Shown: positions 1-31,769 of the stretch, piece by piece
Position numbering within the stretch: the first letter of the stretch is position 1
Layout of the letters: every line of letters begins with the position of its first letter
IMG/VR virus record: IMGVR_UViG_3300025872_000195
Location: 1 to 31,769 of that record
Direction: 5' to 3' (one strand)
DNA from: a virus
DNA: 31,769 nt
Program-made: the position numbers and the translations under genes
The notes under the pieces: model-generated
Seen by the model: the letters and a program-made list of their open reading frames with translations, nothing else
The model's database searches: none
Told to the model about the DNA's origin: nothing

Positions 1-206
1 GGATGCTCACCAGTTACGGTCACACTTTGTCCATCTACTTCAATTACATAAAGTTCATCAGTATCCCGTTGACCAATTACAGTCACTAAGTCTGTTTCAA
101 CTTTCCCGGTATCCTGGGAAAAAGAAACTACTTGATCTCCTTCCTGAATTTCTCCAGCCATTTTTACTCCATGAGGAGTAGTAATTAAAGTTTCAGGAGT
201 CACACA
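1..206 (-). other. Intein N-terminal splicing region inside the radical SAM gene (partial)
   Basis: Starting at Cys28 the translation has the layout of a Hint/intein N-terminus. It begins CVTPETLI (block A, nucleophile Cys1), continues with a glycine turn and GEIQEGDQVVSF, the usual GD-V feature. About 65 residues on it reaches VTVTGEHP, a block B TxxH motif. The insertion falls exactly at the third cysteine of the radical SAM cluster motif. Splicing would therefore need a Cys as the +1 extein residue to rebuild CxxxCxxC. The C-terminal blocks and any homing endonuclease lie outside the window, so activity cannot be judged. Confidence 0.8.
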
Positions 207-287
207 GTAAGTACAATTATAAAGACAGCCATGACCAAAAGAAGGACTGATATAATCAGTTGACCGTCCTGATGGTCTAATCTTCAT
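1..287 (-). CDS. Radical SAM enzyme (SPL-like), 5' part, interrupted by an intein
   Basis: The gene starts at 287 and runs off the left edge. Its first 28 codons contain Cys21, Cys25 and Cys28 in a CxxxCxxC arrangement (GCLYNCTYC), the [4Fe-4S] cluster signature of radical SAM enzymes. The preceding PSF-GHG stretch resembles spore-photoproduct-lyase-like members. From Cys28 on, the protein no longer looks like a radical SAM barrel but like an intein (next entry), so the host domain must resume beyond the window. An in-frame TTG at 314 overlapping the upstream gene is an alternative start; ATG 287 is preferred as the first ATG. It is the last gene visible in the leftward cassette cluster. The radical SAM call rests on the motif and its surroundings; the substrate is unknown. 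Confidence 0.75.
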   Translation of the reverse strand, partial: MKIRPSGRSTDYISPSFGHGCLYNCTYCVTPETLITTPHGVKMAGEIQEGDQVVSFSQDTGKVETDLVTVIGQRDTDELYVIEVDGQSVTVTGEH

Positions 288-307
288 AGTTTTTCTAGTA
301 ACTTTCT

Positions 308-526
308 CTACCAACGTTTCTGAAAGTTAATAAAAGCTGATGCATTCTTATTGGAATCAAATATCTTGGGCATCCCGTGTTTATCTAACACATCTTCCCA
401 TCTAGTAAAGAACCATAAGAATTTAACTTTCTTCTGTACAGAGAATCTTGTCTCTGACATTGGTGTAAGTTTTACCATTAATACTCTGTAACCCTGCTTG
501 TCCTCTCCTTTCCTTAAAATAATCAT
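308..526 (-). CDS. Hypothetical protein, 72 aa
   Basis: A basic 72-residue protein with a central aromatic patch (KFLWFFTRWEDVL). It has no signal peptide or clear membrane helix and I do not recognise the family. The ATG at 526 is the first in frame, 18 bases after the end of the 545 gene. The stop lies 20 bases before the radical SAM ATG, so the two are probably cotranscribed. It could be a small regulatory or host-interaction protein, but nothing in the sequence shows it. Confidence 0.6.
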   Translation of the reverse strand: MIILRKGEDKQGYRVLMVKLTPMSETRFSVQKKVKFLWFFTRWEDVLDKHGMPKIFDSNKNASAFINFQKRW

Positions 527-544
527 ATGTGTTGGTTTATTTAG

Positions 545-766
545 TTACTTATCTAATTTAATCTGATTCTCATCTAGTATCTCATAAAATTTATCTCTAA
601 TTCTTTCTACCATCTTCCACTCCTCATCACTAAGTTCTTCATATTTCCATAGTGTTCTTAGCTCTTGAGAAATATCCCATAGAGCTGAGTACATCTTGCC
701 ACCTTGTATAGCAAGGTCAAATTCATGCTGGTCATCTGGTAAATTAAAGGTTAATTTGGCTTTCAT
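545..766 (-). CDS. Small conserved phage protein, MKAKLTF family, 73 aa
   Basis: An acidic, helical 73-residue protein (MKAKLTFNLPDDQHEFD, then a motif around ALWDISQELR and a C-terminal helix with IRDKFYEIL). From memory, related proteins occur in many phages of Bacteroidota and Firmicutes; function unknown. Its start follows the stop of the 768 gene by one base, within the repeated junction of this cluster. Its first seven residues are identical to those of the ten-codon relic at 1012-1044, which suggests that the relic came from a relative of this gene. Confidence 0.8.
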   Translation of the reverse strand: MKAKLTFNLPDDQHEFDLAIQGGKMYSALWDISQELRTLWKYEELSDEEWKMVERIRDKFYEILDENQIKLDK

Positions 767-767
767 C

Positions 768-1010
768 TTATTCTGATTTAAAGATTTCTAATAAGTCTAC
801 TGTTCTTTCAGCACCATCATATTTAGACTTTGCATGTAACATTTCTCCATTAACATTTTTATTCTTATCAGGATATGTTGCTACAAACTCTGCAAAACTA
901 CACATTTGCTGCTTCTCCATCTCTTTGGCTTGGTCAATATCTCCCTTTGTGAACTTACCACGTTTATTAAAAAGTTGTTGTTCCAACCACTCTACTGCTG
1001 TCTGTTTCAT
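768..1010 (-). CDS. MKQTAVEWL-family small protein, 80 aa
   Basis: A member of a small protein family common in phages and genomes of Bacteroidota. It starts MKQTAVEWL and has a second conserved block around QAKEMEKQQ, with a variable middle. It is a paralogue of the 1588 gene, sharing the start and the AKEME-QQ block. The last residues (IFKSE) come from the junction repeat. No catalytic motif is visible and the function is unknown. Confidence 0.8.
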   Translation of the reverse strand: MKQTAVEWLEQQLFNKRGKFTKGDIDQAKEMEKQQMCSFAEFVATYPDKNKNVNGEMLHAKSKYDGAERTVDLLEIFKSE

Positions 1011-1011
1011 A

Positions 1012-1044
1012 TTATTCTGATTTAAAGGTTAGTTTTGCTTTCAT
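1012..1044 (-). CDS. Ten-codon relic ORF between two junction repeats
   Basis: ATG at 1044 and stop at 1012 enclose a ten-residue frame, MKAKLTFKSE. The first seven residues equal the start of the 545 protein and the last four equal the shared C-terminus of its neighbours. It lies precisely between two copies of the junction repeat. The simplest reading is a cassette whose body was deleted by recombination, leaving start and tail fused in frame. Whether it is translated is unknown. Confidence 0.5.
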   Translation of the reverse strand: MKAKLTFKSE

Positions 1045-1045
1045 A

Positions 1046-1246
1046 TTATTCTGATTTAATTATTTTCCATTTAAAATGATTTGTTTGGCCTATTGTATCT
1101 CCAACATCATTTGAGTGCAAAATTATCATAATGCTTTCTTTGTCATTTAACAATGATGTAAACCATTCTAATTCTCCTTCATCATTATGGCTATACCAAG
1201 TATCTTCATCAAATTCTATTTCACATTCTATCTTAATTTTTGCCAT
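1046..1246 (-). CDS. Hypothetical acidic protein, 66 aa
   Basis: A 66-residue protein beginning MAKIKIECEIEFDED, with alternating charged and hydrophobic residues that suggest beta strands, and ending WKIIKSE from the junction repeat. Start and stop both sit inside junction repeats, as in the other cassettes. I do not recognise the family. The WYSHNDEGELEWF stretch is unusually aromatic for so short a protein. Confidence 0.7.
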   Translation of the reverse strand: MAKIKIECEIEFDEDTWYSHNDEGELEWFTSLLNDKESIMIILHSNDVGDTIGQTNHFKWKIIKSE

Positions 1247-1247
1247 C

Positions 1248-1586
1248 TTATTCTGATTTAAAGGTTAATTCTATTCCTGTAAGTGCAAAGTATAGGTTTT
1301 GAAGTTGGTGAACACTGTGGATGTTTACTTTTTTATAATAAAAATTATTACTGTTACTTCTTTCTATCAATAACCCAAAATCTTTACAATAAACATCTAA
1401 CATTTTCTTTTGGTTGTAACCTATTTCAAACCCAAACTTCAACAACCATTCTTCAATTAATGGTATTGGTTTAACTTGATTATGTGGTTCTTTTACAATA
1501 TAGGTAATTGCTTCTAAATCTATTTTATTTACTTTACCTAAAGTATCATAAACATAATTTCCTATTCTTAATTCACTTGCTTTCAT
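1248..1586 (-). CDS. MKASELRIGNYV-family protein, 112 aa
   Basis: A recognisable family, frequent in phages and mobile regions of Bacteroidota. It begins MKASELRIGNYVYD, has a PIPLIEEWLLKFGFE block in the middle and a C-terminal signature HSVHQLQNLYFALTG. It is full length for the family as I remember it, except that the last residues (LTFKSE) come from the cassette junction. The function is unknown and there is no signal peptide. It is flanked on both sides by junction repeats, so it is probably one unit of a shuffled set. Confidence 0.8.
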   Translation of the reverse strand: MKASELRIGNYVYDTLGKVNKIDLEAITYIVKEPHNQVKPIPLIEEWLLKFGFEIGYNQKKMLDVYCKDFGLLIERSNSNNFYYKKVNIHSVHQLQNLYFALTGIELTFKSE

Positions 1587-1587
1587 T

Positions 1588-1797
1588 CTATTCTGATTTA
1601 AAGGTTTTGTTATAGTAATTCTCTTCAGTTATATTTACTCCGTCATAATAATCTGCTCCGAAAATATCACCTTGAGTAAATGCGGACATAATTTGTTGCC
1701 GTTCCATTTCTTTGGCTTTGTCATAAAAAACTTTAGGAACATTAAAACCCTCTAGTATTAATTCATCAACCAACCACTCTACTGCTGTTTGTTTCAT
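1588..1797 (-). CDS. MKQTAVEWL-family small protein, 69 aa
   Basis: A paralogue of the 768 gene, with MKQTAVEWL at the start, AKEMERQQIMSAF in the middle and KTFKSE at the end. I place the start at ATG 1797 because the family motif begins there; an in-frame ATG at 1821 would add eight residues unlike the family. It is the promoter-proximal gene of the cassette run, downstream of the inverted repeat at 1864-1900. Function unknown. Confidence 0.8.
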   Translation of the reverse strand: MKQTAVEWLVDELILEGFNVPKVFYDKAKEMERQQIMSAFTQGDIFGADYYDGVNITEENYYNKTFKSE

Positions 1798-1863
1798 ATT
1801 AATGTGTTTTATAGCACCCAAAAGTGCATTAGTTTATCCTTTTTATGACAAGTTATTCCATCA

Positions 1864-1900
1864 ATTATGTCGCAAGTATCTCCTATATTTGCGACATAAT
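1864..1900. promoter_or_regulatory. Perfect 12-bp inverted repeat upstream of the cassette operon
   Basis: ATTATGTCGCAA at 1864-1875 is repeated in inverted orientation at 1889-1900 across a 13-base spacer. It lies in the largest gap of the far-left region (1798-1953), about 70 bases upstream of the first cassette start. There is no T-run typical of a terminator. It could be a dimeric regulator's operator or an RNA hairpin in the leader. The position favours control of the 1797-to-1 transcription unit. Confidence 0.55.
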
Positions 1901-1953
1901 AAAATGTTTATAGACGTAAAATTTGTCAAGTTTTTTAAGCCTAAAAGTTGACA

Positions 1954-2184
1954 TTATTCAGGCAATTCTTCTCCATCTTTACCAGTAACTATACCCATCA
2001 GCTGTTTCATAATAGCATCTTGTGTATCTCCCCAGAACATATCACATTTAAATACATTATCTGTAATAGTATATGGTGGTTCTAGAAAGTATGCTTGCCA
2101 ATGTTCATCAGGCTTTGCAGTAAATCTTTTACATTTTTCTTTTACAGGACATTCAAATCCATGACATTTAGTTATATCTGGCAT
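1954..2184 (-). CDS. Cysteine-containing small protein, 76 aa
   Basis: The 76-residue product has three cysteines near its N-terminus (CHGFECPVKEKC) and a fourth in CDMFW near residue 48, a layout that could bind zinc. A KRFTAKPDEHWQAYF block and the following proline stretch are familiar from small phage proteins of Bacteroidota, but no function is established. It lies four bases after the 2189 gene in the direction of transcription and is the last gene before the regulatory gap. Confidence 0.7.
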   Translation of the reverse strand: MPDITKCHGFECPVKEKCKRFTAKPDEHWQAYFLEPPYTITDNVFKCDMFWGDTQDAIMKQLMGIVTGKDGEELPE

Positions 2185-2188
2185 GCTT

Positions 2189-2398
2189 TTAATTTTTTTC
2201 TAAATTACTACTTTTTCTTGAATCTCTATAATCAATAATAAATCCAATTGCAACTATAATGTTCATTCCCAGTGACATAAGTATCTCATGAATGTCCTCA
2301 TAGACATTTAGTGAAAGGTGTATGTGACCCACCATCCAAAATGGTATGGACAAGTTTTGGCTTATCCATACCAATAGATATTTTATAAAGTGTTTCAC
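2189..2398 (-). CDS. Small membrane protein, 69 aa
   Basis: A 69-residue protein with two hydrophobic segments (roughly residues 5-28 and 40-56) and a charged C-terminal tail (DYRDSRKSSNLEKN). It is probably an inner-membrane protein; the family is not recognised. The start is GTG, and its GTGA overlaps the TGA stop of the 2395 gene, which indicates translational coupling. Confidence 0.65.
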   Translation of the reverse strand: MKHFIKYLLVWISQNLSIPFWMVGHIHLSLNVYEDIHEILMSLGMNIIVAIGFIIDYRDSRKSSNLEKN

Positions 2399-2844
2399 TG
2401 CTTGACTACAATATCATAAACCGTCTTGCTATTAGCCATAGAAAATTCATATATTTCTGCGCTGCAAGTTTTATCATTGAGTCTTATTCTTACTATACCT
2501 GCATCTTTAAAGTCCTTTAAAAATGCACTATCAGAGGCAATATCATCCATTATAAATACAGTCTTCCTATCTTCTGTAACAGTACCAGTAAGTGTATGTT
2601 TGTGATACTCTCCTCTGACATTAAATGATACATCAACATCTATGTTATCATCACATACATATACACCACTGATATAAAAAGAAATACCATTATAATTTTC
2701 TAGCTTCAAAAATGCACTAGTATTATTGGTAGCATATCCTATAACATAGGGTGGATCAAAACCATTATTTACTCTTGAATACTTCCACTGTGATAATGCT
2801 GTTGTTGTAACTAAACTTATAAAAATTAACAATAAACTTTTCAT
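2395..2844 (-). CDS. Exported protein with signal peptide, 149 aa
   Basis: The N-terminus (MKSLLLIFISLVTTTALSQ) is a clear Sec signal peptide with likely cleavage after ALS, leaving about 130 residues. The mature part alternates polar and hydrophobic residues as in a beta-sandwich and has two cysteines (near YVCDDN and KTCSAEIYEF) that could form a disulfide. A periplasmic or surface role in infected cells is likely, perhaps envelope modification or superinfection exclusion, but this is inference. Its stop overlaps the GTG of the 2189 gene. Confidence 0.7.
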   Translation of the reverse strand: MKSLLLIFISLVTTTALSQWKYSRVNNGFDPPYVIGYATNNTSAFLKLENYNGISFYISGVYVCDDNIDVDVSFNVRGEYHKHTLTGTVTEDRKTVFIMDDIASDSAFLKDFKDAGIVRIRLNDKTCSAEIYEFSMANSKTVYDIVVKQ

Positions 2845-2883
2845 ATTTACTCTTTTTTTGGTTTTTTAATTTGTTCTTTAACT

Positions 2884-3069
2884 TCAGACTGATTCTTCTT
2901 CAGAATCTTCTGTAATCTCTCCCAGATCTGTTTGTTGATCAAGTTGTAGTCTGGCTCTTTCTTCTTCATATCTTTCTGCTAAATCTCTGTGATATACCAT
3001 CTCAAGGTATTCCATTGTAGACATTTGATCCATTTCTTTCTCAAGCATCTCAATGTATAGTTCTTTCAT
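2884..3069 (-). CDS. Short acidic coiled-coil protein, 61 aa
   Basis: A very charged helical protein (MKELYIEMLEKEMDQM, then YEEERARLQLDQQ) ending in an acidic tail. I choose ATG 3069 because its ATGA overlaps the TGA stop of the 3066 gene; an in-frame ATG at 3078 would overlap more deeply. It could be a partner or antagonist of the DNA-binding protein encoded just upstream, but there is no recognisable domain. Confidence 0.65.
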   Translation of the reverse strand: MKELYIEMLEKEMDQMSTMEYLEMVYHRDLAERYEEERARLQLDQQTDLGEITEDSEEESV

Positions 3070-3494
3070 TCTTCCCATGCTCTTAATCCTTTAATTAATA
3101 ATTCTCTACATGTTTCTGTTATGTTGTGTATCTCTTTAATTTCTTGATACCTCTTTATCTTTCTCATCTCAGAACTAGTTAAATATATTACAGCTTTAAC
3201 TGTTTTCTTACCAACTGAATACTTTTTAAAGTCATGTGGAAATTTCTCAATATAATCTGATACATTGTGCATAAATGTATAATCATTAAGATCTAGTAAC
3301 TTGAGTGCAAGATCCTTAGAATAATGTACTGTACATCTATCTATACCAGCATACTTTGCAATCCTTTTCTGGTTGTAATTAAATCTGTGACTGAGAACAC
3401 CAATCAGATAGTTTCTTTTATCAAGATACTCTCTCTTTCTAGTTGGCTCATATATCTCTTTCAACTCTAGTATAATATCTTTATCTGTGTACAT
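3066..3494 (-). CDS. Helix-turn-helix protein resembling the DnaA C-terminal domain, 142 aa
   Basis: Residues about 25-65 (RNYLIGVLSHRFNYNQKRI, then AKYAGIDRCTVHYSKDLALKL) have the spacing of the DnaA domain IV helix-turn-helix, in which a polar D-x-x-TV-H recognition helix reads DNA. The C-terminal half is helical and lysine-rich and has no ATPase motif, so this is not a full DnaA. It probably binds phage DNA as a replication or transcription regulator. It is followed with overlap by a small acidic protein and preceded by a small membrane protein. Confidence 0.6.
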   Translation of the reverse strand: MYTDKDIILELKEIYEPTRKREYLDKRNYLIGVLSHRFNYNQKRIAKYAGIDRCTVHYSKDLALKLLDLNDYTFMHNVSDYIEKFPHDFKKYSVGKKTVKAVIYLTSSEMRKIKRYQEIKEIHNITETCRELLIKGLRAWEE

Positions 3495-3496
3495 AG

Positions 3497-3676
3497 TTAA
3501 ATAAAAAATGGAAAAAATATTGCTTTGTATTCACTAATGAATACACCCGCAAGAATTGTATCAATAAAGTCATGTGTCTTTGTGTAGTCATACATAAAAT
3601 ACACAGCAAAGAACTGTGATATAATAAAGTAGACAGCAATAACACCCCAAGAAAACTTGGATATTACATCTCTCAT
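3497..3676 (-). CDS. Small membrane protein, 59 aa
   Basis: The frame from ATG 3676 to TAA 3497 encodes 59 residues. There is a hydrophobic helix at about 9-28 (WGVIAVYFIISQFFAVYF), a charged connector (YDYTKTHD) and a second hydrophobic stretch ending FFPFFI. It fits tightly between neighbours, 2 bases from the next start and 10 bases after the 3687 stop, which supports it being real. Function unknown. Confidence 0.65.
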   Translation of the reverse strand: MRDVISKFSWGVIAVYFIISQFFAVYFMYDYTKTHDFIDTILAGVFISEYKAIFFPFFI

Positions 3677-3686
3677 AGTATTTGTA

Positions 3687-3962
3687 TTAAATTAATTCTA
3701 AATCTGCTTCTTCAGCAATCTTTTCTTCCTCTTGATATGCTTCTGTAAGTAAGTCTAATGGTAAGAATCTGTCAGCATCATAGAGCTCATATGGAAATGA
3801 ACTCTCTGATAGCTTGACTTCCTTAAGTAGTACTCCAAATTTGTTCTCTTGTAATCCCATTCTAACTATCCTTGTAATTGTATATAACTCACCCTCTTTA
3901 ATCCACTCATTACTTGGCACCTTATCAGGCTTGTTAGAATCATCCACGCATATTGCTCTCAT
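3687..3962 (-). CDS. Conserved hypothetical protein, 91 aa
   Basis: The sequence (MRAICVDDSNKPDKVP, WIKEGELYTITRIVRMG, GVLLKEVKLSESSFPYELY, DRFLPLD) matches a small family I remember from phages and genomes of Bacteroidota. It has a predicted SH3-like beta-barrel look and no known function. The acidic tail (EEEKIAEEADLEL) is separate from the barrel. It overlaps the end of the ClpS-like gene by 23 bases, so it is in the same operon. Confidence 0.75.
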   Translation of the reverse strand: MRAICVDDSNKPDKVPSNEWIKEGELYTITRIVRMGLQENKFGVLLKEVKLSESSFPYELYDADRFLPLDLLTEAYQEEEKIAEEADLELI

Positions 3963-4197
3963 ACTCTTTTATAGAAACTTTAAGATCTAATTTAGATAGA
4001 CTTTCTGATATTTCCAACATATCAATATAACTTCCAGATTTTACTGTGCAATTACCATTCCTATGTACAATTAGCGCACACTGCTCTGCTTGTACTGGTT
4101 GGTGCTCACAAAATCTTATAAGACAGGCAATTACATATAAAAATGAATTCTTGTCATCATTATGCAAAACAAGTTTGTGTGTTGCTAAGTCTTCCAT
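3940..4197 (-). CDS. clpS: ClpS-like Clp protease adaptor, 85 aa
   Basis: Nearly the whole protein aligns by eye with the core of ClpS, the adaptor that delivers N-degron substrates to ClpAP or ClpCP. THKLVLHNDDKNSF holds the Asn-Asp-Asp of the N-degron pocket (residues 13-15). QPVQAEQCALIVHRNG holds the conserved pocket histidine (His45). CTVKSGSYIDMLEISESL is the helix after the ClpA-contact region. The H-PVQAEQC wording is like the Bacteroidota ClpS type. I chose ATG 4197, which gives the usual short extension; ATG 4224 would overlap the helicase. Inference: the phage redirects host Clp proteolysis. Confidence 0.85.
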   Translation of the reverse strand: MEDLATHKLVLHNDDKNSFLYVIACLIRFCEHQPVQAEQCALIVHRNGNCTVKSGSYIDMLEISESLSKLDLKVSIKEYESNMRG

Positions 4198-4213
4198 ATA
4201 ATAAATATAAGAA

Positions 4214-5299
4214 TTATATATCATAACTCCTCCATACAATCTTGTTTTGATCAAAGTCTTCTAAAGCTTCTTTAACCCATCTTTCATCAACTGTATTCTT
4301 GTAACACAATATGTGTACAATAGCTTTCTCATCTGGATTGAGCCTTAGTAACCTACCAATTCTCTGACTTGATTTTCTTTCATTACCATATGCATGCATA
4401 ATTATTCCCTGTTTTAAACCTGGAATGTTTACACCTTCACTGAGTTGTAATACACATGATAACTTGGTAATCTTATCTTTCTTAAAGTCAGTAAGATTTT
4501 CTGAGGAGTTAGGATTATTACTGTGATAGCTATGACTGCACATTCTATCAGCTTGTTCCTGTGTGTTTGCAAATAAAATGCACTTGCTTTGTATGCTATT
4601 AAACAATGCTTTAGCATATTTCTCTTTACTAGCATATTCCATCATAGCTTTCATTCTCATTACTCTAAGTATGTGAGATTGTCCTGCTCCAGTATCTATT
4701 CTTGTACCCCAATAACCATAGTTCTGCAACTCAGATGTAAGGAAACTTCCTTTCTGTGTTGAGACTTTATAGTTCTTGGCAGTATCAAGATTAATTTCAT
4801 GCACAATTATTTGATAGTCATTGATAATACCATTCTCTATTGCGGCATCTGCCTTAAAAGTATAGACAACTGGACAATACTCAGATACTAATCTACCTTT
4901 CTCAGATGTTTTATGCTTAGGTGGAGTACCGGTTAAACCCAGTACTCTACCTGCATAATTATTAAGAAAAGATCTGTGACTATCTAATAAACTGTGAACT
5001 TCATCAAAATAAACTGCATCATAGTCATTAGGGTTATGTTTATTTAAGCTGAGATAAGTAGAGAAAGTAGCACCCTCAAGTACATTACTTAATCCAAATT
5101 TCTCAGCTTCATATCTCCATGAGCTAATGATAGACAGTTTAGGAGCAACAATCAGAATACTTTGCATTGGATTATAATGTCTTTCCATATGCCTTAAACC
5201 TACAAGAGTTTTGCCTACACCTGTGGCTAGAACTAATGTGCATCTTTGTTTACCCTCACTAGCCTTTAAAGCTTCATCTTGTATTTCCTGTCTTTCCAT
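4214..5299 (-). CDS. Superfamily 2 DEAD/DEAH-type helicase, 361 aa
   Basis: The motifs of an SF2 helicase appear in order: Walker A ATGVGKT (residues 25-31), Walker B DEVH (99-102), motif III TGTP (123-126), motif V around LQLSEGVNIPG (about 285-295) and motif VI QRIGRLLR (312-319). At 361 residues it is a compact two-domain enzyme without accessory domains, as in phage replication helicases. It lies between a ParB-like gene, whose stop overlaps its start, and the ClpS-like gene. A role in replication initiation, recombination or transcription is likely. Confidence 0.9.
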   Translation of the reverse strand: MERQEIQDEALKASEGKQRCTLVLATGVGKTLVGLRHMERHYNPMQSILIVAPKLSIISSWRYEAEKFGLSNVLEGATFSTYLSLNKHNPNDYDAVYFDEVHSLLDSHRSFLNNYAGRVLGLTGTPPKHKTSEKGRLVSEYCPVVYTFKADAAIENGIINDYQIIVHEINLDTAKNYKVSTQKGSFLTSELQNYGYWGTRIDTGAGQSHILRVMRMKAMMEYASKEKYAKALFNSIQSKCILFANTQEQADRMCSHSYHSNNPNSSENLTDFKKDKITKLSCVLQLSEGVNIPGLKQGIIMHAYGNERKSSQRIGRLLRLNPDEKAIVHILCYKNTVDERWVKEALEDFDQNKIVWRSYDI

Positions 5300-6042
5300 T
5301 ATTTTGGTAAATTAAATATTTTACGTCTGATATAAGTAGCAGTTTCTTCTCCATTCATCATAACCTTTACAGTCTTAAGATGTTTCTCAAGATTAGTAAT
5401 TACCTTCTCATGGTTATAATTACCATAAGCCTGTAAGAATGCTGTAAGAAACTGAAACTTTACTGACCGCTCAGACATACCAATCTTTAAGAAGATATCA
5501 TTAAATGCTTTACACATATCTTCTGCATTTGGATTAGTAATTCTAAAATCACCTGTTTTAATGCTCTGTGAACTATTCTTAAAACCAGCATTATTAATAC
5601 CAATTGCAGCTAACATAGTAATTTCTATGTCATACATGTTTTTCCACTTGAATAACTTCATGTAATCTGGTTGAATCATTTTCCATGCATTAATATAATT
5701 CATTAAATCCCAAGACTTAGATGAATTATTTAGATAAGCCATTTTTTCAACTAAATCTTGTTCTGATTCTACATTAATCTCAATATAAGGAATTGATTTT
5801 CCTTCTCTTTCTAATGCAGTAGCAAGATGCTGACCGTCAATAATATATCTTTTCTTTTCACCCTCTATTATATCAGTAGTTGTTGTAATAACACATCTTA
5901 GCACACCCATTTTACGGATACTAGCAATCATCTTTTGTACATGTTTGCTATCAATACCCCTGTTCATTGGCAATACTGCAAATTTTGAATAATCTGCTGC
6001 TAAGTTTACTTTAAGTTCTTTTCCAATCATATTCATAATCAT
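5299..6042 (-). CDS. ParB/Srx-fold (DGQH-type) protein, 247 aa
   Basis: The N-terminal third has the ParB-like fold: a lead strand with LPMNRGIDSKHVQKMIASI, then YIIDGQHLATALEREGKSIPYIEI. The IDGQH motif (residues 68-72) is the hallmark of DGQHR-type ParB/sulfiredoxin-fold nucleases and CTP-binding proteins. The remaining 150 residues are helical and likely bind DNA. Three ATGs (6042, 6036, 6030) precede the fold; the first is given. It is coupled to the helicase gene by a one-base overlap. Partitioning is less likely than a replication or regulatory role in a lytic phage. Confidence 0.8.
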   Translation of the reverse strand: MIMNMIGKELKVNLAADYSKFAVLPMNRGIDSKHVQKMIASIRKMGVLRCVITTTTDIIEGEKKRYIIDGQHLATALEREGKSIPYIEINVESEQDLVEKMAYLNNSSKSWDLMNYINAWKMIQPDYMKLFKWKNMYDIEITMLAAIGINNAGFKNSSQSIKTGDFRITNPNAEDMCKAFNDIFLKIGMSERSVKFQFLTAFLQAYGNYNHEKVITNLEKHLKTVKVMMNGEETATYIRRKIFNLPK

Positions 6043-6063
6043 AAATTTTAATTTGTTTTTAAA

Positions 6064-6468
6064 TCATTTTAAATAACCAAGTGCTCTGGCTTCTTTTGGA
6101 GATTTGTGTATCCAATCATGACAGTTCCTACAGACAGCTAACCATGTAGATTGTACCAAATAGTAAGTGTCTCTATCAGACCCTGAAAATTTATGGTGAA
6201 CATCAGTGGCACCATGACCACATCCGTTCACCTTCACCATACATAAAGGGTTATCTGTAAGAAATCTTTTCCTTAGTTTTGAGTACTCTAGATCTTTCTT
6301 CTTTCTTTTAGAAGAAACCAGAGGGATTTTATAGTCAGTTGGTTTCTGTACACTGTCACTATCAATGGCTTTTTGGCAACTCCAACAATATTTACAGTAT
6401 TTAAATCCCCCATGGTTCTTCCATATCACTGTCTCTTTTTGACAGCCATCACATACTTTTAACTTCAT
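6064..6468 (-). CDS. HNH endonuclease-like zinc protein, 134 aa
   Basis: The C-terminal half is an HNH domain. There is DVHHKFSG with His91 and His92, then CRNCHDWIH with Asn115, His117 and His121. Two cysteine pairs (C76/C83 and C113/C116) can hold the structural zinc. The first 35 residues form a separate zinc ribbon (Cys6, 9, 25, 28 and 31). The gene overlaps the 6449 gene by 20 bases and sits next to the ParB-like gene, not next to terminase, so a role in DNA processing during replication or in host DNA breakdown is more likely than packaging. A homing function cannot be excluded. Confidence 0.85.
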   Translation of the reverse strand: MKLKVCDGCQKETVIWKNHGGFKYCKYCWSCQKAIDSDSVQKPTDYKIPLVSSKRKKKDLEYSKLRKRFLTDNPLCMVKVNGCGHGATDVHHKFSGSDRDTYYLVQSTWLAVCRNCHDWIHKSPKEARALGYLK

Positions 6469-6943
6469 TTTTTAATCTTGGTAGGCTTGGTGTTGGTTCT
6501 TTTAAACTTAAAAAGTTTTTTGGGAGTATTCCCTCAGCCATAAATATACTAATAATATCTTGCTTTGTGATATTTAAATCTTTAAAAGTTAAAGTATTAG
6601 TAAATTTTTCATCTGTTTCTGTATACCTAAGCATGTCATCTGTCCAAGGACTCTTTGGAAATAGAGCTTTGAATATATGATTGGTATACTGAATGGTAAC
6701 TTTTTGTTTAAATACATTAAGAACTTTCTGTGCACGTTTGTACACATTAAGAATTCTTTGTTTCTTCTTGCTACACATAGTTGCAAGTTCTTGTTCAGTA
6801 AGTGCATTTAGACCATACAATGCTCTCTTGTACAAATAATTTTGGTATTGAGAATACCCGTCTGTTTCATACTGCATGTAAGTTTTACCTGCATTTAACT
6901 GATAATTTCTGATGTCTTGTTTTAGCTTTTCCATTTTATACAT
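6449..6943 (-). CDS. Hypothetical basic helical protein, 164 aa
   Basis: A lysine- and tyrosine-rich protein of mostly helical character (YNYLYKRALYGLNALTEQEL-like segment, then a KKKQRILNVYKRAQKVLNVF stretch) followed by a more acidic part and a proline-rich tail. It has no recognisable catalytic motif. ATG 6943 lies 28 bases from the upstream terminator; ATG 6934 is an equally good start. It overlaps the HNH gene by 20 bases and may act with it on nucleic acid. Confidence 0.7.
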   Translation of the reverse strand: MYKMEKLKQDIRNYQLNAGKTYMQYETDGYSQYQNYLYKRALYGLNALTEQELATMCSKKKQRILNVYKRAQKVLNVFKQKVTIQYTNHIFKALFPKSPWTDDMLRYTETDEKFTNTLTFKDLNITKQDIISIFMAEGILPKNFLSLKEPTPSLPRLKNEVKSM

Positions 6944-6970
6944 TTTTTTACATTAATAAATCATAACAAT

Positions 6971-6995
6971 AAAAAATGGGGGCCAATGACCCCCA
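6971..6995 (-). terminator. Intrinsic terminator of the 7016 gene
   Basis: A 6-bp stem (TGGGGG with CCCCCA, 7-base loop) is followed on the minus strand by six T residues. It lies 20 bases after the stop of the 7016 gene. Confidence 0.85.
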
Positions 6996-7015
6996 CTTTA
7001 TACCTCATCTAGTTC

Positions 7016-7492
7016 TTAGATATTGAACTCTTGTCCAGCAGCAGATTTAAGTGCTGCACTATTATTACTCTGTGCATAAGCAGAACGCAATTGTTCTACA
7101 TTATCATGCTTAACAAGTGTGTCTTGTGCATTAGATGCAGTAGAATAAGTTGCTCTACGGTAGATTGGTTGCCCACCTACAGTACAAACAATACCTGTTT
7201 CTCCAGCAATTTTAAGATCACGCTCAGGATTCTTTTTGTTAAATGCAGTCAATGACTCTTCAATAACAATAGAACCTGGTAGCTCTTGTCCGGCATAAAA
7301 GCCCATAGCTGTTAAATCAGCAGTAGCACCTTGCAATAAAGTGGATACTGTCTTTCTTTCAATAAAGTTATTGTTTCCAATTACCATACGTGTTTGCTCT
7401 AATCTTACACTTGCAAACTCTGGGTTAGACTCAGAAACTCTAACTACTGCACCTGTAGTAGCATCAGCTACAACTTTAACTGTTGAATTCAT
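7016..7492 (-). CDS. Hypothetical protein, 158 aa, own transcription unit
   Basis: Begins MNSTVKVVADATTGAVVRV and continues with beta-rich sequence (MVIGNNNFIERKTVSTLL, ELPGSIVIEESL, GIVCTVGGQPIYRRATY). It ends in an Ala/Ser/Asn-rich, probably flexible tail (SNNSAALKSAAGQEF). A compact beta domain with a polar tail recalls single-strand DNA-binding proteins, but the sequence does not prove it. It stands alone between a hairpin-rich leader and a strong terminator, and its codons look less AT-biased than its neighbours, which suggests high expression. Confidence 0.7.
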   Translation of the reverse strand: MNSTVKVVADATTGAVVRVSESNPEFASVRLEQTRMVIGNNNFIERKTVSTLLQGATADLTAMGFYAGQELPGSIVIEESLTAFNKKNPERDLKIAGETGIVCTVGGQPIYRRATYSTASNAQDTLVKHDNVEQLRSAYAQSNNSAALKSAAGQEFNI

Positions 7493-7580
7493 AACATTAA
7501 ATTTTAATAAATAAATAAATAGATTGTTTGAGTAGAATTGTACTATATCATTAGTTACTCAAGCTAAGTGATAAGTGGTA

Positions 7581-7608
7581 AGTATTGCATATCGCGATTA
7601 GCAATACT
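7581..7608 (-). terminator. Hairpin overlapping the stop of the 7607 gene
   Basis: AGTATTGC and GCAATACT form a perfect 8-bp stem around a loop containing ATCGCGAT, itself self-complementary. One arm overlaps the stop codon of the 7607 gene. There is no T-run, so it may be an RNA-processing or stability element rather than a terminator. A second inverted repeat (TTGAGTA/TACTCAA) follows at 7527-7561 in the leader of the 7016 gene. Confidence 0.4.
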
Positions 7609-7879
7609 AGCTATCCAGTGGGCCCTCTAAGTCAATAATATCATCAAAAGGAGAATCTTCTGATGGTATATTATCTAGATCATATTCTTCTAGTGGTAAG
7701 AAGTCAAAGTCATAATATTTTTCTCTGGTGTTTCTATCAACAGCAGAACCAAGAAAAGGGTCTATGATATGTTCACCATAGTCTAAGGACATTAAGAATT
7801 GTATATCTAGATCTGTAAGTTCTAAATACTCCTCAACTGTGAGGTAAACTACCTTTCCATTTGGTAACTGGTATTGCAT
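7607..7879 (-). CDS. Acidic hypothetical protein, 90 aa
   Basis: The N-terminus (MQYQLPNGKVVYLTVEEYLELTDLDIQFLMSLDYGEHI) is a small folded domain of a type I have seen in phages of Bacteroidota. The C-terminal 40 residues are strongly acidic (YDFDFLPLEEYDLDNIP, SPFDDIIDLEGPLD) and probably disordered. An acidic tail of this sort could mimic DNA or bind a basic partner, which is inference. It is a single-gene unit between two hairpins. Confidence 0.75.
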   Translation of the reverse strand: MQYQLPNGKVVYLTVEEYLELTDLDIQFLMSLDYGEHIIDPFLGSAVDRNTREKYYDFDFLPLEEYDLDNIPSEDSPFDDIIDLEGPLDS

Positions 7880-7964
7880 CTGTTATAGCTGTAGTAAAAA
7901 TACGTGATAATATCAAGTAAAACTGCCTACAGAAAATAAATTAACGCAATATATAGCTAACAAT

Positions 7965-7986
7965 AAAAGGGGGCACTGCTACCCCC
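7965..7986 (-). terminator. Intrinsic terminator of the 8029 gene
   Basis: Five G and five C residues pair across an 8-base loop, followed on the minus strand by TTTTATT. It lies about 45 bases after the stop of the 8029 gene. Confidence 0.8.
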
Positions 7987-8028
7987 TGTTATTTGGATTG
8001 GAAAAGCATATTCACAGAATACACTATC

Positions 8029-8448
8029 TTACAGGTCTTTAATAACTTTAATGTTTTCAGATCTAACGTGCATATATTCCTCAGTAATGTTACCATTACT
8101 GTCTTTAAGTTTAAATACAACCTTATACAGATCTCTATGATAACCTTTAAACCCGTCAACAATACCAATTAACTCCTCATTATCACAGCTGTTTTGAAAG
8201 AGTATTATCTTGCTTTGAGATACATAACCAAGGTCATCATATTTAACACGGCAGAGAGAACCATTTGGTATTACCTTTGGAAGTGTATGACCAATAAATA
8301 ATTTGGCTAATAGTTCTACAGCATAAGGTTCATCACAGATAATTGGAGTCATTAATCTTACCATCTCATCTCTGTTATCTCCACAAATTATTTTTTTTAG
8401 AATTCTAGCAACATCTGTTTCATCAAATTCTATATGTGTCTTACTCAT
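8029..8448 (-). CDS. Hypothetical protein, 139 aa
   Basis: The N-terminal 60 residues are helical (FDETDVARILKKIICGDNR). The C-terminal 75 are beta-rich (NGSLCRVKYDDLGYV, YKVVFKLKDSNGN, YMHVRSENIKVI), like a small barrel domain. I do not recognise the family. It overlaps the 8441 gene by eight bases, so the two are cotranscribed, and it ends at a strong terminator. Confidence 0.7.
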   Translation of the reverse strand: MSKTHIEFDETDVARILKKIICGDNRDEMVRLMTPIICDEPYAVELLAKLFIGHTLPKVIPNGSLCRVKYDDLGYVSQSKIILFQNSCDNEELIGIVDGFKGYHRDLYKVVFKLKDSNGNITEEYMHVRSENIKVIKDL

Positions 8449-8665
8449 TGTTCTTTCTGTATTCTATAACTTGTTTAAGCAAGTCATGATTAAAATTTGT
8501 AAATGCTTTTCTGTCAGATAATCTATTACTAAAATTCGGATGTTCATTAGGATGCACATTTACAGTAGATCTAATACCTCTCTTGACTATAATCCCATCT
8601 CTATCTTTAACAGAGCAACTAAAGTCAAATCCAATAACAGATGTTATAAGTTTATTGTCTTTCAT
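8441..8665 (-). CDS. Hypothetical protein, 74 aa
   Basis: A 74-residue protein with a beta-rich first half (KLITSVIGFDFSCSVKDRDG) and a helical end (NFNHDLLKQVIEYRKNNE). Histidines and asparagines are frequent in the middle (VNVHPNEHPNFSNRL). No family recognised. It begins 19 bases after the hairpin that ends the tRNA unit and overlaps the next gene by eight bases. Confidence 0.65.
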   Translation of the reverse strand: MKDNKLITSVIGFDFSCSVKDRDGIIVKRGIRSTVNVHPNEHPNFSNRLSDRKAFTNFNHDLLKQVIEYRKNNE

Positions 8666-8683
8666 GTAATAAATTTTAGTGAA

Positions 8684-8708
8684 TAAAAAGATGCTTGTCT
8701 TTCCAAGC
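8684..8708 (-). terminator. Terminator after the tRNA gene
   Basis: GCTTG and CAAGC pair across a 6-base loop and are followed on the minus strand by ATCTTTTT. It lies about 50 bases downstream of the tRNA 3' end and just before the 8441 gene. Confidence 0.65.
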
Positions 8709-8755
8709 TGTCAGCGTTCTATTAAAAAGGGAAGTTGTTGCGCCTATACCATCTG

Positions 8756-8829
8756 TGGTCCCACTAGGATTCTAACCTAGGACCTAAGCATTAGAAGTGC
8801 TTTGCTCTATACAGCTGAGCTATGGGACC
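8756..8829 (-). tRNA. tRNA-Arg (anticodon UCU)
   Basis: A complete 74-base cloverleaf: acceptor GGTCCCA with TGGGACC, D stem GCTC/GAGC, anticodon stem AAGCA/TGCTT around CTTCTAA (anticodon TCT), five-base variable loop, T stem CTAGG/CCTAG and discriminator A. CCA is not encoded. It reads AGA, a codon used very often by the phage genes here. The D loop has G18-U19 instead of G18-G19 and the T loop has A56 instead of C56, so the usual G19-C56 tertiary pair appears to be replaced by U19-A56. A TATATTTG box lies 55 bases upstream and a terminator follows. Confidence 0.95.
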
Positions 8830-8884
8830 AATAGTAAACAGACTATAACACCTTTCATCTGTTTATTGCGGTTAGAGGTGAACG

Positions 8885-8892
8885 CAAATATA
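8885..8892 (-). promoter_or_regulatory. Possible Bacteroidota-type -7 box before the tRNA
   Basis: TATATTTG on the minus strand fits the TAnnTTTG -7 element of Bacteroidota promoters. It sits at the end of the 8894 gene and 55 bases upstream of the tRNA 5' end. No convincing -33 TTTG is seen. Confidence 0.35.
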
Positions 8893-8893
8893 A

Positions 8894-9172
8894 TTAATAT
8901 TCTGGTCCCATTTCTTCCCAAGCAGTATCATCATCATTAAGAACCCACATATTGTCAACATGACCTGTCTCTGGGTTTAAGAGATACCTGATACTACCAA
9001 ACTCTACAATGAGTAAGTTCTCGGGAGTTCTGTAAATTTTCTGAAGAGCTTCTACTTCTATGAGCTCAATACTTTTAACAAATCTTTTCTCATCTTTTGT
9101 TAATCCTTTGTACTTATCATCAGAAATAGTTGTGAATAATAAAGTACTTGCTAAAATAATAGATTTAATCAT
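8894..9172 (-). CDS. Exported protein with signal peptide, 92 aa
   Basis: The first 17 residues (MIKSIILASTLLFTTIS) look like a signal peptide. The mature part has a helical segment (KDEKRFVKSIELIEVEALQKIY) and a beta-rich end (LLIVEFGSIRYLLNPETGHV). Its ATG overlaps the stop of the 9169 gene as ATGA, so the pair is translationally coupled. The family is not recognised; periplasmic location is inferred. Confidence 0.65.
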   Translation of the reverse strand: MIKSIILASTLLFTTISDDKYKGLTKDEKRFVKSIELIEVEALQKIYRTPENLLIVEFGSIRYLLNPETGHVDNMWVLNDDDTAWEEMGPEY

Positions 9173-9411
9173 AGTAATTTAATTAAGGTTAATATAATTG
9201 TAAATAGAACAAGAGAACCTGTAATAAGCTTGAGAGCTATTGCAGATATCTCACGGTGAATTTGTTTATCTAAGTGATATGCATCACATATCAGGTTACT
9301 TAGATGTAGAGAAATAATCTCTGGGTCTTGATCAGAATCTTTAACAGCGGTCATAAGCTGAAAGATATCTTCTCTATCTTGTATAAGCTTCTTATATCTA
9401 CTAAAGATCAC
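9169..9411 (-). CDS. Tail-anchored small membrane protein, 80 aa
   Basis: A charged helical N-terminal part (RYKKLIQDREDIFQLM) is followed by a hydrophobic C-terminal helix at about residues 59-79 (ALKLITGSLVLFTIILTLI). The start is GTG 9411, whose GTGA overlaps the stop of the lipoprotein gene. With the lipoprotein upstream and the exported protein downstream it forms a coupled envelope-directed operon. Spanin-like function is possible but the order and topology do not fit well. Confidence 0.65.
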   Translation of the reverse strand: MIFSRYKKLIQDREDIFQLMTAVKDSDQDPEIISLHLSNLICDAYHLDKQIHREISAIALKLITGSLVLFTIILTLIKLL

Positions 9412-9548
9412 TTAGTAGAATTATCCGGGGAAACTTGTTCTACTTTACCATAAGCATCACAATGTACGTGAGAAGACTTACAGCTTGTAAGAAAAGCAAC
9501 GGCACCAATAAAGGCAAACCATAATAGAACAACACTAATTGTTTTCAT
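9408..9548 (-). CDS. Small lipoprotein, 46 aa
   Basis: ATG 9548 to TGA 9408 encodes a 46-residue protein. Its signal sequence (MKTISVVLLWFAFIGAVAFL) is followed by the lipobox LTSC, with Cys at about 23. The mature peptide is only about 24 residues (CKSSHVHCDAYGKVEQ and a polar tail). The CKSS-x3-CDAYGK pattern closely resembles that of the lipoprotein at 12452-12550 on the other strand. Such CDAY lipoproteins also occur in hosts of this group, as far as I remember. Function unknown. Confidence 0.75.
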   Translation of the reverse strand: MKTISVVLLWFAFIGAVAFLTSCKSSHVHCDAYGKVEQVSPDNSTK

Positions 9549-9601
9549 AGTAAATAAAATTTAAACGGGTTAATAAAATATATATAGAGGTAATTAGTTT
9601 A

Positions 9602-9655
9602 ATAAGAAACCACAGTCCGCTAGATGTGTTAGTAGAGAATACTCATACTGTGGTT
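9602..9655 (-). terminator. Hairpin terminator of the 9664 gene
   Basis: AACCACAGT and ACTGTGGTT form a perfect 9-bp stem with a 30-base loop, followed on the minus strand by TCTTATT. It lies within 10 bases of the stop of the 9664 gene. Confidence 0.6.
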
Positions 9656-9663
9656 CATAGTTG

Positions 9664-9891
9664 TTACAAGTTATCTACATTAATAAGACTGTCTAAGTCT
9701 GAGTATTTACCACGGTAGATTTGTCCTTGTCTGGATTCTAAGAAGATACTGTCACCGGTAACTTCTAAATAATATTCTCGGTCTATACCTTTGACCGGAA
9801 GCTCTCTCTGTGTTTCTTCTATAGAAAGGAATAGAGTATATAGTATAAGAGAGGATAGTACTCCTGATAGAAAGTAAGCAAGTTTAATCAT
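9664..9891 (-). CDS. Membrane-anchored hypothetical protein, 75 aa
   Basis: Residues 3-22 (KLAYFLSGVLSSLILYTLFL) form an N-terminal membrane anchor or uncleaved signal. The rest is a 50-residue soluble domain with a strand-turn pattern (YYLEVTGDSIFLESRQGQIY). No family recognised. It lies between a 345-base noncoding stretch and its own hairpin terminator, so it is a single-gene unit. Confidence 0.6.
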   Translation of the reverse strand: MIKLAYFLSGVLSSLILYTLFLSIEETQRELPVKGIDREYYLEVTGDSIFLESRQGQIYRGKYSDLDSLINVDNL

Positions 9892-10192
9892 AGGTAAATG
9901 AGTTAAGAGTTAAGTAACAGGTTAGCTATATAAAATCTTGTTATAGTACTAAAGTACTATATATAGAATATAGAGAGTTATTGGTAGTGAAGTATAGTGA
10001 AGTAGTGTTACTATAACAAATATATCCTCACTTATTTAAACAAAAGTATACGCGCGTGAGAGATATTTTTACAGTAACTTGGGTTAGTAACAGCCAAATA
10101 AAAAAATTAAAGCTATTACAGGTTCTTGTCTCTATATATATCCTACCACACTAAGTAGAAAGAAGTAAGATTAAAGCTGCCGAAGGCAATAT
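9892..10192 (-). promoter_or_regulatory. Noncoding leader region with promoter-like elements
   Basis: I find no convincing gene here. The stretch holds a copy of the leftward repeat element at 10153-10167 and a short hairpin (TGCC-TTC-GGCA) at 10178-10188. There is a minus-strand TACTTTTG (TAnnTTTG type) near 10045, a degenerate doubled TACTTCAC element near 9985-10005 and an AT palindrome (TAGTACTTTAGTACTA) near 9945. Its length suggests a long leader or an unrecognised RNA. Confidence 0.45.
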
Positions 10193-10224
10193 AAAAAAAA
10201 GATAGTGTCATTTCTGACACTATC
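10193..10224 (-). terminator. Strong intrinsic terminator of the 10238 gene
   Basis: GATAGTGTCA and TGACACTATC pair perfectly (10 bp) around a GAAA tetraloop on the minus strand, followed by eight T residues. It lies 13 bases after the stop. Confidence 0.93.
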
Positions 10225-10237
10225 TCTTGTTGTACTA

Positions 10238-10573
10238 TTAACCAATAGCACCAACCTTTGCAGTAAGGTCTGCAAGGCTAAAGGTAGATACAACCTTACG
10301 CTCACCTGTAGGATGAACCATAAAACCTTCTAATGGGTTACCTGTTTCTGTAGTACCTTCTATCCAAGATACTTGCAGATCAGCAGCATTGTTAGCATCT
10401 ATTGCAGTAATAGACTTTGCCAACATAGCATTCTGTTCTGTACCATCAGCACATTTGAATACTACATATAACCCACCTGTTCTTTTACTTTGACAAACCT
10501 GCAAATCAGTAGCAGATATTTGACCAAAGAATTCAACCAAGGACTTTGTTTCACTAAAATTAATTTTAGACAT
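10238..10573 (-). CDS. Hypothetical protein, 111 aa, own transcription unit
   Basis: A mixed alpha/beta protein: N-terminal helix (SETKSLVEFFGQI), then LQVCQSKRTGGLYVVFKC and MVHPTGERKVVSTFSLADL. Two cysteines (about 27 and 41) could approach each other. Alanine and GC-richer codons suggest strong expression, like the 7016 gene. It lies 33 bases downstream of a leftward repeat element and ends at the strongest terminator in the array. No family recognised; an abundant nucleic-acid- or protein-binding early product is one possibility. Confidence 0.75.
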   Translation of the reverse strand: MSKINFSETKSLVEFFGQISATDLQVCQSKRTGGLYVVFKCADGTEQNAMLAKSITAIDANNAADLQVSWIEGTTETGNPLEGFMVHPTGERKVVSTFSLADLTAKVGAIG

Positions 10574-10621
10574 AATAAATAAATTAAAAGGTTAATAATC
10601 CATAATAGTAAAAAGAAGTAA

Positions 10622-10774
10622 AATAAAAGCTGTCCGAAGGACAATATAAGCAAGGCTTTGTGCGGTATTAATTTGTGTAAAAACTTGCTTTTTGTAAGTC
10701 CTTGATTATCAGCACCAAAGTCTACTTTCTCCACCGGTAAAACACTTTACATTCCTTGGCTAACTTTTATTAAA
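10622..10774 (-). ncRNA. Possible third structured RNA in the mini-unit array
   Basis: Between a degenerate repeat element (10775-10790) and the next element (10606-10623) lies about 150 bases without a convincing gene. It contains AAGCAAG and CTTGCTT as distant pairing arms. It ends with a hairpin (TGTCC-TTC-GGACA at 10632-10644) followed by AGCTTTTATTTT, as a terminator would. The frame that crosses it runs deep into the 10238 gene and is not believable. Evidence for an RNA product is positional only. Confidence 0.28.
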
Positions 10775-10787
10775 AAAGTAGAAAGAA

Positions 10788-10807
10788 TTACCCTATTAAA
10801 AGGGTAA
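10788..10807 (-). terminator. Hairpin overlapping the stop of the 10796 gene
   Basis: TTACCCT and AGGGTAA form a 7-bp stem with a 6-base loop enclosing the stop codon; TTCTTT follows on the minus strand. Confidence 0.6.
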
Positions 10808-10963
10808 CTCTATATCTTCTACTTCACGCGCATTCATCTGCATGTATAACTTGACATACAAATCATTTAATGGTTTGTAATCTGTGTATTCATACATTGA
10901 GCTTAATGCATCTAAGAGCAACTTGTATTCTTCCCAAGTCATAACTAATCTGGTCTCTTCCAT
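10796..10963 (-). CDS. Small acidic helical protein, 55 aa
   Basis: ATG 10963 to TAA 10796 encodes MEETRLVMTWEEYKLLLDAL, then a tyrosine-rich stretch (MYEYTDYK), LYVKLYMQMNAREVE and an acidic end. It is entirely helical and charged, with no membrane segment. It starts 27 bases downstream of a repeat element (10990-11006) and its stop lies inside a hairpin, the usual layout of this array. Function unknown; probably a host-interaction protein. Confidence 0.7.
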   Translation of the reverse strand: MEETRLVMTWEEYKLLLDALSSMYEYTDYKPLNDLYVKLYMQMNAREVEDIELPF

Positions 10964-11005
10964 AAGTAAATAATTTATTGGTTCTTAATCTGTATAAAGA
11001 AGTAT

Positions 11006-11145
11006 AAAAAAAAGAAACCTTTGCGCGCGAGCTCTGTAGGTTTCACCCAACTAATATGGGACAGGACAATTGACACCTTTGTCAAGGGATGAGTTGGTCT
11101 CGTAGGTTTCTCATCAACCAGAGTTAGTCAAGCTAACATAATTAA
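11006..11145 (-). ncRNA. Structured noncoding RNA B in the mini-unit array
   Basis: This unit lies between a repeat element upstream (11153-11169) and a terminator (stem GAAACCT/AGGTTTC, then eight T) at 11006-11044. It has no frame longer than about ten codons. Reading the minus strand, it can form GTTAG-CTTGA-CTAAC, then a CCAACT/AGTTGG stem enclosing the perfect hairpin TTGACA-AAGG-TGTCAA, then the terminator. GAAACCTAC occurs twice, so two segments compete for the same AGGTTTC partner, as in attenuators. It shares CCTACGAGA with RNA A. No known RNA family recognised. Confidence 0.6.
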
Positions 11146-11170
11146 TTTATATAAGTAAAAAGAAGTATAA

Positions 11171-11193
11171 AAGAAAAGGGAGATTGCTCTCCC
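11171..11193 (-). terminator. Intrinsic terminator of the 24-aa peptide gene
   Basis: GGGAGA and TCTCCC pair around a GCAA (GNRA) tetraloop, followed on the minus strand by TTTTCTTTT. Confidence 0.85.
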
Positions 11194-11206
11194 TCAACTT
11201 AAACCA

Positions 11207-11281
11207 TTAACCATTGGGGTTCTTTACCCAAGACTTAATGGTTAAAACTCCGTTAATAATAACATAAGTTACAGTTCCCAT
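11207..11281 (-). CDS. Small peptide, 24 aa
   Basis: ATG 11281 to TAA 11207 encodes MGTVTYVIINGVLTIKSWVK followed by NPNG, an amphipathic beta-like peptide. It lies 27 bases downstream of a repeat element and ends just before a strong terminator, as do its neighbours. That layout, not its length, is the reason for believing it is translated. It could instead be a short RNA. Confidence 0.5.
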   Translation of the reverse strand: MGTVTYVIINGVLTIKSWVKNPNG

Positions 11282-11323
11282 AGCATAAAATTTTATTGGT
11301 TCTTAATAAGTACAAAGAAGTAT

Positions 11324-11348
11324 AAATAAAGGGGTTATTAAACCCCTT
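11324..11348 (-). terminator. Terminator overlapping the end of the 11338 gene
   Basis: AAGGGGTT and AACCCCTT form a perfect 8-bp stem with a 4-base loop that contains part of the stop codon; TTTATA follows. Confidence 0.75.
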
Positions 11349-11541
11349 CATTCATTTTGTCCTCTGCTTGGTTTACTTGCATTTCAATATACTCCTGCAA
11401 GTGGTCACTTAAATCTGTTAATGCATCTATGTAACCTTCAGTATACTTAAGTTCATACTCATCATATACTCTATCCGCATAACAATTTTCTATTGTTCTG
11501 TTTATGCGGGCAATAACACTTAACACAGTTTCTGTATCCAT
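11338..11541 (-). CDS. Small helical protein, 67 aa
   Basis: Encodes MDTETVLSVIARINRTIENC, then YADRVYDEYELKYTEGYIDAL and a charged amphipathic helix (LQEYIEMQVNQAEDKMN). I choose ATG 11541; a longer frame from TTG 11568 would begin inside the conserved promoter-like element and is unlikely. The stop sits in the terminator stem. It is a soluble small helical protein of the sort that binds host enzymes; the target is unknown. Confidence 0.7.
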   Translation of the reverse strand: MDTETVLSVIARINRTIENCYADRVYDEYELKYTEGYIDALTDLSDHLQEYIEMQVNQAEDKMNEGV

Positions 11542-11584
11542 AATAAATAATTTAATAGTTCTTGACAAGTAAAAAGAAGTATAG

Positions 11585-11605
11585 AAAAAAGGGAATTAAA
11601 TTCCC
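11585..11605 (-). terminator. Terminator of the 47-aa membrane protein gene
   Basis: GGGAAT and ATTCCC pair across a 3-base loop and touch the stop codon; six T residues follow on the minus strand. Confidence 0.8.
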
Positions 11606-11748
11606 TATAACATTGGTGTTAACATACATGCCCAAAACAAATATGAGAATATCATAGACGGGATTATAAAAGTACCCATAGACATTAACAATCCCATAAA
11701 TGATCCTAACAATGCAACACCAAATAAATAATAACCAATTGCTTTCAT
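11605..11748 (-). CDS. Small membrane protein, 47 aa
   Basis: ATG 11748 to TAG 11605 encodes an almost entirely hydrophobic 47-residue protein (MKAIGYYLFGVALLGSFMGL, then MSMGTFIIPSMIFSYLFWA). It has two probable membrane helices. Its size and methionine/glycine content resemble phage membrane effectors. It starts 26 bases downstream of a repeat element and ends at a terminator. Confidence 0.7.
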   Translation of the reverse strand: MKAIGYYLFGVALLGSFMGLLMSMGTFIIPSMIFSYLFWACMLTPML

Positions 11749-11789
11749 AATAAATAGTTTAATGATTTAACACAAGTAAGAAGAAGTAT

Positions 11790-11891
11790 AAAAAAAATAT
11801 AACAAGTGTTTCCGTAGGACTTCCTCTCGTAGGTATATTAAGCAGTAGCCACGGCTGGCCTTGCTCCCCCAGGAAACATTCCTTGTTATAT
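11790..11891 (-). ncRNA. Structured noncoding RNA A in the mini-unit array
   Basis: A unit of about 100 bases between a repeat element (11899-11915) and eight T residues. Its ends pair as ATATAACAAG with CTTGTTATAT (10 bp), continued by GTTTCC with GGAAAC, closing the whole RNA. Inside lies a hairpin AGCA-AG-GCCA-GCCG-TGGC-TAC-TGCT and a single-stranded part with CCTACG twice. No reading frame of useful length exists. It is richer in G and C than its surroundings. The segment GAGAGGAAGTCC recalls part of RNase P RNA, but the overall structure does not. Confidence 0.65.
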
Positions 11892-11912
11892 TCTAAACAA
11901 GTAAAAAGAAGT

Positions 11913-11933
11913 ATAAAGGGCCTAAGCCCTTAT
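11913..11933 (-). terminator. Hairpin at the end of the 11930 gene
   Basis: AAGGGC and GCCCTT pair across a 4-base loop and overlap the stop codon. The T-run (TTTAT) is short and merges with the next promoter-like element. Confidence 0.55.
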
Positions 11934-12127
11934 ACACCTATTGTTCTCTCAAAGAGTCTAATACCTGCCATGGTTGCCATCATTGCTAGAGCCATGCTTG
12001 CTGCATAAGTAGACACAAGGTTAAGGCCGAATATTATATGCATAATATACGTTGAAGATGTAATTACTACCACAGGTGTGATGAACAACACAGAGAACAT
12101 AACAATACCAACAAGTAACTTTTTCAT
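11930..12127 (-). CDS. Two-helix membrane protein, 65 aa
   Basis: The first gene leftward of the divergent control region. It encodes MKKLLVGIVMFSVLFITPVV, a short polar stretch, and a second hydrophobic helix (YAASMALAMMATMAGIRLF) ending FERTIGV. It is likely an inner-membrane protein made very early. A repeat element lies 28 bases upstream (12155-12167). No family recognised. Confidence 0.7.
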   Translation of the reverse strand: MKKLLVGIVMFSVLFITPVVVITSSTYIMHIIFGLNLVSTYAASMALAMMATMAGIRLFERTIGV

Positions 12128-12286
12128 GATAAAAATTTTAATGATTCAACATCTGTAGAAAGAAGTACCAGAAACTTTCTGCTACAAAATATTTACAAAT
12201 TATTCTACAATTCAACATGCCTAGTAGAAAGAAGTAGGGGGTACTACCAGCTGTGGCAGGTGGGGGGGTCTGCTTATATACGATCC

Positions 12287-12415
12287 CTAACACTGCATAA
12301 CACATAATAATTCAAAATAACAATGCAAAACACACAAGAATTTAAATTAACAATGTCTAACACAAAACAAATGTCTAACACAAAAAATTTTAAAATAACA
12401 ATCTCTAACACAAAA
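12287..12415 (+). repeat. A/C-rich short direct repeats
   Basis: TCTAACACAAAA is present exactly at 12356-12367, 12374-12385 and 12404-12415, with a looser copy near 12287. TAACAAT occurs at 12318, 12348 and 12396. Spacings are 18, 30 and 48 bases. They may be binding sites for a phage regulator or replication protein. The spacings are multiples of three and the region is open in one frame (from 12323), but that frame would remove the lipoprotein signal, so noncoding sites are preferred. Confidence 0.7.
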
Positions 12416-12439
12416 TATACATATGTAAGATTAAATAAG

Positions 12440-12447
12440 TATATTTG
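12440..12447 (+). promoter_or_regulatory. Bacteroidota-type -7 box, start codon four bases downstream
   Basis: TATATTTG matches TAnnTTTG. Only TTAT separates it from ATG 12452, so transcription would begin at or next to the start codon and the lipoprotein mRNA would be leaderless. Confidence 0.55.
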
Positions 12448-12451
12448 TTAT

Positions 12452-12550
12452 ATGAAGATTATTGTTGTTATACTTATTGGGCTATTATTGACCGGGTGCA
12501 AGTCTACTAGCAGGTGTGATGCTTATAGTAAGACTGATATCCGGAAATAG
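12452..12550 (+). CDS. Small lipoprotein, 32 aa
   Basis: MKIIVVILIGLLLTGCKSTS is a lipoprotein signal with lipobox LTGC (Cys16), leaving a mature peptide of about 17 residues (CKSTSRCDAYSKTDIRK). The CKS-x-CDAY-x-K pattern repeats that of the lipoprotein at 9408-9548. A longer in-frame start at 12323 exists but would bury the signal. It is the first rightward gene, 23 bases before the cell-wall enzyme. Spanin-like or envelope role possible. Confidence 0.7.
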   Translation: MKIIVVILIGLLLTGCKSTSRCDAYSKTDIRK

Positions 12551-12573
12551 TTTGTATATTAAAATAAAAGGAT

Positions 12574-13179
12574 ATGTGTTATACTAGAGAACAAATAGAA
12601 CGTGCTGTAAAAGCTAAAGGTTATAAGTGGTTTGAAGATGCTGCTAATAAAGGGTATGATGTTAATGTTGTGGGTGTCCGCAATAATTCTCCCGCAGTTT
12701 ATAGAAAAGTAACCAATGTATTTGATGATTGTATTACCATTACATTTAAGGATAGCTTAGGTAACTGGAATTTCTTTTGCTGGAATGCAACTACTGACCC
12801 AGGCAAAAAGGGTGTACAACAATACCATAATGCCAAGGGTGTAGCAAGACTAGTACCTGGACAGTATAGGTCAACATGGATGGTTGATAAGCATCAGGGC
12901 AAATATGATGCACTATGCCAGAGGCTAGGTGATGTTACTGTATGGAGGGATGCTAATAAAGACTTAGTCTTTGATGAAAAGGTAAAAGATACAGGAATGT
13001 TTGGTATTAACATCCACAAGGCAGGCACTGACAGCACATGGGTAGAAAATTGGTCTGAGGGATGTCAGGTGTTTAAAAGAGTAAAAGACTTTAATGAGTT
13101 TATGTCTATATGTAAAAGGGCAGCTAAGATACACGGCAATAAGTTTTCTTATACACTATTAGAGTCTACAGATATCTAA
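12574..13179 (+). CDS. Probable peptidoglycan-active enzyme (L,D-transpeptidase-like), 201 aa
   Basis: The C-terminal half contains MFGINIHKAGTDS, then VENWSEGCQVFKR. This H-x-A and S-x-GC arrangement is that of the YkuD/L,D-transpeptidase catalytic site, where the Cys of S-x-GC attacks the substrate. Residues 1-60 (EQIERAVKAKGYKWFEDAANKG) form a conserved N-terminal part. The family is frequent in phages of Bacteroidota and I regard it as the likely endolysin or a virion wall enzyme. There is no signal peptide. Its stop overlaps the next start as TAATG. Confidence 0.65.
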   Translation: MCYTREQIERAVKAKGYKWFEDAANKGYDVNVVGVRNNSPAVYRKVTNVFDDCITITFKDSLGNWNFFCWNATTDPGKKGVQQYHNAKGVARLVPGQYRSTWMVDKHQGKYDALCQRLGDVTVWRDANKDLVFDEKVKDTGMFGINIHKAGTDSTWVENWSEGCQVFKRVKDFNEFMSICKRAAKIHGNKFSYTLLESTDI

Positions 13180-13811
13180 TGGCACACATAGAACATAACT
13201 TCTTTCCTCTTAAGGTATTTGTTAGGAATGAGTACATGTACCAGGGTACAAAAGGTCATGGAGAATTTACTCCGGGGGTAGTAATATCTGTTAGATGTAT
13301 GCCGGGACAAGCAGCATTGTTCCAGGTATTGTTAGAGAATGGCGTACTTAGAGATAAACTACCAAGCCATGCTCTACTGACTAAGCCAGAGTTACCAGAT
13401 CCAGATCTACCATTTCACTTTCTACAGATATGGAATTGCTTCTCTTATAACTTTACTTTGTTACATCTATCATATTTGTATGATGCACCAGTAGAAGTGT
13501 ATATGAAAGATCACAAGTTCTACCCAGGTAGTTACTATGCAACAATAAACTGGGGGTCAAATGACTTTAATACAGATTTATCTTTAGCTGAAGATGCACT
13601 AGAACACAAGAGTCATCATATTATTTTATTAGATAATGGTCAAATAGCACTGCAACCAAACAATAGAATCAAGTGGTCTGAGCCAAGTTTTGTAACTAAA
13701 CCATTCCCTGAAAAACCAGACTATCTAGTTAACAAAGATTACTATAACTGTGAGGGATTTGATAAGTGGCACACAGAAGATTCAGAAAGAATGTTTTATG
13801 ATAACGAATAA
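13179..13811 (+). CDS. Conserved hypothetical protein, 210 aa
   Basis: A 210-residue soluble protein with a beta-rich start (FFPLKVFVRNEYMYQG, GVVISVRCMPGQAALFQVLL) and a middle rich in aromatic residues (FHFLQIWNCFSYNFTLLHLS). The C-terminus is prolines and acidic residues (FVTKPFPEKPDYLVNKDYY). I think I have seen it in crAss-like phages but know no function. It overlaps the upstream enzyme gene by one base, so the pair is likely coexpressed. Confidence 0.7.
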   Translation: MAHIEHNFFPLKVFVRNEYMYQGTKGHGEFTPGVVISVRCMPGQAALFQVLLENGVLRDKLPSHALLTKPELPDPDLPFHFLQIWNCFSYNFTLLHLSYLYDAPVEVYMKDHKFYPGSYYATINWGSNDFNTDLSLAEDALEHKSHHIILLDNGQIALQPNNRIKWSEPSFVTKPFPEKPDYLVNKDYYNCEGFDKWHTEDSERMFYDNE

Positions 13812-13840
13812 TTAAGTATATTATATAGTACTTAATTATT
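13807..13840 (+). terminator. Perfect 12-bp inverted repeat over the stop of the 13179 gene
   Basis: AATAATTAAGTA and TACTTAATTATT pair perfectly across a 10-base loop and include the stop codon, like the hairpins of the leftward array. It is AT-only with a short T tail, so it would be a weak terminator. Confidence 0.45.
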
Positions 13841-13846
13841 TATATC

Positions 13847-13984
13847 ATGGCAAAAATAAAAGAAGCTCCAAAAAAATTAGTAGCAGTAAAAGTATCCCGC
13901 CCAGGAGTACATGCTAAAACTAAAACTAGCAAACTTAAAGCAAGTAAGAATTATAAAAAGTTATATAGAGGACAAGGTAAATAA
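13847..13984 (+). CDS. Very basic small protein, 45 aa
   Basis: ATG 13847 to TAA 13982-13984 encodes MAKIKEAPKKLVAVKVSRPG, then VHAKTKTSKLKASKNYKKLY and RGQGK. The RPGVHAKTKTSKLKASKNY-KK-YRGQG core is, as I remember, conserved among small proteins of phages of Bacteroidota. About a third of the residues are Lys or Arg, so nucleic-acid or ribosome binding is plausible. Function unknown. Confidence 0.75.
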   Translation: MAKIKEAPKKLVAVKVSRPGVHAKTKTSKLKASKNYKKLYRGQGK

Positions 13985-14005
13985 ATTTTTTATTTATATT
14001 TGTCT

Positions 14006-14380
14006 GTGACTCTAGAAGAAAAAGTACTTTGGGAAAAGGCTACTACTCTTGCAGAAGACAACCTGCAAGCTAGAGAATTATTTGAAAAATTAAAAACCAA
14101 TAAAATGCAATTAAAAGGAAAAAGGGTTTTATTAAATAAACCAGAAGTAAAGGAATCTCCATTTGAATTAAGTGAGGCTGACAAGCAAGCACTTGAAATG
14201 GACATGAGAAAGACATGGACTAAGTTAGAAGTTTATGCTATAGGGGATGAAGTAGAATCAGTTAAGGTGGGGGATAAAGTGTACATGGGAATTACCGGGT
14301 TACAGTCATCTGAAGCAGTAGAGCTTGAGGATGGTGTTAAGTTAATGGTAGCTGAAAGAGATATTGCAATAGTATGGTAA
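14006..14380 (+). CDS. GroES-like co-chaperonin, 124 aa
   Basis: The core strands match Cpn10/GroES: KGKRVLLNKPE near residue 40, then VYAIGDEVESVKVGDKVYMG near residue 77, an acidic turn (VELEDGVKLMVAERD) and the closing DIAIVW. A helical extension of about 35 residues precedes the core, and the segment where GroES has its mobile loop (ESPFELSEADKQALEMDMR) is charged and lacks the usual hydrophobic IVL tripeptide. There is no GroEL in the window, so it would act with host GroEL, as T4 gp31 does for capsid folding. GTG 14006 is chosen because a TATATTTG box covers 13995-14002; TTG 14000 is the alternative. Confidence 0.75.
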   Translation: MTLEEKVLWEKATTLAEDNLQARELFEKLKTNKMQLKGKRVLLNKPEVKESPFELSEADKQALEMDMRKTWTKLEVYAIGDEVESVKVGDKVYMGITGLQSSEAVELEDGVKLMVAERDIAIVW

Positions 14381-14664
14381 ATCTAACAGAAGAGTTTAAT
14401 CAAATGCCCGTGTCAGATAAAATCAATGGGAAAGAAATTCCTGTAGAACCAAGAATAGTAAATTTAGAAAGACCCAGATATTATGGTGGTGCAGGTCATA
14501 CTTATGAAGTATTTAATGTACTAGAAGCATGGGGCTTAGATGAAGACTTCTATTTAGGGAATGTGATAAAGTACTTAGCAAGAGCTGGTAAAAAAACTTA
14601 CACCAAGAAAGAAGATTTACAAAAAGCTTTAGTATATTTACAAAGAAGAATAGATAAATTATGA
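14374..14664 (+). CDS. DUF3310 protein (SaV-like), 96 aa
   Basis: The second half is the DUF3310 signature: YEVFNVLEAWGLDEDFYLGN, then VIKYLARAGKKTYTKKEDLQ and KALVYLQRRID. The domain is widespread in phages and sometimes annotated as a nucleotide kinase, but it lacks a P-loop and its real activity is uncertain. The N-terminal 35 residues contain the usual substrate-side HY-like stretch (RPRYYGGAGHTYEV). Start overlaps the GroES-like gene by seven bases. Confidence 0.88.
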   Translation: MVNLTEEFNQMPVSDKINGKEIPVEPRIVNLERPRYYGGAGHTYEVFNVLEAWGLDEDFYLGNVIKYLARAGKKTYTKKEDLQKALVYLQRRIDKL

Positions 14665-14915
14665 GTGAAGAAATGATGATTCAAGAAATTAAGATGTACA
14701 CATTTGGAGACATCTTAGTTGGTTTAGACTCAGAAGAAATTAATGAGACTGAACAGATAATTGAAATTAGAAAAATATTTTCTAAGCTTGCAGAGGATTT
14801 AAAAGATAATTATAATCTTAATAGATCACCTGTAAAGAGTTTATTGTTTGATCAAGCAATTGGGCAAATTTCTGCTACACAACTTCTTGTAGAGAAGTTA
14901 TTAAAAATGAAATAA
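14661..14915 (+). CDS. Possible Acb2-type protein (anti-CBASS cyclic-nucleotide sponge), 84 aa
   Basis: An 84-residue helical protein with YTFGDILVGLDSEEINE, then IIEIRKIFSKLAEDLKD, then LLFDQAIGQISATQLLVEKL. The order (G-x3-VG-like start, I-x-IK-like helix, final A-x-Q/M-x-V-K helix) and the size match phage proteins of the Acb2 family as I remember it. Acb2 binds cyclic oligonucleotide signals and blocks CBASS immunity. The match is by pattern only and several signature residues differ. It overlaps DUF3310 by four bases. Confidence 0.4.
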   Translation: MSEEMMIQEIKMYTFGDILVGLDSEEINETEQIIEIRKIFSKLAEDLKDNYNLNRSPVKSLLFDQAIGQISATQLLVEKLLKMK

Positions 14916-15106
14916 TGAAGATTTTAGCTATCATAATATTATTATTTATAATAGCAGTATTATGGATGATTGCCCATGTAATGTACAAACCTGCATATGA
15001 TAAATTTAGAAAAGAATATGTATCAGATAAAGATAGTATTAAACTAGCAGTAGTCTGTGTATTCTTTATGTTGTTTTTTGCATTTACCATTGGCCTACTA
15101 CTCTAG
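14915..15106 (+). CDS. Two-helix membrane protein, 63 aa
   Basis: An N-terminal hydrophobic helix (ILAIIILLFIIAVLWMIA), a charged middle (KFRKEYVSDKDSIK) and a second hydrophobic helix (AVVCVFFMLFFAFTIGLLL). The start overlaps the previous stop as TAATG. It is the last gene before a strong terminator. Holin-like size and topology, but no family evidence. Confidence 0.65.
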   Translation: MKILAIIILLFIIAVLWMIAHVMYKPAYDKFRKEYVSDKDSIKLAVVCVFFMLFFAFTIGLLL

Positions 15107-15143
15107 CCTGTTCTCTTCTTTCCAATGGTTTACTTCAGGCTAT

Positions 15144-15174
15144 AATCCCCGGTTGCAAAGCTGGGGATTTTTTT
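15144..15174 (+). terminator. Strong intrinsic terminator closing the first rightward operon
   Basis: AATCCCCGG pairs with CTGGGGATT (9 bp with one G-U) across an 8-base loop, followed by seven T residues. Confidence 0.9.
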
Positions 15175-15186
15175 GTATATTAGTTT

Positions 15187-15492
15187 ATGGCAGAAATTAT
15201 AAATCAGGGTCAAGTAAATGTTTTAGGTACAGTAATATATACGGGTGTAGCTGGGCCCCTATCTACTAAAATAACCTTATTAAAGTTTTATAATCCAGCA
15301 GCTTATATACTTACCTTAAATAGATATGATGCTTTAACAGCATCTACTGAAACAATATATGAGTTTAATTTATCTGCTGGAGATTCAGTTACTGATAATA
15401 CTCTATATGCCCTAAACCCAGGAGATCAATTAATTGTATATAGTGATATAGTAGGGACATCATACTATGTTTACGGTACAGATTATGCTTAG
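15187..15492 (+). CDS. Small virion-associated protein candidate, 101 aa
   Basis: A beta-rich protein (VNVLGTVIYTGVAGPLSTKI, YNPAAYILTLNRYDAL, YEFNLSAGDSVTDNTLYAL, PGDQLIVYSDI) that reads like a phage structural or fibre-associated domain. It directly precedes the long fibre gene, six bases away, which supports a virion role. A TATATTAG box lies three bases before its ATG. No specific family recognised. Confidence 0.6.
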   Translation: MAEIINQGQVNVLGTVIYTGVAGPLSTKITLLKFYNPAAYILTLNRYDALTASTETIYEFNLSAGDSVTDNTLYALNPGDQLIVYSDIVGTSYYVYGTDYA

Positions 15493-15497
15493 TAAAT

Positions 15498-17312
15498 ATG
15501 CAAGTAATAGATAGTAATGGTAATGTATTTGGTGGTGGGATTGAGATAACTGGTCCTGATGGTAAGCCAAAAACTACTGGTGGTGGGGGTGGATCTCCTA
15601 CTGGCCCAGCAGGTGGGGATCTTTCTGGTACCTATCCTAACCCGGGAGTTGTATGGACTAATGGTGTACCTACTTATGATCTACAGTATTATCCATTAAG
15701 CACAAACCCAGCAGGATATATTAGTAGTATTTCTGCATTAGATATTACAACAGCTTTAGGATACACACCATATGATGCAAGTAACCCTGCAGGATATATA
15801 ACTTCATCTGCACTTACTCCATATTTAACTTCAGCTACTGCTGCTAGTACTTACTATCCTTTAACTAATCCATCAGGTTATATTACAAGTGCAGCTCTCT
15901 CAGGTTATTTAACTGCAGCAACAGCCGCTAGTACATATTATCCCCTTACAAATCCTAATGGATATATCACAGGTATAACAGGATTAGATGTAACCACAGC
16001 ACTTGGATATACTCCTTATGATAGTACTAATCCTTCTGGATATATAAGTGGTATATCTGCTCTTGATATATCTACAGCATTAGGCTATACTCCATTTCCA
16101 ACTCCAACAGGAACTGTTCTTGAATATATTCAAGGTGATGGTACACTTGCTGTATTTCCAAGTATACCTTCAGTAACCCCATCAGCATTAACAAGAGTTA
16201 ATGATACAAATGTTACTCTTACATTAGGAGGTACACCTGCTAGTGCATTACTACAACCTGTTTCATTAACATTAGGTTGGACAGGTACTCTTGCAGATGC
16301 AAGAATAGCATCAGCAGTTACTTGGAATGCTAAACAAGATGCTATAACTTTAACTACAACTGGTACATCAGGTGCAGCTACACTACTTGGTAGTACTTTA
16401 AATATACCTAATTATACATCTGGAGGTGGAGGCGGTACACCCATAGATACTCAGATTTTTTTAAGCAGTGGTGTTTGGACAAAACCTGCTGGAGCAACCT
16501 ATGTAGAAGTTTATTTGGTAGGTGGCGGTGGTGGCGGTGGATCTGGTAGAAGAGGTGTAGGAAGTACAGCTAGATATGGTGGGGGTGGTGGATCATCTGG
16601 TTCTTTTAATATTGCCAAATTAAATGCAAACACTTTAGGAGCTACTGAGAATATTTGGATTGGTGTTGGAGGAACTGGAGGTACTGCTGTTACTATAAAT
16701 GATACTAATGGGAACCAAGGTGGAATAGGTGCATTATCCTTATTTGGTGGTACTGGAGTTTCTACTACTGCAAAACTTACAACAGGAAGTTCATTTGGTG
16801 GTGTTGGTGGAACAGCTGTTTCACAAGGTGGTTCTTCTGTTAGCAATTCTATACTTTTTGGTGTACTTTCTAATACTAACACATATGGTACAGGAACTCA
16901 GCCACCAGGCACTTTTGCTGGAGGTACAACAGTTTATATATCTAGACCTTTAATAGCAGGTGCAATAGGTGGTGGACTTAGTACAGCAAATGCAACTAAT
17001 GTAGGTGGATCTATAAATTTAACTGGTCCTGCTACAGCTCAAGTAATAGCAACAGTTTCAGGAGGAACCCTAGTAGGTAGTAGTGGTAGTAATGGTTCAT
17101 TAATAACTAATAGTCCTTCAGGATTATTTTTCTCAACAGCAGGTGGTGGCGGATCTTCTGGTAATTCTGTTGCTACATTAGGTGGTGGTGCAGGTGGTAC
17201 TGGTGGGCCAGGTGCTGGTGGTGGAGGAGGTGGTGCTTCTGCAAATGGTATTAACTCAGGTGCTGGAGGAAATGGTGGAAATGGATTTTGTATAATTATA
17301 ACATATTTCTAA
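15498..17312 (+). CDS. Tail or head fibre with glycine-rich adhesin tip, 604 aa
   Basis: Starts with a short domain, then GPAGGDLSGTYPNP, common in phage fibres. Residues about 60-200 hold imperfect repeats of ALGYTPY and STYYPLTNP-x-GYIT, typical of a trimeric shaft. After a conserved region ending in a Gly5 linker, residues about 315-604 form a glycine-rich domain beginning IFLSSGVWTKPAGATYVEVY with many G runs, like the polyglycine sandwich tips of receptor-binding adhesins. It probably contacts the host surface and determines host range. The gene is followed with one-base overlap by a small partner gene. Confidence 0.85.
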   Translation: MQVIDSNGNVFGGGIEITGPDGKPKTTGGGGGSPTGPAGGDLSGTYPNPGVVWTNGVPTYDLQYYPLSTNPAGYISSISALDITTALGYTPYDASNPAGYITSSALTPYLTSATAASTYYPLTNPSGYITSAALSGYLTAATAASTYYPLTNPNGYITGITGLDVTTALGYTPYDSTNPSGYISGISALDISTALGYTPFPTPTGTVLEYIQGDGTLAVFPSIPSVTPSALTRVNDTNVTLTLGGTPASALLQPVSLTLGWTGTLADARIASAVTWNAKQDAITLTTTGTSGAATLLGSTLNIPNYTSGGGGGTPIDTQIFLSSGVWTKPAGATYVEVYLVGGGGGGGSGRRGVGSTARYGGGGGSSGSFNIAKLNANTLGATENIWIGVGGTGGTAVTINDTNGNQGGIGALSLFGGTGVSTTAKLTTGSSFGGVGGTAVSQGGSSVSNSILFGVLSNTNTYGTGTQPPGTFAGGTTVYISRPLIAGAIGGGLSTANATNVGGSINLTGPATAQVIATVSGGTLVGSSGSNGSLITNSPSGLFFSTAGGGGSSGNSVATLGGGAGGTGGPGAGGGGGGASANGINSGAGGNGGNGFCIIITYF

Positions 17313-17446
17313 TGTTACGAGTAGCAATAATTGTAGACAATAAGGTAGAAAATATCATAACTATAGAAGAAAAAAATCTATACATGCTTTCAGAAGTTAC
17401 TTATATTGTTTCTGACACATTAGAAATCGGGGATATAATATCTTAA
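17312..17446 (+). CDS. Small fibre-adjacent protein, 44 aa
   Basis: ATG 17312 (TAATG overlap with the fibre stop) to TAA 17446 encodes MLRVAIIVDNKVENIITIEE and 24 further residues. The opening (V-AII-D-x-V-x-NII) resembles that of small proteins found next to phage fibre genes, often called assembly chaperones. The tight coupling supports that link; the activity is inferred. Confidence 0.6.
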   Translation: MLRVAIIVDNKVENIITIEEKNLYMLSEVTYIVSDTLEIGDIIS

Positions 17447-17520
17447 TTAATTTGTTATCTAAATAATTTTCATTATATTATAGATATACTGTATATAATT
17501 ATTTATAAAAAACAAAAGTC

Positions 17521-17991
17521 ATGGATATTTTAAATTTTATTTCTTGGATTAAAGCAGGAAACTATAGAGAATCTCTTCCTACAGATGTTCCTAATCTATT
17601 AGCAATTGGATCAAAAGATCCTAGTAGAGATGATAGCTATTTACCAATTGCTGTAAATGCAGCACCTTTACAAACATTGTACAATAGTGGTAAAGTTACT
17701 CAAGTAATTGTACCTACTAACCCAGTTACTTTAGATGCTCACAATGGTGTTGTAGAAACAGTACTTCTTAATACTTCTGCAACAGGGCAAGAAATTTTTA
17801 CTTTTAATAATACGCATATTACTGGTAGATCAACTGTTCTTTTAACTGTTGAATATTCTGGTACAGGATTTCCAGTAGTTAGTTTTAACACTTTAACTAA
17901 TGGTTCATTAGTATTAGTAATTACTAATGTTGATGTTGCTGCTGCACTTAATGCTCCTGTATTAATTCATTTTGCTATTATTAACTCATAA
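17521..17991 (+). CDS. Virion or fibre protein candidate, 156 aa
   Basis: MDILNFISWIKAGNYRESLP is followed by PNLLAIGSKDPSRDDSYLPI and a beta-rich C-terminus (TVLLTVEYSGTGFPVVSF). The beginning matches, as I recall, proteins of the fibre region in phages of Bacteroidota. It lies in the fibre cluster, two bases before the 17994 gene. Probably a surface-exposed head or tail decoration. Confidence 0.6.
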   Translation: MDILNFISWIKAGNYRESLPTDVPNLLAIGSKDPSRDDSYLPIAVNAAPLQTLYNSGKVTQVIVPTNPVTLDAHNGVVETVLLNTSATGQEIFTFNNTHITGRSTVLLTVEYSGTGFPVVSFNTLTNGSLVLVITNVDVAAALNAPVLIHFAIINS

Positions 17992-17993
17992 TA

Positions 17994-19304
17994 ATGTCAA
18001 TTGGCAATTTAAAGGATTACGGGAACAAAGGAAATAACTTTCCCTGGCAACTAAAAATGTTGCAAGGATTAGATACTATTAATAGTAGTATAATAACCGG
18101 TAACATTACAAATGCCAATTCAATGGCTATTGATGCCTTTGGAAGACAAAGAGTTTCTAATCCCCTAACATTATTTGATTCATCTCATAGATATAAAGAT
18201 AATGGTTTATGGAATACCTCCACTGCTAGTGGGGGTACTGCCGTATTTAGTCCAAATGAAGGATTAGTAAACTTAAATGTTGATACAACAAATGGCTCAC
18301 AAGTATTAAGAGAAACAACAAAAGTGTTCTCTTACCAACCAGGTAAATCACTTTTAGTACTTAATACTTTTGTAATGGCTCCTGCTCAAAGTAATTTGAG
18401 ACAAAGAGTTGGTTATTTTGGAACTGATAATGGAATATATATTCAGTTAAATAATAATACTTTAAGCTTTGTTGAAAGAAGTTTAGTAACAGGCTTAGTT
18501 ACTGAAACTGTGGTAAATCAGTCAGCGTGGAATGTAGATAGTTTAGACGGTACTGGTCCATCAGGTGTAGTATTAGACATTACTAAGGCACAGATAATGT
18601 TTATGGATATTGAGTGGTTAGGTGAAGGAACAGTAAGAGTTGGTTTTATTATAGATGGTGTATTTTTGCTTTGTCACAAATTCAACCATGCTAATTATAT
18701 TGTATCAACTTATATTACTACGGCATCTCTTCCTCTTAGATATGAAATTACAAACACAGGAGTAACTGCAAATTCAAGTACATTAAAGCAAGTATGCTCT
18801 ACTGTAATATCTGAAGGTGGTTATGAACTTAGAGGTGCACAACAAGCTGTTGGTACACCTATTACATCACCCACAAGTTTAGCAGTAGCTGGAACTTACT
18901 ATCCAGTAGTAAGTATAAAATTACGTGCAGGATATCAAGATGCTGTAGTTATCCTTACTGCACTTTCTATTATGGGTGTAGCAACTGGTATTTATAATTG
19001 GAAAGTTGTTGCTAGTGGAACTACTACCGGTGGAGCATGGGTTCCTGCAGGTGTAAATTCATCTGTTGAGTATAATATAACAGGAACAAGTTTTGCAGGA
19101 GGAAGAACTTTAGCATCTGGATTCTTAACATCTAGCACACAATCATCAGTAAACTTAGATATATTAAAAGAAGCACTATTTAGTTTTCAACTTGAAAGAA
19201 ATTCTTTTACAAGTACTCCTTATGAACTTACTTTAGTTGTTTCAGCAAGTACAAATACTGAATTGATTTATTCATCAATGGATTGGGAGGAAATTAGTAG
19301 ATAA
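17994..19304 (+). CDS. Structural fibre/spike protein, 436 aa
   Basis: The N-terminus (MSIGNLKDYGNKGNNFPWQL, then KMLQGL) is almost identical to that of the 19321 protein and probably anchors both to the same virion site. The following part (FGRQRVSNPLTLFDSSHRYK, FSYQPGKSLLVLNTF, RQRVGYFGTDNGIYIQL) is a beta-sandwich type that I recall from many phage and virus structural proteins. The C-terminal third (residues 290-436) is another beta domain. A receptor-contact or decoration role fits its position among fibre genes. Confidence 0.75.
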   Translation: MSIGNLKDYGNKGNNFPWQLKMLQGLDTINSSIITGNITNANSMAIDAFGRQRVSNPLTLFDSSHRYKDNGLWNTSTASGGTAVFSPNEGLVNLNVDTTNGSQVLRETTKVFSYQPGKSLLVLNTFVMAPAQSNLRQRVGYFGTDNGIYIQLNNNTLSFVERSLVTGLVTETVVNQSAWNVDSLDGTGPSGVVLDITKAQIMFMDIEWLGEGTVRVGFIIDGVFLLCHKFNHANYIVSTYITTASLPLRYEITNTGVTANSSTLKQVCSTVISEGGYELRGAQQAVGTPITSPTSLAVAGTYYPVVSIKLRAGYQDAVVILTALSIMGVATGIYNWKVVASGTTTGGAWVPAGVNSSVEYNITGTSFAGGRTLASGFLTSSTQSSVNLDILKEALFSFQLERNSFTSTPYELTLVVSASTNTELIYSSMDWEEISR

Positions 19305-19320
19305 TAAATAAATAGAAATT

Positions 19321-19575
19321 ATGTCAGTAGGTAATTTAAAAGATTATGGAAATAAAGGAAATAATTTTCCATACCAACTAAAAGTTTTACAAGGATTATC
19401 ATTGGGACAGTGTTCTAATCTTAAAGAATATGATTTAAATGCTCCAACATCTGGAGCATTAAAATTAGCATTGGAAACATTATTTCAATCTTATCCAGAA
19501 GCATATTTAGTTTCTAAAAGTGTAATATATGATGGAGCTAACTATACCGCTTTTGTAACACTTGCAAATACATAA
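19321..19575 (+). CDS. Short anchor-domain protein, 84 aa
   Basis: Shares the first 26 residues with the 17994 protein (MSVGNLKDYGNKGNNFPYQL, then KVLQGL) but continues for only about 58 residues (LKEYDLNAPTSGALKLALET and a beta-rich end). It could be a minor subunit with the same anchor or competitor for the same site, or the remains of a larger paralogue. Nothing indicates a frameshift, and the coding sequence is clean. Confidence 0.65.
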   Translation: MSVGNLKDYGNKGNNFPYQLKVLQGLSLGQCSNLKEYDLNAPTSGALKLALETLFQSYPEAYLVSKSVIYDGANYTAFVTLANT

Positions 19576-19595
19576 CAGATAGGTTGTATTTTAAG

Positions 19596-20144
19596 ATGAA
19601 AACAACATTAACAAAATTAGTAATATCAGCGGGCTATAGAGACATGGATCATTTTGTAACAAGTGCTTTTCATCCGCATTTGGCTGGAACATGCACAGGT
19701 GTTAGTGCAATCTTTGCAAGTATTGCTTATTATTTTAATTCTGTTTTTGGTATTGTTCTTCCAGTAGGTATAGGTATACTAATACTTTTTGTATTAGAGT
19801 TTTATACAGGACTTAAAGCATCTAGATCTGAGGGTAAAAAATTTGACTCAGAGTTATTTGGAAAAGGTTGGTTTAAGTTATTTGTATACATGCTAATGAT
19901 AGGAATATCAAATGCAATGGCAACACATATAGAAATAAAGCCTATATTTGGGGTTACATTTAATATATATGAGTGGCTACACTATGCTTTTTACAACTAT
20001 GTAATTATTAATTTGATCTGGTCAAATCTTGAAAATTTTAAAAGATTAGGCTGGACAGAATACTTACCTATACTAAAACATCTAGCTAAGCATATAAAAG
20101 ATGAACCAATAAAACCAAATAATAATGAAGGAGAAAACAATTAA
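19596..20144 (+). CDS. Holin-like membrane protein, 182 aa
   Basis: Three or four hydrophobic segments, at about 35-50, 55-72, 93-112 and 126-145. The EFYTGLKASRSEGKKFDSEL motif followed by FGKGWFKLFVYML is that of the phage holin 4 / toxin-secretion holin family (D/E-x-xTG-x-KA and K-x2-S-x3-KG). The tail is charged. The start is ATG 19596; a TTG at 19584 would add four residues only. It would time release of the wall enzyme encoded at 12574, which lies far away, as is usual for phages in this group. Confidence 0.75.
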   Translation: MKTTLTKLVISAGYRDMDHFVTSAFHPHLAGTCTGVSAIFASIAYYFNSVFGIVLPVGIGILILFVLEFYTGLKASRSEGKKFDSELFGKGWFKLFVYMLMIGISNAMATHIEIKPIFGVTFNIYEWLHYAFYNYVIINLIWSNLENFKRLGWTEYLPILKHLAKHIKDEPIKPNNNEGENN

Positions 20145-20343
20145 AGAAAGATGGAATGGTAAAACACCTAAGTTCTGGAAAAGAGTACAAAGGTGGGCCA
20201 TTATTACAGGAGCAGTTGCAGGAGCAATTATAGCTGCTCCAATTACTTTGCCAATTGGTGTAGTAACAGCTGCTAGTTATTTAGCTGCAGTTAGCGCAAC
20301 AGTTGCAACAACCTCACAATTAACAATAGAAGATGGAAAATAA
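20125..20343 (+). CDS. Small membrane protein, 72 aa
   Basis: A basic N-terminus (KERWNGKTPKFWKRVQRW) followed by a long Ala/Gly/Ile-rich hydrophobic part (GAVAGAIIAAPITLPIGVV, then AASYLAAVSATVA). It overlaps the holin-like gene by 20 bases and the 20333 gene by 11. It might be a co-holin or antiholin by position; the sequence gives no family. Confidence 0.65.
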   Translation: MKEKTIKERWNGKTPKFWKRVQRWAIITGAVAGAIIAAPITLPIGVVTAASYLAAVSATVATTSQLTIEDGK

Positions 20344-20632
20344 AAAGAAAATAGAAGACTTTGAAGTAGAAGTAAAAACTAAAAAAGTCAAAGCTAAAGT
20401 TAAAAAGGAAGGTGAAAAAGTAGATGTTACTGTTGACACAGACAAAGTAGATGTTGAAGTACACAAAACACCTGAAGAAAAACACTTTAAGCTAGATGGT
20501 AGAAAGCTAGATGTAGAAGTAAAGAAAACTGCAGAAGGCACTCAAGTTAATGTAGAATCTGAGAATAACTTCCTTAGAAAAGTAGGAAAGTATATTGGAA
20601 ATATAATTGCCAAAAGATTCAAAAAGAAATAA
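20333..20632 (+). CDS. Lysine- and valine-rich repeat protein, 99 aa
   Basis: Alternating charged and valine residues (FEVEVKTKKVKAKVKKE, KVDVTVDTDKVDVEVHK, KLDVEVKKTAEGTQVNV) give repeated beta strands and suggest an internal duplication of a V-E-V-K unit. A basic helix ends the protein (FLRKVGKYIGNIIAKRFKKK). It may bind membrane or nucleic acid. No family recognised. Confidence 0.65.
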   Translation: MENKKKIEDFEVEVKTKKVKAKVKKEGEKVDVTVDTDKVDVEVHKTPEEKHFKLDGRKLDVEVKKTAEGTQVNVESENNFLRKVGKYIGNIIAKRFKKK

Positions 20633-20637
20633 TTGTA

Positions 20638-20796
20638 ATGAAGTATAGAAACAATTGGAAAAACACATTTAGGTATTGGCAAACACTAATGCTTAGATTA
20701 AGGTTTTTTGGCATTGATTTCTTTTCATTAGAAATTGATATCCCTAGAAACTTTTATCTTTTAACAGTTTTAAATCTTACAATTAAGAATAGATAG
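20638..20796 (+). CDS. Small basic protein, 52 aa
   Basis: ATG 20638 to TAG 20796 encodes MKYRNNWKNTFRYWQTLMLR, then LRFFGIDFFSLEIDIPRNFY and a short end. It is rich in Arg, Phe and Tyr, with an amphipathic rather than membrane-spanning helix. It begins 6 bases after the 20333 stop and ends before the operon terminator, which supports it. Confidence 0.55.
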   Translation: MKYRNNWKNTFRYWQTLMLRLRFFGIDFFSLEIDIPRNFYLLTVLNLTIKNR

Positions 20797-20820
20797 TTAT
20801 CTACTTCTCTAGATATATAG

Positions 20821-20853
20821 AAATCCAGGTGTGTTATGTGCCTGGATTTTTTT
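20821..20853 (+). terminator. Intrinsic terminator before the packaging operon
   Basis: AAATCCAGG and CCTGGATTT form a 9-bp stem with an 11-base loop, followed by a T-run. A smaller hairpin (TATCTA/TAGATA) comes just before it. Confidence 0.9.
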
Positions 20854-20888
20854 ATTTAAACTTCTATAATTTAAATTAAAAAAATATA

Positions 20889-20896
20889 TATATTTG
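20889..20896 (+). promoter_or_regulatory. Probable -7 box for the packaging and head operon
   Basis: TATATTTG fits TAnnTTTG, 25 bases before ATG 20922 and just after the terminator. No clear -33 element. It would start transcription of the genes from 20922 to at least 28527. Confidence 0.5.
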
Positions 20897-20921
20897 TCTA
20901 AACCAATTAAATTAATGTCTT

Positions 20922-21224
20922 ATGGAAACAATTAACCAACAACCAGAAATGCAACTAACTCCTGAACAGTTAGAAGAGCAAAAAGAAAAAATGCTAGAGT
21001 TTTATCAAACTTCTATGCCTTATTTAAGAGCACAATTAGATTATGAAGAAATGCTTTTAAAAATTGATGAAGCAAGATTTAAAAGATCTAGTATTCAATA
21101 TCAATATGCTATGATGATGGCTCCTCAACAAGAAGAAGCAGATGAAGAAAGAGGTTCAGATTTTGATATTGATAAAGACTCTAATGCAGCAGATCAAGCA
21201 AAGAGAAAGCTTAAAAGAGGCTAG
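20922..21224 (+). CDS. Helical glutamine/glutamate-rich protein, 100 aa
   Basis: An amphipathic helical protein (LTPEQLEEQKEKMLEFYQTS, YLRAQLDYEEMLLKIDEARF, then SIQYQYAMMMAPQQ) with an acidic and then basic disordered tail (DEERGSDFDIDKD, KRKLKRG). It is the first gene of the packaging operon, two bases before the next. It has the look of a conserved crAss-like structural or assembly helper; the function is not known. Confidence 0.65.
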   Translation: METINQQPEMQLTPEQLEEQKEKMLEFYQTSMPYLRAQLDYEEMLLKIDEARFKRSSIQYQYAMMMAPQQEEADEERGSDFDIDKDSNAADQAKRKLKRG

Positions 21225-21226
21225 TC

Positions 21227-21604
21227 ATGGCTATAGTAAATCAAGTACAGAAGCGTGTAAGAATGCCTAAGTGGGATGTGGTTAAGTTTCAAATACTTAC
21301 CCACTGCTATGTTAATAGAATCAACTTAAGTGACTCTGACCTTAACTGCTTGACTTTACTAAGTTTTAATGAACCAATAGAATTAACTCATTTTTGTTAT
21401 GATGCATCTTCAGAAGAAGAGCCTATTTTTAAGTCTCCACAGACTGTGAGAAACTGTATAAATAAAGCTGAGAAAACTAACTTAGTTGTTAAAGATGAAG
21501 AAAACAAAAAATTAATTCGGATAAATCCAAGTTTAAAAATTCAGACAACAGGTACTATTTTATTAGACTATAAATTTTTAGGAGATGAATCCCAGAAAGC
21601 CTAA
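21227..21604 (+). CDS. Putative winged-helix DNA-binding protein, 125 aa
   Basis: The segment SPQTVRNCINKAEKTNLVVK followed by NKKLIRINPSLKI reads as a recognition helix and wing of a winged HTH. The N-terminus (MPKWDVVKFQILTHCYVNRI) is helical. It overlaps the IHF-like gene by 20 bases. Position upstream of terminase makes a packaging or late-regulator role plausible. Confidence 0.5.
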   Translation: MAIVNQVQKRVRMPKWDVVKFQILTHCYVNRINLSDSDLNCLTLLSFNEPIELTHFCYDASSEEEPIFKSPQTVRNCINKAEKTNLVVKDEENKKLIRINPSLKIQTTGTILLDYKFLGDESQKA

Positions 21605-21947
21605 AAGAATATATCAAGAAGTTGCAGAAGAATTAAATATTGATAAGGATTTAGTAGAAGACTTAGTAGAGTTTTATTACAAAGATGTCAGAAGCTTATT
21701 ATCTAATTTAGAATATCCTAGAATAAACATAGAAGGTCTTGGTCATTTTGTTTCAAAACCAAAGATGGTATATGGATCAATAGAAAAGATATCAAGAATA
21801 TTAAAAGAACATGACACATCTACATTTAAAGCTTATCACAATAAGAAAGCACTAGAAAATAAATTAGAACTACTACTGAAATTAAATCTTAAGATTCAAG
21901 ATCAAACAGAAAAAAGAGAAACCTTTTTTAAAAACAAAAATAAATGA
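21585..21947 (+). CDS. IHF/HU-like DNA-bending protein, 120 aa
   Basis: The first 90 residues follow the IHF/HU plan. There is an N-terminal helix pair (YQEVAEELNIDKDLVEDLVE, then FYYKDVRSLLS) and a strand with RINIEGLGHFVSKPKMVYG, in which the G-x-G-x-F motif is typical. The usual long basic arm is replaced by a helical, lysine-rich C-terminus. Such genes stand near terminase in crAss-like phages. It probably shapes DNA for replication, packaging or expression. Confidence 0.8.
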   Translation: MNPRKPKRIYQEVAEELNIDKDLVEDLVEFYYKDVRSLLSNLEYPRINIEGLGHFVSKPKMVYGSIEKISRILKEHDTSTFKAYHNKKALENKLELLLKLNLKIQDQTEKRETFFKNKNK

Positions 21948-22237
21948 AAAATGTACTTAATCTAATCTGGCAAAATAGATCACAGATATTTGAAGGTATT
22001 AAAAACTCTGTCATTAGAGATGAGACAGTGGAAGAAATATCTAGACTCAGATATGATATTTGTGATGAATGTGAACATAAAGGTAGAAAGTGTGCAGTAA
22101 AAGGAACAGCACCTTGCTGTAATGAATGTGGATGTTCACTATCATTTAAGACCAGATCTTTATCATCAGAATGCCCACTTGGTAAGTGGCAAGCAATTAT
22201 TACAGAAGAACAAGAAGAACAATTGGATAAGTTATGA
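21944..22237 (+). CDS. Cysteine-rich zinc-binding protein, 97 aa
   Basis: Eight cysteines in DICDECEHKGRKCAVKGT, then APCCNECGCSLSFKTR and ECPLGKW could bind one or two zinc ions. The N-terminal helix and the acidic end (TEEQEEQLDKL) flank it. The pattern is known to me from crAss-like and other phages of Bacteroidota next to terminase, without known function. It overlaps neighbours on both sides by four bases. Confidence 0.75.
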   Translation: MKNVLNLIWQNRSQIFEGIKNSVIRDETVEEISRLRYDICDECEHKGRKCAVKGTAPCCNECGCSLSFKTRSLSSECPLGKWQAIITEEQEEQLDKL

Positions 22238-23067
22238 GTATAGTATTTAATGCAAAAGATCATAGCTATAAAAGCAATGATGGTTCAGAAATAAATTGGA
22301 TTAGTGTTACCACACTAGTATCTCATTTTAAGAAACCTTTTGATGCAGAAAAGATTGCAAAAAAAGTTTCTAAAAATAAAAGATCTAAATGGTTTAATAT
22401 AAACCCAAAAGATATTATATCCATTTGGAATGCTGAATCAGAAAGAGCAGTAACTCTTGGTACATTTTATCATAACCAAAGAGAAGCTGACTTATGTTCT
22501 TTAGCATCAATAGAAAGAGAAGGAATAACTGTTCCAGTATTTAAACCAAATGATTTAACAAATGGAATTAAATTAGCACCATCTCAAAAATTAGAACCAG
22601 GCGTGTATCCAGAACATATGGTTTATCTTAAATCAGTTGGAATCTGTGGACAGTCTGATCTTGTAGAAGTAGTAAATGGATGTGTAAACATTATTGACTA
22701 TAAAACCAACAAAGAGATCAAGACTGAATCTTACAAAGATTGGGAGGGAGTTTCTGAAAAGTTACTCCCACCTTTATCTAATTTAGATGATTGCAACTTT
22801 AATCATTACTGTTTACAGTTAAGTATCTATATGTATATGATACTTAAACACAATCCTAAATTGCAACCCGGAAGAATGTTTATTCATCATATACTATTTG
22901 AAACAGAAGGAGAAGATAGATATGGATATCCACTTACCAGATATGATGATAATGGAGACCCAATTGTAAAAGATGTAATTCAAATAGACATCCCATATTT
23001 AAAAGATGAAGTAACAGCTATTATGCATTATTTACATGATAATAGAAATAATATTAAAAAGAAATGA
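22234..23067 (+). CDS. PD-(D/E)XK nuclease, Cas4/RecB-like, 277 aa
   Basis: The catalytic signature is complete. GQSDLVEV has Asp142, IIDYKTNKE has Asp155-x-Lys157, and the downstream LQLSIYMYM gives Gln195-x3-Tyr199 (QxxxY motif of RecB/AddB/Cas4 nucleases). A possible active-site helper His/Glu lies at residues 127-128 (PEHM). No cysteines for an iron-sulfur cluster stand out around the end. In this operon it likely trims or resolves phage DNA for packaging or recombination. It overlaps the next gene by four bases. Confidence 0.88.
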   Translation: MSIVFNAKDHSYKSNDGSEINWISVTTLVSHFKKPFDAEKIAKKVSKNKRSKWFNINPKDIISIWNAESERAVTLGTFYHNQREADLCSLASIEREGITVPVFKPNDLTNGIKLAPSQKLEPGVYPEHMVYLKSVGICGQSDLVEVVNGCVNIIDYKTNKEIKTESYKDWEGVSEKLLPPLSNLDDCNFNHYCLQLSIYMYMILKHNPKLQPGRMFIHHILFETEGEDRYGYPLTRYDDNGDPIVKDVIQIDIPYLKDEVTAIMHYLHDNRNNIKKK

Positions 23068-23579
23068 TTGTAAAACTATTTGATATACAGAACGGCAAAG
23101 TAATTCCTACAGAACATTGCTATACACTAAAAGCACTTAAGATGGTAATGGATAATTATCCTGATGATTATATCAAGATATACCAATACTTGTTTTACAT
23201 GACCTGCCCTAACCCAGATTTGAACCCATTCTTTTATACACCAGAAGTAGATAAAGAATCTCTCATACTTGAACAGATAGATGCTGAGTTCTCTACAGAA
23301 GATCAAGATATCTTTATAGCCTTACAATTCTGTCAGAGAATGTATGAAACACCTACATCTAGAGCATACAAAGGTATTGCATCTATGTTAGATAGATTAG
23401 CTAAATATATGGAGACTACACCTATATCACATGGTAGAGATGGTAATATTAACTCTCTGGTAGCTGCAGCAAAAAACTTTGAACAGATTAGAGCATCATT
23501 TAAAGGTGCCTATAAAGATCTACAGGAAGAACAATCTAGTAGAGTGAGAGGTGGTATTGGAATGGCATATGATCAATAA
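23064..23579 (+). CDS. Hypothetical protein immediately before terminase, 171 aa
   Basis: A mostly helical protein with an initial beta part (VKLFDIQNGKVIPTEHCYTL) and C-terminal helices (NINSLVAAAKNFEQIRASFK, then AYKDLQEEQSSRVRGG). The one-base overlap with the terminase start and the helical, basic tail make it the best small-terminase candidate by position. There is no recognisable HTH, so this is only inference. Confidence 0.6.
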   Translation: MIVKLFDIQNGKVIPTEHCYTLKALKMVMDNYPDDYIKIYQYLFYMTCPNPDLNPFFYTPEVDKESLILEQIDAEFSTEDQDIFIALQFCQRMYETPTSRAYKGIASMLDRLAKYMETTPISHGRDGNINSLVAAAKNFEQIRASFKGAYKDLQEEQSSRVRGGIGMAYDQ

Positions 23580-25780
23580 TGGAGATATTTGAAAACATAC
23601 CAACTTATGATAATGGCAACTGGACTATTACAGACTTTTCTTCAAGAGAAGAGTTTGCTACATTTTTAAGAGATATTTTTAAAGAACCTGGTAAATACAA
23701 CTTTGATGAAACTAGCTTATTATTTAATTCTGAATCAAGAAAGTTCAGAGCAGATGGATATTACTGCGACTCTCCATTTAAATCCAAAGATTTTATCAAT
23801 TACTGGGATGACCAAAAGCTTAAATGCAGAAGAGGAGTTATCTACAAATCAGGAAAAAATACCTGGTATGTTACAAGAGATTATTACATGTGGCTCAACT
23901 TCTTACCAATATTTGATAAAGAACAACAAATTTTTGACTTTGCAAAAATACGTGATGCCCAGTATCACATGGCCCTCTATGAACTATTGGCAGAGCTCAA
24001 CTATAAGCATGTAGCTATTCTAAAGAAAAGACAGATAGCATCTTCTTATTTTCACATGGCCAAACTATTAAACCAGATTTGGTTTGAAGCTGGGGTCACT
24101 TTAAAGATAGGAGCAAGTCTTAAAGACTATATAAATGAGAAAGGTTCATGGAAGTTCTTAGATGAATATGCTGCTTTCTTAAATGAACATACTGCTTGGT
24201 ATAGACCAATGACGCCACATAAAGTAATGATGTGGCAACAGAAGATTGAAGTTAGAAAAGGAGATAGAAAGAATGAAGTTGGTCTTAAAGGTACAATGCA
24301 AGGCATGTCATTTGAGAAAGATCCTACAAATGGTGTAGGTGGTCCAGTAAAATTCTTCTTCCATGAGGAAGCAGGTATTGCACCAAAGATGGATCAAACA
24401 TATGAGTATATGAGACCAGCAATGAGATCTGGTTTAATTACTACAGGTATGTTTATAGCAGCAGGATCAGTGGGAGATTTATCTCAGTGTAATCCACTTA
24501 AAGATATGATACTTAATCCTACATCTAAAGATATATATGCAATAGAAAGTAATCTTATAGATAGTAAAGGAACAGAAGGTCTCTCAGGTTTGTTTATTCC
24601 TGAGCAGTGGTCTATGCCACCACATATAGATCAATATGGTAATTCACTTGTAGAAGATGCATTAGTAGCACTTGAGAATCAGTTTGAGCAGTGGAAGAAA
24701 GATCTTTCTCCAGAAGATTACCAGTTAAGAATATCTCAGCATCCTAGAAACATTGAAGAAGCATTTGCACATAGATCAGTATCTGTGTTCCCAACACATT
24801 TGGTAGCAGCACAGCAGAGAAGAATAGATGAAAAAGAATATTCATATGAATTCTTAGACATATTCTATGATGAGAATGGAAAGCCAAAAGTTAAGGAAAC
24901 TAATAAGCTACCCATCATGCAGTTTCCGGTATCTAAAAAATTAGAAGATAAAACAGGAACTCTTGTTGTATGGGAAAGACCAATTAAAGATCCAGATTTT
25001 GGTCAGTACTATGCATCTATTGACCCAGTGTCTGAGGGCAAAACAACAACATCAGATTCATTGTGTTCTATATTTGTAATGAAAGCCCCTATACAAGTAA
25101 CTAGACATACGGGTGTAGAAACAGAAACATATATAGAACAAGATAAAATTGTTGCATCATGGTGTGGTAGATATGATGATATAAATAAAACACATCAGAA
25201 ATTAGAACTAATAATAGAATGGTATAATGCCTGGGCACTAATAGAAAGTAACATCTCTTTATTTATACAATACATGATATCTAAAAAGAAACAAAGATAT
25301 CTTGTACCAAAGAGCCAGATCATGTTTTTAAAAGATCTAGGTGCTAATACTAACGTGTACCAGGAGTATGGTTGGAGAAATACTGGTAATTTATTTAAAG
25401 GTCACTTATTAAGTTATGCAATTGAATACTGTAAAGAGGAATTAGATACAGTCACAAAACCAGATGGTACAATTGTTAAAACTAAATATGGTATAGAAAG
25501 AATTCCGGATCCAATGTTACTTAAAGAAATGCAAGAATATACAGACGGTCTTAACGTGGATAGACTTGTAGCATTTACAGCATTGGTTGCATTTATGAGA
25601 GTGCAACAATCTAATAGGGGATATGCAAGAAGAACTATAATGGATGATGCTGCTAAAAACTTGCAAAAGTCAGAAAATTTGTTTAAATTAAATAGTAGTC
25701 CATTTAGGCATATGGGTTCTAATGGAAGATTGAAAAATGGTAATGTATTTAAAAAATCACCATTTAAAAATATTAAATAA
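23579..25780 (+). CDS. terL: Large terminase subunit, 733 aa
   Basis: The ATPase half has a Walker A-like KKRQIASS at 149-156 (divergent but with the basic and small residues), Walker B VKFFFHEEAG at 257-266 and a coupling motif AAGSVGD at 294-300. The nuclease half begins with YYASIDPVSEG, whose Asp482 is the first metal ligand, followed by WALIESNISLF near residue 550 and a MDDAAKN end motif. At 733 residues it has the size of crAss-like TerL. It packages DNA through the portal encoded next and follows the putative small subunit. Confidence 0.95.
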   Translation: MEIFENIPTYDNGNWTITDFSSREEFATFLRDIFKEPGKYNFDETSLLFNSESRKFRADGYYCDSPFKSKDFINYWDDQKLKCRRGVIYKSGKNTWYVTRDYYMWLNFLPIFDKEQQIFDFAKIRDAQYHMALYELLAELNYKHVAILKKRQIASSYFHMAKLLNQIWFEAGVTLKIGASLKDYINEKGSWKFLDEYAAFLNEHTAWYRPMTPHKVMMWQQKIEVRKGDRKNEVGLKGTMQGMSFEKDPTNGVGGPVKFFFHEEAGIAPKMDQTYEYMRPAMRSGLITTGMFIAAGSVGDLSQCNPLKDMILNPTSKDIYAIESNLIDSKGTEGLSGLFIPEQWSMPPHIDQYGNSLVEDALVALENQFEQWKKDLSPEDYQLRISQHPRNIEEAFAHRSVSVFPTHLVAAQQRRIDEKEYSYEFLDIFYDENGKPKVKETNKLPIMQFPVSKKLEDKTGTLVVWERPIKDPDFGQYYASIDPVSEGKTTTSDSLCSIFVMKAPIQVTRHTGVETETYIEQDKIVASWCGRYDDINKTHQKLELIIEWYNAWALIESNISLFIQYMISKKKQRYLVPKSQIMFLKDLGANTNVYQEYGWRNTGNLFKGHLLSYAIEYCKEELDTVTKPDGTIVKTKYGIERIPDPMLLKEMQEYTDGLNVDRLVAFTALVAFMRVQQSNRGYARRTIMDDAAKNLQKSENLFKLNSSPFRHMGSNGRLKNGNVFKKSPFKNIK

Positions 25781-25785
25781 TAACT

Positions 25786-28527
25786 ATGCAGGTATATAAC
25801 GCATTACAGTTAAAAAAGGGAGCTAAAACAGAACAGAACAGGATGGGTAGTATTACCCAACCTCTACAGTTTTTATCTAAGAAAGATAAAGATGAAGAAT
25901 GGGCAGCTTGGAACTTAGACTGGTTAGAATGGAATGGTCTTAAGCAAATCAGAAGAAATGCAAGAAGACTAATGAAAAACTATAAACTTGCAAAAGGAAT
26001 TATTGATAGAACAGATTATATAATTGAAGAGAATAATGAATATAGGGATATAGTAGAAGTATTAACTAGAGAAGAAGCAACAGCTCTAGAATTAAAGTTC
26101 TACCCTATTATTCCAAATGTAATTAATGTATTAGTTGCAGAGTTTGCAAAAAGATCAACCAAACTAACATACCGGGCAATAGATGAGTTCTCATATAATG
26201 AGATGCTAGAAGAAAAGAGACAGATGGTAGAAGAAACTCTTTTAGCAGATGCACAGTTAAAAATTGTTACTGCATTAATAGAGCAAGGGATAGATCCTCA
26301 AGCACCTGAAGTACAAGAACAAGTATCACCAGAAAATCTTAAGACATTACCAGAGATAGAATCTTTCTTTAAGAAAGACTATAGATCTATGATAGAGCAG
26401 TGGGCTTATCATCAACATAAAGTAGATGTTGAAAGATTTAGAATGGATGAGCTAGAGGAAAGAGCCTTTAGAGACATGCTTATTACAGATAGAGAGTTCT
26501 GGCATTTTCACATGATGGAAGATGACTATGAGGTAGAGCTCTGGAATCCAGTAGTTACATTCTATCACAAATCTCCAGATGCAAGATATATATCACAAGG
26601 TAACTGGGTAGGTAAGATAGATATGTTTACTGTATCAGATGTAATAGACAAGTTTGGATACATTATGTCTGAAGAGCAATTAAAAGCACTAGAAGCAATC
26701 TATCCTATTAGATCTGGTGGTTATATAGTTGGTGGATATCAAAATGATGGAACATATTATGACGGTACAAAATCTCATGAATGGAATGTTAATATGCCTT
26801 CTCTTGCATATAGACAGTATACAACTGCAGTTGCAAACTCAATTACAGATGGTGGTGATATTATAAATCAAATACTTTCACAAGGTGAAGATTACTTTGA
26901 TCAAGGTACTGCATATCTATTAAGAGTAACTACAGCATATTGGAAGTCACAAAGAAAAGTTGGTCACCTTACAAAGATTTCAGAAACTGGAGAAGTTACA
27001 AATGAAATCATTACAGAAGACTATGAAGTAACAGATAAACCAATATATGACAATAGATTATTCAAAAACAAAACAAAAGATACTCTTGTACAGGGAGAAC
27101 ATATAGACTGGATTTGGATTAATGAAGTTTGGGGTGGTATAAAAATTGGACCAAACATCCCTTCATTCTGGGGAATGAATAATCCAGGTGGTTTTTCTCC
27201 AATATATATTGGTGTACAAAAGAATAAGATAGGAGCACTTAAGTTCCAATTTAAAGGAGATCAAAGTTTATATGGTTGTAAGTTACCTGTAGAAGGATCA
27301 GTATTCTCAGATAGAAATACTAAGTCTACAGCACTTATAGACTTAATGAAGCCATATCAGATTGGATATAATATTGTAAACAATCAGATAGCAGATATTC
27401 TAGTAGATGAATTAGGTACTATCATCATGTTAGATCAGAATACTTTACCTAAGCACTCTCTTGGAGAAGATTGGGGTAAAGGAAACTATGCTAAAGCATA
27501 TGTAGCAATGAAGAACTTCCAGATGTTACCTTTGGATACATCTATTACAAATACAGAGAATGCATTAAACTTCCAGCATTTTCAAAAACTAGATCTTTCT
27601 CAGACAGAAAGATTAATGTCAAGAATTAGTTTAGCTAATCACTTTAAGCAACAAGCATATGAAGTAATAGGTGTTAATCCACAAAGAATGGGTCAACAAT
27701 TATCTCAAACTACTGCTACCGGAGTAGAACAAGCTTTACAAGCATCATATGCACAAACAGAAGTATTCTTTATTCAGCACTGTGATTATCTAATGCCAAG
27801 AGTTCACCAAATGAGAACTGACTTGGCACAGTATTATAACTCTACAAAACCATCTGCAAGACTTACATATACCACATCTGCAGATGAGAAGGTAAACTTT
27901 GAAGTAAATGGTACAGACCTTCTAATGAGGGATCTAAATATATATTGTTCTACAACTGCTAACCACAGATCTGTATTAGAACAATTAAAACAAATGGCTA
28001 TTCAAAATAATACTACTGGAGCTAGTATCTATGATCTTGGAAGAATAGTTCAATCTGACTCAATTGCTGAACTTAACCATGTTCTTAAAGCATCTGAAGA
28101 TAAACAATCATCTCAGAAACAGCAAGAGCTACAGCAACAACAGCAAATGCAACAACAACAACTGGAGTCTATGCAACAGACTGAGAAGATGAAACTTGAT
28201 GCACAAGCAATGGAAAAAGAAAAAGATAGACAAAGGGATATCTTGGTTGCAGAAATTAAATCAGCAGGTTATGGATCTATGGCAGATGTTAATAAAAATC
28301 AATTATCTGATTATACAGATGCCATGAAAGAGATAAGACAGTCAGAAGCTTATGAACAACAAACTAATCTTCAGATGGAGAAACAGTCTAATGAAAACTT
28401 AAGACAGTCTCAAAAGATGGATATTGAAAGAGAAAAGATATTAGCACAGAAAGAAATCGCTGATAAGCAACTACAAATAGCTAGAGAAAACAAAAATAAA
28501 TATGATAAGAAGAAAGAAAAAGAATAG
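25786..28527 (+). CDS. Portal protein, 913 aa
   Basis: A 913-residue protein directly after TerL. The first 770 residues are the portal core, from RRLMKNYKLAKGIIDRTDYI through helices and YRAIDEFSYNEMLEEKRQMV to ATGVEQALQASYAQTEVFFI. The last 140 residues are a Gln/Glu/Lys-rich coiled coil (KQQELQQQQQMQQQQLESMQ, then more). This long tail is typical for large portals of crAss-like phages. It forms the DNA entry ring, binds TerL outside and the capsid inside. Confidence 0.92.
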   Translation: MQVYNALQLKKGAKTEQNRMGSITQPLQFLSKKDKDEEWAAWNLDWLEWNGLKQIRRNARRLMKNYKLAKGIIDRTDYIIEENNEYRDIVEVLTREEATALELKFYPIIPNVINVLVAEFAKRSTKLTYRAIDEFSYNEMLEEKRQMVEETLLADAQLKIVTALIEQGIDPQAPEVQEQVSPENLKTLPEIESFFKKDYRSMIEQWAYHQHKVDVERFRMDELEERAFRDMLITDREFWHFHMMEDDYEVELWNPVVTFYHKSPDARYISQGNWVGKIDMFTVSDVIDKFGYIMSEEQLKALEAIYPIRSGGYIVGGYQNDGTYYDGTKSHEWNVNMPSLAYRQYTTAVANSITDGGDIINQILSQGEDYFDQGTAYLLRVTTAYWKSQRKVGHLTKISETGEVTNEIITEDYEVTDKPIYDNRLFKNKTKDTLVQGEHIDWIWINEVWGGIKIGPNIPSFWGMNNPGGFSPIYIGVQKNKIGALKFQFKGDQSLYGCKLPVEGSVFSDRNTKSTALIDLMKPYQIGYNIVNNQIADILVDELGTIIMLDQNTLPKHSLGEDWGKGNYAKAYVAMKNFQMLPLDTSITNTENALNFQHFQKLDLSQTERLMSRISLANHFKQQAYEVIGVNPQRMGQQLSQTTATGVEQALQASYAQTEVFFIQHCDYLMPRVHQMRTDLAQYYNSTKPSARLTYTTSADEKVNFEVNGTDLLMRDLNIYCSTTANHRSVLEQLKQMAIQNNTTGASIYDLGRIVQSDSIAELNHVLKASEDKQSSQKQQELQQQQQMQQQQLESMQQTEKMKLDAQAMEKEKDRQRDILVAEIKSAGYGSMADVNKNQLSDYTDAMKEIRQSEAYEQQTNLQMEKQSNENLRQSQKMDIEREKILAQKEIADKQLQIARENKNKYDKKKEKE

Positions 28528-28618
28528 CACTTAGCTATATAGTGCAAAAAATAAATTCTCTTATCATAAATTTTTGAAGTTTATTTCTTATATTAAATTA
28601 TAAACAAAACCAACAAAT

Positions 28619-29866
28619 ATGGAAGAATTAGAAAACAAATCTGACAAAGGTCAGGTACAAGACTCTACAACAGTAGGCAGTGTAGATGTTAATATTGATG
28701 AGATGTTTGGTATGCCGGGAGCAGAAAATGTAATGCTACCAGCAGAAGAAGAAGAAAAACCAAAGTCTGTATTTTCTAAAGAGACTACAGACACCTCGTT
28801 CCTTGACAAGCCTGTTTCTAAAGAAGAAGCAGCAAAGAAAGAAGAAGTTGAAGAAACTATTGCTGAGTTAGATAATCTAATTACTCAGGAAGAAGATGCC
28901 GGCAATAAAGGAAGACCAAAGATTGACAAATCAGGTCTTGCAGATCTTGCAGTTAAAATGATTGAGGAGGGAACTCTTATTCCATTTGATGATGATAAAC
29001 CACTAGAGGAATATACAACAAAGGATTTTAGAGAGTTATTTGAAGCAAACTTTCAAGAAAGAGAGAATGCAATCAGAGAAAATACTCCAAAAGAATTTTT
29101 TAATGCACTTCCTGAAGAACTACAGTATGCAGCAAAGTATGTAGCAGATGGTGGTACAGATCTTAAAGGTCTCTTTAGAACTCTTGCTCAAGTAGAAGAG
29201 ATGAGACAGTTAGATCCAGAGAATGAGTATGACCAAGAAGAAATTGCTAGACAATACTTATATGCTACTCAATTTGGAACTCCAGAAGAAATTGAAGAAG
29301 AAATCAATGACTGGAAAGATATGGATAGACTTAAGCAAAAGGCTAACCAGTTTAAACCAAAATTGGATAGAATGCAAGAAGAGATTGTTGCTAGACAACT
29401 TGCAGAGCAAGAAGTAAAAAAGCAACAGCAAGAAGAAGCTGCAAGAGTTTATACAGACAATGTATATAGTACTCTAGTAAATGGTGAGATTGGAGGAATT
29501 AGATTAGATAAAAAAGTACAGAGCATGTTATACTCTGGATTAGTACAACCTAACTATCCATCTATATCTGGTAAACCTACAAACTTGTTAGGCCACTTAT
29601 TAGAAAAATATCAGTTTGTAGAACCAAGACATGATTTAATTGCAGAAGCACTTTGGTTACTTGCAGATCCAAATGGATACAAGACTAAGATAAAAGAACA
29701 AGGTGGTAAGCAAGCTACAGAAAAAGTAGTAAGACAATTAAAAACTGAGCAATCAAGAAAAATTACTTCTTCTGTAAATGATGATAGAGAATATGATACA
29801 AAAACAAGAACAAGCAAACCAGCACAAAAAACACTCTCAAGAGGAGGATTCTTCAAGAGATTTTAA
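28619..29866 (+). CDS. Putative scaffolding/head assembly protein, 415 aa
   Basis: An acidic, helical protein between portal and capsid genes. The first 130 residues are Glu/Lys-rich and low complexity (EEEEKPKSVFSKETTDTSFL), the middle has coiled coil (DRLKQKANQFKPKLDRMQEE) and the C-terminus is basic (KTRTSKPAQKTLSRGGFFKR). Position and composition are those of a scaffold: acidic outside with a basic capsid-binding tail. A 90-base gap with a weak hairpin precedes it, and an ACCAACAAA leader. Confidence 0.65.
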   Translation: MEELENKSDKGQVQDSTTVGSVDVNIDEMFGMPGAENVMLPAEEEEKPKSVFSKETTDTSFLDKPVSKEEAAKKEEVEETIAELDNLITQEEDAGNKGRPKIDKSGLADLAVKMIEEGTLIPFDDDKPLEEYTTKDFRELFEANFQERENAIRENTPKEFFNALPEELQYAAKYVADGGTDLKGLFRTLAQVEEMRQLDPENEYDQEEIARQYLYATQFGTPEEIEEEINDWKDMDRLKQKANQFKPKLDRMQEEIVARQLAEQEVKKQQQEEAARVYTDNVYSTLVNGEIGGIRLDKKVQSMLYSGLVQPNYPSISGKPTNLLGHLLEKYQFVEPRHDLIAEALWLLADPNGYKTKIKEQGGKQATEKVVRQLKTEQSRKITSSVNDDREYDTKTRTSKPAQKTLSRGGFFKRF

Positions 29867-29894
29867 TTAAGTAACAAATAAAACAAATATAAAA

Positions 29895-31514
29895 ATGGCA
29901 ACTCCAATTTTAAACAATGGGATATTCCTGAGAGATACAGCCTACCAAGCTTCATCGCATGTAGACTCTTATCACTTAGTGAATATGTTAAAAGATGCTG
30001 AACCTATGGATTTAGGTCCAGTAGACCTTTGGGCTATGGCTCAAAAAGTAGAAATGCCCCTTTACCAGCTTTCTAGCTTTGGTGGCAAAAATGTAATTAT
30101 GGTTGATAATGCTCGCGGAGAGTATAAGTGGCAGACTCCTGTCTCTACAGATCTTCCATATGTTATTGAAGATATTGAACCAACCAATACTTTCAAAGGT
30201 ATTGATGGTACAACCTTCAAAATTAAATTAAGCCGTAGAGAGTTTGGTCACGGTGACATTGTTACTTATGACAAGTATAATGGTGTGGAATTGTACATTA
30301 CAGATGAAGATATTCTTCCTGTTGGTGATGCATTCATCTACACAGTTCAACTTGTAAACAATGACAACACTAGATTCTTAGATAATGCTTATTTAGCTAA
30401 TGGAACAAGATTCTTTAGAAAAGGATCTGCAAGAGGTGAGTATGGTGAGAGATTCTCTGACATCATCACACAAGCTGGTTTCCGTGAATACTATAACTTT
30501 GTTGGTGGTGCAGAAGCTCACGTACATTATTCTATCTCTTCAAGAGCAGACTTAATGATCAAAGGTGGTATGAATGCAGATGGTACAGTTCCTGTAACTG
30601 AGATCTGGAGAACATTTGACAAAAATGTTACTGATCCTTCAATCACATCTTTAGAAGATATGGTTAAAGTTATGGGTAAAGATGCTGTTAAAAAAGCATT
30701 TGATAATGGAGATTTGTCTAGAACTTTCTTGACAAACATGGAAGCAGCTCACCTTTCTAAAATTGCAACTGACATTGAGACTTACTTAATGTGGGGACAA
30801 GGAGGTAAAGTTAAGCAAGATGGTCCAGATGATATCAGATTGTCTGTTGGACTTTGGCAACAATTGAACAATGCGTTCAAAAGAGTATACAACAAAAATA
30901 ACTTTACTCTTGACTTATTCCGTGGAGAAATCTATAACTTCTTCAATGGTAAGGTTGAGTTCCAAGGACCAGATCCAAAAAGATCTCTTATTGTACAAAC
31001 TGGTATGGGTGGTATGCGTATGGTTAATGAGGCCATTAAGCAAGAAGCTATCTCTTCAGGTTTGTTAATTCAGGCTGCTGATATTGGTGCTATCACTGGT
31101 AAAGGTATGGACTTGAACTTTGGATTTGCTTATACTTCATATGTAATTCCATTCTTGGCAAATGTTAAGTTTGTTCTTAACCCAGCATTTGACAATGTTC
31201 ATACAAATGATATTGAGAACCCAATCATTGATGGTTTCCCATTATCTTCTTATAGCTTTATCATCTTTGATATCACTGATAACACTAATGACAATATCTA
31301 CTTATTGAAATTGTCTTGGGATAATCAATTGAAGTGGTGGTATCAAAATGGTACTATGGATTACATGGGACGTACCCAAGGATTCCAGTCTTCTGGTCAA
31401 TTCAACGGATACCGTGTAATGATGTCTCAAACAATGCCTGCAATTTGGGTAAAAGACCCAACTAAGGTGTTGAAGATTGTTATGAGAAACCCAGTAACCG
31501 GTGGTTCATTCTAA
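29895..31514 (+). CDS. Major capsid protein (HK97 fold, crAss-like), 539 aa
   Basis: The 539-residue sequence, from MATPILNNGIFLRDTAYQAS to IVMRNPVTGGSF, is recognisable as the crAss-like capsid protein. Markers include GGKNVIMVDNARGEYKWQTP, TGMGGMRMVNEAIKQE and LNPAFDN-x-HTNDIENP. Codons differ from the surrounding genes (more CGT, GGT and AAC), which fits very high expression. It has its own A/C-rich leader and a terminator directly after. The HK97 fold is known for the family; from the sequence alone it is inferred. Confidence 0.95.
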   Translation: MATPILNNGIFLRDTAYQASSHVDSYHLVNMLKDAEPMDLGPVDLWAMAQKVEMPLYQLSSFGGKNVIMVDNARGEYKWQTPVSTDLPYVIEDIEPTNTFKGIDGTTFKIKLSRREFGHGDIVTYDKYNGVELYITDEDILPVGDAFIYTVQLVNNDNTRFLDNAYLANGTRFFRKGSARGEYGERFSDIITQAGFREYYNFVGGAEAHVHYSISSRADLMIKGGMNADGTVPVTEIWRTFDKNVTDPSITSLEDMVKVMGKDAVKKAFDNGDLSRTFLTNMEAAHLSKIATDIETYLMWGQGGKVKQDGPDDIRLSVGLWQQLNNAFKRVYNKNNFTLDLFRGEIYNFFNGKVEFQGPDPKRSLIVQTGMGGMRMVNEAIKQEAISSGLLIQAADIGAITGKGMDLNFGFAYTSYVIPFLANVKFVLNPAFDNVHTNDIENPIIDGFPLSSYSFIIFDITDNTNDNIYLLKLSWDNQLKWWYQNGTMDYMGRTQGFQSSGQFNGYRVMMSQTMPAIWVKDPTKVLKIVMRNPVTGGSF

Positions 31515-31534
31515 TCTATCATATATACAAAAAA

Positions 31535-31563
31535 AGGGAGGGGGTAACTCCTCCCTCTTTTTT
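31535..31563 (+). terminator. Strong intrinsic terminator after the capsid gene
   Basis: AGGGAGG and CCTCCCT pair (7 bp) with an 8-base loop and are followed by C and a run of six T. It lies 20 bases after the stop. Confidence 0.92.
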
Positions 31564-31607
31564 AATTAGTAATTTATTAACCAACAAAAATAAAAACCAA
31601 CAAAAAC

Positions 31608-31769
31608 ATGGAAACAACAGGATTTACAATGGTGGAAGTAGGAGTAGGCAGCATTAAAAAAACATCACTTGCTGTTAGACCTTACTTTGATAAACAAGCA
31701 ACTAATATGGGGCTTGAAGAATATGGGATGAGTCTTTTTGACGGAGTCACTCATAATGAGCAACTTGCA
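31608..31769 (+). CDS. Virion protein candidate, 5' part (54 codons)
   Basis: ATG 31608 opens a frame that continues to the window edge: METTGFTMVEVGVGSIKKTS, then LAVRPYFDKQATNMGLEEYG and onwards. The CCAACAAAAA leader equals that of the capsid and scaffold genes, so it is probably a structural protein of the same late set. It is cut by the window end; no domain can be named. Confidence 0.7.
   Translation, partial: METTGFTMVEVGVGSIKKTSLAVRPYFDKQATNMGLEEYGMSLFDGVTHNEQLA

What the first reader, a model, noticed from the sequence alone, without database searches (positions are those of the whole stretch)
1..287. Intein inserted exactly at the third cluster cysteine of a phage radical SAM enzyme
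Seen: GCLYNCTYC gives CxxxCxxC, and from the last Cys the sequence is a textbook intein N-terminus (CVTPETLI, GDQVVSF, then TGEHP). Known: inteins favour the most conserved catalytic positions. Inference: the enzyme cannot build its [4Fe-4S] cluster until splicing brings in a +1 Cys, so activity may depend on splicing and possibly on redox state, since Cys1 is both nucleophile and mimic of a cluster ligand.
Basis: partly seen in the sequence, partly recalled or inferred. Interest (0 to 1): 0.8.

Follow-up and report, generated by a model that had tools for sequence, protein, structure and literature searches.

The report
Split intein sharing DNA with nuclease
Two separate phage genes each make half of a radical SAM enzyme that should be joined by a split intein exactly inside its iron-sulphur motif, and the intein's DNA is read a second time on the opposite strand to encode part of its own homing nuclease, so one stretch of DNA holds two conserved proteins.

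Summary
An intein starts exactly at the third Cys of CxxxCxxC in a spore-photoproduct-lyase-family radical SAM gene (window 287..1, minus strand). The contig ends there, but contig L001 overlaps window 1-489 at 100% and shows what lies beyond: the frame closes 30 codons past the edge, and a second gene starts with a C-intein (…LTHN) followed by +1 Cys and the rest of the enzyme. So it is a split intein ("fractured gene"), found in 37 contigs with complete cassettes, always at this site, and absent from closely related phages. A 273-aa HNH nuclease gene lies between the halves on the opposite strand. Its start codon shares a CATG with the C-half start, and its last third (including the presumed last catalytic His) is antisense to the N-intein over 272 bp. 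Both frames are under purifying selection: wobble variation in the N-half at invariant codons falls from 0.45-0.51 to 0.087 where the nuclease frame begins. The cassette is mobile. Known kinds: fractured-gene split inteins; inteins at radical SAM Cys motifs. New as far as I can tell: the dual-coded splicing/nuclease DNA and the trans-assembled cluster motif. Splicing, cleavage and redox control are inferred, not shown.

The parts
207..287 (-). N-extein: first 27 residues of an SPL-family radical SAM protein, with cluster Cys 1 (227-225) and Cys 2 (215-213); ATG at 287-285
   Evidence: TIGR03886 over residues 1-32, E 3.2e-7; uninterrupted homologues L034-L080
1..206 (-). N-terminal split-intein fragment, first 68 of 98 residues (Cys1 at 206-204; block A; block B T-G-E-H at 14-3); its last 30 residues and stop lie beyond the contig edge (L001 490-580)
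   Evidence: TIGR01445 above cut-off; L001 continuation
1..181 (+). 3' end of the antisense HNH nuclease ORF, dual-coded with the N-intein: residues 215-273 from base 2, stop TAG at 179-181; its start and core lie beyond the edge (L001 1130 down to 309)
   Evidence: L001 ORF 309-1193 (-), ATG at 1130; L001 1-489 = window 489-1 at 100%; substitution tests

Best explanation
It is a mobile split-intein cassette of about 965 bp, inserted precisely before the codon of the third cluster Cys of a phage SPL-family radical SAM gene. The N-half (27-aa extein + 98-aa N-intein) and C-half (40-aa C-intein + the rest of the enzyme, starting with Cys) are separate genes on one strand. Their products should associate and splice in trans, and only this brings the third cluster Cys next to the first two, so [4Fe-4S] assembly must follow splicing. 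Between them, on the other strand, lies a 273-aa zinc-ribbon/HNH nuclease, most likely the homing endonuclease that cuts the empty allele. Its reading frame runs on through the N-intein gene, so the nuclease C-terminal third and the splicing domain share the same base pairs. Shown by sequence: insertion site, split, +1 Cys, nuclease ORF, conservation of both overlapping frames, mobility. Inferred: splicing, DNA cleavage, cluster assembly, any redox control.
For: L001 = window 489-1 at 489/489 identity and continues past the edge: N-half stop at L001 578-580; C-half ATG 1129, MELIFKK...LTHN|CYMKRH. The same in all 37 contigs with the complete cassette: Cys1, T..H and HN|C in 37/37, stop after 125 aa in 36/37 (128 aa in L143). 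C-half hits TIGR01443 above cut-off and Pfam SPL. N-intein profile hits the NrdJ-1 split intein in the PDB (E 1.2e-9). HNH ORF intact in all 37. Dual coding: 25/25 distinct sequences have no stop in the antisense frame, against P(open) 0.0006-0.007 each under synonymous resampling; wobble difference at invariant N-half codons 0.514 (extein), 0.448 (intein before the HNH stop), 0.087 (overlap). HNH-changing/N-silent rate 0.95 against HNH-only nonsynonymous 1.28 and synonymous 3.88; N-changing/HNH-silent 1.68. Mobility: L004 occupied vs L040 and L036 empty, 99% and 95% identical flanks, exact insertion TAC|TGT; cassette more alike than exteins in 315/325 pairs.
Against: No splicing or nuclease activity was measured. 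Block F has Asn where a catalytic Asp is usual (VVNFSV against YDIEV in Campylobacter phage L162), so efficiency could be unusual. The HNH protein has no significant Pfam or NCBIfam hit, only a weak PHROG HNH hit over residues 149-197 (E 0.0012), and its model is mediocre (pLDDT 68, worst in the last 30 residues). The C-half was not read from the window's own contig but from L001.
Confidence: 0.9

Rival explanations
1. A single continuous cis-splicing intein, with the frame running on past the contig edge.
For: Block A/B signature and open frame up to the edge.
Against: The frame closes after 30 more codons in L001 and after 125 aa in 36/37 contigs with the complete cassette (128 aa in the other); C-terminal blocks lie in another frame about 550 nt later with their own conserved ATG.
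Confidence: 0.02
2. A broken (pseudogenised) intein or an assembly error, with halves left over from a nonsense or frameshift mutation.
For: Stops and a frame change between halves; the window contig breaks here.
Against: The same arrangement in 37 contigs down to 63% N-intein identity, almost no indels, conserved ATG, purifying selection on N-intein, C-intein and HNH.
Confidence: 0.02
3. The halves are joined at RNA level by a self-splicing intron carrying the HNH gene, making one cis-intein.
For: HNH homing genes are common in group I introns (general knowledge).
Against: No Rfam match in L001 1-2200 even at E up to 1; the HNH ORF runs antisense through the N-intein and its start overlaps the C-half ATG, leaving little room for an intron core; the C-intein begins with its own conserved ATG.
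Confidence: 0.04
4. The split intein and HNH are real, but the HNH frame across the N-intein is a non-functional run-on; low wobble variation there reflects gene conversion or a nucleotide-level signal.
For: The last 30 HNH residues are predicted with low confidence; the cassette recombines between phages.
Against: The overlap includes the presumed last HNH metal-ligand His (residue about 192 of 273), so the frame must enter it. Within the overlap the changes favour HNH-silent/N-changing (1.68) over N-silent/HNH-changing (0.95), the reverse of what homogenisation under N-only constraint gives. The stop sits at rel 104-109 in nearly all contigs, and the tail is conserved in HNH proteins 58% identical overall (L117).
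Confidence: 0.1

Closest known systems
Fractured-gene split inteins (Dassa et al. 2009, NAR 37:2560; NrdJ-1, gp41-1, IMPDH-1). Paper not held; content from memory
   Same: Phage enzyme gene broken by a split intein with a free-standing endonuclease gene between the halves; N-intein profile hits NrdJ-1, C-intein aligns weakly with gp41-1 (E 0.086)
   Different: Radical SAM/SPL extein; zinc-ribbon HNH nuclease; nuclease gene antisense, start codons interlocked, 272 bp dual-coded with the N-intein. In a named comparator, the Campylobacter phage IBB_35 ribonucleotide reductase locus (L162), the intervening ORF is on the same strand and between the halves
Pyrococcus abyssi MoaA intein (PMC10663303, PMC3922620)
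   Same: Intein at the Cys motif of a radical SAM enzyme (MoaA's enzyme class from general knowledge), with Cys-3 and Cys1 able to form a disulfide that controls splicing
   Different: That intein is continuous as far as known to me; here the two halves are separate genes and no redox test was made
Intein-containing Rv2578c-family radical SAM proteins (NCBIfam NF038136)
   Same: Profile coordinates put the N-half (19-106 on 67-156) and C-half (9-44 on 304-338) on the same insertion point
   Different: Continuous 574-position profile; different radical SAM subfamily

Membership tests
Intein (class 1) | Nucleophile at position 1 | tested here: met
   Cys1 in 37/37 contigs with the complete cassette
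Intein (class 1) | Block B TxxH | tested here: met
   T and H in 37/37; intein_Nterm above cut-off
Intein (class 1) | C-terminal His-Asn and +1 Cys/Ser/Thr | tested here: met
   HN|C in 37/37; TIGR01443 23.8 bits against cut-off 15.6
Intein (class 1) | Block F Asp (usual, not universal) | tested here: not met
   Asn in its place (VVNFSV) in the C-inteins read
Intein (class 1) | HINT fold | tested here: inconclusive
   N-half model of low confidence (pLDDT 53) hits inteins first (2lwy E 7.8e-4, 8ubs NrdJ-1 E 1.1e-3; Z up to 5.8)
Intein (class 1) | Splicing activity | not testable with these tools
   needs expression
Fractured gene / natural split intein | Intein halves in separate ORFs each fused to an extein half | tested here: met
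Fractured gene / natural split intein | Free-standing endonuclease gene between the halves | tested here: met
   273-aa HNH-like ORF with invariant IDYHHI.PRWF and N..NH..HK; nuclease activity not testable
Homing cassette | Precise insertion with empty alleles in close relatives, and cassette history different from host gene | tested here: met
   L004 vs L040; 315/325 pairs; 80/80 best homologues empty
HNH endonuclease | Significant match to an HNH family profile | tested here: inconclusive
   No Pfam or NCBIfam hit; phrog_8048 HNH E 0.0012 over residues 149-197; motif conserved
Spore photoproduct lyase family (Pfam PF20903) | Profile score over the curated cut-off | tested here: met
   uninterrupted homologue L034 82.7 bits against 27; C-half 56.1
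SPL-family equivalog TIGR03886 | Score over 437.55 bits | tested here: not met
   302.3 bits over the whole length: a shorter relative, not the equivalog

The most novel reading that the evidence does not exclude
The splicing domain and its homing nuclease are written on the two strands of the same DNA, so neither can decay freely: no single base change in the overlap is silent in both proteins. The cassette thereby resists the usual loss of the nuclease after homing, and sense and antisense transcripts may also make enzyme assembly and nuclease expression mutually exclusive. Meanwhile the radical SAM cluster motif is assembled only in trans, with a possible Cys-3/Cys1 redox gate.
Probability: 0.3. 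Interest if true: 0.85.

Novelty: new variant of a known kind. Interest (0 to 1): 0.7.

Why it matters
Long antisense overlaps of two selected protein genes are rarely demonstrated; here about 25 distinct natural sequences allow each frame's selection to be measured where the other is silent. It suggests a way for a homing nuclease to be protected from decay. It also makes testable whether a radical SAM cluster motif can be assembled by trans-splicing, and supplies a new split-intein pair.

Tried and rejected
Continuous intein: refuted by L001 and 36 other contigs. Broken gene or assembly error: rejected by conservation. RNA intron: no Rfam match. HNH relatives were sought in 50,697 phage records, 72,556 plasmids and 84,980 species genomes: none found, so I could not see whether the nuclease tail exists outside the overlap. 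A genome scan with the uninterrupted enzyme also gave no confirmed relative, although the family profile shows relatives exist; these pattern-based scans reach close relatives only. The enzyme has no match in named phages. PDB fold search with the HNH model gave nothing significant; McrA and VcaM4I HNH enzymes appear only at E 0.7-6. The N-half model is too poor to say more than 'intein-like'. Text searches for a split intein in a radical SAM or SPL gene, or an antisense endonuclease in an intein, found no relevant paper; the key 2009 paper is not held, so 'antisense overlap is new' is not proven.

Full report
WHAT WAS CHECKED. Window 287..1 on the minus strand translates to the N-terminus of a spore-photoproduct-lyase (SPL)-family radical SAM protein, MKIRPSGRSTDYISPSFGHGCLYNCTY, followed directly by an intein N-terminus beginning at the third Cys of CxxxCxxC. 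TIGR01445 (intein N-terminal region) starts exactly at residue 28 and is above its cut-off; TIGR03886 covers residues 1-32. The window is a complete IMG/VR record of 31769 bases, so the left side cannot be read in it.

WHAT LIES LEFT OF BASE 1. A scan of viral contigs gave 32 loci with the same N-extein and intein, a further truncated one (L033), and many uninterrupted homologues. L001 overlaps the window over 489 bases at 100% (L001 1-489 = window 489-1), including 200 bases outside the gene, and L033 agrees with L001 at 99.9% over 4128 bases. Below, 'rel' counts bases from the first base of the N-extein ATG; L001 position = rel + 202; window position = 288 - rel. In L001 the N-half closes at rel 376-378 after 125 codons, 30 codons beyond the window edge. 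The C-half is a separate ORF from ATG at rel 927 (L001 1129-2007, 292 aa): MELIFKKIKAITKIAKQSKVVNFSVQKNENYFANGILTHN | CYMKRHKPEG..., i.e. a 40-aa C-intein ending His-Asn, then +1 Cys and the rest of the enzyme. It matches TIGR01443 (intein C-terminus) above cut-off and Pfam SPL. This is a natural split intein. In the contigs of the first scan the first C-extein residue after +1 Cys is always at rel 1050, so there is no net indel; in the diverged L152 and L153 it is 3 bases further on.

HOW GENERAL. With two further scans there are 37 contigs with complete cassettes: 25-26 distinct sequences, N-intein identity to L001 down to 63%, HNH identity down to 58%. All 37 keep Cys21, Cys25, Cys1, block-B T..H and HN|C; the N-half ends after 125 aa in 36 and after 128 in L143. 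No cassette was found at any other site in these scans. The uninterrupted gene is much commoner: at least 581 viral stretches encode it, and the 80 best all read through as CxxxCxxC-Y.

THE ANTISENSE NUCLEASE. Between the halves, on the opposite strand, is a 273-aa ORF with two zinc-ribbon-like Cys clusters and an HNH-like core, IDYHHI(I/L)PRWFC...NNIIGLNH..HK..HHLQ, invariant or nearly so. Its ATG and the C-half ATG share the palindrome CATG at rel 926-929 (in L030 and L118 that ATG is lost and an in-frame ATG lies three codons upstream). Its stop is at rel 107-109 in nearly all contigs and at rel 104 or somewhat further in a few. So its last 90 residues, from about residue 184, are antisense to the N-half from rel 378 to rel 107, including the presumed last catalytic His (about residue 192). 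Inside the window this is plus strand 2-181. Profile support for 'HNH' is weak: PHROG 8048 at E 0.0012 over residues 149-197, nothing in Pfam or NCBIfam.

IS THE OVERLAP REAL CODING? The phase puts the N-half third codon position opposite the nuclease second position, so no base change is silent in both. (1) Keeping each N-half protein and redrawing synonymous codons, the antisense frame would be open in 0.06-0.7% of draws; it is open in 25 of 25 distinct sequences. (2) At codons whose amino acid never varies, mean pairwise wobble difference is 0.514 in the N-extein, 0.448 in the N-intein before the nuclease stop (only 4 codons), and 0.087 in the overlap (33 codons; 0 of 100,000 permutations gave as large a difference). 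(3) On a tree, parsimony changes per opportunity: N-silent/HNH-changing 0.95 (95% 0.56-1.42), N-changing/HNH-silent 1.68 (1.19-2.20), both changing 0.71. Nuclease-only region: nonsynonymous 1.28, synonymous 3.88. N-extein synonymous 8.83; N-intein before the nuclease stop synonymous 4.92. So the nuclease tail is about as constrained as the rest of the nuclease, and the N-intein is constrained where the nuclease does not care. Fitch parsimony undercounts changes and the tree was built from the cassette itself, so these rates are relative. Gene conversion alone would not turn the excess toward nuclease-silent changes.

MOBILITY. L004 (occupied) and L040 or L036 (empty) share 99% of the 81-nt N-extein and 95% of the first 300 nt of C-extein, with an exact 965-bp insertion TAC|TGT. 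The cassette is more alike than the exteins in 315 of 325 pairs; L002 and L025 share 92% of the cassette but 46-63% of the flanking extein DNA. This is what homing predicts, and the nuclease is the obvious agent, though cleavage is not shown.

HOW IT PROBABLY WORKS. Two polypeptides are made. The N-half carries cluster Cys 1 and 2 and, in place of Cys 3, the intein nucleophile. The C-half carries the true Cys 3 as its +1 residue, masked behind the C-intein. Trans-splicing ligates ...NCTY to CYMKR... and creates the motif. Cluster binding to the real motif before splicing is therefore not possible; Cys1 might mimic the third ligand in the N-half. A Cys-3/Cys1 disulfide like that of the P. abyssi MoaA intein (PMC3922620, PMC10663303) is geometrically available. 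Because Cys-3 is a cluster ligand anyway, its conservation is no evidence for a redox gate. Block F has Asn where Asp is usual.

RELATION TO WHAT IS KNOWN. From memory, Dassa et al. 2009 described 26 metagenomic loci of phage type in which an enzyme gene is broken by a split intein with a free-standing endonuclease gene in between; the paper is not held. The N-intein profile hits the NrdJ-1 split intein (E 1.2e-9) and the C-intein weakly aligns to gp41-1 (E 0.086). The present cassette works like, and by the two features tested belongs with, that group. Inteins at radical SAM Cys motifs are also known (MoaA; NF038136, whose profile coordinates place the intein at the equivalent point). Not found in the held literature: a split intein in a radical SAM or SPL gene, or a nuclease gene antisense to and overlapping an intein. 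In the Campylobacter phage IBB_35 RNR locus used as a comparator, the ORF between the halves is on the same strand. I therefore call it a new variant of a known kind.

HOST. The window's terminase is closest to phages of Bacteroidota (crAss-like, Flavobacterium, Cellulophaga) at about 25% identity; portal and major head proteins are present. Neither nuclease nor enzyme has a match in named phages.

LIMITS. No experiment. L001 is another contig, though identical over the overlap. Structure models are mediocre. Whether the nuclease tail existed before the overlap is unknown because no nuclease relatives outside the cassette were found.

Noticed in passing
window 768-1602 (-): Five copies of TTTAAATCAGAATAA (0.64 expected) at junctions of consecutive tiny ORFs: most encode the shared C-terminus ..KSE-stop of one ORF and lie directly before the next ATG. 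It may be a repeated translation-initiation or coupling element.
   Followed up: partly
L001 1058-1126 (rel 856-924): Nuclease wobble variation at invariant codons drops to 0.079 (0.294 elsewhere) just upstream of the C-half ATG (ATAGGTTGTAGACTTTTTTGTAATTTTACC): candidate promoter or ribosome-binding element for the C-half inside the nuclease gene.
   Followed up: partly
window 17990-18071 and 19317-19398: Two neighbouring ORFs share 82% identical starts (MS[IV]GNLKDYGNKGNNFP), and 10959-11797 holds several roughly 50-bp repeats.
   Followed up: no
L162 (Campylobacter phage IBB_35 RNR): The RNR alpha gene carries a continuous mini-intein and, further on, a split intein with a same-strand ORF between the halves.
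   Followed up: partly
L030 and L118: The nuclease ATG in CATG is lost while the C-half ATG is kept; an in-frame ATG three codons upstream remains.
   Followed up: no
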